DNA of 64,000 nucleotides from NCBI RefSeq assembly GCF_021202945.1, contig NZ_JAJOYR010000001.1:1-64000 (forward strand), written 5' to 3'. Shown one piece after another: positions 1 to 64,000 of this stretch. The notes below the pieces were generated by a model, which saw only the letters and a program-made list of their open reading frames with translations, made no database searches and was not told the origin of the DNA. The number at the start of each line of letters is the position of its first letter. The stretch's first letter is position 1. The position numbers and the translations under genes are program-made. The stretch comes from Stenotrophomonas sp. SY1. GTDB lineage: Bacteria; Pseudomonadota; Gammaproteobacteria; Xanthomonadales; Xanthomonadaceae.

Positions 1-33
1 GGCCCGAAGGCCTTTCGTTGAAGCGAGCCGCCT

Positions 34-61
34 ACTGTAGCAGGCTTTTCGTTTCCGTCAA
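34..61 (-). promoter_or_regulatory. sigma-70 promoter of stable-RNA type, pointing left
   Basis: Read on the minus strand, TTGACG (bases 61-56) and TACAGT (39-34) are separated by 16 bases, and the -10 box is followed by a GC-rich stretch (AGGCGGCTCGC) of the kind found at stringently controlled rRNA and tRNA promoters. A second TTGACG-like half lies in the inverted repeat at 56-85. The transcript would leave the window to the left, so a stable-RNA operon just outside is an inference. Confidence 0.5.
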
Positions 62-85
62 CACCTCATTTCGAGGCGGTTGACG

Positions 86-444
86 CTGCTTCGTGGCGGT
101 GGTCACCGAAGTGGCCGGCGCGTTGAAGCGAGGGAGCGAATTCTAGACATCTTTGTGAAAAGCGCAATCACTTTGTGTGCTTCTGCAGCAGATTTCTTGC
201 TGAAGCCAGATTCGGCAAGGTCATGGGGTGGTTTGAGGCGGAATTGGATCCCTGTGTGCCTTCCATTGGGCGGGGGCACGTGTTGATGGGCCTGTTGTGG
301 GTGCTGCTTCGTCCTACATAGATGCTGTCTTGATGCTGCGATTTCGTTCTGCCCTCAACCCAACCCCTCTCCCGTTCCACGGGAGGGGGGCTTCAGAAGC
401 GCTCTGTCGGCCACAATGCGGGTTGATCCGGGGTTGTGCGACTG
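86..444. other. non-coding gap before benE
   Basis: No convincing gene is seen here. CGTTGAAGCGAG occurs at 16-27 and again at 121-132 as a direct repeat. The rest is moderately AT-richer sequence ending in a palindromic repeat at 352-391. Short frames in this stretch lack ribosome sites and recognisable products. Confidence 0.5.
352..391. repeat. GC-rich palindromic repeat (CCCCTCTCCCG type)
   Basis: The stretch reads CCCTCAACCCAACCCC followed by an inverted repeat CTCCCGT/ACGGGAG. It is one copy of an interspersed intergenic palindrome seen many times in this window. Confidence 0.75.
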
Positions 445-1620
445 ATGACTGACTCTTCTGCGCGTTCGTTCTTCAAGGACCTTTCGCTGCCGGCGGTGAT
501 CGCCGGCTTCATCACGGTGCTGGTGGGCTTTGCCAGTTCGGCGGTGATCGTGTTCCAGGCGGCGCAATCCGTTGGCGCCGATCAGGCCGAGATTGCGTCG
601 TGGATGTGGGCGCTGGGCATCGGCATGGGCGTGACCTGCATCGGCCTGTCGCTGCGCTACCGGATGCCGGTGGTGACGGCATGGTCCACGCCCGGTGCGG
701 CGATGCTGGTGGTGGCCGCAACCACCCTGCCCTTGTCCGACGCCATTGGTGCGTTCGTGCTGGCGGCGGTGTTGGCGGCGATCGCCGGGTTCTCCGGGAT
801 ATTCGAGAAGGCGATGCGACGCATCCCGGTGTCGCTGGCCTCGGGCATGCTCGCCGGTGTGCTGCTGCGCTTTGGCCTGGATGTCTTTGTGTCGGTGGGG
901 ACGCAGCCATTGTTGGTACTGGCGATGTTCGCCACTTATCTATGTGGCCGCCGCCTGCTGCCGCGTTATGCGGTGATCGCGACCTTGGTGGTCGGCGTGG
1001 CGATTGCCGGCGGCAAGGGGCTGATGCACATGGACCAGGTGCAGCTGCAGCTGGCTCGACCGGTGTTCACGCTGCCGACGTTGTCGTGGGCGGCGGTGTT
1101 CGGCATTGCCCTGCCCCTTTTCATCGTGACCATGGCCTCGCAGAACGTACCGGGCGTGGCGGTGCTGAAGGCCTCCGGTTACGACGCGCCGGTGTCGCCG
1201 GTGGTGGGCTGGATCGGTGCGGTCAATGCGGTGCTGGCACCGTTTGGCGGCTATGCCTTGAACCTGGCGGCGATCACCGCGGCAATCTGCATGGGCCGCG
1301 ATGTGCATGAGGATCCGGCCCGGCGTTACACGGCAGCGGTGAGTGCCGGTGCGTTCTATATCGTGGTCGGCCTGTTCGGCGCGACGGTGGCGGCGGTGTT
1401 TGCCGCGTTTCCCAAGGAGCTGGTGGCGGCGCTGGCCGGCATCGCGCTGCTGGGCACGATCGGCAACAGCCTGGCCGTGGCGATGCGCGAAGAAGTGGAG
1501 CGGGAGCCGGCGCTGGTGACGTTTCTGGTGACTGCGTCCGGGTTGTCGATGGCCGGCATTGGCTCGGCGTTCTGGGGGTTGGTCGCCGGGGTGGTGACGC
1601 TGGTGGTGTTGCGGCGGTGA
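445..1620 (+). CDS. benE: BenE-family benzoate/H+ symporter
   Basis: A predicted inner-membrane carrier of the benzoate:proton symporter family, which imports aromatic acids using the proton gradient. The product is 391 residues, the usual family size, and is almost wholly hydrophobic, with about ten to twelve helices. It opens with a soluble stretch (MTDSSARSFFKDLSLP) running into the first helix. ATG 445 is preferred over an in-frame GTG at 436, which would add three residues. No ben or cat aromatic-degradation gene lies nearby, so benzoate as substrate comes only from family resemblance. A palindromic repeat at 1639-1678 separates it from the convergent gene. Confidence 0.8.
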   Translation: MTDSSARSFFKDLSLPAVIAGFITVLVGFASSAVIVFQAAQSVGADQAEIASWMWALGIGMGVTCIGLSLRYRMPVVTAWSTPGAAMLVVAATTLPLSDAIGAFVLAAVLAAIAGFSGIFEKAMRRIPVSLASGMLAGVLLRFGLDVFVSVGTQPLLVLAMFATYLCGRRLLPRYAVIATLVVGVAIAGGKGLMHMDQVQLQLARPVFTLPTLSWAAVFGIALPLFIVTMASQNVPGVAVLKASGYDAPVSPVVGWIGAVNAVLAPFGGYALNLAAITAAICMGRDVHEDPARRYTAAVSAGAFYIVVGLFGATVAAVFAAFPKELVAALAGIALLGTIGNSLAVAMREEVEREPALVTFLVTASGLSMAGIGSAFWGLVAGVVTLVVLRR

Positions 1621-1638
1621 GGTCACTGAAGTCTGCCG

Positions 1639-1678
1639 CCCTCACCCCAACCCCTCTCCCGTAAACGGGAGAGGGGCT
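1639..1678. repeat. palindromic repeat between convergent genes, possible bidirectional terminator
   Basis: CCCTCACCCCAA precedes a perfect 12-base inverted repeat (1651-1662 with 1665-1676, two-base loop). It fills the gap between the stop codons of benE (1620) and the transglycosylase-mutarotase gene (1687), so it could end transcription from both sides. Confidence 0.7.
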
Positions 1679-1686
1679 TAGAACAA

Positions 1687-3846
1687 TCAGAGCGGCTTTA
1701 CTTCGAAGGTTTGTTTGAGGGTGTGGCGGCCGCGGGGAGCCAGTTCGATCACGTCCGGGCCGACGTTGCCGGCTTCCACACATACGTAGTTGCGCCAACC
1801 GGTGCCGATGTCGTCCATCTTCGCAGCCGCCGCTTCGCCGGCATTCCAGACCACGGCGGTGCGGCTGCCGGTGGTGGTGATGTCGATGGCGCGCTTGAAG
1901 CCGGGATCGCGCAGGACGTAATGACCACCGGCCTGGGTGTAAATGCGATCGCTGCGGCCCGGATCACGGGGATCACGCAGGTTCCAGTCGCCCTGCTGGA
2001 CATGGGCGTTCCCGTTGTCGAGCTTGTCCAGGTAGGTCAAGCCATCCAGGCCGGTGACGTCCACCTTCAAGGCATCGCTGACGTTGAAGTAGTTGTGCAG
2101 CGCCTGGGTGAAGCTGACCGGCTGGCTGCCGGTGTTCTCGGTAATCAGCTCCTGCTCCAAGGTGCGGCCGATACGCAGCACCATCTGCAGGCGCAGGGTG
2201 AGGCTGTCCAGCGGCGGCGGTGCGAGGGTCAGCACCAGCGTGCCGTCGGCTTCCCTGCGTGCGTCGCGCAGCTCCCATGAGACGGTGCGGACGAACCCGT
2301 GTGATGGCACGTCGTTGCTCTGGCCCTGGCGCGAGAAGTACGGCCAGCACACCGGGCTGCCACCACGGATGGGCGTTGGCGGTTGCTTGGCGCTGGGCGA
2401 AAGCCACATCACGTCCTGCCCGCCCTTGGGTACGAACGACAGCAGTTGGCCACCGAACACGCTGATGGCGGCGGTGGAGAACGGGGTTTCCACCTTCCAG
2501 GCGGTGAAGCCGTTGAAATCGCCTGTGCTCAGGCCCTGCACATCCTTCATTGAAACGTTGCTCCGTAGGATCGGTGATTGGACGAGTTGCGTGTGATTGG
2601 CCGGCAGGCTGAACGCCGTGGGCGAGGCCGGCTTGGCATCGCGCAGTGCCTGCAGGATGCGGGTGCCGGCGCGGCCATCGGCGTCCTTCCAGCCCAGCCG
2701 CTGCTGTTCGACCTGGATGGCGCGGCGGGTGGCGTTGCCGACCATGCCGTCTGCCGTGCCGATGGGGTGGCCGCGCGCGAGCAGCAATGTCTGCAACTGG
2801 CGGCGCTCGTCGCGGCCCAGGCCGGGGTCGTCCGTTGGCCACGCCGCGCTGAGGCCGCTGCCGCCGCGCAGGCGATCGGCCAGGGTGGCGATGGCCAGCG
2901 CGTAGCTCTCGGCGGCGTTGTAGGAATAGATGGCGTCGTAATTGCGGAACACGAGCAATGCCGGCCCCTTGGCGCCGGCCGGCAGCAGCAGCGCGGCGTT
3001 GGCATCGTCGGCGATGGCCTGCGCCCGCAGCGGTGCGCCATCGACCAGGGTGATGCCCAGCGCGCGCCAGTCGGCCAGCGGCTTGCGCTTGGTGCGGCCG
3101 GCAAGCGCGGCGTTGAAGCCCGCCGGAATGCGGACTTCCACGCCCCACGGCTGCCCCGTGCGCCAGCCGGACTGCTTGAGGTAATTGGCGGTGGAGGCCA
3201 GTGCGTCGGGAATGCTGGCAACCAGGTCACGGCGGCCATCGGCGTCGCCATCCACCGCGATGCGCGCGTAGGTGGACGGCATGAACTGGGTATGGCCGAA
3301 GGCGCCGGCCCACGAGCCGGTCAGCCCGGCCGGGTTGAGGTCGCCGCTGTTGATCAGCTTGAGCAGGGCCAGCAGTTCACCCTTGAAGAACGGTTGGCGG
3401 CGGCCATTGCACGACAGCGTGGCCAGTGACTGCAGCAACGGACGCTTGCCGAACACGCGGCCGTAATCGCTCTCCACGCCCCACACCGCCACGACGGTTG
3501 CCGGGTCAACACCGTATTGGGCGGAGATCTGTTCGAGCAGCGCGCGGTGCTGGGCAAGGCGGCTGCGGCCGTCGTTGACGCGCTGGCTGTCGACCAGTGC
3601 GGCCAGGTAATCCCAGATGGGCGTGGTGAATTCCGGTTGGGCGTTGAGCAGCGGCAGCACGCTCAGGTCGGGTGTGACATCGGCGAACAGCTGGTCAAAG
3701 CGCTCGGCGGGGATGCCCTGGGCGGTTGCGCTGCTCCGCAAGGCGCTGCCGCAGCTGCCGAAGTCGCTGGTGGCTGCCGCCGCAGACGTGGCCAGGGTGA
3801 GTGCGGCCAATGCCGAGGCTGCGCGCATCAAGAGGGGTGCTTTCAT
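1687..3846 (-). CDS. lytic murein transglycosylase fused in frame to a hexose-6-phosphate mutarotase-like domain
   Basis: One open frame of 719 residues carries two proteins that are normally separate. Residues 1-25 form a signal peptide. Residues 26-335 are an MltB-type lytic transglycosylase, cutting peptidoglycan glycan strands; the catalytic Glu is probably E125 in WGVESDYG. Residues 342-402 resemble a peptidoglycan-binding domain. After a 30-residue linker, residues 433-719 match the YeaD aldose-1-epimerase family along its full usual length, with likely active-site H516 (HGFVR), H584 and E691. ATG 3846 has AAGGAG eight bases upstream. The internal Met433 (ATG at 2550) has GGAG ten bases upstream, so the second half may also be translated alone. 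Whether the fusion is made in the cell is not known. Confidence 0.85.
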   Translation of the reverse strand: MKAPLLMRAASALAALTLATSAAAATSDFGSCGSALRSSATAQGIPAERFDQLFADVTPDLSVLPLLNAQPEFTTPIWDYLAALVDSQRVNDGRSRLAQHRALLEQISAQYGVDPATVVAVWGVESDYGRVFGKRPLLQSLATLSCNGRRQPFFKGELLALLKLINSGDLNPAGLTGSWAGAFGHTQFMPSTYARIAVDGDADGRRDLVASIPDALASTANYLKQSGWRTGQPWGVEVRIPAGFNAALAGRTKRKPLADWRALGITLVDGAPLRAQAIADDANAALLLPAGAKGPALLVFRNYDAIYSYNAAESYALAIATLADRLRGGSGLSAAWPTDDPGLGRDERRQLQTLLLARGHPIGTADGMVGNATRRAIQVEQQRLGWKDADGRAGTRILQALRDAKPASPTAFSLPANHTQLVQSPILRSNVSMKDVQGLSTGDFNGFTAWKVETPFSTAAISVFGGQLLSFVPKGGQDVMWLSPSAKQPPTPIRGGSPVCWPYFSRQGQSNDVPSHGFVRTVSWELRDARREADGTLVLTLAPPPLDSLTLRLQMVLRIGRTLEQELITENTGSQPVSFTQALHNYFNVSDALKVDVTGLDGLTYLDKLDNGNAHVQQGDWNLRDPRDPGRSDRIYTQAGGHYVLRDPGFKRAIDITTTGSRTAVVWNAGEAAAAKMDDIGTGWRNYVCVEAGNVGPDVIELAPRGRHTLKQTFEVKPL

Positions 3847-3982
3847 CCGCCAGGCTCCTTGCGTGGGGCTTGATGATACGCGTTGGGCCGCGGGGAGCCG
3901 GGAAGATCGGGAGCGGCGGATGCTGCGTTGTTTCTCTATCTTCGCCCTGGTGTTTTGCTGGATTGCAGGCGCTGAAAAGCTA

Positions 3983-4024
3983 CCCCTCCCCAACCCTCCC
4001 CTTGGCTTTGCCAAAGGGAGGGGG
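3983..4024. repeat. GC-rich palindromic repeat (CCCCTCCCC type), single copy
   Basis: ACCCCTCCCCAACCCTCCCC is followed by the hairpin CCTTGGC-TTTG-CCAAAGG and GAGGGGG. This is a half element; the paired form occurs at 17.7, 20.6, 41.3 and 46.2 kb. Confidence 0.75.
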
Positions 4025-4046
4025 AACTTGCGGCAGGCTTTGGGGG

Positions 4047-4439
4047 TTACACGGCGTCGATGTAGTACCAGCGGCCGTCGATACGCTGGAAGCGGCTGTG
4101 CTCGGCCATCTTCACCGCGCTACCGCCACCGATGCGGTAGCGGGCGATGAACTCCACTTCGGCAGTGTCTTCGCCGGTCACGACGTGGCGTTTCACGCTC
4201 AACCCCAGCCAATGGGTGCGCTGGCCTGGCGCCTCTTCCAGGGAGAGCGATTCGGGGCGGGTGTCCGGGTGCCAGCTGGCACGCAGGTAGTCGGCGTCCT
4301 TGACCACGTAGGCGCTGTAGCGCGAACGCATCAGGGATTCGGCATCGGGGGCGGCTTCGCCGGCGTGGTAGCGGCCACAACAGCGGCCGTAGGCGAGCTC
4401 GCGCCCGCATGGGCATGGAGAAGTGGGGGTGATCTGCAT
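4047..4439 (-). CDS. YchJ/UPF0225-family protein with SEC-C zinc motif
   Basis: A 130-residue cytoplasmic protein of the YchJ type. The N-terminus holds the SEC-C-like motif [17 protein letters not shown], whose cysteines and histidine bind zinc in relatives. The rest is an NTF2-like alpha/beta fold with the family stretch [16 protein letters not shown] and a C-terminal W-Y-Y-I strand. The biochemical role of the family is unknown. ATG 4439 was chosen because it directly precedes the zinc motif; upstream codons look non-coding. It diverges from the TauE/SafE gene across an 81-base gap. Confidence 0.85.
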
Positions 4440-4520
4440 GCGCGTATTTTCCCACGTTGTCGCACCCTGCCCAGACCCGGCAAGGCGCGTATGCTGTCGC
4501 GCCCCGCGCCTGGAATCCCC

Positions 4521-5300
4521 ATGCTGGAACTGCTGCCACCCGAACTGCCCTGGCTGGTGGTGATCGCGTTCGTCGCGGGGCTGGTGGATGCGGCGGTCGG
4601 CGGCGGTGGCCTGATCCAGCTGCCGGGGTTGTTCACCACGCTGCCGCAGCACACGCCGGCCGCACTATTGGGCACCAACAAGTTCAGCTCGATGTTCGGT
4701 ACCGCCGCGTCGGCGTGGCGCTATGCGCGTTCGGTGCGATTCCCTTGGCGGCCGGTGCTGCTGGCCTCGGCGGCGGCATTCGTCTGCTCCTTCCTGGGCG
4801 CCACCGCGGTGTCGTTGATGTCCAAGGAAGCGGTGCGGCCACTGGTGCTGACGCTGCTGATCGTGATGTTGGGTTACACGCTGGCCAAGAAGGATTTCGG
4901 CGCACTGCACCGGCCGCGGGAAATCGGCCGACGCGAGCTGAGCATCGCGCTGGCGATGGGCGGGGTGATCGGTTTCTATGACGGCTTCTTCGGGCCGGGC
5001 ACCGGCAGCTTCCTGATCTTCCTGTTCGTGCGCTTCTTCGGCCTGGATTTCCTGCGCGCCTCGGCCGCATCCAAGGTGGTGAACCTGGCCACCAACCTCG
5101 CCGCGCTGTCGTTCTTCGTGCCCAGCGGCAATGTGCTGCTGGCCTTCGCAGTGCCGATGGCAGTGGCCAACGTGACCGGTGCGGTGGTCGGCACGCGGAT
5201 GGCGTTGCGCGGTGGGACGCCTTTGATCCGCAAACTTTTCCTGGCGCTGGTGGTGGTGCTGATTGCACGCATGGCCTGGGACACGCTGGCAGCGGGCTAA
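4521..5300 (+). CDS. TSUP-family (TauE/SafE, YfcA-like) membrane transporter
   Basis: A 259-residue polytopic inner-membrane protein of the TauE/SafE family, whose members export sulfite, sulfoacetate or related organosulfur anions. Two repeated halves are visible. The first holds [16 protein letters not shown] and the second [17 protein letters not shown], the paired glycine-rich motifs typical of the family. About eight membrane helices are apparent. An in-frame ATG at 4491 would add ten residues; 4521 leads straight into the first helix and is preferred. The substrate cannot be told from sequence or neighbours. Confidence 0.85.
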
Positions 5301-5405
5301 TCCACAAAAGGGCACAGTTGCTGCGAACAGTTGCGCACGCAGCGTTATTTCTTGACGCAAATCACACATCTGCGCACATTTTTGCCATCCAACGGATGGC
5401 ACGCC

Positions 5406-7067
5406 ATGAAACAGCGTCACCGGATCGCAGCGCTCTTCATGCTGGCCGGCTTATTGCTGGCCAGCCTGCCCGTGTTCTATGCCATGCAGCAGGCGCGCAA
5501 GCAGGCCGTGTGGGAGAAATACCAGGCGCTGGACGAGATTGCCTTCGGTCTGGACCGCCGGGTGCGCAGCGCGGCAGTGATGCTGCCGGTCATGCATGAA
5601 AAGGCACGGGGCAGCGGCAATCCACCGTGCAGCCCAGCCGGCGTCCTGCACCTGCAGAACATCGCCGCCACGACGCAGATATCCATCGCCGCCTTGTATG
5701 TGGAAGAGCACCGCGTGGTGTGTTCTTCCAGTGATCCGTTGTTGCGGCAACTGGTATTGGGCGCGCCCTCGGCCGCACGCGCCGACGGTACCCGCCTGTA
5801 TGCCAATGTCCGCCTGCCCAGTGAGCCCCATCGCCGCTACGCGGTGCTGGCCAAGGATGGTTACGCGCTGCTGTTGTACCCGGATGGATTGATTGCACCG
5901 TTCGTGCGGCCCGACCTGACGCTGGGCCTGTTCAATCCTCGGACCGGCAGATACAGCGCCCGTCACGGCCAGCTGCCCGAGCACTGGACTTCGCCGACCA
6001 ACGCCACTGCACGCACCGCGCATTTCGTTGATGCGCAGGCCGGCTATCTGGTGGTGCGGCACGTCATGGGGCCGGCCAACACCGGGGTGATCGTGGCCAC
6101 GCCACTTTCCAACATCGACCAGCGCATGGCCCAGTTCGCACGCTGGTTCATCCCCGCCGGCCTCGTCGCGGGGTTGATCGTGCTGGTCACGGTGCTGCTT
6201 TTCACCCGCCACCAGTTCTCAACGCGCAGCCAACTGTTGCGTGCGCTCAACAGGAGCCAGTTCTTCCTGATGTACCAGCCGCTGTTCGACCTGCGGGACG
6301 GCACCTGCATCGGGGCAGAGGCACTGCTGCGCTGGCGCTACGACGATGACACGGTGCTGCTGCCGGACCTGTTCATCCCCGTCGCCGAGGACGCCGGCCT
6401 GATCCAATCCATCACCCAGCGGGTGCTGCAACTGGTGGAGAAGGACATGACCCCGTTCCTGCGACAGGTGCCGAGCTTCCGGCTTGCGGTGAACCTGGCC
6501 GCCAGCGACCTGCAATCGACCCGCACCGCACCGCTGCTGGCGGCGATGCAGCAGTCCATCGGCGTGGGTTGCGGGCAGTTCGTGGTGGAAGCCACCGAAC
6601 GCGGGCTGCTGGAGGCAACCAGCGCGCTGAGCGTGGTGGACGCGATCCGCAAGCTGGGCATCGAGATCGCCATTGATGATTTCGGCACCGGTTATTCCAG
6701 CCTGTCCTACCTGACCACCTATCCCTTCGACATCCTCAAGGTGGACAAGAGCTTCACTTCCACGGCCTGCACCCAGGCGGTCACCAGCCAGGTGGCCGAC
6801 CACATCCTCGACCTGGCCCGCACCCTGGGCATGCAGACGCTGGTGGAAGGCATCGAGACCCGGGAGCAGGCCGACTTCTTCCGCAGCCGGGGCGTGATTT
6901 ACGGACAGGGCTACCTGTTGGGCCGGCCGATGTTGCCGGAGGAGTTGTTCCGCTTCGTGGCCGATAACAACCGGCCAGGCCAACACGAGACAGCTCGGGA
7001 CAACGTGCGGACATCCAGCGTTGTCCAACGGGTCACGGTGACGCATCCGCGCTCCGTCCCCGGTTGA
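5406..7067 (+). CDS. CSS-motif EAL-domain cyclic-di-GMP phosphodiesterase
   Basis: A 553-residue inner-membrane enzyme predicted to hydrolyse cyclic-di-GMP. A helix at about 7-25 and another at 248-267 enclose a periplasmic CSS domain with C75 and the C106-S-S triplet. In E. coli PdeC-type proteins the equivalent cysteines form a disulfide that controls activity through the DsbA/B redox system. The cytoplasmic EAL domain (about 275-530) has E305-A-L, IDDFGTGYSSL, DILKVDKSF, LVEGIET and YGQGYLLGRP, so the catalytic residues appear intact. There is no GGDEF domain. ATG 5406 gives a normal short cytoplasmic lead; a TTG at 5331 is less likely. The last 30 residues are an unconserved-looking tail. 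Confidence 0.9.
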   Translation: MKQRHRIAALFMLAGLLLASLPVFYAMQQARKQAVWEKYQALDEIAFGLDRRVRSAAVMLPVMHEKARGSGNPPCSPAGVLHLQNIAATTQISIAALYVEEHRVVCSSSDPLLRQLVLGAPSAARADGTRLYANVRLPSEPHRRYAVLAKDGYALLLYPDGLIAPFVRPDLTLGLFNPRTGRYSARHGQLPEHWTSPTNATARTAHFVDAQAGYLVVRHVMGPANTGVIVATPLSNIDQRMAQFARWFIPAGLVAGLIVLVTVLLFTRHQFSTRSQLLRALNRSQFFLMYQPLFDLRDGTCIGAEALLRWRYDDDTVLLPDLFIPVAEDAGLIQSITQRVLQLVEKDMTPFLRQVPSFRLAVNLAASDLQSTRTAPLLAAMQQSIGVGCGQFVVEATERGLLEATSALSVVDAIRKLGIEIAIDDFGTGYSSLSYLTTYPFDILKVDKSFTSTACTQAVTSQVADHILDLARTLGMQTLVEGIETREQADFFRSRGVIYGQGYLLGRPMLPEELFRFVADNNRPGQHETARDNVRTSSVVQRVTVTHPRSVPG

Positions 7068-7198
7068 AAATGAATACGTCAACTTCCGAGGTTTGATCGT
7101 CGCAAATCGCCTATTCATCAATAACTGCTGCGATCTGGTGCTCATTTGAGCCGATTCTGCTTGCCGCCGCGTAACGGATTGCTTACAAACGCGAGGCA

Positions 7199-7215
7199 CC
7201 CGTCTTACAGACGGG
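7199..7215. promoter_or_regulatory. perfect inverted repeat upstream of TonB-dependent receptor
   Basis: CCCGTCT-TAC-AGACGGG is a perfect 7-base inverted repeat with a 3-base spacer, centred 40 bases before the receptor start codon. It could be an operator for a dimeric regulator or a leader hairpin. No regulator gene lies beside it. Confidence 0.4.
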
Positions 7216-7246
7216 CACGTAGTCCGGCATTCATAGGAGCTTCCCG

Positions 7247-10123
7247 ATGACGTCGTTACCGCTACGCACGCACCGCCTCACCCTCGCCGTACAGATCTCC
7301 CTGTTGTGCCTGCTGCCCGCCGTCGCCTCCGCCCAGGACGCCACCGGCAGCAGTGCAAGAACCCTGGACACCGTCCAGGTCACCGGCAGCCGCATCAAGA
7401 AGGCCGAGCTGGAAACCCAGGTACCGGTCCAGGTACTCACCCGCGAAGCCATCGACCGCACCGGCTACACCTCGGTGGCCGACGTGGTCCAGCACCTCAC
7501 CGCCAGCGGTGCTTCGCTGAGCACCAAGCTCAACTCCAGCGGCAACTTCGGCTTCCCGCCCGATGGCGGCGGTGTCGGTGCCGGCGCGGCAACGGTGGAC
7601 CTGCGCCACCTCGGGCCCAAGCGCGTACTGGTGCTGGTGGACGGCATCCGCTGGGTCAATGAATCCTCCGGTTCGGGCGTGGGCTCGTCGGTGGATCTGA
7701 ACACCATCCCGCTGGCGCTGGTGGAGCGCATCGAAGTACTGGAAGACGGCGCTTCGTCGATCTACGGCTCCGATGCCATCGCCGGCGTGGTCAACATCAT
7801 CACCAAGAAGGGCGCCGACGGCGGCCACATCGAAGTGCAGTACGGCGACTACAACCTCAAGGGTGGCGACACCACCAGCGTGGACATGAGTTTCGGCAAG
7901 AGCGGCGAGCGCGCGCAGTGGATCGTTGGCGCGTCGTGGTTCAAGCAGAAGGAGATCGGTTCGTCCGAATACAAATGGGCACGCGAACCGGTGCCGGGCA
8001 CCGGCCTGGCCAACGGCAGCTCGGCCACACCGCAGGGCCGGTTGGTGTTCGCCGACCCCAGCGGCAACACCTACAACATCACCTCCAACTCCGGCGTCAC
8101 CAATCCGGTGTTCGACCCCAGCCAGACCGGCTGTGCCCGCACCGACGATTACCACTGCTTCGGCACGCCGGACCGCTTCAACTTCGCCCCGTACAACCTG
8201 CTGCTGACGCCCAACGAGCGCAAATCGGTGTTCGGCCAGGTGCGCTTCGAGTTCACCCCGAGCGTGAGCGGCTGGTTCCGCGGCTTGTACAGCGAACGCG
8301 AGTCGGCCAACCAGGCCGCGCCCGAACCGTTCTTCCTGGGCACCGATGCCGGCGTCTACAACGACTGGGCCGAGAAGGACCTGGTGATCTCGGCCAACAA
8401 TCCGTACAACCCGTTCGGTTTCGACCTGACCACGATGGGCAGCGACCCCAACCTGTTCCTGCTCGGCCGCCGGCCGGTGGAAGGCGGGCCACGCCGCTAC
8501 GAACAGGAAGTGAAGACCTGGTACGCCGCCGCCGGCCTGGACGGTGCGTTCGAGGTCAACCAGCGCACCTGGAACTGGGACATCAACGCGATGACCAGTG
8601 AGAGCAAGGCCACCCAGACCAACACCGGCAGCTACAACATCAAGCACATCAACCAGGCGCTCGGCGACCCGGCTGCCTGTGCGGCCATCGCCGGTTGCGT
8701 GCCGCTGAATGTCTTCGGCGGGCCGGGCACCATCACCCCGGACATGCTGGCGTGGATTTCGCCGATCGTGCGTGACCGCAGCAAGAACACGTTGAGCCTG
8801 GCCTCGGCCAACATCACCGGCGAACTGTTCGACATGTGGGCCGGGCCGCTGTCCTTCGCCGCCGGTGCCGAATGGCGCCGTTACAAGGGCGAGTACCACC
8901 CGGACCCGATCACCGTGGCCGGCGAATACAACGGCGTGCCTTCGGGCGTCACCGTCGGCAGTTACTCGGTCAAGGAGGCCTACGCCGAGTTCGACATCCC
9001 GCTGGCGCGCGGCGGCTTCTGGGGCAAGAGCCTGGACATGAGCATTGCCGGCCGTTACTCGGACTACTCCACCTTCGGCGGCACCGGCACCGGCAAGCTC
9101 GGCCTGCGCTGGCAACCGGCCGACGAACTGCTGCTGCGCATGTCCTACGCGCAGGGCTTCCGTGCGCCGTCGATCGGTGAGTTGTACGGCACCTTGAGCC
9201 GCTTCGACGCGACCCTGGTGGACCCGTGCAATAACGCCGCTTCGACCACGCCCAAGTGCGTGGCCGACGGCGTGCCGCCGGGCTACGAGCAGGCCAATCC
9301 GCAGATCTCGGTGGTCACCGCCGGCAACCGCGACCTGCAACCGGAAGAAAGCCGCTCGTTCATGGCCGGCTTCGTGTGGAGCCCGGGCTGGGCGGTGGAC
9401 AGCAGCTGGGCCAGCAAGCTGGACCTGGGCGTGACCTTCTACCGGCACACCATCGATGAAGCGATCCAGGCACCGGACGCGCAGTCCATCCTGGACCGCT
9501 GCATCGACAGCCGTGACCCGACCGCCTGCGCCAGCTACACGCGAAATGATCGCGGCCAGATCATCCGCTTCGAGGACATCCTGGCCAACCTGGGCACCAT
9601 CAACACCAGCGGCTGGGACTTCACCGCGCACTGGCTGCTGCCGGAAACCGGCTGGGGCCAGCTGGGCTTTGACTGGAAGTCGACCTGGGTGACCCGCTAC
9701 GAGCTGATCAACGAGTCCGGCCAGGCTGAACCGAAGGGCCCGGGCATCGAAGTCAACGACAGTTCGATTCCGGAATGGAGTTCGACGCTGACCACCAACT
9801 GGGATTTCCGCAACTGGAATGCGAGCTGGACGATGCGTTACATCGACCGCCTGCGCGAGAGCTGCGCCGGTGCCAACGGCTTCGACATCTGTACCGACAG
9901 CGCCAATGACCAGCATTGGCTGGGCGCCACCACGTACCACGACGCGCAGGTGAGCTGGCGCACCGACGCGTGGATGAAAGGCGTCAAGGTCACGCTGGGC
10001 GTCAACAACGTGTTCGACAAGAACCCGCCGATCTGCCTGAGCTGCACGCTCAACGGTTATGACCCGGGTACGTACGATCTGCCGGGCCGTTACAGCTACG
10101 CCAAGCTCAGCATGGATTTCTGA
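7247..10123 (+). CDS. TonB-dependent outer-membrane receptor
   Basis: A 958-residue outer-membrane receptor that would take up a large or scarce substrate using TonB-ExbBD energy. A signal peptide ends near AVASAQ (about residue 27). A TonB-box-like segment follows ([14 protein letters not shown]), then the plug with [19 protein letters not shown] and [23 protein letters not shown], and a long beta-barrel ending in a terminal phenylalanine (KLSMDF). Size and plug style match the large receptors abundant in Xanthomonads. AGGAG sits 10 bases before ATG 7247. Substrate is not predictable: no transporter, sigma/anti-sigma pair or catabolic genes are adjacent. An inverted repeat lies just upstream and a strong terminator just downstream. 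Confidence 0.92.
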
Positions 10124-10142
10124 GCCGGGTGATGTGGGAATG

Positions 10143-10170
10143 ACAAAGGGAGCCGCAAGGCTCCCTTTGT
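10143..10170 (+). terminator. rho-independent terminator after the TonB-dependent receptor
   Basis: A 12-base perfect stem (ACAAAGGGAGCC with GGCTCCCTTTGT) closes on a GCAA loop and carries a T-rich 3' side, 20 bases after the receptor stop. Confidence 0.85.
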
Positions 10171-10532
10171 TGTTGGTGAGTGCGCATTTGGGATTGAAGG
10201 TTGGCAAAGCCGCAGGGTGCAGGCCCACAAATGCAGGAGCGGTGTCAGACGCGACGCCGGCAATGTTCCCGTTGCCCGGCTTGTACGCGATTGCAGGCGT
10301 CCTCGCGACTGGATGGGCCGTCGGCTTCGCGACCGAGGTCGCTCCTACAAGGACAACATCGTGCCGTTGTGGGAGCGGCAAGAGCCGCAGAACCAACATG
10401 GACGCCATCGGCAGCGATGTTCGCCATTGCTGGCACCCGCACGGAAGGATCAGCCCGCGCCGGGTTGCACATCTCCCCACCGTTCGATTGTCGTCGGCTT
10501 CGCGGCTGACGCCGCTCCTGCAACAGCAGGGT
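10171..10532. repeat. non-coding gap with three REP-like palindromes
   Basis: No gene is supported here. REP-like units with the core GCTCCTAC/GTAGGAGC occur at 10323-10348 (GGCTTCGCGACC...GGTCGCTCCTAC), 10370-10389 (reverse orientation) and 10496-10520 (GGCTTCGCGGCTGACGCCGC). The same core returns at 35.3 and 47.5-47.6 kb. Confidence 0.65.
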
Positions 10533-10910
10533 TCAGCGCAGTACCGCGCCTGCAAGCGCCATCGTCAGCAGCGCCATCACCGGCAGCATCGACAGGCCGA
10601 AACCCAGCCCGCGGCTTGCCGGTGCGCTGACATAGGCGCGCCAATAGATGAAGCGACCGATCACGTAGACCGCACCGATGCCTGCCACCCACTCGGCCGG
10701 CCAGAAACGCGCGGCGACGAACAGCGACGGCAGCAGCGCGACCATCAGCTCCAGCGAGTTCATCTGCACGCGGTAGGCGCGCTCGAAGATTTCATGGCCG
10801 CTGACAGCCGGTGCCTTCACGCCGTAACGGGCGCGCGCGCGGCCGACCTGGTAGATGAAGAACAGGTACTGCACCACGACCAGCATGGCGACGATTTCTA
10901 CGTAATGCAT
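10533..10910 (-). CDS. MAPEG-family membrane protein
   Basis: A 125-residue inner-membrane protein of the MAPEG superfamily (membrane-associated proteins in eicosanoid and glutathione metabolism). Four helices are apparent. The segment VGRARARYGVKAPAVSGHEIFERAYRVQ has the Arg and Glu-Arg residues that line the glutathione site in family members, and ERAYRVQMNSLE matches the family core. GAGGAA lies 6 bases before ATG 10910. Its bacterial role is not established; glutathione-linked detoxification is the family-level guess. Confidence 0.85.
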   Translation of the reverse strand: MHYVEIVAMLVVVQYLFFIYQVGRARARYGVKAPAVSGHEIFERAYRVQMNSLELMVALLPSLFVAARFWPAEWVAGIGAVYVIGRFIYWRAYVSAPASRGLGFGLSMLPVMALLTMALAGAVLR

Positions 10911-11015
10911 GGGTGTTCCTCGAAGGCGATGGGCTGACTTTAGCGGAGACGGCCGGTACTTCGCGCCCCTTGGCGAGTCCTCCGTTTCCCGGCTCACGCT
11001 CAGATCGCCCAGATC

Positions 11016-11062
11016 CGCTCCCTCCCTTGCGCCGAAGGCGGAGGGGAGGGCTGGGGAGGGGT
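11016..11062. repeat. GC-rich palindromic repeat (GGGGAGGGG orientation), single copy
   Basis: CGCTCCCTCCCTTGCGCC is followed by its inverted partner and GGGAGGGCTGGGGAGGGG, the right-hand half of the paired element at 17.7 kb. A shorter relative at 11114-11135 (CCCTCCCCCGC-TTGC-GGGAG) lies just after the jetC-like stop and may terminate that transcript. Confidence 0.65.
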
Positions 11063-11149
11063 CAGGCTTTCAGCGCAACCGATGCCGCGCTGGCCGCCGA
11101 TCCCTCAAAAGCGCCCTCCCCCGCTTGCGGGAGAACGCTCAAAGCAGCC

Positions 11150-14100
11150 TTACGACTCGGTGGCCGTCTTCTTCCTTGCAGCGGCTTTCTTCTTCGCCGG
11201 CTTCTCAACCACCACGTCGGCTTCCGCCTCAACCGCAACCATCTCCGGCTCGACAACCTCTTCCTGCTTCTCCGCCTGCTCCGCCTGCTCCGCGTCATCC
11301 TGCGCGCGAGCCGCTGCACCGCGTGCACGGGCCGGCAGCTTCAGGCGGTTGGCTTCGTCGTCGTATTCGATCAGCAGCACGCCCGAATCATGGCGACCGC
11401 TGATCTCGACGAAGCAGGCGCCGCCGATGAACGGCTCCAGCGTCATCACCGACTTCAACGGCGTGGCCACCACCATCTGGAAGCCGAAGTTCTCGAAGAT
11501 GTTCATCGCCAGCGCGGTGAACTCGTTGTCGGCCTTGTCGAAGGCTTCGTCCAGCACCACGGCGGCGTAGCGCGGCAGTTCGCCGTCCTCGCCACCGAGC
11601 TGGTAGCGCAGCGCCGCTGCAAGGCAGGTGGTGGCCAGCTTCTGCCGCTGACCACCGGACTTGCCGGCGCCGCTGCGGTAGATCTCGACCTGCTCGCGGG
11701 TTTCGCCGTCCAGTTCGACGCCGAAGAACTCCACGTGCTGGCGTACATCCAGCACCTGTTCGCGCCAACGGCGCAGCTCCGGTTCCTGCGCACCGAGGCG
11801 TCGCACCAGATCACGCAGCACGTTGAACTGGGTTTCGGCCAGCGAGCGGTCTTCGGTCTGCTGGTGGGTCAGCACCGCACGCAGTTGCAGCTGGAAATCC
11901 TGCACTTCCGGCAGGCGGCGGTCGCTGACGTCGATGGCCAGCACCGTGCCGCGGTTGAACGCCACCTGCTCCAGCGAGGCGTTGACCTCGTCCATGCGCT
12001 GCTTGATCGCCTTGTGCGCCTCGGCGGTGTGCCGCTGCAACGCCAGCAGGTTGTTCTTGCTCTGGGTCTGCAGCAGGTCGAAGAAGCGGCCTTCGTGACG
12101 CGGCAGGCCATCGCTCTCCAGACGTTGCAGGCGCGCCAGGAAATCATCGGCGCTGCTCAGCGACACGGTGAAGTCGCCAGAGTCCTCCGGCCACTGCTGG
12201 CAGTATTTGCGGAAGCAATCCAGCACGTGCTGGGTGAGTTTGGCATCGCGGCTCTGGCTCTGCCCGAGCTCTTCAGACAAGCCACGCTCGATCACGCGGA
12301 AGTGGCTTTCCAGCGTGTCCAGGTTGAAACCCGGCAGCACTTCCAGGCGTTCGCCCAGGCCATCACGCTGGGCTTCGGTCAGCGGTGCACTGGCGACGCG
12401 GGCGGCGCCGTTGTCGCGTTGCTGCTCCAGCCGCACGCGCTCGCGCGAAAGCTGCGCGCGCTCCAGGCGCACGTCTTCGTAGGTGCGCTTGGCCAGGTCA
12501 CGCAGGCCGCGAGTCAGCTCGATCTGCTGGCCGACACGCGCCAGCGCGTTGTCGCCTTCGCGCAGGTCCACCAGTTGCTCATCAATGTCGCTCAGGCGCT
12601 GCAAGCGCGGCCCGATGTCGATCTCATCCCAGTCGCGCTCGACCAGCACGCGTGCGGCCAGCTGCTTTTCCTGGCCGCTTTCACGCTGCTTGCGCAGCAT
12701 CGCCACGTCCGACTCGCTGCGCGCGATGCGCTGCGCAAGTTCCTGCCCTTCGCGCTCGAACACGCGGCGCTTGTCGCGGTTGTCGTGGCCCAGCATCCAG
12801 CGCTTGCGGTCGTTGACCGCGTGACGGTCATCCTTTTCGTAACGGTCGCCCGGGTGCTTGATCTGGCCTTCGCGGGTCAGTGCACGGTCTTCGTTGCGCA
12901 GCTGCCCGGCGTTCTCCACGCAGGTGTAATCGAAGCGGCGGAGCAGTTCGTTGTGCACCCACTCGCCGAAGGCGTGGTCGCGCAGCTGCAGCTTGTGGAT
13001 CAGCGAACGCTTGTCCGGTTCGCGTGAATGCAGCAGCTCGTTGTCGCGCACGCGGAAGTAGACCAGCTTGGTGCCCAGGTGGGTGCGGTTGGCCCACTCG
13101 GCCACCTGGCTGTGATGCTTTTCATCGACCAGCAGTGACTGCGCGAAACCGTGCAACACACGCTCGATCGCACCACGCCAACCGATCTGGTCCTCGCGCA
13201 CCTGGATCAGCTCACCGACGAAGGGCAGCACCGATTCGGGCAGGCCGGTGTCATCGCACAGGCGCGCACGCATCTGCTGCAACGGCGCCGGAATCGAGCT
13301 GGGCGCGGACTTGAGTGAATCCAGCTCCACGCGCAATGCGGCAAAACGCTTTTCGTCCTCGCGGCGCTCGGCCATGCGCTCGGCGATGGCGTCGTCCACG
13401 GTGCCGGCGCCGTCACGGCTGCCATCGATCAGGCTGCGCGCCTGCTCGACCTGCTCGGAGAAGGTGGCGGCGGTGTCGGCCAGCGACATGCCCAGCTGTC
13501 GGCAGGCGCTTTCCAGCTGCTTGCGACGACGCGCGCGCTCCTCGACTTCGCGTTCGACGCGGGTGCGCTCGCGCTCCAGCTCCTCGATGCGTTCGCCGCC
13601 CTGTTCGCGCTGCTGGCGTTCCAGATCGACCAGCTTCTGTTCGTGGTTGTCCAGCGCCTGACGACGCTGGCCTTCCTCGCCCATCAGGCCACGATCGAGC
13701 ACCTCCACTTCCTTGAGGCGGTCGTTGACCAGCTCCAGGCGCTTGGCTTCGCGGAAGCCGTCGATGCCGATCTGCAGGTCGCGCAGGTTGGCCACGCCTT
13801 TGCGCAGCTCGGTCAGATCGTGGTGGTACTCGCGTGCCGGGGTCAGCGTCTCAACCTGGCGGCGCGCGGTGACCACGGCATGGTGGGCGCCATCGAGTTC
13901 GGCGAAATCCTCGACCAGGCGGTCGGCCGCTTCGAAGGTGCGCGGCTCTTCCAGCATGAAGCCACGCAGGAATGCGTTGAGGTCACCCAGGTTCTTGGCC
14001 GACTGCGTCTTGTGCAGCAGGCGCAGCGCCATGTCGTTGCCGATGCCCAGCAGGTGACGGAAGCGCTCGGCATAACCGGCGAAGCTGTCGAAGTGGGCCA

Positions 14101-14683
14101 CGTCCTCGCCCAGACGCAGACGCAGCTTGCGCAGGTCCAGGTCGAAGCCGTCCAGTTCGGCCAGATCGAAGCGACGCGGCACCACCATGTAGTGCTTGCG
14201 CACGTCATTGGCGGACGTGCCGGCACCGTTGATCCAGAACATGCGGATGATCGACACCGCTTCGCCGCGGGCGTTGTGGTATTCCAGCGCCAACGCGGTC
14301 CAGGTCGCGCCCTTGCGCAGGTACTGGGTGGCGATTTCGCCGGACTCGCTGTCCTGCTGGTCGGCCCATGCGCCACGCACATAAGAGACCAGCGAGCGGT
14401 CGCGGCCGGAACGCTCGGCTTCGCGTGCGGCGGCGTTGAAGTCGACGATGCTCGGGGGGGTCAGCAGCGCGCTCATGCCATCGAGCAGGGTGGACTTGCC
14501 CGAGCCGGAACGGCCAACGAACAGGAAGCCACGCTCGGCGATCGGCACTTCGGTCAAACCGGAGAACGTGCCCCAGTTGAGCACCTGCAGGCGGCGCATG
14601 CGGAACTGGTTTGCACGGGCGTCGCTGGCCGGGTCATTGAACAACGCGGCGGCGGGAAGCAGGGTGTGGGAAGCGGTGTCCAT
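11150..14683 (-). CDS. SMC-like condensin ATPase, JetC/MksB type
   Basis: The DNA-translocating ATPase of a Wadjet (JetABCD) or MksBEF condensin complex, 1,177 residues. Walker A is GRSGSGKST near residue 57. Long coiled-coil arms with many Arg/Glu/Gln heptads follow, flanking a central hinge-like region near the middle. The C-terminal head has the ABC signature GKSGGQRQKL near 1007 and Walker B VVLDEAFDKAD near 1044. The last 55 residues form an unusual tail, first acidic and then lysine/alanine-rich (KPAKKKAAARKK). ATG 14683 has GAAGGA at good spacing; ATG 14692 abuts that sequence and is less likely. It is the last gene of folE-jetA-jetB-jetC. A JetD nuclease gene is absent. Confidence 0.88.
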   Translation of the reverse strand: MDTASHTLLPAAALFNDPASDARANQFRMRRLQVLNWGTFSGLTEVPIAERGFLFVGRSGSGKSTLLDGMSALLTPPSIVDFNAAAREAERSGRDRSLVSYVRGAWADQQDSESGEIATQYLRKGATWTALALEYHNARGEAVSIIRMFWINGAGTSANDVRKHYMVVPRRFDLAELDGFDLDLRKLRLRLGEDVAHFDSFAGYAERFRHLLGIGNDMALRLLHKTQSAKNLGDLNAFLRGFMLEEPRTFEAADRLVEDFAELDGAHHAVVTARRQVETLTPAREYHHDLTELRKGVANLRDLQIGIDGFREAKRLELVNDRLKEVEVLDRGLMGEEGQRRQALDNHEQKLVDLERQQREQGGERIEELERERTRVEREVEERARRRKQLESACRQLGMSLADTAATFSEQVEQARSLIDGSRDGAGTVDDAIAERMAERREDEKRFAALRVELDSLKSAPSSIPAPLQQMRARLCDDTGLPESVLPFVGELIQVREDQIGWRGAIERVLHGFAQSLLVDEKHHSQVAEWANRTHLGTKLVYFRVRDNELLHSREPDKRSLIHKLQLRDHAFGEWVHNELLRRFDYTCVENAGQLRNEDRALTREGQIKHPGDRYEKDDRHAVNDRKRWMLGHDNRDKRRVFEREGQELAQRIARSESDVAMLRKQRESGQEKQLAARVLVERDWDEIDIGPRLQRLSDIDEQLVDLREGDNALARVGQQIELTRGLRDLAKRTYEDVRLERAQLSRERVRLEQQRDNGAARVASAPLTEAQRDGLGERLEVLPGFNLDTLESHFRVIERGLSEELGQSQSRDAKLTQHVLDCFRKYCQQWPEDSGDFTVSLSSADDFLARLQRLESDGLPRHEGRFFDLLQTQSKNNLLALQRHTAEAHKAIKQRMDEVNASLEQVAFNRGTVLAIDVSDRRLPEVQDFQLQLRAVLTHQQTEDRSLAETQFNVLRDLVRRLGAQEPELRRWREQVLDVRQHVEFFGVELDGETREQVEIYRSGAGKSGGQRQKLATTCLAAALRYQLGGEDGELPRYAAVVLDEAFDKADNEFTALAMNIFENFGFQMVVATPLKSVMTLEPFIGGACFVEISGRHDSGVLLIEYDDEANRLKLPARARGAAARAQDDAEQAEQAEKQEEVVEPEMVAVEAEADVVVEKPAKKKAAARKKTATES

Positions 14684-14753
14684 GCGGTTCATCCTTCAAC
14701 CGCCGCGCAGGGCGCGACGGCGACAAACAGTTTCGGGTCGACGCGAGGGCGCG

Positions 14754-15473
14754 TCACTCTTCGGCGTCGTCGGCCACGGCGTCGCCAGCCAGCTCGGCCG
14801 CGCTGCCGCCACCGTCGCGCAGCTGACGGTAGGCGTCGGCCAGGGTCTGCACGTCCTCGGCCGAGAACAGCAGCTTCAATGCCGGCGAGATCTCATAGCG
14901 GTCCTCGCTGCCACGCAGCTTGGACAGCAGCTGGTTCTCGCGCATCTTGGCGATGGCCGCGGTCACGCGCTTGCCGTAGCCGGCCTGGTCGGTGGAGACG
15001 TTCTTCTGGTAGATGCTCATCGCCTCGACCAGTTGCAGCTCTTCCACCACCGCGCGTTCGCCGCGCGTGTCGGCTTCGGCCAGCTGCTGGCGCAGGAACA
15101 GCAGCAGCACCGACTCGATGAAGGTCAGCGGCGCGCTGCGCAGCAGGGTTGGCGAATCCAGCTCGGCGGTATCGGCCTGACGGGTGAAGGCGATGCCGCC
15201 GTCACGGTCCAGCACCAGCTCCAGGAACAACTCGCACAGCAGGCTGCGCACTGTTTCCTCGTGACGCAGCAACGCGGTCCACTGGGTCGGCTGGCGCTGC
15301 GCATCGACGCTGGGGCCGGCCAGCAACTGGCACAGCGCGCGGCGCGCTTCGGCCGGCAGGTTGCCGGTGTCGCCCAGGAACAGCGGGCCGTTGCCCTTGT
15401 TGGCGACCGGCGCGGGTACTGCTGCCGGCGCGGCTTCTGCTTCGGTTTCGAGTTCGGTCTCAGACCAGTTCAT
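14754..15473 (-). CDS. DUF4194 condensin subunit, JetB/MksE type
   Basis: A 239-residue winged-helix-type subunit that, in Wadjet and MksBEF complexes, binds the kleisin and touches DNA. The N-terminus is an acidic, alanine/proline-rich lead to about residue 30. The remainder is helical and includes [22 protein letters not shown] and the stretch [19 protein letters not shown], typical of DUF4194. Its start overlaps the end of the jetA-like gene by 14 bases, which suggests coupled translation. It ends 70 bases before the JetC-type start. The assignment is by family resemblance and gene order. Confidence 0.85.
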
Positions 15474-16929
15474 CGCGTCTTTCCTTGAGGAACCACACCA
15501 GCGGCACGCGGGCGCGTCGCACCCTGCCGTCGCCGCCGGTCCATTCCACGGTTTCCAGTTGATCGCGCACCACCACGCCGTGGCGGGTGCCGATGGAGAG
15601 ATAGCCGATCACGCTGCCCAGGCCCTGCCGCGCCGGCCGCTCGCGCAGCACCTGCGCGATGGACAGCTGCGGGCGGGTGCCAAGCAGCATGAACAGGTTG
15701 TCCTTGAGCGTGCGCACATCGATTTCCGACTGCGCGACCAGGTCGCCGACGCTGTCGAGCGAAATTTCCGCCGCGTCGGCCATGAAGATGGAGGTTTCCA
15801 CCTGATGGCTGCGCGGGTCGTGCAGGCGCCATTGGCCGATCGAACGCAGGCGCGCAGCCGACAGCGGCAGCACGAAGCCGGTGGCGGCGGTCGGCCGCAC
15901 CTCGTCACGCAGCTGCAGCGCCTGGCCCTGGGCCTGCTTGAGCAGCTGGTTGAGGCGGCGCTGTTCCAGGTAGCCACGGCTCTGCACGAAACCGCGCAGG
16001 CTGCGTGCGAAATGCTGCATCACTTCATGCACCTGGCCGCCGCGTTCAAGCAGCGTGCTGGTGAAGTTGCGCAGGAAGTTGCGTTCGTTGCGGTCCAGCT
16101 TGCGGGTGAAGCCGCGGTTGAGCACCGAGTCCAGCGCGGTGTCCAACTCGGCACTGCGCTGCGGGTCGTTGAGCAGGTCCCAGAAGCCCTGGAAGCTGCG
16201 GCCGGCATCGGATTCACCGATCACGTCCACGCCGTTGAACAGGCGGTCGAGCACATCGCCGCGCGCGCCTTCGTCGTCGATGATGCGTTCGCGGAAACGG
16301 CGGTTGAGCTGTTCGAAGTCGTCGCGCACACGGCGGAAATCCTCGGCCAGGTCATCGGCCAGGCGGATCACGTCGCGGGTGCGTTCCAGCGCGCGCTTGC
16401 CGTCGAGCGTGGCGACCTTGCCGCTGGCGGCCTGGGCGATTTCCGCGTCGATTCGCTCGCGCTCGGCGCGCAGGGCGGCCAGCCGTGCTTCCGGGTTGGC
16501 TTCGGTCTGCTGGGCCAGCTGCGAGAGCTGCTGCATGACCATCGCCAACCGGCTTTCGGTGGCCAGGCTGGCGTTGTGTTCGACCCCGGCGATGAAGCGG
16601 ATGGCCTGCACCGCCTGCCGCGAGAGCTCGTATTCCTCTTCGTTGGCACCTTCAGGCAGGCGCCGTTCCAGCCAGCCCTGGGACAGCCAGTAGGCGATGT
16701 AGGCCTGCGCGGTACGCGGCAGTTCGACATCCAGCTCGTCGGCATTGAGCGCGTCCAGCTGCTGTTGCAGGCGCTCGGCCAGGATCGAGCCCGGCACGCG
16801 GCGGTCGGCTTCCAGCAACAGGCCCTGCAACAGCCCGATCAACACGGGCGCGCGGTCGGAGGCCAGCAGTTTCCACAGCGGCTGCTCGCGCAGGCGCTGA
16901 TAGCCGGCAATACGTTTGGGGTACTTCAT
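15460..16929 (-). CDS. DUF3375 kleisin-like condensin subunit, JetA/MksF type
   Basis: The kleisin-like subunit that bridges the SMC heads in Wadjet/MksBEF complexes. The product has 489 residues, the usual DUF3375 size. It opens with a winged-helix-like region ([20 protein letters not shown]) and the family segment [15 protein letters not shown] long coiled-coil stretch follows from about 150 to 260 ([17 protein letters not shown]). A C-terminal winged-helix-like region contains [14 protein letters not shown]. It begins 23 bases after folE on the same strand and overlaps the next gene by 14 bases, so the four genes look like one transcript. Confidence 0.87.
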
Positions 16930-16952
16930 CGACAGCGCGCGGGTCCTTGGGC

Positions 16953-17552
16953 TTAGCGGCGGGCTTGGCCGACTTCGATGAACCGCAGGAACTCGGCGCG
17001 GGTGCGCGCGTCGTCATGGAAGCTGCCACGCATGCGCGAGGTCACCATCGACACGCCACGCTTGTGGATACCACGGGTGGTCATGCATTCGTGCGAGCCT
17101 TCCACCACCACGCCCACGCCCAGCGGCTGCAGTACGTCCTGGATGACGTCGGCGATCTGTGCGGTCATCTTTTCCTGCACCTGGAAGCGGCGGGCATAGG
17201 CCTCGACCACGCGCGCCAGCTTGGAGATGCCGACCACCCGGCCATTGGGCACGTAGCCGACGTGGACGCGGCCCAGGATCGGCGCCATGTGGTGCTCGCA
17301 GTGGCTTTCGTACTCGATGTCGCGCAGCACGATCATCTCGTCGTAGCCGGCCACTTCCTCGAAGGTACGTGCCAGGTACTCGCGCGGGTCGTCCTGGTAG
17401 CCCTTGAACCAGTCGCCATAGGCTTCGGCCACCCGGCGCGGGGTATCCAGCAGGCCTTCACGGGCGGGATCTTCACCGGCCCAACGCAGCAGGGTGCGCA
17501 CGGCATCTTCAGCCTGGTCCTGGGTGACGGGCGGGTTCTTGGAGTCGGTCAT
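16953..17552 (-). CDS. folE: GTP cyclohydrolase I
   Basis: Converts GTP to 7,8-dihydroneopterin triphosphate, the first step to tetrahydrofolate. The product is 199 residues. Zinc and active-site motifs are clear: [18 protein letters not shown] (zinc Cys and catalytic His), [22 protein letters not shown], and HECMTTRGI with the second zinc Cys. This is the zinc-dependent FolE1 type. No Shine-Dalgarno sequence is obvious before ATG 17552. The condensin genes start 23 bases after its stop. Confidence 0.96.
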
Positions 17553-17664
17553 TACAGACAGCGCTTGGATTACGGGGTGGACATGCTACCAGCCGTGCCC
17601 GGAACGAGGCAGCACGGGGGGTTCACGGGGGACGCTCCGGGCGCCAGCCAGGCCGTGAAAGGCA

Positions 17665-17790
17665 CCCCTCCCCAACCCTCCCCTGCGCCATGCGCAAGGG
17701 AGGGGGCAGAAGCACTTCGCTGCAACCTGAAAGCGCAGGCAGAACCGCTCCCTCCCTTTGGCGCAGCCAAGGGGAGGGCTGGGGAGGGGT
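17665..17790. repeat. paired inverted GC-rich repeat element
   Basis: The left module (17665-17706) is CACCCCTCCCCAACCCTCCC plus a hairpin and AGGGGG. The right module (17747-17790) is CTCCCTCCCTTTGGC plus a hairpin ending GGCTGGGGAGGGGT. About 40 variable bases lie between. The two modules are mirror images, so the whole unit is a large imperfect palindrome. It occupies the 487-base gap between folE and gcd, where I see no gene. Confidence 0.8.
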
Positions 17791-18039
17791 GCCTTTCGCT
17801 CCCTTTGCAAACAGACCCCCAGAACCCAGGCGTCACCGTCTGTCCACGGCCACTCAGGCATCATTTCGTTTGTGCGGCGCAGCATATGACCGTACTCACG
17901 GATCGATCGGCCCGGTCTGCCGGACGCAGGGGAAACCCTTCTCCGTTCAGCTTTTCCGCCACCGGCCCCGCCAAGGCTGTGCCCGCCAGGACGCAGGACC
18001 CCTCTTTCCGGATTCCCCGTCCACGAAGTGAGGCAAGAC

Positions 18040-20457
18040 ATGGCCGACCATCCCGGAGCACGCGCTTCGACGTTGCGCACCCTTCCCCGCCTGTTGCTGG
18101 CACTGATCCTGCTGCTCACCGGCCTGACCCTGGCCGCTGGCGGCACCCGCCTGATGACCATGGGCGGCTCCTGGTACTACCTGCTGGCCGGCCTGGCCTA
18201 CCTGCTGCTGGCCGTGCTGGTGCTGCGCCGGCACCGGCTGACCGCCTGGTTCTCGCTGGTGGTGTTCACCGCCACCGTGTTCTGGGCGCTGTTCGACGCG
18301 CCGCGGCTGGGCTACTGGGAACTGTTGCCCCGGCTGGTGGTCCCGGCGCTGTTGTTGATGATGACGCTGTGGTCCAGCGCGTCCTATCCGGCTAGCGCCC
18401 CCCGCGCACGGCGCTGGCGCAATGGTGGTGCGCTGATCACCTTTGCGGCGCTGCTTGCCACGCTGGTGGCGGCGTTCTTCCCGCACGGTGGCATTTCCAA
18501 CCCGGTGCCGATTGCCGGCAATCCGGCCGCCGCCAAGCCCAGCGCCGCAAACCCGGACAACTGGGAGTTCTTCGGCCGCAATGGCGCCGGCACCCGCTTC
18601 GCCCCCTACGACCAGATCACCCCGGACAACGTCGGCCAGCTTGAAGTGGCCTGGACCTACCGCACCGGCCGCCGCATCAGCGGCGACGCCATCGGCGTGG
18701 ACGAGAACACCCCGTTGCAGATCGGCAGCACGCTGTACTCCTGCACCCCGGAGAACCTGGTCACCGCCATCGATGGCGACACCGGCACGGCGATCTGGAA
18801 GTTCGACCCCAAGGCCCGCACCGCCGAGCACGTCACCTGCCGTGGCGTGGGTTATTACGACATCGACAAGGACAGCCGCCTGGACCCCGCCAGCAAGGCC
18901 GCCTACACCGCCCCGCTGTGCCGCCAGCGCATCCTGGTATCCAGCGTCGATGCGCGCCTGTTCGCACTCGATGCCCACAGCGGCAGCCTGTGCCCGGGCT
19001 TCGGTACGGACGGCTTCGTCGACCTGAAGCCGCATATGGGCCCGACCGAGGGCAGCAAGCGTTACCACCCGACCTCGATCCCGGTGGTGATGGGCCACCT
19101 GGCCGTGATCGGTGGCTGGGTGCGCGACATCATGGATGGCGAGCCATCCGGCGTGGTGCGCGCCTTCAACGTCATCGACGGTTCGCAGGCCTGGGCCTGG
19201 GACGTGGGCAAGCCCGACGACCTGGCCCAGCCCGGGCAGGATTTCGAACTGGCCACACCCAACGTGTGGACCATTCCCACCTACGACCACGCCTTGAACC
19301 TGGTCTACCTGCCCACCGGCAATGGCCCGCCCGATTACTGGGGCGGCGAACGCAATGCGGTGAAGGAGAAGTTCGGTTCCTCGGTGGTGGCGCTGGATGC
19401 CTCCACCGGCCAGCTGCGCTGGAGCCAGCAGCTGGTGCATCACGATGTCTGGGACTACGACGTGCCCTCGCAGCCGGTGCTGTTCGATGTGACCAATGCG
19501 CAGGGCCAGAAGGTGCCCGCACTGATCCAGACCACCAAGACCGGCCACATCTTCGTGATGGACCGGCGCACCGGTGCATTCGTCACCGAGGTGGTCGAAA
19601 CCCCGGTGCCGCAAACCCCGCATGCGCAGGGCGAACGCCTCTCGCCAACCCAGCCGCTGTCGGTAGGCATGCCGGTGATCGGCGCCGAGCCGCTGACCGA
19701 AAACGCGATGTGGGGCGTGAGCCCGTTCGACCAGCTGTACTGCCGCATCCAGTTCAGGGATTCCAACTACCAAGGCATGTTCACCCCGCCCAGCGAGCAG
19801 CCCTACATCGAATGGCCGAGCCTGCTCGGTGGCATGAACTGGGGCGGCATCTCGATCGACGAATCGCGCAACCTGATGTTCGTCAACGACATGCGCATGG
19901 CGTTGCGGATGTCGCTGGTGACCCGCGAGGAAGCGAAGAAGTACAAGATCTCCACCGACGAAGTGCCCGGCTTCATGGGCACCGTGCGGCCGCAGCTGGC
20001 TGGCCCCTACGGCGGGGTGAAGATCGACATCCTGCAATCGCCGCTGGGCGTGCCCTGCCCGACCCCGCCATTCGGCACGATGAGCGCGATCGATCTGAAC
20101 ACCAAGCAGCTGGTCTGGCAGGTGCCGCTGGGCACGGTGCGCGACACCGGCCCGCTGGGCATCAAGACCGGCCTGCCGATGCCCGTTGGCATGCCGACGC
20201 TGGGCGGCCCCACCGCCACCGCGTCGGGCCTGGTGTTCTTCGCTGGCAGCCAGGACTACTACCTGCGCGCACTGGATGCGACCAGCGGCAAGGAAGTGTG
20301 GAAGGCGCGCCTGCCGGTCGGCGCGGTCGCCGCGCCGCTGGTCTACGTGTCACCGAAGACCGGCAAGCAGTACGTGGTGATCTCGGCCGGTGGCGCCAGC
20401 CATTCGCCGGACCTGGGTGACTACGTGATTGCTTACGCGCTGCCTGGCGGGAGGTAA
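18040..20457 (+). CDS. gcd: membrane-bound PQQ-dependent glucose dehydrogenase
   Basis: Oxidises glucose to gluconolactone in the periplasm using pyrroloquinoline quinone and passes electrons to ubiquinone. The 805-residue product has five N-terminal membrane helices (to about residue 155). A periplasmic eight-bladed propeller follows, opening with NWEFFGRNGAGTRFAPYDQI. Propeller motifs include WTYRTGR, GRWVRD-like VIGGWVRDIMDG, HHDVWDYDVPSQPVL and LLGGMNWGGISIDE. ATG 18040 has GAGG six bases upstream; a GTG at 18028 is the alternative. No pqq biosynthesis gene is in the window. A strong terminator follows. Confidence 0.94.
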   Translation: MADHPGARASTLRTLPRLLLALILLLTGLTLAAGGTRLMTMGGSWYYLLAGLAYLLLAVLVLRRHRLTAWFSLVVFTATVFWALFDAPRLGYWELLPRLVVPALLLMMTLWSSASYPASAPRARRWRNGGALITFAALLATLVAAFFPHGGISNPVPIAGNPAAAKPSAANPDNWEFFGRNGAGTRFAPYDQITPDNVGQLEVAWTYRTGRRISGDAIGVDENTPLQIGSTLYSCTPENLVTAIDGDTGTAIWKFDPKARTAEHVTCRGVGYYDIDKDSRLDPASKAAYTAPLCRQRILVSSVDARLFALDAHSGSLCPGFGTDGFVDLKPHMGPTEGSKRYHPTSIPVVMGHLAVIGGWVRDIMDGEPSGVVRAFNVIDGSQAWAWDVGKPDDLAQPGQDFELATPNVWTIPTYDHALNLVYLPTGNGPPDYWGGERNAVKEKFGSSVVALDASTGQLRWSQQLVHHDVWDYDVPSQPVLFDVTNAQGQKVPALIQTTKTGHIFVMDRRTGAFVTEVVETPVPQTPHAQGERLSPTQPLSVGMPVIGAEPLTENAMWGVSPFDQLYCRIQFRDSNYQGMFTPPSEQPYIEWPSLLGGMNWGGISIDESRNLMFVNDMRMALRMSLVTREEAKKYKISTDEVPGFMGTVRPQLAGPYGGVKIDILQSPLGVPCPTPPFGTMSAIDLNTKQLVWQVPLGTVRDTGPLGIKTGLPMPVGMPTLGGPTATASGLVFFAGSQDYYLRALDATSGKEVWKARLPVGAVAAPLVYVSPKTGKQYVVISAGGASHSPDLGDYVIAYALPGGR

Positions 20458-20485
20458 TTCCTCGCGCGTGATGCCTGCAATGAAG

Positions 20486-20518
20486 GCCCCGGCAGTGAAC
20501 CTGCCGGGGCTTTTTTTT
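20486..20518 (+). terminator. rho-independent terminator after gcd
   Basis: A perfect 10-base stem (GCCCCGGCAG with CTGCCGGGGC) closes on TGAAC and is followed by eight T residues. Confidence 0.93.
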
Positions 20519-20547
20519 CGTGGGTATTTGCTGGAAGAGCGGGAAGC

Positions 20548-20677
20548 TACCCCTCCCCAACCCTCCCCTTGCCGTTGGCAAAGGGAGGGGGTGGTTCATG
20601 CGACCCGGCAGATACCCGGCAATGCTGCTTTTGCCCCCCTTCCTTTGGCGCAGCCAAGGGGAGGGCTGGGGAGGGGT
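20548..20677. repeat. paired inverted GC-rich repeat element
   Basis: The left module is 20548-20591 (CTACCCCTCCCCAACCC, hairpin, AGGGAGGGGG). The right module is 20635-20677 (TTCCTTTGGCGCAGCC, hairpin, GGCTGGGGAGGGGT). It lies between convergent gcd and the small lipoprotein gene. Confidence 0.8.
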
Positions 20678-20688
20678 GCTCTGGGCAG

Positions 20689-21216
20689 TTACGACTTGCC
20701 GGCCGCTGACCTGACTTCGGTGGTATCGCTTTCCAGCGCCCGCAGCAGGCTGGGCGCGCGCGCCGTGGCGATGTCCGCAATCCGCCAGCTGTCGCCCTGA
20801 CGCGCCAGTGTCAGATCCAGCGACAGGGGCTCATCGGCATCAACCAGTACAGCGGTGGCACGCATCTGGTCGTTGCCTTGCGGTGTGAGGGTGAACTCCA
20901 GCGCGCGCAGGTCCTGCGCATTGTCCTGGCAATCGCACAGCGGGTCGCTGTCCAGGTACCCCACCTCGCCGTCATGCGCCTGGCTGTTGGCCGCCATCGC
21001 GGCCAGCAGCGGCGCTGCGTAGACCTGTTCGTCCGGCAGGATCGCCTCCAAAGGCGCATCCGGGTAATAGCCAGAGTAGATGTGGGCCAGGAACGTACGC
21101 GCCGCGCTGGTGTCATTGGCGACGCCGGCCACTGCCGTGGATGTCTCCGTTGTGGCGGGCTGCTGCTGACACGCGGCCAAGGCCAGTACGAATACAAACG
21201 TCCATGTGGTTCTCAT
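20689..21216 (-). CDS. small lipoprotein, DUF3828-like
   Basis: A 175-residue predicted lipoprotein. The signal peptide ends in a lipobox (LALAAC, Cys at about 16), followed by a Gln/Thr-rich linker. The folded part has a phrase typical of DUF3828-like periplasmic proteins (YLDSDPLCDCQD) with two close cysteines, and ends with a W-R-I-A-D-I strand. ATG 21216 is chosen because CGGAGG lies about 7 bases upstream and the signal peptide begins there. Function is unknown, and the family assignment is tentative. It stands alone between two repeat elements. Confidence 0.75.
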   Translation of the reverse strand: MRTTWTFVFVLALAACQQQPATTETSTAVAGVANDTSAARTFLAHIYSGYYPDAPLEAILPDEQVYAAPLLAAMAANSQAHDGEVGYLDSDPLCDCQDNAQDLRALEFTLTPQGNDQMRATAVLVDADEPLSLDLTLARQGDSWRIADIATARAPSLLRALESDTTEVRSAAGKS

Positions 21217-21262
21217 CCGATGCCTCCGTTGCAATTGGGAGCTTGCGCGGGCGCGAAGAGCT

Positions 21263-21302
21263 TACCCCTCCCCAACCCTCCCCTGCTGCGCAAGGGAGGG
21301 GG
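21263..21302. repeat. GC-rich palindromic repeat (CCCCTCCCC type), single copy
   Basis: TTACCCCTCCCCAACCCTCC is followed by CCCTGCTGCGCAAGGGAGGG. It sits between the recD stop (21327) and the upstream end of the small lipoprotein gene. Confidence 0.75.
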
Positions 21303-21326
21303 TCAAAGGCGGTGCCCTTCAGGCAC

Positions 21327-23315
21327 TCAAGCCAGCAGGCGCTCCGCCAATCCCGACCAGCGGCTGGCATGCCGCGCCAAGGCGGCTTCGATCACCTCGG
21401 CGCTGCCGGACAGGTGCAACCCATGCCGGGCGCGGGTGATGCCGGTGTACAGCAGTTCGCGGCTGAGCACTCGGTTGTCACGGCGTGGCAGTTGCAGCCA
21501 GACCTGGTCGAACTCCGAGCCCTGCGCCTTGTGCACGGTCATGGCGAACGCGCTCTCGTGCGCGGGCAAGGCCGCCGGGTGGAATGCGCGCGGGGTGAGC
21601 GGGTCATCGCCGGGAAACCAGGCGGTCGTGGCACGGCTGCCACCATCGTTCAGGCAGATGCCGATGTCGCCGTTGAACAGACGATGGCGGTAACTGTTCT
21701 CGGTGATGATCAACAGCCGCCCGTGGAAATAACCCGGGCCGGCGCTGCCGCGACGTTGCACGCCCGCCAGCCGCTCCTCGATGCGTGCGTTCAACCCGCG
21801 CGCACCCTGCGGGCCTTCGCGTACAGCCGTGAGCAGGCGCAGCCGACCGGTCAGCGCCAGCGCTTCGGCTGGGTTGCTGGCAGCGGTCAACGCCTCCCAG
21901 TACTGCTGCAACGGGCCACGCCAGGCCGTCAGCGGATCGATGTCGCCTTCATGGAAATGCACGCCGGCCAGCGATCCTTCGCGCAGCAATGCCAGCGCTT
22001 GAACCGCATCGCCCTGGCGCATGGCGGTGGCCAGGGGGGCCAGCTGCAAGGCCTCGCTCTGCCGGTAGCCGCGTTGCAGCTGCACGCGCGCGCCGGCGAA
22101 GGCGTTGGCGTGTTGCTCGATGGCCGGCGCCGGCACCTCGCCCAGCAGCGGTTGCAGCGCGCGCGCGTCTTCACCGCTGATGCGCTGGCCATCGCCGGCT
22201 GCACGCAGGATCGCGCTGAGTACGTCGCCGGCTTCCACCGAGGGCAGCTGATCGGGGTCGCCCAGCAACACCAGGCGCGTGCCATCAGCGATGGCTTCGA
22301 CCAGCTTGGTCATCAGCGGCAGGTCGATCATCGAGGCTTCGTCCACCACCACCACGTCGTAAGGCAGCGGGTTGTCGGCGTGATGGCGGAAGCGTGGGGA
22401 GTCCGGAATCACGCCGAGCAGGCGATGCAGCGTGGTGCCGGTGCTGGGCAGTTGTTCGCACAGGCGCGGTTCGATGCCGATTGCGGGCAGTTGCTGCACG
22501 GCATTGCGCAGGCTTTCGGCCATGCGTTCGGCAGCGCGGCCGGTGGGTGCGGCCAGCGCGACGCGCGGCGCCGGCTTGCCTTCGGCGTGGGCCTGGGCGG
22601 CCAACAACACCAGCAGCCGGGTGATGGTGGTGGTCTTGCCGGTGCCCGGGCCGCCGGTGACCAGCAGCAGGTTGTGGCGCAAGGCAATGGCGGCGGCGCG
22701 GGCTTGGAGGTCCTGCGCCCGACCCTCATCCGCCCTGCGGGCACCTTCTCGCAGGGGGAGAAGGGAGGAATCAAGGTTGGCTGCACGGCTGTTGCCCCCT
22801 CTCCCTCCGGGAGAGGGCTGGGGTGAGGGTGCGTCGAACAGATCCGCTTGCTGTACGACGGACGCTCCCTGCCCCGGAAACAACTGCGCAAACACCCCGG
22901 CTAACCCGGCAACATCACCGGCTTCAACCGACGTCCGCCCAATCCGCTGCAACCCCGCCGCCAGACGACGCTCGTACTCGCGATAACGGCGCAGGTACAG
23001 CAACCCGTTTTCCCAGACCAACGGACCCGGCTGCGATTCCACCTGGTTGTCCACAGCGGTGGATATCCAGCGCGAGGCGGCCAGCTGTGCGCTCCATTCC
23101 TCCGGCGAAGGCCAGGACAGCCCAGCGTCCACCAGCCGCTGCGGCTGTGCCGGGTCGAAGCCTGCATGGCCCTGCGATACCGCCAGCGAAGCCAGCGCCG
23201 CTGCGGCCAGCACTTCGTCCGGGGTGTCCGCGTCCAGCCTGCGCAGGCTCTGCGCCAAGGCGTGGTCCAGCGGGCGCAGCGCACCGGCCTTGTTCAATGC
23301 CGCCAACAGGCTCAT
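21327..23315 (-). CDS. recD: exodeoxyribonuclease V subunit alpha, RecD helicase
   Basis: The fast 5'-3' helicase of RecBCD, used in double-strand break repair. The product has 662 residues. Residues 1-160 form the N-terminal RecC-binding domain. Walker A GGPGTGKT is at 221-228, Walker B is VVVDEASMID, and the late helicase motif is MTVHKAQGSEFDQVWL. Residues 163-199 (about PSPQPSPGG to DEGR) are not RecD-like. They are the translation of a palindromic repeat at 22722-22830 inserted in frame between the N-terminal domain and the motor. The frame stays open, so the protein is probably made. Its ATG overlaps the recB stop as ATGA. Confidence 0.95.
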   Translation of the reverse strand: MSLLAALNKAGALRPLDHALAQSLRRLDADTPDEVLAAAALASLAVSQGHAGFDPAQPQRLVDAGLSWPSPEEWSAQLAASRWISTAVDNQVESQPGPLVWENGLLYLRRYREYERRLAAGLQRIGRTSVEAGDVAGLAGVFAQLFPGQGASVVQQADLFDAPSPQPSPGGRGGNSRAANLDSSLLPLREGARRADEGRAQDLQARAAAIALRHNLLLVTGGPGTGKTTTITRLLVLLAAQAHAEGKPAPRVALAAPTGRAAERMAESLRNAVQQLPAIGIEPRLCEQLPSTGTTLHRLLGVIPDSPRFRHHADNPLPYDVVVVDEASMIDLPLMTKLVEAIADGTRLVLLGDPDQLPSVEAGDVLSAILRAAGDGQRISGEDARALQPLLGEVPAPAIEQHANAFAGARVQLQRGYRQSEALQLAPLATAMRQGDAVQALALLREGSLAGVHFHEGDIDPLTAWRGPLQQYWEALTAASNPAEALALTGRLRLLTAVREGPQGARGLNARIEERLAGVQRRGSAGPGYFHGRLLIITENSYRHRLFNGDIGICLNDGGSRATTAWFPGDDPLTPRAFHPAALPAHESAFAMTVHKAQGSEFDQVWLQLPRRDNRVLSRELLYTGITRARHGLHLSGSAEVIEAALARHASRWSGLAERLLA
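22722..22830. repeat. interspersed palindromic repeat inside the recD reading frame
   Basis: Read on the plus strand, the left part has CCCTCATCCGCCCTGCGGG and CACCTTCTCGC with an inverted match GAGAAGG. The right part has CCCCCTCTCCCTCCGGGAG and GGCTGGGGTGAGGG. The same modules occur in non-coding positions at 31625-31730 and 38937-38986. Here they lie wholly inside recD. Confidence 0.85.
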
Positions 23316-26300
23316 GCGTTGCCTCCCAGGCGTGCCAACAGCGCCGCATGGCCTTGCGGACCACCGGCAAACAATTCATCCACCGCGTGCACCAGTTCCG
23401 GTGCGAAGTGATGCGCGTACAGGCCGGGCGATGGCGTGCGCTCGGCATCCAGACCACGGCAGAACAGGTAACGAATGCCGCCGAAGTCACGTGCGTAGTC
23501 GTAACCGGCACCCAGGCGGAAGCGCAGCCAGCGGTGCAACGCCACGGTGTAGATCAGCGCCTGCAGGTCGTACTCGCTGTGGCGCATGGCCGCGTCCAAC
23601 TGCGCCGGAGCGTAGTCCGGCAGCCGGTTGGACTTGTAGTCGAGCACGTACCAGCGCCCGTCGCGAACGTAGGTAAGGTCGATCTTGCCGGTCATCAGCC
23701 CTTCCAGCTGGCGGCGCAGGCCGAAACCGTGACGTCCGCGCACCACGCCGTGCGCATGCAACACGCGCAGCAGTGCCGGCACCGTGGTCGGCTGCATGGC
23801 GAAATGGAACTCGATTTCAGCACGGCGCTCGCCTTCGCCCAGCGAATGCAACGCGCCGCCTTCGGGCAGGGTGACGGTCAGCGTGCGTCCGATCAGTTCG
23901 GTCAGCAGCGTCACGCCGTCGGCGATGTCCTCTTCGACGTAGCCATCGGCGCGCAGGGCTTTGGCGATGATCTCGGCCTGCCCTTCCGGTGCGGTGGCGC
24001 CGGCTTTCCACTCCTTCCACGCGCCAAAATCGACGTTCTCCAGCGCAGCATGCAGCACGTTGCCGAAGCGGCTGCCGGCAAAGCGCGGGTCGAACACCTC
24101 CTGCTGCACCTCCACCGTTTCGCGGTCGGCGGCTTCGGCGTCCAGCACGGCATCGATATCCGGCTGCGCCGGTTCATCGGCTGCGCCGCCTTGCTCTTCG
24201 GTGGCTGCGGCGGACGTGTCCTGGCCGCCTTCGGCATGCGCCAGCTGGGTGAAGCTGTACACCCACCAGTCGTGCGGCACCGCGCGCTGCACCGTGCGTA
24301 CCGGCGGCAGGGCCTGTTCGCGTTCGGCCGGCAGGCGCTGGGGCAGGCGGTCCGGGCCGCCGTCCACGATCTGGATATCGGGGTGCTCGGCCAGCGCCGC
24401 CATGTTCTGCAGCATCGGCCCCAGCCGCGAGGACGCCAGCCCTGTCAATGCGCCGCCAGTTATCCACAGCGCATGCTCGGCGCGGGTCAGGCCGACGTAG
24501 AGCAGGCGCGCGGTTTCGGCCTCTTCCTCGGCGTTGACCTGCTGGCCGATGGCCTTCCAGTCCGCGTCGTCCTTGTCGATCTTCCAATGCAGCACGCGCT
24601 GTTCACCGTCATGCACGGTGCGATGGTTGGACGTATCCGGCGCATTGGTGGCGATGCCGACAAACGGCAGGTAGACCAGCGGGTATTCCAGGCCCTTGCT
24701 CTTGTGCAGGGTGATGATCTGCACGCGGCGTGCGTCCGATTCCAGCCGCAGCAGCTGCGCTTCATCGCCTTCGTCGGCGTGCGCTATCTGGCCTTGCAGC
24801 CAGTCCAGCAGGCCATGCAGGCCAATGCTGCGGTTGCTGGCTTCCTGCAGTTGTTCGGCCAGTTGCAGATAGTTGGTCAAACGGCGTTCGCCATCGACCA
24901 GGCCCAACAGGCGCTCGGCCTGTTCGGCGCCCAGGTCCGAAAGCAACGCAAACACGCCGCCGCGCTGCCAGCGCTCGCGCCATTGCAGCAGGCGCTCCTG
25001 GTGCATGCGCTGGCGATCACCTTCGTGCTCCATCGCGGCGATCGTCGCGGCGTCCTCGCCCAGCAGCACGGTGGCCAGCGCCGCACGCAGGCGGCCTTCG
25101 TCGGCCGGTTGCAGCAGGGCCAGCAACAGCAGCCGCACTTCGTGCGCCTCGGCGCTGGCGAACAGGCTCTGCTTGCCGGCCGCGACCGCCGGAATGCCCA
25201 CCGCAGCCAGCGCTTGCTGGATGCGCGCGGCCTCCTTGTGCGAACGCACCAGCACCGCGATGTCGCCGGGCTGCACCGGCTTCTTATCCACAAGCGCGCG
25301 GCCTTCGCGCGATGCGCTCAACACCTTGTGGATATCTTCCACGCAGGCCAGCGTGGCGGCATCGCGCGCCGGCTCGGCCTTCAGCGGTTTGCCATCTTCG
25401 TCGCTTTCGATCACGCACACGGTCAGTGCCGGCGCCGGTGCGCCATCAAACAGATAGTCATCGTCGCCGCGCTTGCTGCCCGGCAGCACCGGCTCGAACT
25501 GGATGCGCTCATCAAGGAAGGCGCTGCTGCCGGCGTTGTCGTACAGCGCCTGGATCGCGCGCAGCACGCCCGGCCGCGATCGGAAATTACGGTCCAGCGC
25601 CGGTGCCGCCTCGGCCAATGCCTTGGCCTGCAGATACGTGTGCACATCACCGCCACGGAAGCCGTAGATCGCCTGCTTGGGGTCGCCGATCAGGAACAGC
25701 GCAGCGGCGTCATTGCCATCGGCATCGGCGGCAAACACGCGGTGGAAGATGTCCCACTGGCGCGGATCGGTGTCCTGGAACTCATCCACCAGCGCGAAGC
25801 GGTACTGCGCGCGCAGGCGTTCGGCCAGCACCGCGCCGTGTTCGCCCTGCAGGGCGTGGGCGACGTTGTCGATCAGGTCGTCGTAGGTCTGCACCCGCCG
25901 CAGCTGCTTGAGCTGGGCCAGGCGCTGGCGCACGTCGGCGCGGAGCTGGTGCAGCAGCACGATCGACTGCTGTCGCTGCCAGCGCGTCACCTGCGCATTG
26001 GCCTGGATGAGATCGGCAATCAGCGGCTGCAGCGGCGACACCGGCGTGGTCTTGCCCTTGTTGGTCTTGGCGGTGAGCGCCTCCAGCGTGAGCCGCTCCA
26101 GCCGTTCGTCCAGCTCGGCCTGCGGATCGGGATGGCGGCTCCACTGCTGCAATTGCTGGAACAGCGGCTCGATCCAATCCGGCTTGTAGCTGGATTTGTT
26201 CAGCACGCCGGTTTCCATCGCAGCGCGCAGCTGGCGCAGATACTCCTCGCCATGCTCACCCATGCCGATGGCCAGCCGCTGTGCGGCCGCATCACGGAAC

Positions 26301-26959
26301 GGGCGCGTGTCCTCGATCAGGGTGAGCGGTGGTGCCGGCAGCAACGGCAGCTCGGCGACCAGCGCCGGCAGATCCCTGGCCAGCGCATCAGGACTTTTCC
26401 ACAGCCCCAGCAGCGCTTCCAGGTGCTCGCCCTGCCCGGCATGCAGACGCCACAGGTCGGCGGCCAGCTCGGTATGCAGCTCGCGGGTGTTGGCCAGCAG
26501 TTCCGGCGCGGCAAAGGTGTGGCCACTTTCCAGCGCGTATTCACCCAGCACGCGGGTGCAGAAGCCGTGGATGGTGAAGATCGCGGCCAGGTCGGTTTCC
26601 TCGGCCGCCACGCGCAGACGCCGGCCCAGCTGCGCGGCGGTTTCCGCGCCCTGCTGCAGATGGCGGCGCAGGATGCTGTGGGTAAGTGCGGTTTCCGGGC
26701 TGTCGGCAGCGTCCGGTTCCACCCCGACCAGCCGCGCGGCCAGGTCCAGCCGCTCGCGGATGCGCTTGCGCAGCTCCTGGGTGGCGGCATCGGTGAAGGT
26801 CACCGCCAGGATCTGGCCCATGCGCAGGCCCTGTTCGACCACCAGACGGGTGAACAGCGTGGCCAGGGTGAAGGTCTTGCCGGTGCCGGCGCTGGCTTCG
26901 ATCAGGCGCAGGCCGTCCAGCGGAAGGTCCAGATAAGGATCGTGTGCCGCCGTACTCAT
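23312..26959 (-). CDS. recB: exodeoxyribonuclease V subunit beta, RecB helicase-nuclease
   Basis: The 3'-5' helicase and only nuclease of RecBCD, 1,215 residues, the normal size. Walker A is ASAGTGKT at 22-29. Superfamily-1 motifs include QILAVTFTDAATQELRKR, FALVDEFQDTDPRQW and FLIGDPKQAIYGFRGGD. The C-terminal nuclease has its catalytic set intact: D1094 in GKIDLTYV, and D1107 and K1109 in VLDYKSNRL. It overlaps recC and recD by four bases each. Two perfect DnaA boxes fall within the gene (24460-24468 and 25284-25292). Confidence 0.97.
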   Translation of the reverse strand: MSTAAHDPYLDLPLDGLRLIEASAGTGKTFTLATLFTRLVVEQGLRMGQILAVTFTDAATQELRKRIRERLDLAARLVGVEPDAADSPETALTHSILRRHLQQGAETAAQLGRRLRVAAEETDLAAIFTIHGFCTRVLGEYALESGHTFAAPELLANTRELHTELAADLWRLHAGQGEHLEALLGLWKSPDALARDLPALVAELPLLPAPPLTLIEDTRPFRDAAAQRLAIGMGEHGEEYLRQLRAAMETGVLNKSSYKPDWIEPLFQQLQQWSRHPDPQAELDERLERLTLEALTAKTNKGKTTPVSPLQPLIADLIQANAQVTRWQRQQSIVLLHQLRADVRQRLAQLKQLRRVQTYDDLIDNVAHALQGEHGAVLAERLRAQYRFALVDEFQDTDPRQWDIFHRVFAADADGNDAAALFLIGDPKQAIYGFRGGDVHTYLQAKALAEAAPALDRNFRSRPGVLRAIQALYDNAGSSAFLDERIQFEPVLPGSKRGDDDYLFDGAPAPALTVCVIESDEDGKPLKAEPARDAATLACVEDIHKVLSASREGRALVDKKPVQPGDIAVLVRSHKEAARIQQALAAVGIPAVAAGKQSLFASAEAHEVRLLLLALLQPADEGRLRAALATVLLGEDAATIAAMEHEGDRQRMHQERLLQWRERWQRGGVFALLSDLGAEQAERLLGLVDGERRLTNYLQLAEQLQEASNRSIGLHGLLDWLQGQIAHADEGDEAQLLRLESDARRVQIITLHKSKGLEYPLVYLPFVGIATNAPDTSNHRTVHDGEQRVLHWKIDKDDADWKAIGQQVNAEEEAETARLLYVGLTRAEHALWITGGALTGLASSRLGPMLQNMAALAEHPDIQIVDGGPDRLPQRLPAEREQALPPVRTVQRAVPHDWWVYSFTQLAHAEGGQDTSAAATEEQGGAADEPAQPDIDAVLDAEAADRETVEVQQEVFDPRFAGSRFGNVLHAALENVDFGAWKEWKAGATAPEGQAEIIAKALRADGYVEEDIADGVTLLTELIGRTLTVTLPEGGALHSLGEGERRAEIEFHFAMQPTTVPALLRVLHAHGVVRGRHGFGLRRQLEGLMTGKIDLTYVRDGRWYVLDYKSNRLPDYAPAQLDAAMRHSEYDLQALIYTVALHRWLRFRLGAGYDYARDFGGIRYLFCRGLDAERTPSPGLYAHHFAPELVHAVDELFAGGPQGHAALLARLGGNA

Positions 26960-29900
26960 GCGCCTGCTCCCGTTTCCGGCATGTCATCGAAATCGGGCAT
27001 CAGGCGACCCTCGCGCAACGCCGAAAATATCAACAGGCTGTTGTGGATAAATCTGTGTGCAGTGCTTTCGTTGGCGAACGGATCGGTGCCGCGCAGCACC
27101 AGTTGCAGCGCTTCGCCATTGCGTTCGCCCCAGCTGTAATCACCGCCGTACCAGCGCGCCTGCGCGGCTTTTTCGCGGTCATCGGCGTCGCTGTTGTAGA
27201 TCTCCCAGCCGGTGTAAGGGGCGAACAGAAGCGGCGCCTGCAATCCTTCAGAACGCAGCTGCAGCAAGGATTTCAGGGCTCTCTTTGCCTGTTCCGGAGG
27301 CAATGCGGGCAGGTCATGCGGACCATGCCCGGACTGCCCTGCGTCATGGAACTGCAACAGCGGCAAGCCTGCACCGGCGGCGTTGGCCAGCAGCCAATCC
27401 AGCCCGCCACGCATCACGTAAGCCACGCCCGCAGCACCGGCATGCAGCCGCACCAGTCCCTGTGGATGAATTTGATCCACACGTCCGTGCAGGCGCACGC
27501 CATCGAGCTGTATCTCGTAAAGCTGCGATTGCATTTGCTGACCGTCGTACCACTGCGAAAACGCTTCCGCGCTGGGCCGCACGCGTTCCAGCAAACGCTT
27601 GAACTGCTGCCGTCCAAGCGCGCCGGAAGGCAGCAGCGCGCGCGCGCGCAGGCGCTCATACAAGCCCTGTTCGCGGCCTTCGAGCAGCGCGCTCAACACC
27701 TGCTGCTGCAACGCCGAGTGTTCGCGCCCACCACCGGGCACCAGCAGCGGTTCGATGTCATCGCTGTCATCGATGTCACCGGCCAGGCGCAGACCCAGCC
27801 GCTGCCCCAGGAACTGCCCGGCCGGGTCGCTCAGGAAACGACGCAGCGCATCCAGCGACAGGCTGTCGTCGTTGAGCGCTTCAGGCAGCGGCGCCTGCAG
27901 TTGGCCGTTGAACCACGGCGCCAGCTGCCGGCGATCGCCGCCCACCGCACCAGCGGCCGGATACCACTGGCGCCGATAGCTGAAACGGCGCGGCTCGGCA
28001 GCGTCACCAAATGCGGCCGGCGCAAACGGTTGCAGCGGGTGCCGCACCACCAGCTGCTTGCGCACGGTGGCCGGTTCATCGTGATACGCCGACGCCGCAT
28101 CGATCAGTTCGCTGACCAGCACCGACGGCTCGCGCACGCTGCCATCGCGCGCATCGGCACCGAGGTAGCTCAGATAGAACACGTCCTGCGCCGAGGCGAA
28201 CAGCTGCAGGAACAGGAAGCGGTCGTCCACGCGCAATGAACGGTCGCCGTGGCGGCGGCGCTCGGTACCCAGTTCGGCGGTGAGACGGCTCAAGCCGGCC
28301 GCCGGATCGCGGCGCGGGAAGTCGCCATCGTTCAAGCCCAGCACGCAGATCACCCGGAACGGCAGCAGCCGCATCGGCACCATGCGGCCGAAGCTGATGC
28401 CACCGGTCAGCAGCGGCGCGCGGGTATCGGCCTCGGACAACACCGAGGCGAAATGCGCGCGCACCACCTCGGCCGGCACCGCCGTATCGAAGCCGGCCTT
28501 GTCGGCTTCGTCGGCGAACTCGTTGATGAGCTTGCGCAGCCGGTCCAGCGCGCGCTGCGCCGAGGCCTCGCTGGGGGTTTCCGGCAGCAGCGCAAGCAGC
28601 AGGCCGAGCAGGCGTTCGCGCCATTGCGTCGGGGTCAGCGCCTCGGCAAGCGTTTTCTGATGGCGCGCCAACACGCGCAACAGGCGGATCAGCGCATCCA
28701 GCGCGGCCAGCGCGCCGCCTTCCAGTTCCGGCCACGGCGCGACGCCACCAATGTCGTCTTCGCCGCCGCTGGCATGGCCAAGCAGCAGGCGATCGAGTGC
28801 GAACTGCCACGTATACGCGTCGTCCTGCGGCGCCTGGTGCTGCTGGCGGTGCATCGCATCCAGGCCCCAGCGCACGCCGGCGGCCTGCAACCAGCCGTGC
28901 AGGCGCTCGAACGCGGCCGCATCCAGCCCGGCAGCACTGGCCAACGGGGCGCTGGCCAGCAGATCGAGAATTTCGTTGAGGCCGAACCGCGACACCGGCA
29001 GGCCCAGCAGCTGCACGAACACCTCGGCCAGCGGCTCGCCCTGCAGCGGGCTGGCATCGGCCAGCGCCCAGGGAATGTGCTCGTCACTGCCACCGCGGCC
29101 ACCGAACACCGACTCCAGATAAGGAACGTAGGGGTCGATGTCCGGCGCCAGCACCGCGATCTCGCGCGGCTGCAGCGGCGGGTCGAAGCGCGGGTCTTCC
29201 AGCAGCGCGCGCAGTTGGTCGTGCAGCACCTGCATTTCGCGCAGGCGCGTGTGGCAGGCATGAACCTGGATGCTGGGGTCGTCCATCCGCATCGCCGGAC
29301 GCAACGGCGAAGGCAGCGCGCGGCGATGGAACAGATCGGCCTGCAGGCGACGCAGCAGGCTGTCGCCCAACCCGCCTTGTTCCAGGCCGGGGCCGGCATG
29401 CGCCTCCGGGTCCACATAGGCGGCAATTTCGCCGGTCGGGTGCACCACTTCGTAGCTGCCCAGCACCGCCATGAAATCGCGCCCGGCCGCACCCCAGGCC
29501 TGCAACAGCGGGTTCTCGCCCGCCTCCATGCCAAACGGATCGTCCAGGCCGCTGCGCAGCTTCTCGCTCAGCGTCTGCAGATCGCCCCAGTACGAGCGGG
29601 TCGGCGTGGGCATATAGAAGTGCAAGGTGCCGACCCGCGCCTGGGTGGCGATCACCCGCAGCACGTCCGGCGACACGTTGAGCGTGGCGAAGGCGAACAG
29701 CCGGCCCGGCAAACCCTGCGGCAACGGCTGGTGCTCGCTCTCAAAGCGCGCCAGGTAATCGTTGATGCGCCGCGCGCGGTACTGATGGCCGCCGGCGATA
29801 TGCCGCCACAGGATCGCCTGCGGATCATCCGGCTCGGCGCCATCCTCCCAGCGCAGCAGCCAGTCGCGACGCCAGGCCTGGTACTTCTCGAACACCCCGC

Positions 29901-30309
29901 CCAGCTCGGCGGCCAGCGCCCACGGCCGCAGCGGGTCGTTGCGATCCAGATAGGCGCGCAGCCCGGCCATCTGCGGCCGGCGCATCAACTGCGGATCGGT
30001 CAACGCCGCGTACAACCGCCAATGCAGGCCGGTCGCACCCAGGTCATCGCGCTCGCCGGACACATTGGCTTTCAGCGCACGTGCGACGAACTCACCGGGG
30101 GTCAGGAATTCAAGGTTGGCAGCGATGCCGTACTCGGCCGCCAGCGTGGACTGCAACCAGCGCCGCATCGCCACCTGCGGGATCAGCACCGTGTCGGCCG
30201 CCAGCAACGGCTGGCCCGGTGCGGGTTCGCGCAACGCATGCGCCAGCAGCGAAGCCAGCACATCGAGCGAATTGGAGTGATAGAGACGAAAGTCGGGCGC
30301 GGCTGTCAT
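26956..30309 (-). CDS. recC: exodeoxyribonuclease V subunit gamma, RecC
   Basis: The Chi-recognition and scaffold subunit of RecBCD. It has a helicase-like fold without ATPase motifs and a C-terminal nuclease-like fold without activity. The product is 1,117 residues. The start FRLYHSNSLDVLASLL is the usual RecC opening, so ATG 30309 is chosen; the frame stays open further upstream but is not RecC-like. Recognisable segments include TVLIPQVAMRRWLQ and RVICVLGLNDGDFPR. It is the first gene of recC-recB-recD, read leftward. One perfect DnaA box lies near its 3' end (27042-27050). Confidence 0.95.
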   Translation of the reverse strand: MTAAPDFRLYHSNSLDVLASLLAHALREPAPGQPLLAADTVLIPQVAMRRWLQSTLAAEYGIAANLEFLTPGEFVARALKANVSGERDDLGATGLHWRLYAALTDPQLMRRPQMAGLRAYLDRNDPLRPWALAAELGGVFEKYQAWRRDWLLRWEDGAEPDDPQAILWRHIAGGHQYRARRINDYLARFESEHQPLPQGLPGRLFAFATLNVSPDVLRVIATQARVGTLHFYMPTPTRSYWGDLQTLSEKLRSGLDDPFGMEAGENPLLQAWGAAGRDFMAVLGSYEVVHPTGEIAAYVDPEAHAGPGLEQGGLGDSLLRRLQADLFHRRALPSPLRPAMRMDDPSIQVHACHTRLREMQVLHDQLRALLEDPRFDPPLQPREIAVLAPDIDPYVPYLESVFGGRGGSDEHIPWALADASPLQGEPLAEVFVQLLGLPVSRFGLNEILDLLASAPLASAAGLDAAAFERLHGWLQAAGVRWGLDAMHRQQHQAPQDDAYTWQFALDRLLLGHASGGEDDIGGVAPWPELEGGALAALDALIRLLRVLARHQKTLAEALTPTQWRERLLGLLLALLPETPSEASAQRALDRLRKLINEFADEADKAGFDTAVPAEVVRAHFASVLSEADTRAPLLTGGISFGRMVPMRLLPFRVICVLGLNDGDFPRRDPAAGLSRLTAELGTERRRHGDRSLRVDDRFLFLQLFASAQDVFYLSYLGADARDGSVREPSVLVSELIDAASAYHDEPATVRKQLVVRHPLQPFAPAAFGDAAEPRRFSYRRQWYPAAGAVGGDRRQLAPWFNGQLQAPLPEALNDDSLSLDALRRFLSDPAGQFLGQRLGLRLAGDIDDSDDIEPLLVPGGGREHSALQQQVLSALLEGREQGLYERLRARALLPSGALGRQQFKRLLERVRPSAEAFSQWYDGQQMQSQLYEIQLDGVRLHGRVDQIHPQGLVRLHAGAAGVAYVMRGGLDWLLANAAGAGLPLLQFHDAGQSGHGPHDLPALPPEQAKRALKSLLQLRSEGLQAPLLFAPYTGWEIYNSDADDREKAAQARWYGGDYSWGERNGEALQLVLRGTDPFANESTAHRFIHNSLLIFSALREGRLMPDFDDMPETGAGA

Positions 30310-30795
30310 CGCGCCATCTTGCCGTAGCTGCTTCTCCAGCGGTGAGATGAGGCTGTCCACAACCCTCTCGCCAAGCGGGGCATCTGCCGCGAAGCGGACG
30401 GTTACGCGTAGCGACAATGGCGGCATGCGCTGACACTGGCTGATCGGCAGCAGCGCATCATCGGCCAGGCCCACCGGCGTTCTGGCAGCACGACCAGGCA
30501 ATGGTTTGACCACGGCCTGCGTGCACAGCCGCCAAGGCGACACTGTCTGCGGCGGTGGCGTTCCCTCGGGAGCCCTGCTCGGCCCGGTTCGGCACTACCC
30601 ACGCAGCGGACAGTCGGTCGTCGTCGGGTACACGTGTGCCGGGCCAAGCCCGTTGCGGACAGTGTGTTGCTTGTCGCGGGACTATCCCACCCTCCTCTTG
30701 CGCCAGCGGAATGCGACAATACTGCACGGCCCAGTTCGGTTTTATTCAGCCGTAGCTGACGATCCTACAACGTTGGTTTTCCGTTAAAGGCCACC
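30310..30795. other. divergent intergenic region between recC and mlaF
   Basis: This gap of 486 bases must hold the promoters of both the rec and mla operons. No open frame with recognisable product or good ribosome site is present. A degenerate GTGCCGGGCCAAGCCCG near 30627 looks like a decayed SMAG palindrome. I could not assign -35/-10 boxes with confidence. Confidence 0.5.
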
Positions 30796-31593
30796 ATGCC
30801 CTCCACCCGGACTCCTCTGGTGCAGTTGTCGAACGTGCGCATCGATCGCGGCGGACGCACGATCCTGCGCGATGTTTCGATGCAGGTACCACAAGGCAGC
30901 ATCACCGCTGTGCTCGGTCCGTCCGGCAGCGGCAAGTCGACGCTGCTGGCAGCGTTGACTGGCGAACTGCGCGCGGCCAGTGGCAGCGTGCAGCTGTTTG
31001 GCCAGGATGTGCCTCGCGGCCACCGCGCGCTGCTGGAGATGCGCAAGAACGTCGGCGTGCTGCTGCAGGGCAACGGTCTGCTGACCGACCTGAGCGTGGC
31101 CGAGAACGTGGCCTTGCCGTTGCGCGCCCACACCCGCCTGCCGGAACCGGTGCTGCATCGCCTGGTGCAGATGAAGTTGCATGCCGTTGGCCTGCTGGCC
31201 GCCGCCGATGCCTGGCCGCGTGAGTTGTCCGGCGGCATGGCGCGGCGCGTGGCGCTGGCCCGTGCGTTGGCACTGGACCCACCGTTGATGATCTACGACG
31301 AGCCGCTGACCGGGCTGGACCCGATCGCCTCGGGCGTGATCATGAGCCTGATCCAGCGTTTGAATGACAGCCTTGGCCTGACCAGCATCATCGTCAGCCA
31401 CCACGTGCACGAGACGCTGCCGATCTGCGACCAGGCGGTGGTCATCGCCAATGGCGGCATCGTGTTCTCCGGCAGCCCGGACGCGCTGCAGTCCAGCACC
31501 GATCCGCTGGTACGGCAGTTCCTGCACGGCGAACCGGACGGCCCGATCCCGTTCGATGCACCGGTGCGCAACTACGGGCTGGAGCGCGCGTGA
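30796..31593 (+). CDS. mlaF: phospholipid ABC transporter ATPase MlaF
   Basis: The cytoplasmic ATPase of the MlaFEDB complex, which moves phospholipids between the inner membrane and the periplasmic carrier MlaC and so keeps the outer leaflet asymmetric. The 265-residue product has Walker A GPSGSGKST (about 42-50), ABC signature RELSGGMARRVALARAL, Walker B PLMIYDEPLTGLDP and switch histidine VSHHVHE. It is the first gene of mlaFEDCBA. The gap to mlaE is unusually long (178 bases) because a repeat lies in it. Confidence 0.95.
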   Translation: MPSTRTPLVQLSNVRIDRGGRTILRDVSMQVPQGSITAVLGPSGSGKSTLLAALTGELRAASGSVQLFGQDVPRGHRALLEMRKNVGVLLQGNGLLTDLSVAENVALPLRAHTRLPEPVLHRLVQMKLHAVGLLAAADAWPRELSGGMARRVALARALALDPPLMIYDEPLTGLDPIASGVIMSLIQRLNDSLGLTSIIVSHHVHETLPICDQAVVIANGGIVFSGSPDALQSSTDPLVRQFLHGEPDGPIPFDAPVRNYGLERA

Positions 31594-31624
31594 TGGTGCC
31601 GATGCACGAAATGCGTGATTCCTG

Positions 31625-31730
31625 CTCCCTCTCCCGCATGGCGGGAGAGGGTTGGGGTGAGGGCGCTTCTGCGCTCAAGGCTGCCCCCCTCCGCCCTTCG
31701 GGCACCTCCCCCCGCAAGCGGGAGGAGGAC
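31625..31730. repeat. palindromic repeat between mlaF and mlaE
   Basis: Two modules, CCCTCTCCCGC-ATG-GCGGGAGAGGG with GTTGGGGTGAGGG, then CCCTCCGCCCTTCGGGCACC with CCCCGCAAGCGGG. They interrupt an otherwise compact operon. The hairpins could trim or stabilise the mRNA between the two genes. Confidence 0.8.
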
Positions 31731-31771
31731 AGCGGCTTCTGCACCTCCAACACTTCAGGAGTCGCTCTCTG

Positions 31772-32521
31772 ATGCCCTTCGCCTCCTCGATCCGCTCGCT
31801 CGGCCGCGCCGGCCTGTTCTCGCTGACCGTGCTGCGTGGTTCGCTGCCGACCCGCGACTTCCTGGCCGAACTGACCCGCGAGATCTACAAGATCGGCGCC
31901 CGCTCGCTGCCGATCATCGCCGTCGGCGGCGCCTTCGTCGGCCTGGTGCTGACCCTGCAGGGCTACCGCACGCTGACCACGTTCGGCGCCTCCGATGCCT
32001 TGTCCACGTTGCTGGGCCTGTCGCTGTACCGCGAGCTGGCACCGGTGTTGACCGCGCTGCTGTTCATCGGCCGCGCCGGCAGCTCGATTGCCGCCGAGCT
32101 GGGCCTGATGCGCGCCACCGACCAGATCAAGGCGCTGGAGCTGATGGCCATCGACCCGATCGCCAAGGCCGTGGCGCCGCGCTTCTGGGCGGCGGTGCTG
32201 ACCGTGCCGCTGCTGACCGGCATCTTCTGCTCGCTGGCCATCGCTGGCGGTTACTTCGAAGCGGTGCATGTGCTGGGCCAGGACAACGGTACGTTCTGGT
32301 CGGGCCTGCGCGGCAGCGTCGATTTCTGGGATGACTTCGCCGTGGCCCTGCTCAAGTCGGCGATCTTCGGCGGCACCGCTGCGCTGGTTGCCGCGTATGT
32401 CGGCTTCCATGCCGAGCCGACCATCGAAGGCACCTCGGTGGCGACCACCCGCGCGGTGGTCAATGCCTCGCTGCTGGTGCTGATGTTCAACTTCGTGCTG
32501 TCGGCGCTGCTGTTCCAGTAA
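31772..32521 (+). CDS. mlaE: phospholipid ABC transporter permease MlaE
   Basis: The membrane subunit of the Mla transporter, 249 residues, with about five to six helices. It carries the MlaE/permease family segments TREIYKIGARSLPIIAVGGAFVG and ELGLMRATDQIKALELMAIDP, the latter being the loop that contacts the ATPase. CAGGAG at 31756-31761 precedes ATG 31772 by 10 bases. The repeat at 31625-31730 separates it from mlaF; 96 bases separate it from mlaD. Confidence 0.95.
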   Translation: MPFASSIRSLGRAGLFSLTVLRGSLPTRDFLAELTREIYKIGARSLPIIAVGGAFVGLVLTLQGYRTLTTFGASDALSTLLGLSLYRELAPVLTALLFIGRAGSSIAAELGLMRATDQIKALELMAIDPIAKAVAPRFWAAVLTVPLLTGIFCSLAIAGGYFEAVHVLGQDNGTFWSGLRGSVDFWDDFAVALLKSAIFGGTAALVAAYVGFHAEPTIEGTSVATTRAVVNASLLVLMFNFVLSALLFQ

Positions 32522-32617
32522 TGCAACCCACGCCCGCGCCTGCCGCGTGGGAACAGAAACAAGAACGGCTTCGCCCACACGGCGGAGCACCAGATGGATC
32601 AGGAGTGAGATAACAAC

Positions 32618-33139
32618 ATGGCCATCCGTGGACCCAGACTCGAGTTTTCCGTAGGCGCGTTCCTGCTGCTGGCCCTGGCCTCGCTGCTGGTGCTCGCCGT
32701 GGCTTCCACCAACCAGCGCTTCGGCATGGGCGGCGGCGATTACGTGCTCAAGGCACGCTTCAGCCAGATCGGCCAGCTGCGCAAGCAGGCGCCAGTGAAG
32801 GTAGGTGGCGTGACCATCGGCCAAGTGGCTGATATTCAGCTGGACCCGGCTAAATACGATTCCATCGTCACCCTGGCGCTGGACAGCAAGTTCAAGGATC
32901 TGCCGGCCGATACCTCCGCAGGCATCTTCACCAGCGGCCTGCTCGGTGAGAGCTACATCGGCCTGCAGCCCGGTGGCGATCCGGAACCGCTGAAGTCGGG
33001 TGACGAGATCGTCTTCACCCAGCCCGCGGTGGACCTGATCCAGCTGGTCGGCAAGTACATGTTCAGCGGCGGCGGCACTCCCGCCGGTGCCAACGAAACC
33101 CCCGGCGCAGACGCGCCTGCAACGGAACCGCAACCATGA
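32618..33139 (+). CDS. mlaD: MCE-domain lipid-binding protein MlaD
   Basis: The periplasmic, membrane-anchored ring of the Mla transporter that channels phospholipids. The 173-residue product has one N-terminal helix (about 12-30) and an MCE domain (about 40-120) with the phrases ARFSQIGQLRKQAPVKVGGV and GLLGESYIGLQPGG. The C-terminus is a short Pro/Ala/Thr-rich tail. Its stop overlaps the mlaC start by four bases. Confidence 0.95.
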   Translation: MAIRGPRLEFSVGAFLLLALASLLVLAVASTNQRFGMGGGDYVLKARFSQIGQLRKQAPVKVGGVTIGQVADIQLDPAKYDSIVTLALDSKFKDLPADTSAGIFTSGLLGESYIGLQPGGDPEPLKSGDEIVFTQPAVDLIQLVGKYMFSGGGTPAGANETPGADAPATEPQP

Positions 33140-33807
33140 AAGTGAAACTGCTCACCGCCGTACTCGCTTCGGCGCTGCTGGCCACCACCCCGTCGCTGGT
33201 CCTGGCGCAGGCAGCGCGCCCGGCGGCCACCGCCGCACAGCCCTCGCCTGCCGGCCGCGCCGTACTCGATGCCAGCAGCCGCATCCTGTCCACGCTGGAA
33301 TCCCGCCGCGCCGAGTTCCGCGGCAATCCGGCGGCATTGCGCGGCTTCATCGATGGCGAACTGAGCCGCACCTTCGATCGCGACTACGCCGCGCGCCTGG
33401 TGCTCGGCATCCACGGTCGCGGTGCTTCCGACGCCGACGTGAAGCTGTTCGCCGATGCGATGGCCGACAACCTGATGTCGCGTTACGGCTCCGCCCTGCT
33501 CGAGATCCAGGGCAAGCCCAGCTTCCGCTACAAGGGCGAAGCCCCGCTGCCGGGCAACCGCGGCGTCAAGGTCAGCACCGAGCTGGTGCGGTCCGGCAGC
33601 GAAACCACCCCGGTGGAGTACCTGATGCGCAACGTCGGCGGCCAGTGGAAGATCTTCGACGTGATGATCGAAGGCATCTCCTACGTGCAGACCTTCAAGA
33701 ATCAGTTCGACGCCCCGCTGCGCCAGAAGTCGATCAAGCAGGTGGCCACCGAACTGCGCAACGGCAGCATGCAGGCTGCCCCGGGCCCGGCTCCCCGTGG
33801 CAAGTAA
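33136..33807 (+). CDS. mlaC: periplasmic phospholipid carrier MlaC
   Basis: A soluble periplasmic shuttle that carries phospholipid between MlaA in the outer membrane and MlaFEDB in the inner membrane. The 223-residue product has a signal peptide ending at VLAQA (about residue 26) and the MlaC/Ttg2D core, including EYLMRNVGGQWKIFDVMIEG and SYVQTFKNQF. It overlaps mlaD by four bases and mlaB by 11 bases. Confidence 0.95.
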   Translation: MKVKLLTAVLASALLATTPSLVLAQAARPAATAAQPSPAGRAVLDASSRILSTLESRRAEFRGNPAALRGFIDGELSRTFDRDYAARLVLGIHGRGASDADVKLFADAMADNLMSRYGSALLEIQGKPSFRYKGEAPLPGNRGVKVSTELVRSGSETTPVEYLMRNVGGQWKIFDVMIEGISYVQTFKNQFDAPLRQKSIKQVATELRNGSMQAAPGPAPRGK

Positions 33808-34105
33808 CGCCAGCTTCCGCATTGCCGGCGACACGCTGCACCTGGCCGGCGTGCTCGACCGCGCAGCGGTAACCGCGTTGTGGCCGCAACTGGCGCGTGA
33901 GCTGGGCCCGCTGCGCCAGCTGGACCTGCAAACGGTCGAACGCGTCGACAGCGCCGGCTTGGCGTTTCTGGGCGAGCTGGCCGCTCACCTGCGTGCCCAG
34001 GGCGGTGGCCAGATCATCGGCTCTCCAGCCGGACTGGCGGAACTGGGCGCGGCCTACCGGCTGTCACCCACCCTTGATTTCAATGCGTCTTCAGCAGGAA
34101 GCTGA
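33797..34105 (+). CDS. mlaB: STAS-domain subunit MlaB
   Basis: A small cytoplasmic STAS-domain protein that binds MlaF and stabilises the transporter. The 102-residue product has the STAS pattern: beta strand FRIAGDTLHLAGVLD, then DLQTVERVDSAGLAFLGEL, where the Asp-Ser-Ala-Gly motif is the usual anti-sigma-antagonist-like turn. It starts with GTG at 33797, overlapping the 3' end of mlaC, which points to coupled translation. Confidence 0.9.
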   Translation: MASNASFRIAGDTLHLAGVLDRAAVTALWPQLARELGPLRQLDLQTVERVDSAGLAFLGELAAHLRAQGGGQIIGSPAGLAELGAAYRLSPTLDFNASSAGS

Positions 34106-34106
34106 C

Positions 34107-35120
34107 ATGAGCCTTATCCGTTCCCTCCCCCTTCTGGTTGCGCTCGCGCTGTTGTCAGCGTGTGCCGGCAAGCCGGCCCGTGATTCGGCCCCGCCGACCG
34201 CAACGGTGGTGGCACCGTCCAGCACCGATGCAACGCTGGACGTTTCTGTCACCGCAGCTGATGCCAAGCCGACAAGCACAGCCGCCAGCGACACCGCGCA
34301 GGCCGATACCGATGACAACGTCGTCGCCCAGGACGGCAGCACCGGGACCCCCACGCCCACCACTGCCGAAGACGATTTCGCCGCGCTTTATGGCGGCCCG
34401 GTGGCGGCGAACAATGGCGACACCGGCAACGATGCGCCGCCGTCCTACGATCCGTGGGAGAAGTACAACCGCGGCGTGCACCGCTTCAACAACGCCGTCG
34501 ATCGCGCCGTCGCCCGGCCACTGGCCACCGCGTACACCAACGTGGTGCCGCAGTTCGCACGTACCGGCGTGACCAACTTCTTCAGCAACCTGCGCTCGCC
34601 GTTGACCATGGTCAACCAGCTGCTGCAGGGCCATGCCGACGATGCCTGGGACACGCTGGGCCGTTTCCTGATGAACTCCACCTTCGGTATCGGTGGCCTG
34701 TTCGACCCAGCCAGCAAGGCGATGGTGCCCAAGCGCAGCGAGGATTTCGGCCAGACGCTGGGCGCCTGGGGCTGGCGTCAGTCGCGTTACGTGGAGCTGC
34801 CGTTCTTCGGCCCGCGCACGGTGCGTGACGTGTTCGGCCTGGCGGGCGACATTCCGCTCTCGCCGGTGCGCCAGATCGAAATGGACAAGGTCCGCATCGG
34901 CCTGCAGGGCCTGCAGCTGGTGGACATGCGCGCGCAGCTGCTGTCGATTGATTCACTGCGTGACGGCGCGGTGGACGAGTACTCGCTGACCCGCGATGCC
35001 TGGCTGCAGCGTCGCAGCTACCAGATCCAGAAGGACCTGCGTCGCGACCGCAAGCATGACGATGACGAGCAGCAGACCATTCCGGTCGACGCGATGCCGA
35101 TGCCTGATTTCGGCGGCTGA
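34107..35120 (+). CDS. mlaA: outer-membrane lipoprotein MlaA (VacJ)
   Basis: The outer-membrane lipoprotein that removes misplaced phospholipids from the outer leaflet and hands them to MlaC. The 337-residue product has a lipobox at LLSAC (Cys19). The MlaA core runs from about 113 (YDPWEKYNRGVHRFN) through LRSPLTMVNQLLQG and FGIGGLFDPASK to about 300. Between them is an unusually long low-complexity linker (about 20-110) rich in Ala, Thr, Asp and Ser. It starts one base after mlaB stops. Having mlaA in the same operon differs from E. coli, where it is separate. Confidence 0.95.
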   Translation: MSLIRSLPLLVALALLSACAGKPARDSAPPTATVVAPSSTDATLDVSVTAADAKPTSTAASDTAQADTDDNVVAQDGSTGTPTPTTAEDDFAALYGGPVAANNGDTGNDAPPSYDPWEKYNRGVHRFNNAVDRAVARPLATAYTNVVPQFARTGVTNFFSNLRSPLTMVNQLLQGHADDAWDTLGRFLMNSTFGIGGLFDPASKAMVPKRSEDFGQTLGAWGWRQSRYVELPFFGPRTVRDVFGLAGDIPLSPVRQIEMDKVRIGLQGLQLVDMRAQLLSIDSLRDGAVDEYSLTRDAWLQRRSYQIQKDLRRDRKHDDDEQQTIPVDAMPMPDFGG

Positions 35121-35141
35121 TCGTCTTTATTGCGTCAAACA

Positions 35142-35169
35142 AAAAAGCCCGGAGATATCCGGGCTTTTT
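35142..35169 (+). terminator. rho-independent terminator after the mla operon
   Basis: A 12-base stem (AAAAAGCCCGGA with TCCGGGCTTTTT) has a GATA loop. The A-rich 5' arm makes it usable in both directions. Confidence 0.92.
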
Positions 35170-35268
35170 CTGTGTCTGCTTTCTGTCCGCGCCTGCCGTC
35201 GCACTCCCGGCTTCAGCCGCCCGGCCCCTGTGCAACTGCGGTCCTTTCCGTAGTCAGGCGCGCTGTCA

Positions 35269-35293
35269 GCTTTGCGGCTGAAGCCGCTCCCAC
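35269..35293. repeat. REP-like palindrome
   Basis: GCTTTGCGGCTGAAGCCGC followed by TCCCAC; the core is that of the REP units at 10.3-10.5 and 47.5 kb. Confidence 0.6.
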
Positions 35294-35359
35294 GGCGAGG
35301 TGGCGCCACGAAGTCAGCGCACCGCAGGGCTGGGATTCCCATCCCAGCCTATGCACGGC

Positions 35360-35905
35360 TTACGCCGCCAGCGCCTTGTCGATCGCCGCACGCAGGCCAG
35401 CGTCATCGGCGCTGGTATCCGGCGAGAAGCGGCCGATCACGGTGCCGTCCTTGCCGATCAGGAACTTCTCGAAGTTCCACAGCACGCCCGGCGCCGGGTT
35501 CGGTTCGATGTTGAAGCCAATGAGCTTTTCGCGCATCGGGCCTTCACCGGTAGCCACCGGCTGGGCGGCGGTGAGCTGCTGGTACAGCGGGTGGATGTCG
35601 GCGCCAACGACGCTGATCTTGGAGAACAGCGGGAAGCTGACATCGAAGTTCAGCGAGCAGAACTGCTTGATCTCTTCCTCGCTGCCCGGCTCCTGGCCGT
35701 TGAAGTTGTTGGCCGGGAAGCCCAGCACTTCAAGACCGGTATCCTTCTTTTCGCGGTACAGCTTTTCCAGGCCTTCGTACTGCGGGGTGAGGCCGCACTT
35801 GGAGGCGACGTTGACCACCAGCAGCACCTTGCCACGGTAGTCGCCCAGCGAAGCCGGTGCGCCGTCGATGGTGGTCAGCGCGGTGTCGTACACGGAAGCG
35901 GTCAT
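35360..35905 (-). CDS. glutathione peroxidase family thiol peroxidase
   Basis: Reduces hydrogen peroxide and organic peroxides; bacterial Cys-type members often use thioredoxin instead of glutathione. The 181-residue product has the catalytic triad in place: Cys37 in NVASKCGLTPQY, Gln71 in NNFNGQEPG and Trp in LWNFEKFL. The signature GFPANNFNGQEPG is exact. It has no signal peptide when started at ATG 35905, which has AGGAA upstream. It converges on the mla operon. Confidence 0.93.
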   Translation of the reverse strand: MTASVYDTALTTIDGAPASLGDYRGKVLLVVNVASKCGLTPQYEGLEKLYREKKDTGLEVLGFPANNFNGQEPGSEEEIKQFCSLNFDVSFPLFSKISVVGADIHPLYQQLTAAQPVATGEGPMREKLIGFNIEPNPAPGVLWNFEKFLIGKDGTVIGRFSPDTSADDAGLRAAIDKALAA

Positions 35906-35974
35906 TGCGGATTCCTGCTGGGGGATTGGGACGGCAAGCATAGCTGGCGCGTGCGTCGCTGGCACAGCTGTCTG

Positions 35975-36042
35975 GTAATGCCGGGCCATGCCCGGCAGGG
36001 GCGTTACCTACCCGACCCACGCCGGGCATGGCTCGGCGCTAC
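35975..36042. repeat. SMAG-type palindrome pair
   Basis: GTAATGCCGGGCCATGCCC (35975 on) is a hairpin unit beginning GTA. A second unit, inverted, ends at 36042 (reverse complement GTAGCGCCGAGCCATGCCC). This is the paired arrangement of the GTAG-headed palindromes known from Stenotrophomonas. It lies between rmuC and the peroxidase gene. Confidence 0.75.
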
Positions 36043-36050
36043 TCCGCGTC

Positions 36051-37592
36051 TCAGGCCTCCTCGGTCACCGCATCTTCGCCTTCGTCATCGCCGCCGAGAT
36101 CGCCCAGCAACGCCTGCGAGGCATCGGCCGACAACGTTTCCACGCCGCGCAGCTTGCGCTCGATGGTGCGGGTCTTGCGGCTGGCATCGCCCAGGCTCTT
36201 GCCGACGGTGTTGATCTGCTTCTCGGCCTTTTCCAGGATGCCAGCGAACTTGCCGAACTCACCCTTGACCGCACCCAGCAGACTCCACACTTCGGAGGAG
36301 CGCTGTTCGATGGCCAGTGTGCGGAAGCCCATCTGCAGGCTGTTGAGCAACGCGGTGAAAGTGGTCGGGCCGGCGATCACCACGCGGTGCTCGCGCTGCA
36401 ACGCATCCACCAGCCCGGGGCGACGGATGGTCTCGGCGTACAGGCCCTCGGTGGGCAGGAACATCACCGCGAAATCGGTGGTGTGCGGCGGCACGATGTA
36501 CTTCTCGCTGATCGATTTTGCCTGCACGCGGATGGCACGTTCGAGCTGGTTGCCACAACCGCGCACCGCCTCCTGGTCGCCGGCTTCCTGCGCATCGAGC
36601 AGGCGCTCGTAGTCCTCGCGCGGGAACTTGGAATCGATCGGCAGCCATACCGGCGTTTCATCATTGCCACGACCGGGCAGGCGCACCGCGAAGTCGACCA
36701 TCTCGCCGCCGTCCGGGCGCACCTTTACTCCGCGTGCGTACTGCTCGGCGGTGAGGGTTTGTTCGAGGATGTTGTCCAGCTGCACTTCGCCCCAGCCACC
36801 GCGGTTCTTGACGTTGCTCAGCACGCGCTTGAGATCGCCCACGCCGGTGGCCAGCTGCTGCATTTCGCCCAAGCCGCGCTGCACCTGCTCCAGCCGTTCG
36901 GAAACCAGCTTGAACGAGGAATCCAGGCGCGTGTTGAGCGTGCTCTGCAACTTCTCGTCCACGGTCTGCCGCATCAGTTCGAGCTTGGCCGCGTTGTCGC
37001 CCTGCAGGTCCTTCAGGCGTGCTTCCAGCGTTTGCCGCATTTCGGTGATGCCGGTTTCGTTGCGCTGGGTGAGTTCAAGCAGGCGCTGGCCAAGCATGTC
37101 GCCGAAGCGCTGCTGCACCTGCGCGCCTTCCTCGCGGCCCTTGCGGGTTTCTTCCAGCAGGGCCTGCTGCAGGCTGGCCAGCTGGCGGGCGAAGGCTTCC
37201 ATCCGCACCTGCTGCTGTTGGCCGAAGGCATCGAGCTGGTCACGGATTTCCTGCAGGCGCGTACCCAGTAGTTGCGCCAGTTGCTGCTGAACGTTGCTGT
37301 TTTCCTCGCGGCCCTTGCGGGCGTCGTCGGTGAGGCTGTCGCGCAGCAGGTCCAGGCGCTGGTCGGTGCGTGTGGACAAGTCGGTGAGGTTGCGGCCAAA
37401 GCCGTCCATGCGTGCGTCCTGCTGGCGGGTCATCGCCTCCAGGTGCTCGCGCAGTTCGCCACGGCCGTTGCGCTGTTCTTCGCGCAATGCGTTTTCCAAC
37501 GCGGTGTTGTCGGCACGACGGAACAGCAGCACCAGCTGCAGCACGATGACGGCGACCAGCAGGCCGCCCAGGATCAGGGTTTCAGTTTGCAT
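36051..37592 (-). CDS. rmuC: DNA recombination protein RmuC
   Basis: An inner-membrane-anchored protein with a predicted nuclease-like fold that limits rearrangement between inverted repeats in E. coli. The 513-residue product has an N-terminal helix (about 5-24), a long coiled coil (about 30-230), and the RmuC domain (about 240-450) with LSNVKNRGGWGEVQLDNIL and LPIDSKFPREDYERL, where the Asp-Ser-Lys motif marks the putative active site. Its tail is acidic. The many nearby inverted repeats make its presence apt, though that is only a remark. Confidence 0.95.
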   Translation of the reverse strand: MQTETLILGGLLVAVIVLQLVLLFRRADNTALENALREEQRNGRGELREHLEAMTRQQDARMDGFGRNLTDLSTRTDQRLDLLRDSLTDDARKGREENSNVQQQLAQLLGTRLQEIRDQLDAFGQQQQVRMEAFARQLASLQQALLEETRKGREEGAQVQQRFGDMLGQRLLELTQRNETGITEMRQTLEARLKDLQGDNAAKLELMRQTVDEKLQSTLNTRLDSSFKLVSERLEQVQRGLGEMQQLATGVGDLKRVLSNVKNRGGWGEVQLDNILEQTLTAEQYARGVKVRPDGGEMVDFAVRLPGRGNDETPVWLPIDSKFPREDYERLLDAQEAGDQEAVRGCGNQLERAIRVQAKSISEKYIVPPHTTDFAVMFLPTEGLYAETIRRPGLVDALQREHRVVIAGPTTFTALLNSLQMGFRTLAIEQRSSEVWSLLGAVKGEFGKFAGILEKAEKQINTVGKSLGDASRKTRTIERKLRGVETLSADASQALLGDLGGDDEGEDAVTEEA

Positions 37593-37671
37593 GGGGGAAG
37601 TTTAGCCCCCCGCGTCTCAACGGCTGCGTCGCATCTGCGATCATGTGCGACCCCACGCTGCGTCCATTCCC

Positions 37672-38229
37672 ATGAAGTTGCTGCCCTCCCTGTTGCTGGG
37701 CCTGAGCTACCTGTTGCCGCTGTCGGCACTGGCTGCCAGCTCGCAGACCATCACCTCGCCCGATGCCCTGCCCGCCAACGACACGCGCCCGAAGGTATTC
37801 CTGGCCGGCAGCATCGAGATGGGCAAGGCCGGTGACTGGCAGCAGCAGGTGCAGCAGGCGCTGTCCGAGGAAGGCGTGCTGATGCTCAACCCGCGCCGTG
37901 CCGACTGGAATCCCGCCTGGCGGGCCGAGGCCGACGAGCCCGAGTTCCGCCGCCAGGTGGAATGGGAACTGGCCGCGCTGGAGCAGGCCGACATCGTGCT
38001 GATGTACTTCACGCCGGGGACGCAGAGCCCGATCACGCTGCTGGAATTCGGCCTGTACGCACGCTCGGGCAAATTGCTGGTGGCTGCGCCGCAGGGCTTC
38101 TGGCGCAAGGGCAACCTGGACATCACCGGCGACCGTTACGGCGTACCCCGCTACGACGACCTGCCGGCACTGATCAACGCGGTGAAGCAGCGGATAGCGG
38201 ACCAGCGCGCGCTGCAGGCCGGGAAGTAA
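37672..38229 (+). CDS. secreted protein with nucleoside 2-deoxyribosyltransferase-like domain
   Basis: A 185-residue product with a clear signal peptide (MKLLPSLLLGLSYLLPLSALA, cut near residue 22). The remainder resembles the nucleoside 2-deoxyribosyltransferase-like fold: KVFLAGSIEMGKAGDWQQQV at the start of the domain, LNPRRADWNP, a Glu-rich helix, then MYFTPGTQSPITLLEFGLYA containing the Glu that would be the nucleophile by analogy. Such enzymes are normally cytoplasmic, so an exported form is odd. ATG 37672 is preferred because it begins the signal peptide. Stop and the next gene's start are three bases apart, so it is probably co-transcribed with the LysE-type exporter. Confidence 0.75.
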   Translation: MKLLPSLLLGLSYLLPLSALAASSQTITSPDALPANDTRPKVFLAGSIEMGKAGDWQQQVQQALSEEGVLMLNPRRADWNPAWRAEADEPEFRRQVEWELAALEQADIVLMYFTPGTQSPITLLEFGLYARSGKLLVAAPQGFWRKGNLDITGDRYGVPRYDDLPALINAVKQRIADQRALQAGK

Positions 38230-38232
38230 GCC

Positions 38233-38853
38233 ATGCCGTGGATGGGCATCAACGACCTGAGCACCTTCGTGGTGGCGGTCATCCTGTTCCTGATGTTGCC
38301 TGGCCCGGGCACCTTCACCCTGCTCACCGCCACCGCACGCGGCGGCATCCGCGCCGGTTACGCAACGCTGGCCGGGCTGATGCTGGGCGACCAGATCCTG
38401 ATCGCCATCGCCGCCACCGGCGTGGCCGCATTGTTGCAGACGCACCCGATGCTGTTTGCCGGACTGCGCTACGTGGGCGCGGCCTATCTGATCTGGGTGG
38501 GCATCCAGCTGCTGCGCGAGCCGGCCGCCGCTGAGGGTGCCGCACCGGTGATGCACGGCCGCCGCTGGTTCCGCCAGGCACTGCTGGTGGGCGTGCTCAA
38601 CCCCAAGGCGATCCTGTTCTACATGGCGTTCTTTCCGCTGTTCATCGACCCGGTCACCCAGCGGGGTGCGCTGACCCTGGCCACGATGGCGGTGTTGATC
38701 GCGGTGCTGAGCATCGGCTGGTGTTCGGTGTTGATCTTCGGCGGCCAGTTCATCGCGCGACGGTTGGCGGGCTATCCACGCGTTGGCGTGTGGCTGCGCA
38801 GGGCCGTGGGCGTGTGCCTGGTGGTGTTCGGGGTGCGGTTGGGGATGGAGTAA
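38233..38853 (+). CDS. LysE/RhtB-family exporter
   Basis: A 206-residue inner-membrane exporter of the LysE superfamily, which expels amino acids or related metabolites. Family marks are FLMLPGPGTFTLLTATARGG near the N-terminus, RYVGAAYLIWVGIQLLR in the middle and GVLNPKAILFYMAFFPLFI. About six helices are apparent. It starts three bases after the preceding gene; ATG 38242 is an alternative start. The substrate cannot be told. Confidence 0.9.
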   Translation: MPWMGINDLSTFVVAVILFLMLPGPGTFTLLTATARGGIRAGYATLAGLMLGDQILIAIAATGVAALLQTHPMLFAGLRYVGAAYLIWVGIQLLREPAAAEGAAPVMHGRRWFRQALLVGVLNPKAILFYMAFFPLFIDPVTQRGALTLATMAVLIAVLSIGWCSVLIFGGQFIARRLAGYPRVGVWLRRAVGVCLVVFGVRLGME

Positions 38854-39221
38854 GCGCGGGGATTGGGCTTTTGGCTTTTGGCTTTCGGCTTCGGCTTTGG
38901 GCTTTGGGCTTAGCTTGGCCTTCAGCGCTTGGCTCTTCCCTTCTCCCGTTCGCGGGAGAAGGTGCCCGCAGGGCGGATGAGGGGAAGCGCGCGGCGCGCG
39001 TTTAAACTGATTGTTGAAGCACCTGCATCGAGCAAGCGTCCCCACTTCGATCCGCCCTCACCCCACCTCCGCGCCCCGGCCCTTGCGCTGGCGCAAGGGC
39101 GTTCAATGAGCAGCGATCCAGTGGTTCGCAAGCTGCCCTCTCACCCCGCAGGCGTGAGAGGGGCTAAAAAAACGTCTCCCCGCTGTACGATCCTCCTCGT
39201 TCGCTTTTGCGGAGAGCTGCA
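38854..39221. repeat. non-coding gap with low-complexity tract and palindromic repeats
   Basis: 38865-38930 is a degenerate tandem tract of GGCTTTTG/GGCTTTGG units. 38937-38986 is a palindromic repeat (CCTTCTCCCGTTCGCGGGAG then GGTGCCCGCAGGGCGG). Two more hairpins, CCCTTGCGC/GCGCAAGGG near 39080-39099 and CCCTCTCACCCCGCAGGCG with GTGAGAGGGG near 39135-39163, precede the next gene. No coding frame is supported. Confidence 0.6.
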
Positions 39222-39581
39222 ATGGACATCCACTGCAAGCGCGCCTACGAAACCGCCAGTGCCGGCGACGGCCAGCGCTTCCTGGTCGACCGGCTGTGGC
39301 CCCGTGGGGTCAGCCGCGAGGCGTTGCAGGCCACCTGGCTGAAAGAGGTCGCGCCGAGCACCGGGCTGCGCCAGTGGTTCGACCACAGTGCCGAGCGCTG
39401 GCCCGAGTTCCAGCAACGCTACTGGCATGAGCTGGCCACTTATCCACAACATCTCAAACCGCTGCGCGATGCCCTGGATGCCGGGCCGATAACGCTGGTC
39501 TACGGCGCCCGCGACACGCACCACAACCAGGCCATCGCGCTGCGCGCCTATCTGCTGGCCCATCCCCGCCATTCACATTGA
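39222..39581 (+). CDS. DUF488 (YeaO-like) protein
   Basis: A 119-residue cytoplasmic protein of the DUF488/YeaO family, whose function is not established. The family hallmarks are CKRAYE near the start, FLVDRLWPRGVSREAL, WLKEVAPSTGLRQWF and the C-terminal ITLVYGARDTHHNQA. GGAGAG lies 6 bases before ATG 39222. A perfect DnaA box (39440-39448) falls in the gene. Confidence 0.88.
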   Translation: MDIHCKRAYETASAGDGQRFLVDRLWPRGVSREALQATWLKEVAPSTGLRQWFDHSAERWPEFQQRYWHELATYPQHLKPLRDALDAGPITLVYGARDTHHNQAIALRAYLLAHPRHSH

Positions 39582-39733
39582 ACCGCCACTGCAGCTTTTG
39601 TGCCGGTTCCGGCACCGCTGCCAGCGGCTGCCGCCAAAGCCTCGGAAAACAACGGTATTTCTGGCTTTGCTGCACTGCATTGCGCCAAACTCGGCCCCTT
39701 TCCTGAACCACCACGAACCGCGAGGTCGTCCGC

Positions 39734-41167
39734 ATGCAATCCTGGCTCCGGCGCAAATCCATCGACCAGCTCACCGAACATGAGGAAGGCCGCCGGCTGA
39801 TCCCGTCGCTGAGCTGGCCCCATCTGGTCGCCCTGGGCATCGGCGCCATCGTCGGCACCGGCATCTACACGCTGATCGGCGTGGGCGCGGACAAGGCCGG
39901 CCCGGCAGTGCTGCTGTCCTTCATCATCGCCGGTGCGGTCTGCGCCTGCGCGGCGCTGGCCTATGCCGAGCTGTCGACGATGATGCCGGCCGCCGGCAGC
40001 GCCTATACCTACAGCTACAGCGCACTGGGCGAGACCGTCGCCTGGGTGGTGGGCTGGAGCCTGATCCTGGAGTACTCGCTGGTGGTCAGCACCGTGGCGG
40101 TGGGCTGGTCGGGCTACTTCGTCGGCTTCCTGGAGTGGCTGCACACCACGATGGGCTGGAACGTGATGCTGCCGCAGGCGCTGGCCGCCGGCCCGCACGT
40201 GGAAGGCGGCTTCATCAACGTGCCGGCGATCGTCATCACCTTCCTGGTGGCGGGCATGTTGATGGTTGGCACCAAGGAAAGCGCCACGCTCAATGCGGTG
40301 CTGGTGGTGTTGAAGCTGATCGCGCTGGCGGTGTTCGTGGCCGTGGCGCTGCCGATGTTCAACGCCGACAACCTGCAGCCGTTCATGCCGTATGGCTTCT
40401 CGAAGTCGCTCGACGCCGACGGCGTGGAACGCGGTGTGATGGCGGCAGCGGCGATCATCTTCTTCGCCTTCTACGGCTTCGACGCGATTTCCACGGCCGC
40501 CGAGGAAACCAAGAACCCCAAGCGTGACCTGTCCATCGGCATCATCGGTTCGATGGTTGGCTGCACCATCATCTACCTGCTGGTGGCGCTGGCTGCGGTC
40601 GGTGCGATGAGCTACACGGTGTTCGGCAAGAGTGCCGAGCCGCTGGCGCTGATCATGCGCGAACTGGGTCACGGTACCGCCGCATTGGTGATCGGCATCG
40701 TCGCCATCATCGCCCTGCCGACCGTGCTGCTGGCGTTCTTCTATGGCCAGAGCCGCATCTTCTTCGTGATGTCGCGTGACGGCCTGTTGCCGCGTGGCCT
40801 GTCCAAGGTCAACCAGCGCACCGGCACCCCGGTGACCATCACCCTGTTCACGGCGGTGCTGGTTGCCGCGCTGGCCGGTGTGGCGCGCCTGGACGAGATT
40901 GCCGCGCTGGCCAATGCCGGCACGCTGGCCGCGTTCACCGCCGTGGGCCTGTGCCTGCTGGTGCTGCGCAAGCGCGAGCCGAACCGCCCGCGCACCTTCC
41001 GCACGCCGCTGGCGTGGGTGGTGGGTCCGCTGGCCATCGGTGGCTGCCTGTATCTGTTCTTCAGCCTGCCGACCACCACGCAGAAGTGGTTCCTGATCTG
41101 GAACGCGGTGGGCCTGGTGGTGTACGTGCTGTACGGCCGCCGCAACGCGTTGCTGGGCAAGAAGTAA
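39734..41167 (+). CDS. APC-family amino acid permease (cationic amino acid transporter type)
   Basis: A 477-residue inner-membrane amino acid transporter with about twelve helices. The N-terminal soluble lead (RRKSIDQLTEHEEGRRLIPS) is typical of the CAT/YfnA subgroup. Helix 1 has GIGAIVGTGIYTLIG, the substrate-backbone binding stretch. Further marks are AYAELSTMMPAAGSAYTYSY and FFAFYGFDAISTAAEETKNP. Substrate specificity is not determined. A UUCG terminator follows at 41221. Confidence 0.93.
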   Translation: MQSWLRRKSIDQLTEHEEGRRLIPSLSWPHLVALGIGAIVGTGIYTLIGVGADKAGPAVLLSFIIAGAVCACAALAYAELSTMMPAAGSAYTYSYSALGETVAWVVGWSLILEYSLVVSTVAVGWSGYFVGFLEWLHTTMGWNVMLPQALAAGPHVEGGFINVPAIVITFLVAGMLMVGTKESATLNAVLVVLKLIALAVFVAVALPMFNADNLQPFMPYGFSKSLDADGVERGVMAAAAIIFFAFYGFDAISTAAEETKNPKRDLSIGIIGSMVGCTIIYLLVALAAVGAMSYTVFGKSAEPLALIMRELGHGTAALVIGIVAIIALPTVLLAFFYGQSRIFFVMSRDGLLPRGLSKVNQRTGTPVTITLFTAVLVAALAGVARLDEIAALANAGTLAAFTAVGLCLLVLRKREPNRPRTFRTPLAWVVGPLAIGGCLYLFFSLPTTTQKWFLIWNAVGLVVYVLYGRRNALLGKK

Positions 41168-41215
41168 TCCACAGCCTTTCTGTGGATAAACAATCCACAG
41201 CTGGATTGTGGATAA
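41165..41215. other. cluster of four DnaA-box-like sites
   Basis: Within 51 bases lie TAATCCACA (41165), TGTGGATAA (41181-41189), CAATCCACA (41191) and TGTGGATAA (41207-41215). The two TGTGGATAA sites are perfect matches to the DnaA box and in the same orientation. The cluster sits between the permease stop codon and its terminator, about 15 kb from dnaA. Confidence 0.65.
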
Positions 41216-41220
41216 CACTC

Positions 41221-41245
41221 AAAGCGGGCTTCGGCCCGCTTTTTG
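41221..41245 (+). terminator. rho-independent terminator with UUCG loop
   Basis: AAAGCGGGC pairs with GCCCGCTTT around TTCG, followed by a T-rich run. Confidence 0.92.
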
Positions 41246-41269
41246 TTTTTTGAAGATGGCTTGAGAAGC

Positions 41270-41394
41270 ACCCCTCCCCAACCCTCCCCTGCTGCGCAAG
41301 GGAGGGGGTAGAAGCGACTTTGCCGCCGTCTGTCAGGCCTCGTGATCTTTTCCCTCCCTTTGGCCGCAGGCCAAGGGGAGGGTTGGGGAGGGGT
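41270..41394. repeat. paired inverted GC-rich repeat element
   Basis: The left module is 41270-41308 and the right module 41351-41394, mirror images as in the 17.7 kb copy, with about 42 variable bases between. It lies between convergent permease and dipeptidase genes. Confidence 0.8.
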
Positions 41395-41418
41395 CGCTTC
41401 CCGCTCCCGCCTACAACC

Positions 41419-42660
41419 TCACTGCCCGCGCTGCTTGGCCGCGTAGTCCTGCGCCTGACGCATCACCCGCAATACGTTGCCACTCCAGATGTTGGCGATC
41501 TGCGCATCGCTCAAACCACGGCGCTGCATCCACGCGGTGATCTTGGGCAGGTCGGCCGCATCTTCCATGCCGGTCACGCCGCCGCCGCCGTCCCAATCCA
41601 TGCCGATGCCGACATGATCCGGGCCGACCACGTCGAGCATGTGGCCGAAGTGCTGGAAGAAATCATCCAGCGTGGCCTTGCGACGCGGGAACTGCTTGTC
41701 CAGTTCGGCCATGGCCTTGGCCAGTTCCACACCCTTGGCCATGGTCATGTTTTCCCAGCCGCCCAAGCGCTTCTCCAGCGCTTCCTCGGCCTGCTTGCGC
41801 TCGGCGCTCTTGGTTTCATCGACCAGGTAGCCGCCATAGGCATTGGCCTGGATCACCCCACCCTTGGCCGCCAGCTGACGCAGGCGCGCATCATCAAGAT
41901 TGCGCGGGTGGTTGAAGATCGCCTTGGCCGAGCTGTGCGAAAGGATGAAGGGCACCGGCATCATTTCGATGAGGTTGTCGAACACCGCATCGGAGGCGTG
42001 CGACTGGTCGATGACGATGCCCAGCTTCACCGCATCATTGACCAGCGCCTTGCCGGTCGGGCTCAGGCCCTCCCATTCGGCGCCCTTCGGGTCGGTGGCC
42101 GAGTCGGCGAATTCGTTGTTGGCGAAATGCACGGTGGAAAGCAGGCGCAGGCCAGCGCTGTAGTAGAAGCTGAGCAAGGAGGGGTCGGCCACCAGCGGGC
42201 TGCCGTTCTCCATGCTGATGTAGACCACACGCTTGCCGGCAGCCTTGATGCGTGCGGCATCGTCGGCGGTCAGCGCCAGCTGGAATTTGTCAGGGTTGGC
42301 GGCCAGCATTTCGTGGATCTGCATCATCCGCTGCAGGCCGTGGTCGCGCTCAGCACGATGGGCCGCGACCGTGCGGTCGCCCTGGTCGGTATAGATGGCG
42401 AAAAAACCACCATCAAGCGCGCCTTCCACCATGCGCGGGTAGTCCACCTGCGACAGCGCGTTGTGATCGTGACGCTGCAGGATGTTGAAGTCCGCGCGGG
42501 CGAAGTTGGCCGGCGTATCCAGGTGCGAATCCAGGGTCAGCAGCTTATGCTGCAACTCACTGGCCTTGGCCAGTTCGGCCTGGCTGAATTCCACCGCCGA
42601 AGCCGCCAGCGGCCAGCACAGGGACAGCGATACCAACAGGGACAGCGGACGCAGCGTCAT
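41419..42660 (-). CDS. exported membrane dipeptidase (peptidase M19)
   Basis: A zinc-dependent dipeptidase of the renal dipeptidase family, 413 residues, with a signal peptide ending in LAASA (about residue 22). Metal-binding motifs are LDSHLDTP (first His/Asp pair), VIDQSHASD and ILSHSSAKAI. The bridging Glu would be in VVYISMENGSPL. Substrates are probably dipeptides, possibly with D-residues, in the periplasm. It stands alone, and a SMAG pair lies upstream. Confidence 0.93.
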   Translation of the reverse strand: MTLRPLSLLVSLSLCWPLAASAVEFSQAELAKASELQHKLLTLDSHLDTPANFARADFNILQRHDHNALSQVDYPRMVEGALDGGFFAIYTDQGDRTVAAHRAERDHGLQRMMQIHEMLAANPDKFQLALTADDAARIKAAGKRVVYISMENGSPLVADPSLLSFYYSAGLRLLSTVHFANNEFADSATDPKGAEWEGLSPTGKALVNDAVKLGIVIDQSHASDAVFDNLIEMMPVPFILSHSSAKAIFNHPRNLDDARLRQLAAKGGVIQANAYGGYLVDETKSAERKQAEEALEKRLGGWENMTMAKGVELAKAMAELDKQFPRRKATLDDFFQHFGHMLDVVGPDHVGIGMDWDGGGGVTGMEDAADLPKITAWMQRRGLSDAQIANIWSGNVLRVMRQAQDYAAKQRGQ

Positions 42661-42753
42661 GAGGCCTCACCTTTACGGAAAGGCCCGACCTTAGCGCCGC
42701 AGGGGAAGCGGCGGCCAGTGACGGAAGGCAGGGATTGGGGATTGGTCAGTACC

Positions 42754-42822
42754 GTAGTGCCGAGCCATGCTCGGCAGCGGCATTACCGGCAGGGCCGGAG
42801 CGGAGCATGGCTCCGCTCCGGC
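42754..42822. repeat. SMAG-type palindrome pair
   Basis: GTAGTGCCGAGCCATGCTCG starts the first hairpin (42754-42777). The second (42797-42820) is GGAGCGGAGCAT paired with GGCTCCGCTCC. The GTAG head and the GCCATGC centre match the Stenotrophomonas SMAG pattern. Confidence 0.8.
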
Positions 42823-42848
42823 AATTTCTGATCCCCGATCCGGGCGCG

Positions 42849-44018
42849 TCAGTCCAGCACGCGGCAGAACACCGCCTTGAGGTAACGCGATTCCTGCACG
42901 TGTGCCATGAACGGATGGTCCGGGCCGGCGCCGGCCACCTTCAGGATCTGGATGGTGCGGCCGGAGAAGTACGAGGCGCGGCGCAGCATGTCCAGGAATT
43001 CCTGCTCGCCGACCAGGCCGGTGCAGGAGAACGTGGCGAAAAGGCCACCGGGCTTGACCACGCCCAGCGCCAGCTTGTTCATGTCCAGGTACTTCTTCAG
43101 CGCCGGGATCACCTGGTCGCGGTCGCGGGTCATCTTGGCCGGATCCAGGATCACCACGTCGAACTGGTCGCCGCGGTTGGCCGCGTCACGCAGCCACGGG
43201 AAGATATCGGCCTGCACGAACTTGGGCTTGGCGTTGTTCAAACGCGCATTGCCCTTGGCGATCTGGATCACGTCCTGGTCGATGTCCACGCCCAGCACCT
43301 CGCTGGCACCGCGCGCGGCGGCGTACACCGCGAAACCACCGGTGTTGCAGCACAGGTCCAGCACGGTCTTGCCTTCCACCTGCTGGCTCAGCCACTCACG
43401 GTTCTCGCGCTGGTCGGCGAAGAAACCGGTCTTGTGCGCGCCGGCCGGGTCGGCACGGAACTTGATGCCGTATTCGGTGATCACCGACGGCTCGGTGGTA
43501 GTGTTGCCGTGGAAATCGAAGCTCTCCTGCTTCTGCACGTGTTCGTCGGCGAAGCTGTGGAAGCGGCAGCCCGGGAACTGTTCGCGCAGTGCGTCGTAGA
43601 TCCATTCGCGGTGGCGGAACATGCCTGCGGCGAAGAATTCGACCACGATCAGGTCGGCATAACGGTCCACGACCAGGCCGGACAGACCGTCGCCTTCGCT
43701 GTGGACAACGCGCCAGGCGTCGGAGATGGCATCGAGCTTGAGCACGTCACGACGCAGCGACACCGCATCGGCGATCTTGCGGGCGAACCAGGCCTGATCC
43801 ACCGCCACGTCCGGATGGGTTTCCAGAATGCGCACTGCGATCCGCGAATGACCGTTGTAGAAACCACGACCAATCCACTCGCCATCCACGCCGACCACGT
43901 CGACGATGGTGCCCGACTTGGGCTTGACGGTCGGCTTTTCGACCAGTTTCTGGAAAATCCACGGGTGGCTGGAGCGCCACGCGTTCTTCAGGCGTACGAC
44001 GGGAAGTGGGGTATTCAT
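42849..44018 (-). CDS. RlmI-like 23S rRNA (cytosine-5) methyltransferase
   Basis: A class I SAM-dependent methyltransferase, 389 residues, of the RlmI/RlmK family, expected to methylate a 23S rRNA cytosine (C1962 in E. coli). The N-terminal PUA domain covers about 1-75, with AWRSSHPWIF. The SAM-binding motif is VLDLCCNTGGFAVYAA (about 222-237), and the catalytic region is VILDPAKM and FATFSCTG, whose Cys is the likely nucleophile. The second motif reads DPA where many relatives have DPP. Confidence 0.9.
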   Translation of the reverse strand: MNTPLPVVRLKNAWRSSHPWIFQKLVEKPTVKPKSGTIVDVVGVDGEWIGRGFYNGHSRIAVRILETHPDVAVDQAWFARKIADAVSLRRDVLKLDAISDAWRVVHSEGDGLSGLVVDRYADLIVVEFFAAGMFRHREWIYDALREQFPGCRFHSFADEHVQKQESFDFHGNTTTEPSVITEYGIKFRADPAGAHKTGFFADQRENREWLSQQVEGKTVLDLCCNTGGFAVYAAARGASEVLGVDIDQDVIQIAKGNARLNNAKPKFVQADIFPWLRDAANRGDQFDVVILDPAKMTRDRDQVIPALKKYLDMNKLALGVVKPGGLFATFSCTGLVGEQEFLDMLRRASYFSGRTIQILKVAGAGPDHPFMAHVQESRYLKAVFCRVLD

Positions 44019-44093
44019 GCCGCTATTGTAGCCGCGCGCGCCATCGGCCCTTCACCGCATTCATTGACGGCCGAAGCCGTACGCGTCAGTATT

Positions 44094-44262
44094 CGGCCCC
44101 AGAAGGGGAGTAGCTCCCAGACGTTGTCGCCGTCAATTCGAGCCGCAAGGCTCCGGTGCAACGGCAGTTCCGACCGCCGGGACTGTGAGCAAGACCTTCG
44201 CCGCATTGGCGAAGCTCTGTCCCCGGTCTCCCCTGATTCCGTGTCCAGCTCTTGGCCCATGT
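44094..44262 (+). ncRNA. yybP-ykoY manganese riboswitch
   Basis: The leader of the TerC gene contains the two conserved blocks of this family: GAAGGGGAGTAGC (44102-44114) and TGAGCAAGACCTTCGCC (44185-44201). Hairpins such as GAGCC-GCAA-GGCTC and CGGCAGTTCCGACCGCCG lie between them. The 5' GGGGAG can pair with CTCCCC near 44228 to form the closing stem. Family members bind Mn2+ and control manganese exporters. Exact ends are approximate. Confidence 0.75.
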
Positions 44263-44296
44263 GGCCCCAAGAACCCTCACATGACCGGAATTCTCC

Positions 44297-45256
44297 ATGA
44301 TCCAGACAATCGGTAATCCCTGGCTTTGGGGCGGCTTCATTGCCGTCGTCATCGCCGCCCTGCTCATCGACCTGGTGCTGATGCGCCACGGTGGCCCGCA
44401 CAAGGTGACCTTCAAGGAGGCCCTGCTGTGGTCGATCGGCTGGGTGGTGCTTGCCCTGGCCTTCAACGCCGGCCTCTGGTACTACCTGAACGAAACTGCC
44501 GGTACCGCCGTGGCCAATGAGATCGGCCTGCAGTTCCTGACCGGTTACCTGATCGAGAAGGCCCTGGCGGTCGACAACATCTTCGTGTTCCTGCTGATCA
44601 TGGGCTACTTCGCGGTGCCCGAGACGCAGCGCCAACGCGTGCTGATCATCGGCATCCTTGGTGCCATCGTGCTGCGTACGATCATGATCTTCGCCGGCAC
44701 GGTACTGGTGAACCAGTTCCATTGGCTGCTCTATGTGTTCGGCGCGTTCCTGCTGTTCACCGGCTGGAAGATGTGGTTCGCCGCCGGCCAGGAACCCAGC
44801 CTGGATGACAACCCGGCGCTGAAGTTCATGCGCAAGCACCTGCGTATCACCCACGAGTACAACGGCAACCGCCTGGTCGCCGAGAAGGATGGCGTGCGCT
44901 GGTTCACCCCTATGTTCGTGGTGCTGATCCTGATCGCGGTCACCGACGTGATCTTCGCGGTGGACTCGATCCCGGCCATCTTCGCCATCACCACCGACCC
45001 GTTCATCGTGCTGACCTCGAACGTGTTCGCGGTGCTGGGCCTGCGCGCGATGTTCTTCCTGCTGGCCGGTATGGCTGACCGCTTCCACCTGCTGCCGTAC
45101 GGCCTGGCGGTGATCCTGGCCTTCATCGGTACCAAGATGCTGCTGATCGACCTGTACAAGATCCCGGTGCCGGTGTCGCTGGGCGTGGTTGCCGCGATCC
45201 TGGTCACCACCATGATCCTGAGCCTGAAGATCCCGCCGAAGCACAAGCACGGCTGA
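44297..45256 (+). CDS. TerC-family membrane protein (Alx/MeeF-like)
   Basis: A 319-residue inner-membrane protein of the TerC family, with about nine helices. Family marks are EKALAVDNIFVFLLIMGYF and VVLILIAVTDVIFAVDSIPAIFAI, each with an acidic metal-binding Asp inside the membrane. Relatives export manganese, and the riboswitch upstream supports that role here instead of tellurite resistance. The C-terminus is lysine/histidine-rich (PPKHKHG). ATG 44297 follows the riboswitch directly. Confidence 0.93.
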   Translation: MIQTIGNPWLWGGFIAVVIAALLIDLVLMRHGGPHKVTFKEALLWSIGWVVLALAFNAGLWYYLNETAGTAVANEIGLQFLTGYLIEKALAVDNIFVFLLIMGYFAVPETQRQRVLIIGILGAIVLRTIMIFAGTVLVNQFHWLLYVFGAFLLFTGWKMWFAAGQEPSLDDNPALKFMRKHLRITHEYNGNRLVAEKDGVRWFTPMFVVLILIAVTDVIFAVDSIPAIFAITTDPFIVLTSNVFAVLGLRAMFFLLAGMADRFHLLPYGLAVILAFIGTKMLLIDLYKIPVPVSLGVVAAILVTTMILSLKIPPKHKHG

Positions 45257-45353
45257 TGAAAGCGGCCACCGGCGGGATTGTCCCGCTGGTGGCACGCCAG
45301 TTCCCGAACGCGGCCCCCTTGCAATCGTGGGGGGTGCCGCAATTCCTGATGTC

Positions 45354-46127
45354 ATGGATACGCAGATCGCGCCTGACACCGGCAACCCGCCGGCCCGCAA
45401 TGACCGCAGCCGCGTGCTGCGCGCCTTCAACCTGAGCCTGGGTTTCGTGCTGCTGCTGGTGGCGATGTTCGCCTTGCAGAGCAGCGGCTGGGACTGGCGG
45501 CCGTGGTCGGTGGCGCCGTTGGAAAGCCATGGCCTGCTTGGCCTGCTGGGCGCACCGTTGCTGCATGGTTCGATCGAACACCTGGGCGCCAATGCGGTGG
45601 CCCTGCTCATTCTCGGCACCCTGGCCGGCAGCGTTTATCCACAGGCAACTCTGCGCGCGCTGCCCTTGCTGTGGATAGGTTCCGGCCTGGGCGCGTGGCT
45701 GCTGGGTGACATCGGCAGCCATCACCTCGGCGCCAGCGGCCTGACCCACGGTCTGATGTTCCTGGTGTTCGTGCTGGGCCTGCTGCGGCGTGACCGCGCT
45801 GCCATCGCCGCCAGCATGATCGGCTTCCTGTTCTACGGCAGCATGCTCATCACCATCCTGCCGCACGAGCCGGGCGTGTCCTGGCAGTCGCATATGGGCG
45901 GCGCGGCAGCCGGCGTGATCGCCGCACTGATGTTCCGCCGCGTCGACCCGATGGCGCCACGCAAGCGCTACAGCTGGGAAGAAGAAGAGGAAGAAGTGCT
46001 GGCCGAGGCCGACGAGCTGGAGCCACCTTCCCCCGGCCAGGTGCCGGTGCTGTGGCAGCCGCGCGAAGGCCGCGACTACGACGTGGTGGTGCCGTTCCGG
46101 CGGCGCGATTCCAACGATCGGACTTGA
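45354..46127 (+). CDS. rhomboid intramembrane serine protease
   Basis: A 257-residue polytopic membrane protease. The catalytic serine is S128 in GASG and the catalytic histidine H180 in SHMGGAAAG. The oxyanion-type HGSIEHLGAN (H71, H76, N80) is also present. About six helices precede a cytoplasmic acidic tail (EEEEEEVLAEADELE) of some 55 residues. Substrates are unknown. ATG 45354 is chosen as the closest Met to a family-like N-terminus; a start at 45327 is possible. A perfect DnaA box lies at 45635-45643. Confidence 0.9.
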   Translation: MDTQIAPDTGNPPARNDRSRVLRAFNLSLGFVLLLVAMFALQSSGWDWRPWSVAPLESHGLLGLLGAPLLHGSIEHLGANAVALLILGTLAGSVYPQATLRALPLLWIGSGLGAWLLGDIGSHHLGASGLTHGLMFLVFVLGLLRRDRAAIAASMIGFLFYGSMLITILPHEPGVSWQSHMGGAAAGVIAALMFRRVDPMAPRKRYSWEEEEEEVLAEADELEPPSPGQVPVLWQPREGRDYDVVVPFRRRDSNDRT

Positions 46128-46176
46128 CTGCGGCGCTGGCTGCGAAGGCGGGTTTGGGCCAGATGCTGAAAGCGCT

Positions 46177-46304
46177 TACCCCTCCCCAACCCTCCCCTTT
46201 GCTTCGCAAAAGAGAGGGAGCCAAGAGCGGCATTGCAGCGACCTGGCAGGTCACGTGACCGCCCCCTCCCTTTGCCGAAGGCAAGGGGAGGGTTGGGGAG
46301 GGGT
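46177..46304. repeat. paired inverted GC-rich repeat element
   Basis: The left module is 46177-46219 and the right module 46262-46304. The spacer holds the palindrome GGTCACGTGACC (46249-46260). It lies between the convergent rhomboid and phosphodiesterase genes. Confidence 0.8.
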
Positions 46305-46343
46305 AGAGCCCTGCCGCAATCAGCTTCGCGGCCCCAACCGCTG

Positions 46344-47444
46344 CTACGGCGCGCCGTCCACGGCCTGGCGCCCCAGCGCCGGGTCATCGGTAAACAACGC
46401 ATCAATCCCTGCCTGTAGATACGTCCGCATCTCGGCGACCGACGCCTCCGGATTGCGCGCGCTCTCCGCCCCTTGGCGCACTGCCGGCGGCAGGAACGGG
46501 TTTTCCGGGCGGAAGGTGTAAACCACCACCTGCAAGCCAGCCGCATGCGCATCGCCAACCAGTGCGGTGGGCTTGCCGAGGCCGCCCTGCGCATTCCATG
46601 GAATCACCATCCGCCGTTCCGGGCCGATCGCATCGGCATAAGCAGCGATATCAGCCAGGCCTGCCGGCGTCATCATCTGTGCATAAGTCAGTGAACCACC
46701 GGCCAGTTCCACGTCGGCCGGCTTCTGCGCCGGATCACCCAACAACTGCAGCAGGCGGATGTTGGAATCGGTGCCCAGCTTGCCATGCAGCGCGCGCAGG
46801 TTCGCGGTCTCGAACGACTGCACTAGGATCGGCGCCACCTTGGTATAGGCGTTGCCTTGCAATGCTGCCAGCAGCTTGTCTTCCATCGGCAGGCCGATGC
46901 CGCGGAAATAGCTGCCGTGCTTGATCTCCGGTGCCAGGCCGATGCCACGGTTGGCACGCCCCGCCTGCTGCACCAGGAAGGTGATGATCTCCTCCAGCGT
47001 GGCGATGCGGAACTGGCCGTCGAACGCGGTGCCACGCACCTGCGGCAAGCGCTCGCGTGCGTGGAGCGTCTTCAGCTCGGCCAGGGTGAAGTCTTCGGTG
47101 AACCAGCCTTCCACCTGTTCGCCGTCGATCACCTTGCGGGTGCGACGGTCAGCGAATTCCTCGCGTGTGGCGACATCGGTGGTCGAACCGATTTCGTTCT
47201 CATGGCGGGCCACCATCACTCCGTCCCGGGTCATCACCAGATCCGGTTCGATGTAGTCGGCACCGTCGGCGATGGCCTGTGCATAAGCGGCCAGGGTGTG
47301 TTCGGGCAGCAGCGCGCTGGCGCCACGGTGCGCGTACACCGATACCTGTGGATAACGCGTGGCGGCCTGGGTTTCCATTGCCCCGCAGGATGCCACGACC
47401 ACGCCCATCAGCAACCAACCACACCACCTGGACACCCGCATCAC
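46344..47444 (-). CDS. glycerophosphodiester phosphodiesterase lipoprotein
   Basis: Hydrolyses glycerophosphodiesters to glycerol-3-phosphate plus an alcohol in the periplasm. The 366-residue product has a lipoprotein signal with lipobox VVASC (Cys about 20). Catalytic marks of the GDPD family are YAHRGASALLPEHT (His-Arg), DYIEPDLVMTRDGVMVARHE (metal Glu/Asp and second His) and a late Lys in APEIKHGSYF. The C-terminus has GIDALFTDDPAL, the usual closing strand. It is GlpQ-like. A perfect DnaA box lies at 47347-47355. Confidence 0.93.
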   Translation of the reverse strand: MMRVSRWCGWLLMGVVVASCGAMETQAATRYPQVSVYAHRGASALLPEHTLAAYAQAIADGADYIEPDLVMTRDGVMVARHENEIGSTTDVATREEFADRRTRKVIDGEQVEGWFTEDFTLAELKTLHARERLPQVRGTAFDGQFRIATLEEIITFLVQQAGRANRGIGLAPEIKHGSYFRGIGLPMEDKLLAALQGNAYTKVAPILVQSFETANLRALHGKLGTDSNIRLLQLLGDPAQKPADVELAGGSLTYAQMMTPAGLADIAAYADAIGPERRMVIPWNAQGGLGKPTALVGDAHAAGLQVVVYTFRPENPFLPPAVRQGAESARNPEASVAEMRTYLQAGIDALFTDDPALGRQAVDGAP

Positions 47445-47533
47445 TCCATCGCGCGTCGTCGCGCTGTCCCGTCAAAAGAGGGCGGCATTGTGAGGCCCTG
47501 ATGTGACGTGCGTAAGTATTGCGATCGGTCGTC

Positions 47534-47649
47534 GCAGGAGCGGCCTTGGCCGCGAAGCGGATGCAGCCCACCGTGCAGGGAACATCTGCGATTGCAGGGT
47601 GTTCCATGGCTGTAACACTTTCAGCTTCGCGGCCAGGGCCGCTCCTACG
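47534..47649. repeat. inverted pair of REP-like palindromes
   Basis: GCAGGAGCGGCCTTGGCCGC (47534-47557) and the opposite unit with GGCCAGGGCCGCTCCTACG (47623-47649) face each other across about 65 bases between the phosphodiesterase and ABC-F genes. Confidence 0.65.
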
Positions 47650-47676
47650 CCAGCGAGCCATCTCGCTGTGTCACGC

Positions 47677-49284
47677 CTACTGCCAACGCCAGCCTTCGGC
47701 CGTGGCCTGCAAGCGTGCGGTGATGCCCACGGCCTGCAGGAACGCTTCATCGTGCGACACCACCACCAGCGTGCCGCTGTACTGCTGCAACACCGACTCC
47801 AGCGCCGCCAGCGCCTCCAGATCCAGATGGTTGCCCGGTTCGTCGAGCAGCAACAGCTGCGCCGGCGGATCGGCATAGAGTGCGCAGGCCAGCGCGGCCT
47901 TCAATCGTTGACCACCGCTGAGCTGCGCCGATGGCAGCTGCGCCTGCACGGCATCCAGCCCCAGCAACGACAGGCGGCTGCGCAGCTCGCCTTCTTCCAT
48001 CGACCGATTGTGTGCACGCAGTCCCTCCACTGCACTGAGATCGGCGGGCAGCAGTTCCAGTTGCTGATCCAGCAGCGCCGCCGGCACCTGTACCTGCACA
48101 TCACCGGACAGCGGTGCCAGCTGCCGGGCCAACACCTTCAGCAGCGTGGATTTACCCGCGCCATTGATGCCGCTGACCGCCACGCGCTCGCCACGGCGCA
48201 GCGCGATATCGAGCAGTTGCAGGGGCGCTGCGACATGCGGCAAGTGCACCTGCTGCAGCTGGGCAACCCATTCCGGTGCAGCTTTCTGCGGCGGCGGCGG
48301 TAGCAGCACCGGTGCTGCCTGCTCCATCTGTGCCTGCGCCTGGCGAACCGCGTCGTGCAGAACGTCGTGCCGCTGCTCAAGTTGTTGCCTGGCCTTGCCC
48401 AGGCTGGCCTCGGCCCGCTGCCGCTGCAATCCCAGCAGGATCGGCGCCTGGTTGGCATGCGCTGCCTCGCGCCTGCCGCGTGCGCTGCGCTGTTCCAGCC
48501 GCTGTTGTTGTTCGCGCAGGGCGTGTTCGCCCTTGCGGCGCTCGTGTCGACGCTGCTGCAGCAAGGCCTCGGCTGCGGCTCTTTCCATCGCACGCACCTG
48601 TGCATAACTGCTGTAGTTGCCACCGTGGCTGCGCAGGCCCTGCGGCGACAGCTCGACGATGCGTTCCACCTGTTCCAACAGCAGCCGGTCATGACTGACC
48701 AGCAGCACACCTTGCCCGCGTTTCTGCAATTGCTGCGCAAGCCATTGCCTGCCGGCGAGATCGAGATGATTGCTGGGTTCGTCGAGGATCAGCCACTGGG
48801 CCGGTTGCAGCAACGCACCGACCAAGGCCACGCGCATGCGCTGTCCGCCGCTCAAGTTGTCCACAGGCGTATCAACAGCCACGCCATGCAGGCCGGCGTC
48901 GGCCAATGCCTGTTGCAGCTCTTCGCGCAGCGTCCATTGCTCGCCTACCGCGTCGAAATCGGCTTGTTGCGAGCTGCCGTTTTCAATCCGTCGCAATGCA
49001 TCCACCACGTTATCCACAGCGGCAAGTGCGGCGACACGTTGCCCGTTGGATGCAGCAACCTGCTGGGCGAGGTAATGCACGCGACCGATACGCCGGCACT
49101 GCCCGGCACTGGGCTCACGCAGACCGGCGAGCAGTTGCGCGAGCACGGACTTGCCCACGCCATTGCGCCCGACCAGACCGGTTGGACGGGCATCGAACTG
49201 TGCGTTGAGGTTGGAGAAAAGGCAGCGCCCATCGGGCGTGTGCCAAGCGACGCCATCGAGCGTCACAGAGAGGGGAGTTGTCAT
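47677..49284 (-). CDS. ABC-F family ATPase
   Basis: A cytoplasmic protein with two ABC domains and no membrane part, 535 residues. Members act on the ribosome, easing stalls or protecting against antibiotics. Domain 1 has GRNGVGKSVL, LSGGQRMRVALVGALL and WLILDEPSNHLDL. A basic, coiled linker (about 235-310, rich in Arg and Gln) matches the P-site interaction motif. Domain 2 has INGAGKSTLL, LSGGQRLKAALACAL and LLLLDEPGNHLDL. Both catalytic glutamates are present. ATG 49284 is preferred; ATGs at 49296 and 49311 are possible. Which ABC-F subgroup it belongs to is uncertain. Confidence 0.9.
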   Translation of the reverse strand: MTTPLSVTLDGVAWHTPDGRCLFSNLNAQFDARPTGLVGRNGVGKSVLAQLLAGLREPSAGQCRRIGRVHYLAQQVAASNGQRVAALAAVDNVVDALRRIENGSSQQADFDAVGEQWTLREELQQALADAGLHGVAVDTPVDNLSGGQRMRVALVGALLQPAQWLILDEPSNHLDLAGRQWLAQQLQKRGQGVLLVSHDRLLLEQVERIVELSPQGLRSHGGNYSSYAQVRAMERAAAEALLQQRRHERRKGEHALREQQQRLEQRSARGRREAAHANQAPILLGLQRQRAEASLGKARQQLEQRHDVLHDAVRQAQAQMEQAAPVLLPPPPQKAAPEWVAQLQQVHLPHVAAPLQLLDIALRRGERVAVSGINGAGKSTLLKVLARQLAPLSGDVQVQVPAALLDQQLELLPADLSAVEGLRAHNRSMEEGELRSRLSLLGLDAVQAQLPSAQLSGGQRLKAALACALYADPPAQLLLLDEPGNHLDLEALAALESVLQQYSGTLVVVSHDEAFLQAVGITARLQATAEGWRWQ

Positions 49285-49670
49285 GCGTGGTTCCATCGAT
49301 GCCCGAAGCACCCGGCCGCCAGCGGCAGCAGGGACTGGAAGGGACCGTCATCAAGACGGTGGCATCAATGGCGCATTGGACTGGCTCCGCAGGCGGGGGA
49401 ATCCCGTAACGGGGCATAGCCTACTGCGGGAAAGCTGAATATGTCGCTTGGGATGGGCTCAGCGACGTTGGCTTCGAGGCCCCTCTCCCCTTGCGGGAGA
49501 GGGGTGGACGCAGTGAACCATCGCTCAGCACGACTTATCCACTGCGGAAAGCTCAGGCGTTTCCGCTGAGTTCTTGTGCAGGCAGCTGCGCTGCGCCTCC
49601 CCCTCTCCCCACCCCCTCTCCCGCAAGGGGAGAGGGGCTTTAGAGCGGCACATCACACTCAGCGACCGCC
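49285..49670. repeat. non-coding gap with two palindromic repeats
   Basis: Repeat copies at 49479-49506 (CCCCTCTCCCC-TTGC-GGGAGAGGGG) and 49597-49638 (CCCTCTCCCCACCCCCTCTC then CCGCAAGGGGAGAGGGG). A near DnaA box, TTATCCACT, lies near 49536. The promoter of the ABC-F gene must be at the left end; no gene is seen. Confidence 0.6.
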
Positions 49671-51020
49671 TCATTTCCCGATACAAAAACTCGAAAAGAT
49701 CTTCCCCAGCAGGTCATCGGCGGTCATCCGGCCGGTGATTTCACCCAGTGCGTCGTGGGCCAGGCGCAGCTCTTCGGCGGCCAGCTCAAGCTGATCGTAG
49801 TGCAGCTGCGCATCGGCGACTTCCAGGTGCTCGGCGGCGCTGATGATGGCTTCGACATGGCGCAGGCGCGCGGAGAATTCTCCCTGCATGCCCTCGCCCG
49901 CGCTGTCGCTGGCTATCTCGCGCAGACGCGCGTGCAGTTGCTCCAGCCCTTCACCGTTGGCTGCCGACAGCGCGATGCTGTCGGCGCCCAGATCCTGCGG
50001 CCACTGCGGCAGCAGATCGCATTTGTTGAATATCCACAGCTGGCGCGCGGCTTGTGCCGCGGCATCGCCGATGGCCTGCCGCCCTGCCTCCGGATCGCGC
50101 GCATCCAGCACCACGATGGCCAGGTCGGCGCGCTGCATCTCGGCGCGGGCGCGGCGCATGCCTTCGCGCTCGATGGCATCGCCGCCTTCGCGTAGGCCGG
50201 CCGTGTCCACCAGCTCCAGCTCCAGGCCATCGATGCGAATGGTTTCGCGCAGCGTGTCGCGGGTGGTGCCGGCGATGTCGGTGACGATGGCGCGTTCACT
50301 GCCGGCCAATGCATTGAGCAGCGAACTCTTGCCCGCATTGGGCGGGCCGATCAGCACCGCGTGCAGGCCATCGCGCAGCTTGCGGCCACGCTCGGCATCA
50401 ACGCGCAGTTGCTCCAGCAGCGCGCGCGCCTGTTCAATGCCGGCACGCACTTGCGCGCCGCCCAGTGTATCGAGCGGTTCGTCGGCGAAATCGATGGCCG
50501 CTTCGACATGGATGCGCAAGCGCACGAGTTGCTCGCCCACCTCTTCCACGCGGCGCGAGAACACGCCATCCAGCGAACGCCGCGCGGCGCGTGCGGCGCG
50601 CACGTCGCCCGCCGCGATCAGGTCGGCGATGGCTTCGGCCTGGGCCAGGTCGAGCTTGCCGTTGAGGAAGGCGCGCTCACTGAACTCACCGGCACGCGCC
50701 TGGCGCGCACCCAGCTCGATGCAGCGGGCAAGCAGCTGTCGCAATACGACCGGGCTGCCGTGGCCCTGCAGTTCCACCACGTCCTCGCCGGTGAAGCTGC
50801 GCGGACTGGGGAAGTACAGCGCGATGCCGTCGTCGATCACTTCACCGCTCGCATCGCGGAATTTCGCGTAGTGCGCATGACGTGGCTGCAACGCTGGACA
50901 GCCCAGTTCCATGGCGATGCGTAGCGACTGCGGCCCGGATACACGCAGCATGCCGACGCCACCGGCAGCGGGGCCGCTGGCAATGGCAGCGATGGTCTGG
51001 CCTGTGGACAAGTGGTTCAT
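49671..51020 (-). CDS. mnmE: tRNA modification GTPase MnmE
   Basis: With MnmG, adds the carboxymethylaminomethyl group to U34 of certain tRNAs. The 449-residue product has the N-terminal tetrahydrofolate-binding domain ([21 protein letters not shown]), a helical domain, and an inserted G domain with [28 protein letters not shown] and NKCD. It ends in the invariant C-terminal CIGK motif (FCIGK). Its ATG lies three bases after the stop of the caspase-deacetylase gene, so the two are probably translated from one message. Confidence 0.97.
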
Positions 51021-51023
51021 GGC

Positions 51024-53699
51024 TTATAGCTTCTGCAATTGCGAGCGTGCCTGCGCCGCACCACTGCCCTGCGGTTGCAGTTCCAGGTAGGTGCTGTAGG
51101 CCTGCTTCGCCTTGGCCGTGTCACCGGCATTGAAGTACGCATCGCCCAGGTTGAGGTAGGCCACCGCGCGAGAGGGATCGATCTTCAGGGTGTTCTCCAG
51201 CCAGCGCGCCGCTTCGCTGTAACGCTGCTGCCGGTAGTAGACGAAGCCCAGGTTGTTGGCCGCCTGCGCAAAGTCCGGGCGCAGCTTCAGCGCCTCGGTG
51301 AACTGCGCGACGGCTTCTTCGTAGCGCTTCTCGCGATACAGCTGCAAGCCGCGATCATTGGCCTGCTGCGCGCGTTGGCGGTCGGAGGTCGGCACCGCCG
51401 CCGGCACCACCAGCGTGCTCTTGCCACCTTGCAGGTCGGCCACGGTCACCGGCGCCTCGCCCTTCGGCTTGGCCTCCTGTACCGCTTCAACACGATGATT
51501 GAGCGCAATCGCGTCGGCCGAAAGCTGATCCGTATCGGCGTTGAGGAATTCCTGGCTGTCCGGCACCTGGAACACGAATTCACCGCCCTGCGAACCGGGC
51601 AGGCTGCCGAACGCTGGCGTCTGTCGTGACACCGCCGACACCGCCGGTGCCACATAGGCGGCCAGTTCGGTGCCGGTGATCAGGCCATCACCATTAAGGT
51701 CACCCTTGCCGCCCAGCGCCTGCAGCAGCACCCAGGTGAACACCGAATGCCCGTTCGGGCCGCTGTCGGCCACCTGCTGGTCAGCGCCACCGGCGGTCAG
51801 CATCTGGCGTGCGCTGCGCCGTGCGTTCTCACGTAGAAACGCCGATGACGATGCGCCGGCGCGGGTCAAACCCAGGCCGCTGTAACAGGCATCCATCACG
51901 AACATCACGTGCTTGGCCTGCATGCTCTCGGCGATGTTCTGGATGTCGGTCATCGCGATCGCATCGGTGGCGAACTCGTTGGGGTCCGAATCCACCGGGA
52001 TGATGTAGCCCAGGTCGCGCCCGGAGGCGAGCTGGCGCGTGGCGCCGTGGCCGGCGAAGAACACGAACACGCGGTCGTTCTTGCCGGTGCGCTCATCGGC
52101 CAGGCGGTCGTGGAACGCGGCCAGGATGTTGTTGCGCGTGGCCTGCTGGTTCTTCAGCACGATCACCTGCGAGGATGGGAAGCCGAACTGCCCGGTCAGG
52201 GTATCGGCGATGGCCTGCGCGTCATGGCTGGCGTATTCGAGCCTGGGCCACTTGGCGTAGTCATCGATGCCGATGACGATCGCCCAGGATTTCTCGTAGC
52301 CGGTGGTCACCGTGGCATCGCTGGCTGCGCCCTTGCGCGCACGGCTGACGCTGAAGTCACGGCCGTTCCAGCCGGCGAACTGGTAACCGTCGGCGATCAG
52401 CCGGTCCAGGATCTGCGGCAGTGCCTTCACCGCGCGGTCGTGGATGTCATGGAACAGGATGATGCCCTTCTGCTCCTTCTGCACCTGCTCGACCACGCGC
52501 TGCACGATCGACTCCGGCACCGGGTCGGCCCAGTCCATCGAATCGATGTTCCACATGATCGACTTCAGCCCGGCTTCGTTCAGCAGCTGCAGGCCTTCGG
52601 CATTGCGTGCGCCATACGGGAAGCGGAACAGCGGCGCGCGGCGGCTATCCACACCCTTGAGCAGCGTGTCGGTGGCCAGCACCTGCTCGCGCAGCGCATC
52701 GCCGCTGGTGCGCGACAACTGCGCGTGGGTAAGGCTGTGATTGCCCACCGCATAACCCTGCTCCATCAGGTTGCGGCTGATGCCGGCCATCGGCCCGAGC
52801 TTGACCTGGCCATCGGCCTGCACCGCGCCGATGTTGCGGCCCACTTCGAAGAACACGCCCGGCACGTCATAACGCTTGAGGATGGCCACCACTTCATCGG
52901 TGTAGGCCTTGTGCGGGCCATCGTCGAAGGTCAGCACGACGGTCTTGGCCGGCAGGTCGCGGCCGAAGATCTCGCGCTCGCTGTCCTTCATCGACATCGG
53001 GTACGGCTCGATCACGCCGTAATCACGCAGGATTGCTTCGCGGCTGTACTGCGTGTGCAGGTGCGCGATGTAGTCGTCCCACTTCTCGCGCTTCAACTCG
53101 ATGGCGCGGGTGCGCTCGAAGCGGCTGAAGATCCGGGTGATTTCCTGGTTGTAGTTGCGCTCGATCTCGTCCAGCGCCTCCAGGTCCTCACCGATGCGCT
53201 GGTGCAGCTTCACCGCCGGCAGGGACGAGTCCGCACCGACGCGCTCGTGCAGGTCACGCAGGGTTTCGCGGAACGCCAGGCGGTCGGCGTCATACAACTC
53301 CGGTGCCGATTCGATGTAATCCAGCACCGCGCCCAGCGTGGCGAAACGTTGTGGGCTGGCATCGCGCAACAGACTGTCGAACTGCGCGGCAATGGCTTGG
53401 CGCTGCTCCAGCCCATCGTGGAACAGCTGCTGGCCGATGCGGCTGGAGGTGTTGCGATCGTCCGTCGATTGCTGCGCCTCATCGGCCAGCAACACGATGA
53501 TGCGGCGGTGTCCATCGAGCTGCTTCTGCAACGCTGCCAGCAACGGTGCGGCGGCCGGGTCGGCGACCGCAGCTGCCTGCGCGCTCGGCTGGCTCACCGC
53601 CGGCTGGCCCGGCGCGTCCTGTTTGCCGCATCCCCCGATCAGCAGCGTCAACAGCAGCGAGGGCAACAACAAACGCGGCGACAGCGACACACGGGGCAT
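51024..53699 (-). CDS. lipoprotein with polysaccharide deacetylase, caspase-like, EF-hand and TPR domains
   Basis: An 891-residue multidomain lipoprotein. The lipobox Cys is C24 (IGGC), followed by an Ala/Gln-rich linker and a helical region (about 50-230). A NodB-type deacetylase spans about 250-450: TFDDGPH with D259-D260, metal ligands H321 and H325 in HSLTH, RFPYGARN, and FHDIH at 416-420. A caspase-type (peptidase C14) domain spans about 470-700, with H551 in FFAGHG and C605 in MDACYSG. Inside its C-terminal part is a canonical EF-hand loop (D667 to E678, DLNGDGLITGTE). TPR repeats fill about 770-885. All catalytic residues appear intact. It would be periplasmic or surface-anchored. It precedes mnmE by three bases. 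Substrates and the link between the two enzymes are unknown. Confidence 0.9.
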   Translation of the reverse strand: MPRVSLSPRLLLPSLLLTLLIGGCGKQDAPGQPAVSQPSAQAAAVADPAAAPLLAALQKQLDGHRRIIVLLADEAQQSTDDRNTSSRIGQQLFHDGLEQRQAIAAQFDSLLRDASPQRFATLGAVLDYIESAPELYDADRLAFRETLRDLHERVGADSSLPAVKLHQRIGEDLEALDEIERNYNQEITRIFSRFERTRAIELKREKWDDYIAHLHTQYSREAILRDYGVIEPYPMSMKDSEREIFGRDLPAKTVVLTFDDGPHKAYTDEVVAILKRYDVPGVFFEVGRNIGAVQADGQVKLGPMAGISRNLMEQGYAVGNHSLTHAQLSRTSGDALREQVLATDTLLKGVDSRRAPLFRFPYGARNAEGLQLLNEAGLKSIMWNIDSMDWADPVPESIVQRVVEQVQKEQKGIILFHDIHDRAVKALPQILDRLIADGYQFAGWNGRDFSVSRARKGAASDATVTTGYEKSWAIVIGIDDYAKWPRLEYASHDAQAIADTLTGQFGFPSSQVIVLKNQQATRNNILAAFHDRLADERTGKNDRVFVFFAGHGATRQLASGRDLGYIIPVDSDPNEFATDAIAMTDIQNIAESMQAKHVMFVMDACYSGLGLTRAGASSSAFLRENARRSARQMLTAGGADQQVADSGPNGHSVFTWVLLQALGGKGDLNGDGLITGTELAAYVAPAVSAVSRQTPAFGSLPGSQGGEFVFQVPDSQEFLNADTDQLSADAIALNHRVEAVQEAKPKGEAPVTVADLQGGKSTLVVPAAVPTSDRQRAQQANDRGLQLYREKRYEEAVAQFTEALKLRPDFAQAANNLGFVYYRQQRYSEAARWLENTLKIDPSRAVAYLNLGDAYFNAGDTAKAKQAYSTYLELQPQGSGAAQARSQLQKL

Positions 53700-53750
53700 G
53701 GCGGGCTCGGATTCCGATTCGGGTGCGGGCGATTCTAACGCCGCATGCGA

Positions 53751-53774
53751 AAAGCCCGCCTTGCGGCGGGCTTT
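53751..53774 (-). terminator. hairpin terminator after yidC
   Basis: AAAGCCCGCC pairs with GGCGGGCTTT around TTGC. Read on the minus strand it ends in TTTT, just after the yidC stop, and it separates yidC from the caspase-deacetylase gene. Confidence 0.85.
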
Positions 53775-53780
53775 CTGCGA

Positions 53781-55496
53781 TTACTTGGCTTCGACCTTGG
53801 CAACCGACGCATCTTCGCCGTGCTTCTTGATCATCCACCACTGCTGGGCCAGGCTCAGGCCGCCGTTGACCACCCAGTACAGCACCAGGCCGGACGGCAT
53901 GAAGGCCATCATCACGCCGAACACCAGCGGCATGAACTGCATCATCTTCTGCTGCATCGGGTCCATGCCCACCGCAGGCGTCAGCTTCTGCGTGAACCAC
54001 ATCACCGCCATGTTGATCACCGGCAGGATGAAGTACGGGTCACGCGCGGTCAGGTCCTGGATCCAGCCCATCCACGGCGCCTGGCGCAGTTCCACCGATT
54101 CCACCAGCACCCAGTACAGGGCGAAGAAGATCGGCATCTGGATCAGCAGCGGCAGGCAGCCGCCCAGCGGATTGATCTTTTCCTTCTTGTACAGCTCCAT
54201 CATCGCGGTCTGGAACTTCTGCTTGTCGTCGCCGTAGCGCTCCTTGAGCTGCGCGATGCGCGGCTGGAACTTGCGCATCTTGGCCTGCGACTTGAACTGC
54301 GCATTGGCCAACGGGAACAACACCATCTTCAGCAGGATCACCAGGCCGATGATCGACCAGCCCCAGTTGCCGACCAGCTTGTGCACCTGGTTCATCACCC
54401 AGAACAGGCCCTGGCCGATGACCGCCATCAACGAGAAGCGGCTGTAATCGACCACGCGGTCCAGGCCCTTCACGTCTTCCTTGGCGATCTGGTTGACCAG
54501 CTTCGGGCCCACCCACAGGCGTGCCTGGGTGCTGACCTTCTGGCCCGGGGCCACGGTGAAGCCCGGGCCGCTGGCTTCGATCACGTTGCGCGGACCGTTC
54601 TGCGCCAGGGTGTACAGCGCGGCCTGGTCGGCCTGCGGAATCCACGCGGTGAAGAAGTGATGCTGCAGCATCGCCGCCCAGCCACCGGTGATGGTGCGGT
54701 TGAGGGTGCCGTCTTCCAGATAGTCGGCGAACGCGCGGCGCTCATAACCCTCTTCCGGGCTGTACCAGGTCGCGCCGTTGAAGCTGAAGGAGTCCGGGTT
54801 GGTCATGCCCTTGCTGATCACCGGCGGCACGCGATCCAGCTTGCGGAACACGTAGCCCTGCCACGGGGTGGTGCCGGCGTTGACCACTTCGTCCTTCACG
54901 CTGATGGCGTAATCGCCACGCTTGAACACAAAGGTACGGTGGATGCTGACGCCATCCGGGCCATTCCACACGAACGGCACCTGCACCTCATTCTGGCCAT
55001 CAGCCAGCACGACCTCGGTCACGCCCTGCGCCGGCTGGAAGCCGTTGGCGCCGGGAACCGGCGAGTTGGACTGGCTGGCCCAACCGGCGGTGGCGCTGTA
55101 CGGATGCGCCTTGTCTTCGGTCAGCAGCTGCACCGGCGGGCTGCCGGCGGCCTTGGTCTGCGGGAACTGAAGCAGATCGGCATCCAGCACGCTGCGGCCG
55201 TCGATCACCGTCTTCAGCACGTCGGTGGTGACCGTCACGCGCGGTGCGGCGCCGGTAGCAGCGGCTTCAACGCCCGCCACTGCAGTGGCGGCGGGGACCT
55301 GGCCGGGCACGCTGGCCTGCGGCACCTTGCCTGCGTTCGGCGGCGCCAGATCGGCGTCATTGGCACTGGGCACGGCCGGCTGGGTTGCGGCAACGGTGGC
55401 CGGGTCCGGCGCGTTCTTCTCGCGACCCCATTCCATCCACAGCAGCACGGCCACCATCAGCCAGGCAAAAATCAGGAATACACGGGTCTGGTTCAT
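53781..55496 (-). CDS. yidC: membrane protein insertase YidC
   Basis: Inserts proteins into the inner membrane, alone or with SecYEG. The 571-residue product has the N-terminal helix ([18 protein letters not shown]), a large periplasmic beta domain (about 40-350), and the conserved C-terminal core of five helices (about 360-560), with [40 protein letters not shown] and [23 protein letters not shown]. An unusually Ala/Pro-rich stretch follows helix 1. It overlaps the rnpA stop (TGATG). Confidence 0.97.
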
Positions 55497-55999
55497 CAGC
55501 AGGCAGGCTCGGCTCGGCCGGAAGAAGCTTCCGGCGCTTTCAAAGAAGGAAGAGGTTCAGCGCCCTCACGCGGCGGCATTGTGCCGTTCGCGTTCGCGGC
55601 GGGCAATGCGCCGGCACGGCGCAACAGGCGTTCAAACGCCTCTCGAATCTGTTGATTGCTGGCGGTCTTGGCCGCCGAACGGGCAACTATCACGTAGTCG
55701 CCACCGGCCAGGCACGGCCGAAGATGGCGTGTGGCATCGCGCAACACACGCTTGATACGGTTACGGCCGACCGCCCGCGTGTCCACCTTCCGTGACACAG
55801 CCAATCCCAGCCGGGCGGGAGAATCCGCTTTCAGCCAGTGGAGTGTCATCAGAGGGTCGGACACACGGCGGGCGCCGTTGAAGACCGATGTATATTCGGC
55901 ACGCGTACGAACCCGCGCAGAGCGAGGAAATCGCTTGCGCGGGAAGGCACTGCTCACGATCGGATTTGCATTTGCCGCAGTGAGCGGCAAAGCAATCAA
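55496..55999 (-). CDS. rnpA: ribonuclease P protein component
   Basis: The protein subunit that helps the RNase P RNA cut 5' leaders from tRNA precursors. The conserved RnpA core is plain: [45 protein letters not shown] (the RNR signature) and [12 protein letters not shown]. The frame opens at TTG 55999, overlapping the rpmH stop as TTGA; GTG 55957 is an equally plausible start (153 residues). After the core comes a Pro/Glu/Ala-rich tail of about 35 residues, longer than usual. The stop overlaps the yidC ATG, so no yidD gene fits between. Confidence 0.88.
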
Positions 56000-56136
56000 G
56001 CGCTGAGGACTTTGCGGCCCTTGGCGCGGCGACGCGACAGAATCTTGCGGCCGTCAGCGGTCTTCATACGTGCGCGAAAGCCGTGATCGCGCTTGCGCTT
56101 GAGGTTGCTGGGTTGGAACGTGCGCTTGGTGGCCAT
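55996..56136 (-). CDS. rpmH: 50S ribosomal protein L34
   Basis: A 46-residue ribosomal protein, very basic, with the invariant start [20 protein letters not shown] and end [12 protein letters not shown]. It is the first gene of rpmH-rnpA-yidC and diverges from dnaA. Confidence 0.97.
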
Positions 56137-56389
56137 GGGGGCACCTGTATGAATGGGACGGAAAGAACCGGAAATTCTATATAGGCCGAGCCGCTTCGTC
56201 AACCATCAGTGACGCATCGATTTCACGGACCGGTGCATAGCTTGTGGATGAGGCTGTGAATAAATCCGGGACAAGCATTCCCGGTTCCTGCCTGCGGTGG
56301 TAGTCTGGGCTATCCACTTTCCCCCTTTCCGGCCTGTGGCCCGGCGACTTCCCGCGCCCGGCTGACAAGGCCTTAGATGACTATTTCTG
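56137..56389. promoter_or_regulatory. rpmH-dnaA divergent region with weak DnaA-box-like sites
   Basis: TGTGGATGA (56243-56251) and TGTGAATAA (56255-56263) each differ from the DnaA box by one base. A third, CTATCCACT, lies near 56311. They could serve autoregulation of dnaA by DnaA. Confidence 0.5.
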
Positions 56390-57718
56390 ATGGATGCCTG
56401 GTCCCTTTGCCTTGAACGTCTGGAGGCGGAATTTCCGCCCGAAGATGTCCACACCTGGTTGAAGCCGTTACAGGCCGACCAGCGCGCAGACAGTCTCGTG
56501 CTGTATGCGCCCAACGCCTTCATCGTCGAGCAGGTGCGCGAACGCTATCTGCCGCGTATTGGTGAATTGCTGAACCATTTCGCCGGTTTTGGCGAGGTGA
56601 TGCTGGAAATCGGCTCGCGTCCGCGCGCGCCGGAACCGGTCGTCCCGGCCCCGCTGGCCGCGGTTTCGCACCCGGCCGCGCCGGTGGTGCCGTTCAACGG
56701 CAACCTTGACTCGCATTACACCTTCGCCAATTTCGTCGAAGGCCGCAGCAACCAGCTGGGCCTGGCCGCCGCATTCCAGGCGGCGCAGAAACCTGGCGAT
56801 CGCGCACACAATCCGCTGCTGCTGTACGGCGGCACCGGTCTGGGTAAAACCCACCTGATGCTGGCCGCCGGCAACGCGATGCGCCAGGCCAATCCGGCCG
56901 CCAAGGTGTTGTATCTGCGTTCGGAACAGTTCTTCAGCGCCATGATCCGGGCGTTGCAGGAAAAGACCATGGACCAGTTCAAGCGCCAGTTCCAGCAGGT
57001 GGACGCGCTGCTGATCGACGACATCCAGTTCTTCGCCGGCAAAGACCGCACCCAGGAAGAGTTTTTCCACACATTCAACGCGTTGTTTGATGGCAAGCAG
57101 CAGATCATCCTGACCTGCGACCGCTATCCGCGTGAGGTGGAAGGCCTGGAGGCACGCTTGAAGTCGCGCCTGGCCTGGGGTCTGTCGGTGGCCATCGAGC
57201 CGCCGGATTTTGAAACCCGTGCCGCTATCGTGCTGGCAAAAGCCCGCGAACGTGGTGCTGAAATCCCCGATGATGTCGCGTTCCTGATCGCCAAGAAGAT
57301 GCGTTCGAACGTGCGTGATCTGGAAGGTGCGCTCAATACGCTGACTGCCCGTGCCAACTTCACCGGCCGCGCCATCACCACCGAGTTCGCCCAGGAAACC
57401 CTGCGCGACCTGCTGCGTGCCCAGCAACAGGCCATCAGCATCCCCAACATCCAGAAAATCGTGGCCGACTACTACGGGCTGCAGATCAAGGATCTGCTGT
57501 CCAAGCGTCGTACCCGTTCGCTGGCCCGTCCGCGCCAGGTCGCCATGGCGCTGACCAAGGAGCTGACCGAGCACAGCCTGCCGGAAATCGGTGATGCCTT
57601 TGCCGGTCGTGACCACACCACCGTGCTGCATGCCTGCCGCCAGATCCGGACGTTGATGGAAACCGACGGCAAGCTGCGCGAGGACTGGGACAAGCTCATC
57701 CGCAAGCTCAGCGAATAA
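56390..57718 (+). CDS. dnaA: chromosomal replication initiator DnaA
   Basis: Binds DnaA boxes at the origin and melts DNA to start replication. The 442-residue product has domain I (about 1-80), a short linker II, AAA+ domain III with Walker [10 protein letters not shown] and Walker [19 protein letters not shown], and DNA-binding domain IV with the signature [18 protein letters not shown] 56390 gives the usual [12 protein letters not shown] opening. No strong ribosome site precedes it. Confidence 0.98.
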
Positions 57719-58088
57719 GCCGTCCACAGCGTGAGCAGCAGGTACAGGCACACGTTGGGCAGATTCAGCATCGAGGTTCCGGAGGGGAAGTAGTGGGAAG
57801 TGGCCAGCATCATGCCCCCACGCCGCACAGGCGTCATCGCACAAAACGGTGCATGATTCGGGGGCAGACGTTGGAGAATCTGTGGATAAAAATGCCTTTG
57901 AAAAACAGGGCAAAATTATCCACAGGCTTCCCCACCCGTTCCGGGCCAGTAGTACAGAGGGTTTCGAGTCAATTAAACCCTTTTAGAACAAACACTTGGG
58001 TGTGTTTTAAACCAAATCTGGCTCTACCAGCACCACCAAGCTTTTGATTTAACCCACATCTTTTAAAAGCATAGGGGCACGAAACCAA
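57719..58088. other. dnaA-dnaN intergenic region, candidate oriC module
   Basis: Two perfect DnaA boxes face each other: TGTGGATAA (57881-57889) and TTATCCACA (57916-57924). An AT-rich stretch follows (57958-58075), rich in TTTAAA and TTAAA tracts and containing the inverted repeat GGGTTT...AAACCC (57959-57980). That stretch is unusually AT-rich for this window and would suit origin unwinding. Confidence 0.65.
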
Positions 58089-59189
58089 ATGCGTTTCACA
58101 CTGCAGCGCGAAGCCTTTCTCAAGCCGTTGGCCCAGGTCGTCAACGTGGTTGAACGCCGCCAGACTCTGCCGGTTCTGGCCAATTTCCTGGTTCAGGTTC
58201 AGGGTGGTCAGCTTTCGCTGACCGGTACCGACCTGGAAGTGGAAATGGTCTCCCGCATCGCGGTCGAAGATGCCCAGGACGGCGAAACCACGATTCCGGC
58301 GCGTAAGTTGTTCGAAATCATCCGCGCCCTGCCCGACGGCAGCCGGATCACGGTTTCCCAGACCAGCGAAAAGATCACGGTGCAGGCCGGCCGCAGCCGC
58401 TTCACCCTGGCCACCTTGCCGGCAAACGATTTTCCTTCGGTCGACGAGGTCGAAGCGACCGAGCGTGTCGCGGTGCCGGAATCGGCATTGAAGGAATTGA
58501 TCGAGCGCACCGCGTTCGCAATGGCACAGCAGGACGTGCGTTATTACCTCAACGGCCTGCTGTTCGACCTGCGTGACGCCACCCTGCGCTGCGTTGCCAC
58601 CGACGGGCACCGCCTGGCGCTGTGCGAAACCACGCTGGAAAACGGCAGTGGCGCCAAGCGCCAGATCATCGTGCCGCGCAAGGGCGTGACCGAATTGCAG
58701 CGTCTGCTGGAAGGCGGCGAGCGCGAAGTCGAACTGGAAGTTGGCCGCAGCCACGTGCGCGTGAAGCGCGACGATGTCACCTTCACCTCGAAGCTGATTG
58801 ACGGCCGTTTCCCGGATTACGAAGCCGTGGTGCCGATTGGCGCCGACCGCGAAGTGAAGGTTGAACGCGAAACCCTGCGCGCCGCCCTGCAGCGTGCAGC
58901 GATTCTGTCCAACGAGAAGTACCGCGGCGTTCGCGTCGAAGTGACTCCGGGCCAGCTGAAGATCAGCGCGCACAACCCGGAGCAGGAAGAGGCCCAGGAA
59001 GAGATCGAAGCCGAGACCGTGGTCAGTGATCTGGCTATCGGCTTCAACGTGAACTACCTGCTGGACGCGCTTTCCGCGCTGCGCGATGAGCACGTGGTGA
59101 TCCAGTTGCGCGATTCCAACTCGTCGGCGCTGGTGCGCGAAGCCAGCAGCGAGAAGTCGCGTCACGTGGTGATGCCGCTGCGTCTCTGA
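58089..59189 (+). CDS. dnaN: DNA polymerase III beta sliding clamp
   Basis: The ring clamp that holds DNA polymerase III on DNA. The 366-residue product has the three clamp domains; recognisable segments are MRFTLQREAFLKPLAQVVNV, LPVLANFLVQV, ATDGHRLALCE, FPDYEAVVP and the C-terminal SSEKSRHVVMPLRL. Normal length. Confidence 0.98.
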   Translation: MRFTLQREAFLKPLAQVVNVVERRQTLPVLANFLVQVQGGQLSLTGTDLEVEMVSRIAVEDAQDGETTIPARKLFEIIRALPDGSRITVSQTSEKITVQAGRSRFTLATLPANDFPSVDEVEATERVAVPESALKELIERTAFAMAQQDVRYYLNGLLFDLRDATLRCVATDGHRLALCETTLENGSGAKRQIIVPRKGVTELQRLLEGGEREVELEVGRSHVRVKRDDVTFTSKLIDGRFPDYEAVVPIGADREVKVERETLRAALQRAAILSNEKYRGVRVEVTPGQLKISAHNPEQEEAQEEIEAETVVSDLAIGFNVNYLLDALSALRDEHVVIQLRDSNSSALVREASSEKSRHVVMPLRL

Positions 59190-59193
59190 CCGG

Positions 59194-59209
59194 CGTTCCA
59201 CGTGAAACA
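59194..59209. promoter_or_regulatory. parS-like ParB site 1
   Basis: CGTTCCACGTGAAACA differs from the parS pattern TGTTCCACGTGAAACA at one outer base. It lies five bases after the dnaN stop. Confidence 0.75.
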
Positions 59210-59211
59210 CG

Positions 59212-59238
59212 AAAAGCCCGGCGAAAGCCGGGTTTTTT
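59212..59238 (+). terminator. rho-independent terminator after dnaN
   Basis: CCCGGC pairs with GCCGGG around a GAAA tetraloop, with A-rich and T-rich flanks and a run of six T residues. Confidence 0.9.
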
Positions 59239-59263
59239 GTTTTCGGATTTCCATTGCGCGCAA

Positions 59264-59279
59264 TGTTCCACGTGGAACT
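59264..59279. promoter_or_regulatory. parS-like ParB site 2
   Basis: TGTTCCACGTGGAACT is a palindrome except for the last base. Confidence 0.8.
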
Positions 59280-60102
59280 GGGCCTGGGAGGGACGTTCTC
59301 CGGCAATTCCCTGATCCTGAATCAGCAGGCAGTCCAGCTGATCCACAGACAAACCGCTTTCTTGCGATACCGCACTGCGACACCCGCCGGTCCCGATGAA
59401 GCCAGGACTCCAGGGTCCCTATTCTCCTGGCCAACCGCAGGTGATCGAGAAATTGTGTGATCTCCGCTTGCCGGTGCTTCGTTTGATGCCGGCGTTGTCT
59501 AAACCGAATCCGACTTGCCGCGTCAGGTGTAAAGAGAACCTGATTGAAATACGGGAGTCTGCTGGCTTGATTGCGTTGCAACGCGGTCGGGCAGATGGCG
59601 CAAACGGGTTGCCGGAAGGTTCCTGGCCAGGTCCGCAGAGATCTTCGTACGCGATGGGATGCAGATGGGATTCCAGAGATCCCGGGATTTCGTGAAATCT
59701 GAAACATCGCCCTGGATCTAACCAACCAGAATTCAAAGATTTCGAACCGGTCTGAAGCCCGATCTGGTTGCCCGCTTTTTGCCAGCTCTATGCTTTAAAT
59801 CTGAGATTAAATCAAAAGCTTGGTGGTGATGGTAGGAGCAGATTTTATGTAGAACTACCCTAAGTTGTTGTTATAAAAGTAGTTATTGCCATCGAAACCC
59901 CCTGTAGAAGTGCCCTTCTAGCCTGTGGATATCTGTGCATAAGCCTGGAAGGGCGACAAGGTGCCCTTTTTATCCACAGATTGCCAAAGTTATACACAGG
60001 GCTTGCCCCCAGAGCTATCCCGGCCTGAAGAAAGGTCGTTATTTCGTGAAGTCTGCAAAGGGGATGGCGCCGTGGCCGCTCAGATTTCAAGAAATCAGGT
60101 GT

Positions 60103-60118
60103 TGTTCCACGTGGCCAA
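60103..60118. promoter_or_regulatory. degenerate parS-like ParB site 3
   Basis: TGTTCCACGTGGCCAA keeps the left half-site and centre, but the right half has decayed. Confidence 0.5.
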
Positions 60119-60220
60119 GTTGCTATCGGCCCTGGAAGCTGGTGATGTCCGGGATGCTTTAAGCTGCGCGTCCGCCTGCTGCGGATGTCGTAGCGGCTTT
60201 CATGCTTTCTTCGAGCTTCA

Positions 60221-61321
60221 ATGCATATCGTCCGAGTCGCCCTGAACCACGTCCGTCGGTTTGATTCGGTGGAGTTCTCTCCGCTTCCGGGCATCAATCT
60301 GATCACCGGCGCCAACGGCGCTGGAAAAACCAGCCTGCTCGAGGCATTGCACCTGATGGCGTACGGCCGCAGCTTCCGAGGCCGGGTGCGTGACGGCCTG
60401 GTGCAGAAAGGCGCCGAGAACCTGGATGTTTTTGTGGAATGGCAGGAACAGCCGGGCGGGGACGGTAGCGGCGTCAATCGCAAGGCGGGCATGCGGCATA
60501 GCGGCCATGCCTGGAAAGGCCGGCTGGACGGTGAAGATGTTCCACAACTGGGCACACTCTGCGCGGCCTTGGCAGTGGTGACCTTCGAACCGGGCAGCCA
60601 CGCCTTGGTGAGCGGGGGCAGTGAGCCCCGCCGGCGGTTCATCGACTGGGGACTGTTCCACGTGGAACCTGATTTCCTGCCGCTGTGGCGCCGCTACACG
60701 CGGGCTTTGAAGCAGCGCAACGCGCTGTTGAAGGCCGGAGCACCCGGTAAACAGCTTGATGCCTGGGACTGGGAGCTTGCCGAGGCGGGAACCCCGCTGA
60801 CTTCGCGCCGGCAGCAGTACCTGGAGCGCCTGCAGGAACGTGCCGTGGCCATTGCTGCTGAGCTGGCGCCGGGCCTGGAACTGCAGACGCTTGAACTACA
60901 GCCGGGGTGGCGCCGGCACGAGATGCCGTTGGCCGATGCACTGTTGCTGGCCCGGGACCGGGATCGCACGGCCGGCTATACCTCGGTGGGACCGCACCGG
61001 GCGGACTGGAGCGTGGGTTTCGCCCAGATTCCTGGACGTGACGCTCTTTCGCGCGGACAGGCCAAACTCACCGCACTGGCCTGCCTGCTCGCACAGGCGG
61101 ACGATTACGCGGCGCAACGCGGCGAATGGCCCGTGATCGCACTGGATGATCTTGGTTCGGAGCTGGACCGCAATCACCAGCAACGGGTGCTGCAGCACCT
61201 AGGCGCTACGCCGGCGCAGGTGTTCATTACTGCAACGGAGATTCCGGCAGCGTTGCAGGAACAACTGCGTCCGGCAGCCATGTTCCACGTGGAACACGGC
61301 GCAGTTCTTGTTGTGAACTGA
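60221..61321 (+). CDS. recF: DNA repair and recombination protein RecF
   Basis: An SMC-like ATPase that helps load RecA at gaps. The 366-residue product has Walker A GANGAGKTSLLE (about 30-41), ABC signature LSRGQAKLTALACLLAQ and Walker B PVIALDDLGSELD. The start HIVRVALNHVRRFDSVEF is normal. Two parS sites lie inside the gene, encoding FHVE in both cases. It follows the long dnaN-recF gap. Confidence 0.97.
   Translation: MHIVRVALNHVRRFDSVEFSPLPGINLITGANGAGKTSLLEALHLMAYGRSFRGRVRDGLVQKGAENLDVFVEWQEQPGGDGSGVNRKAGMRHSGHAWKGRLDGEDVPQLGTLCAALAVVTFEPGSHALVSGGSEPRRRFIDWGLFHVEPDFLPLWRRYTRALKQRNALLKAGAPGKQLDAWDWELAEAGTPLTSRRQQYLERLQERAVAIAAELAPGLELQTLELQPGWRRHEMPLADALLLARDRDRTAGYTSVGPHRADWSVGFAQIPGRDALSRGQAKLTALACLLAQADDYAAQRGEWPVIALDDLGSELDRNHQQRVLQHLGATPAQVFITATEIPAALQEQLRPAAMFHVEHGAVLVVN
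60654..60669. promoter_or_regulatory. parS-like ParB site 4 (inside recF)
   Basis: TGTTCCACGTGGAACC, one base from a perfect palindrome. Confidence 0.8.
61281..61296. promoter_or_regulatory. parS site 5, perfect palindrome (inside recF)
   Basis: TGTTCCACGTGGAACA is a perfect 16-base palindrome close to the recF 3' end, encoding MFHVEH. Confidence 0.88.
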
Positions 61322-61350
61322 AGCTTCAGGGCGGAAATCTGCCCGGCGGG

Positions 61351-61356
61351 TATAAT
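61351..61356 (+). promoter_or_regulatory. probable gyrB promoter -10 box
   Basis: A perfect TATAAT lies 78 bases before the gyrB start in the recF-gyrB gap. No good -35 box is seen at the usual spacing. Confidence 0.45.
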
Positions 61357-61409
61357 CGGTACGCAATCCCCTATCTCTCATGCACCTGCCCTTCGGGACG
61401 GGTGCGTGA

Positions 61410-63893
<2,484 letters not shown>

Positions 63894-63912
63894 CACAATC
63901 CAGACGCAACAG

Positions 63913-63946
63913 CGGGCGCCAGCATCTCGCGGCGCCCGTTTTTTTT
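63913..63946 (+). terminator. rho-independent terminator after gyrB
   Basis: CGGGCGCC pairs with GGCGCCCG across a ten-base loop, followed by eight T residues. Confidence 0.93.
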
Positions 63947-63975
63947 GCCCGTCCGCTGCTCATCACAGGTCTGCG

Positions 63976-64000
63976 ATGTCCGTTCCCCCAACGCTTCCGA
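63976..64000 (+). CDS. possible start of next gene, cut by window end
   Basis: ATG 63976 with AGGT upstream opens MSVPPTLP before the window ends. Eight codons are too few to identify or confirm a gene. Confidence 0.25.

Follow-up and report, generated by a model that had tools for sequence, protein, structure and literature searches.

A deacetylase–metacaspase–TPR fusion gene between yidC and mnmE of Stenotrophomonas sp. SY1 encodes a predicted exported lipoprotein with a possible role at the cell wall

The window analyzed here, a stretch of 64,000 nucleotides from the genome of Stenotrophomonas sp. SY1, contains on its minus strand a gene for a predicted exported lipoprotein of 891 amino acids, in which open reading frame and Pfam evidence places a polysaccharide deacetylase, a metacaspase and tetratricopeptide repeats (TPRs) in one chain (51024..53699; all features below are on the same strand). 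The open reading frame starts with ATG at position 53699 and runs to 51024 through 891 codons with zero internal stops. The gene order, with names assigned by eye, is rnpA, yidC, the fusion gene and mnmE, whereas dnaA is divergent and lies upstream of rnpA. The frame is unbroken between the deacetylase and the protease, and intact orthologs with 71–93% identity across the full length are present in many genomes. Artifact or misassembly as the source of the fusion is ruled out by the identical frame in many independent genomes.

In the ORF listing, the mnmE gene (49671..51020) begins 3 bp past the stop codon of the fusion gene. On the opposite side, an intrinsic terminator with the sequence AAAGCCCGCC-GCAA-GGCGGGCTTTT (53750..53774) lies past the yidC stop codon and is followed by the hexamer TAGAAT (53732..53737), a candidate −10 box of the fusion gene–mnmE unit that was picked from the sequence and is not among the entries of the scan list. 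A resembling hairpin was found 3' of yidC at all 11 gene-empty sites that were read, and the TAGAAT hexamer also occurs at four of the gene-empty yidC–mnmE sites. Because the terminator and the TAGAAT box lie past yidC, at several empty sites too, it is probable that the fusion gene shares with mnmE a transcription unit separate from yidC. Across the compared loci (L118–L130, corresponding to 53732–53774 of the window), this terminator is conserved with or without the fusion gene, with TAGAAT next to it in several of them.

The original prediction assigned the gene to the mnmE transcript unit and held that it was not recent cargo. The latter claim agrees with the occupation of the same yidC–mnmE site in several genera of the family. 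As for the former, the adjacency to mnmE stands, but the terminator cuts off yidC, and the data give no support for a functional link to mnmE, given that the gene is cleanly missing in 12 sampled congeners and lies away from mnmE in every representative examined outside the family. Clustering of neighbors turned up only lineage-specific genes and no universal partner, and the neighborhoods clustered contain no recurring neighbor pointing to wall metabolism. In a Rhodospirillaceae metagenome-assembled genome (MAG; locus L133), a large lipoprotein ORF resembling bacterial alpha-2-macroglobulin, a protease trap, was noted by eye 9 bp downstream of the fusion gene.

The deacetylase–metacaspase–TPR fusion has been published before. 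The Xanthomonas-type metacaspase of Asplund-Samuelsson et al. (2012; PMC3501461) is composed of a polysaccharide deacetylase, a metacaspase domain and one to three TPRs and was described from Xanthomonas, Xylella and Stenotrophomonas, with two Acidobacteria as the only carriers given outside the family; its conserved catalytic dyad and its trmE (mnmE) operon neighbor were noted as well. The window gene, with all three domains in one protein and mnmE/trmE adjoining, is a member of this type. From a mismatch between 55 kDa and 100 kDa, the same authors suggested autoprocessing. According to their summary of earlier work (PMC3501461), antibodies against caspase and PARP recognize the ortholog from X. 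campestris pv. glycines (GI 88792532), and Xanthomonas mutants deficient in caspase escaped the death process. The terms "EF-hand" and "calcium" are both absent from the main text of that paper, and a search of the open-access literature found neither a lipoprotein nor an EF-hand described for the Xanthomonas-type metacaspase. As far as this search reached, the features added here to the 2012 description are the export signals, a helical N-terminal domain, a calcium loop, the S1-pocket residues, a wider phylogenetic spread and repeated losses with remnants.

The Pfam search returned each of the enzymatic and repeat domains that had been proposed: Polysacc_deac_1 (PF01522) at residues 248–379 (E 8e-25, 87.6 bits versus a cut-off of 23.1), Peptidase_C14 (PF00656) at residues 471–667 (E 3e-23, 83.3 bits versus 21.4) and TPR_2 in the C-terminal region (E 4e-18). 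Likewise, all residues named in the original prediction, namely C24, D259-D260, H321, H325, H551, C605 and the segment D667–E678, occupy the positions given for them. The N-terminus carries a signal peptide with the lipobox LIGG-C24 (residues 1–24; 53628..53699) and Gly at position +2, a residue that carries no inner-membrane retention signal in lipoproteins. The lipobox Cys is kept in 54 of the 54 complete family-level orthologs; outside the family, a lipobox occurs in some lineages only and other export signals are found in others. By plain rules on hydrophobicity and motifs, applied by eye, an export device was recognized in each of the 47 diverse members whose N-terminus is complete (47/47). 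It is a lipobox in some, a Sec-type signal that can be cleaved in others, or else a membrane anchor at the N-terminus, as in several members from the Acidobacteriota. Since these varied devices sit on one common protein body, we argue that the fusion family functions outside the cytoplasm, in agreement with the envelope location initially proposed.

Between the signal and the deacetylase lies a family-specific domain that the original prediction had missed (residues 50–243; 52971..53552). It is conserved in the family and predicted to be all-helical in the AlphaFold2 (AF2) model, and it has no match to any Pfam family and no sequence match to any solved structure. Only three of 299 genomes from the phylum contain this domain, and all three also have the deacetylase and the protease (in G571, in two frames). 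The remaining parts of the chain are the CE4 deacetylase domain, which by Pfam and structure comparison is nearest to peptidoglycan GlcNAc deacetylases (residues 245–450; 52350..52967), the C14 caspase/metacaspase-fold protease domain, delimited with Pfam, the model and Foldseek (residues 466–722; 51534..52304), a linker that is variable in the alignment (residues 723–771; 51387..51533) and the C-terminal TPR region (residues 772–891, with Pfam-detected TPRs at about 775–890; 51027..51386).

For structural comparison we used an AF2 model built from a 49-sequence cross-phylum alignment (pLDDT 80, pTM 0.51), taken for folds only because a pTM of 0.51 leaves the domain arrangement, and hence any gating, unestablished; a model from 23 close orthologs (pLDDT 56) was set aside. 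The deacetylase fold is nearest to the PgdA type and Bd3279, and the protease shares the fold of Yca1, with low confidence around and past C605. The top Foldseek match of the whole model was Bd3279 from Bdellovibrio (PDB 5jp6; 413 columns, TM 0.63 on the target, rmsd 9.9). Like the fusion protein, Bd3279 is exported and combines a CE4 deacetylase of the PgdA type with an N-terminal domain made up of helices only, but it has neither protease nor TPRs and its cap comprises only about 100 residues. By experiment, Bd3279 is a peptidoglycan GlcNAc deacetylase that acts on the prey wall. Its helical cap, reportedly confined to Bdellovibrio and its close relatives, was proposed to serve as a gate of the active site that is "amenable to regulation by proteolysis" (PMC4876506). 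The N-domain profile of the fusion family gave no sequence match to this cap, so we treat the likeness as an analogy and do not claim homology. The CE4 fold and motifs are also shared with PgdA from Streptococcus pneumoniae (2c1g; ~34% identity) and PdaC from B. subtilis (6h8l; ~30% identity), both of which have other accessory domains and no protease.

All five catalytic motifs of the CE4 deacetylase are conserved in the 33 diverse members compared. Motif 1 (TFDDGP) contributes the Asp pair D259-D260, which would serve as catalytic base and metal ligand (52920..52925; kept in 32 of the 32 members with letters there), motif 2, HSLTH within NHSLTH, the metal ligands H321 and H325 (52725..52739; 33/33), and motif 3, RFPY, residues R359–Y362 (52614..52625), with R359 and P361 in 33/33 and a single Phe in place of Y362. 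D389-W390 is included in the conserved set, and motif 5 provides the catalytic-acid His, H417 (52449..52451; 33/33). By CE4 kinship, the putative substrate is the GlcNAc of peptidoglycan; enzymes of the CE4 group are also active on chitin, xylan and other polymers.

The protease has the catalytic His H551 in AGHG (52047..52049) and the catalytic Cys C605 in DACYSG (51885..51887), both in 33/33. The model of this domain aligns with yeast Yca1 (4f6o) over 259–260 columns, 261–268 residues being resolved in Yca1, and it shares with Yca1 and TbMCA2 the fold, the His-Cys dyad and two acidic S1 residues. One of these, D493 (52221..52223), the predicted S1-pocket acid, aligns with the Asp of the Yca1 motif CINDA and with Asp95 of TbMCA2 (PMC4357240); the other, D603, two residues before the catalytic Cys, is the equivalent of TbMCA2 Asp211. 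Each is kept in 33/33 of the diverse set. Residues of this type are held responsible for the preference for a basic P1 residue (PMC4357240, PMC6426788). Because D493 and D603 match these metacaspase acids, the protease is predicted to cut after Arg or Lys, not after Asp.

This specificity bears on the proposal that proteolysis releases the deacetylase. The linker between the two enzymes is variable and unconserved, and in 10 of the 49 diverse members it is devoid of any Lys or Arg, which a metacaspase with basic specificity would need; self-cleavage between deacetylase and protease as a general rule is, on this basis, unlikely, and the proposed release is doubtful. In contrast, the alignment points to the L2/intersubunit loop (51807..51863) as a candidate self-processing region. 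Its residues R613, R628 and R631 correspond to positions with Lys or Arg in 49/49 diverse members and Arg in 33/33, and internal maturation of the protease at these arginines is possible.

The C-terminal part of the protease domain contains an EF-hand-type Ca2+ loop, DLNGDGLITGTE (residues 667–678; 51666..51701), recognized from sequence, alignment and model. It reads D667-L-N-G-D-G-L-I-T-G-T-E678, a canonical 12-residue loop, and it lies between two predicted helices, spanning 610–622 and 633–647 in the AF2 model, whose numbering equals the residue number minus 43. Positions 1, 3, 5 and 12 are D, N/D, D/N and E in 33/33 diverse homologs, position 6 is not Gly in three of the 33, and the ligands D667, N669, D671 and E678 are unchanged in 55 of the 55 family-level orthologs, a degree of conservation that speaks against a chance match. 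Thus, the EF-hand noted originally holds in its canonical loop, its retained ligands and its flanking helices, but the loop is single, with no paired motif, and none of the Pfam EF-hand models exceeded its cut-off (EF-hand_5, 14.1 bits versus 25.9, E 0.033, for a 66-residue piece scanned alone). In caspase topology, this C-terminal connection between helices sits away from the active-site loops. Unlike Yca1 and TbMCA2, the fusion protease combines this loop and an export signal with an incomplete version of the four-Asp Ca2+ site of TbMCA2 (Asp173, 189, 190 and 220). Among the equivalent positions, which were aligned through Yca1 only, D570 is mostly kept, 579 is variable, 580 is A, S, G or C, and 612 is T.

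Loop 667–678 probably binds Ca2+, so one half of the "calcium-controlled" enzyme initially envisaged is plausible, but its role as a switch is doubtful, as the family has not retained the Ca2+ site known from metacaspases. Since Ca2+ is often abundant outside the cytoplasm, the loop is no less likely to be a permanent structural site than a switch. Strict EF loops were also seen 59–67 residues past the catalytic Cys at two caspase-domain loci of a class-level sample (L101 and L103) with shorter ORFs that were not recognized as members of the fusion family, and bacterial caspases may make repeated use of EF-type calcium loops. One study reported EF-hand motifs in seven archaeal orthocaspases.

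The active-site residues D259, D260, H321, H325, R359, H417, H551 and C605 are invariant in 55 orthologs from the same family and again in 33/33, or 32/32 with letters, of the cross-phylum representatives. Purifying selection is strongest on the protease (dN/dS 0.02–0.08, compared with 0.04–0.23 for the deacetylase and 0.18–0.89 for the leader). Because the active-site residues are kept and dN/dS is low, no part of the protein looks decayed. A scan of GTDB species genomes yielded 294 relatives, and the architecture was read in the best 80 of them. The nearest ones with a name come from Stenotrophomonas. The N-domain, deacetylase, protease and TPRs occur in one frame in 73 of these 80, showing how far the exact architecture extends; two others lack only a recognizable N-domain, one lacks only the TPRs at a contig end, and four comprise protease and TPRs only, two of them with the deacetylase half upstream in another frame and two starting at a contig end. 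The carriers belong to the Acidobacteriota, Myxococcota, Thermodesulfobacteriota and the Alpha-, Beta-, Gamma- and Zetaproteobacteria, together with single MAGs provisionally labeled Actinomycetota and Bacteroidota. On the tree, the 6 phyla account for 8 label changes, against a minimum of 5 and a mean of 18 after shuffling, suggesting that the fusion is ancient inside the groups and that some transfer or paralogy occurred as well. At two loci, L083 (G050) and L086 (G759), caspase domains at most ~44% identical to the fusion family, in ORFs of about 600 codons, match the protease half only and are possible relatives of an unfused ancestor.

Strong matches are confined to 35 of 249 genomes and 8 of 54 genera of the family, and a wider phylum sample of 399 genomes yielded 7 with a match at 1e-40, partial matches counted. 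Within the genus, the gene is missing in 8 of the 37 sampled genomes, and in the 12 gene-less congeners checked across all samples the yidC–mnmE gap measures about 110–340 bp. At the yidC–mnmE site of G033 (L120), there is a 76-codon ORF whose start has a lipobox and whose tail resembles that of the fusion gene, whereas a 69-codon ORF of G077 (L122) matches only about the last 20 codons; both look like remnants of loss by internal deletion. Such repeated losses and the sporadic distribution indicate that the gene is dispensable. Frameshifted or interrupted copies in other family genera and MAGs (L124 in G251, L125 in G302, L081 in G151, L131 and L135) reflect either decay or assembly error.

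The reading we favor, with about even confidence, is an envelope-anchored deacetylase of the PgdA type that carries an Arg/Lys-specific protease and a TPR docking arm, and that is not a cytoplasmic death protease. The protein would sit in the periplasm on the outer membrane, as the Gly at +2 suggests, and strip acetyl groups from peptidoglycan GlcNAc, with the helical N-domain perhaps gating the deacetylase site as the Bd3279 cap does. The Ca2+ loop would fix two helices of the protease fold in position. The TPR arm may deliver protein partners to the protease, which would cleave after Arg or Lys. A precedent for such delivery is provided by the pairs LbcA-CtpA and NlpI-Prc, where a TPR lipoprotein guides a periplasmic protease to wall enzymes (PMC12569750); this is an analogy only, since those systems consist of separate chains with unrelated proteases. 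Proteolysis could then adjust wall-modifying partners or mature the protease itself at the L2 loop arginines, and the outcome would be a coupling of deacetylation and wall-protein turnover at one place. A bolder version, in which a Ca2+-loaded, self-contained envelope machine has a helical gate over the deacetylase that is opened by the protease of the same chain or by TPR-bound partners, appears unlikely.

Among the alternatives, action of the deacetylase beyond the cell that makes it, with chitin or chitooligosaccharides, a biofilm polymer or the peptidoglycan of prey or competitors as substrate and with the protease maturing or degrading envelope or foreign proteins there, is the one to be taken most seriously, although we consider it improbable. 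NodB and chitin-deacetylase models also match the domain, many carriers are associated with soil or plants and some, such as Myxococcus and Pyxidicoccus, are predatory, and the activity of Bd3279 on the prey wall (PMC4876506) offers a precedent. However, the lipobox, Sec-signal and membrane-anchored forms all indicate the envelope, the anchor in several Acidobacteriota is hard to fit with a released enzyme, and no recurring secretion or chitin genes were found in the neighborhoods examined. The original model, in which Ca2+ switches on a protease that cuts between the domains and thereby releases or activates the deacetylase, fares worse and seems quite unlikely. It draws on the invariant loop ligands, on the frequent Ca2+ activation and autoprocessing of metacaspases (PMC4357240) and on the 2012 size mismatch (PMC3501461), but it meets the unconserved linker, free of Lys/Arg in 10 of the 49 diverse members, the replacement of the counterparts of TbMCA2 Asp190 and Asp220, and the prospect that extracytoplasmic Ca2+ keeps the loop permanently filled.

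The role of a programmed-cell-death executioner, as proposed for the Xanthomonas ortholog, is in our view a poor fit. The antibody reaction of GI 88792532 and the caspase-deficient mutants, as summarized in PMC3501461, speak for it, but a cross-reacting antibody says little about identity, the lipoboxes of orthologs, including those of related genera, predict a protease outside the cytoplasm, the S1 residues lead one to expect cleavage after Arg/Lys instead of Asp, and the gene is missing from about a fifth of the sampled congeners. An anti-phage defense effector is very improbable: the PADLOC "caspase" model matches residues 470–626, but this match is generic and partial, the protein is predicted to be exported, and the housekeeping position between yidC and mnmE has no sensor or defense genes, nor was a recurring partner found at the other loci examined.

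Bacterial caspase homologs are mostly discussed as intracellular proteases of death or immunity. The protein that has been linked to programmed cell death in Xanthomonas belongs to the present family, which is predicted to be exported in every complete case examined and is fused to a deacetylase of the peptidoglycan type. Together, the features added here favor, without proving, a cell-wall role over a death role, and the two become testable against each other. The wall reading predicts Arg/Lys and not Asp specificity, a periplasmic location, processing inside the protease domain and not between the enzymes, and Ca2+ bound at a loop other than the known metacaspase site. A death role in Xanthomonas is thus doubtful, and, if the gated machine exists, the Xanthomonas cell-death "caspase" would be an enzyme of the cell wall in which the protease, physically joined to a peptidoglycan deacetylase, regulates it.
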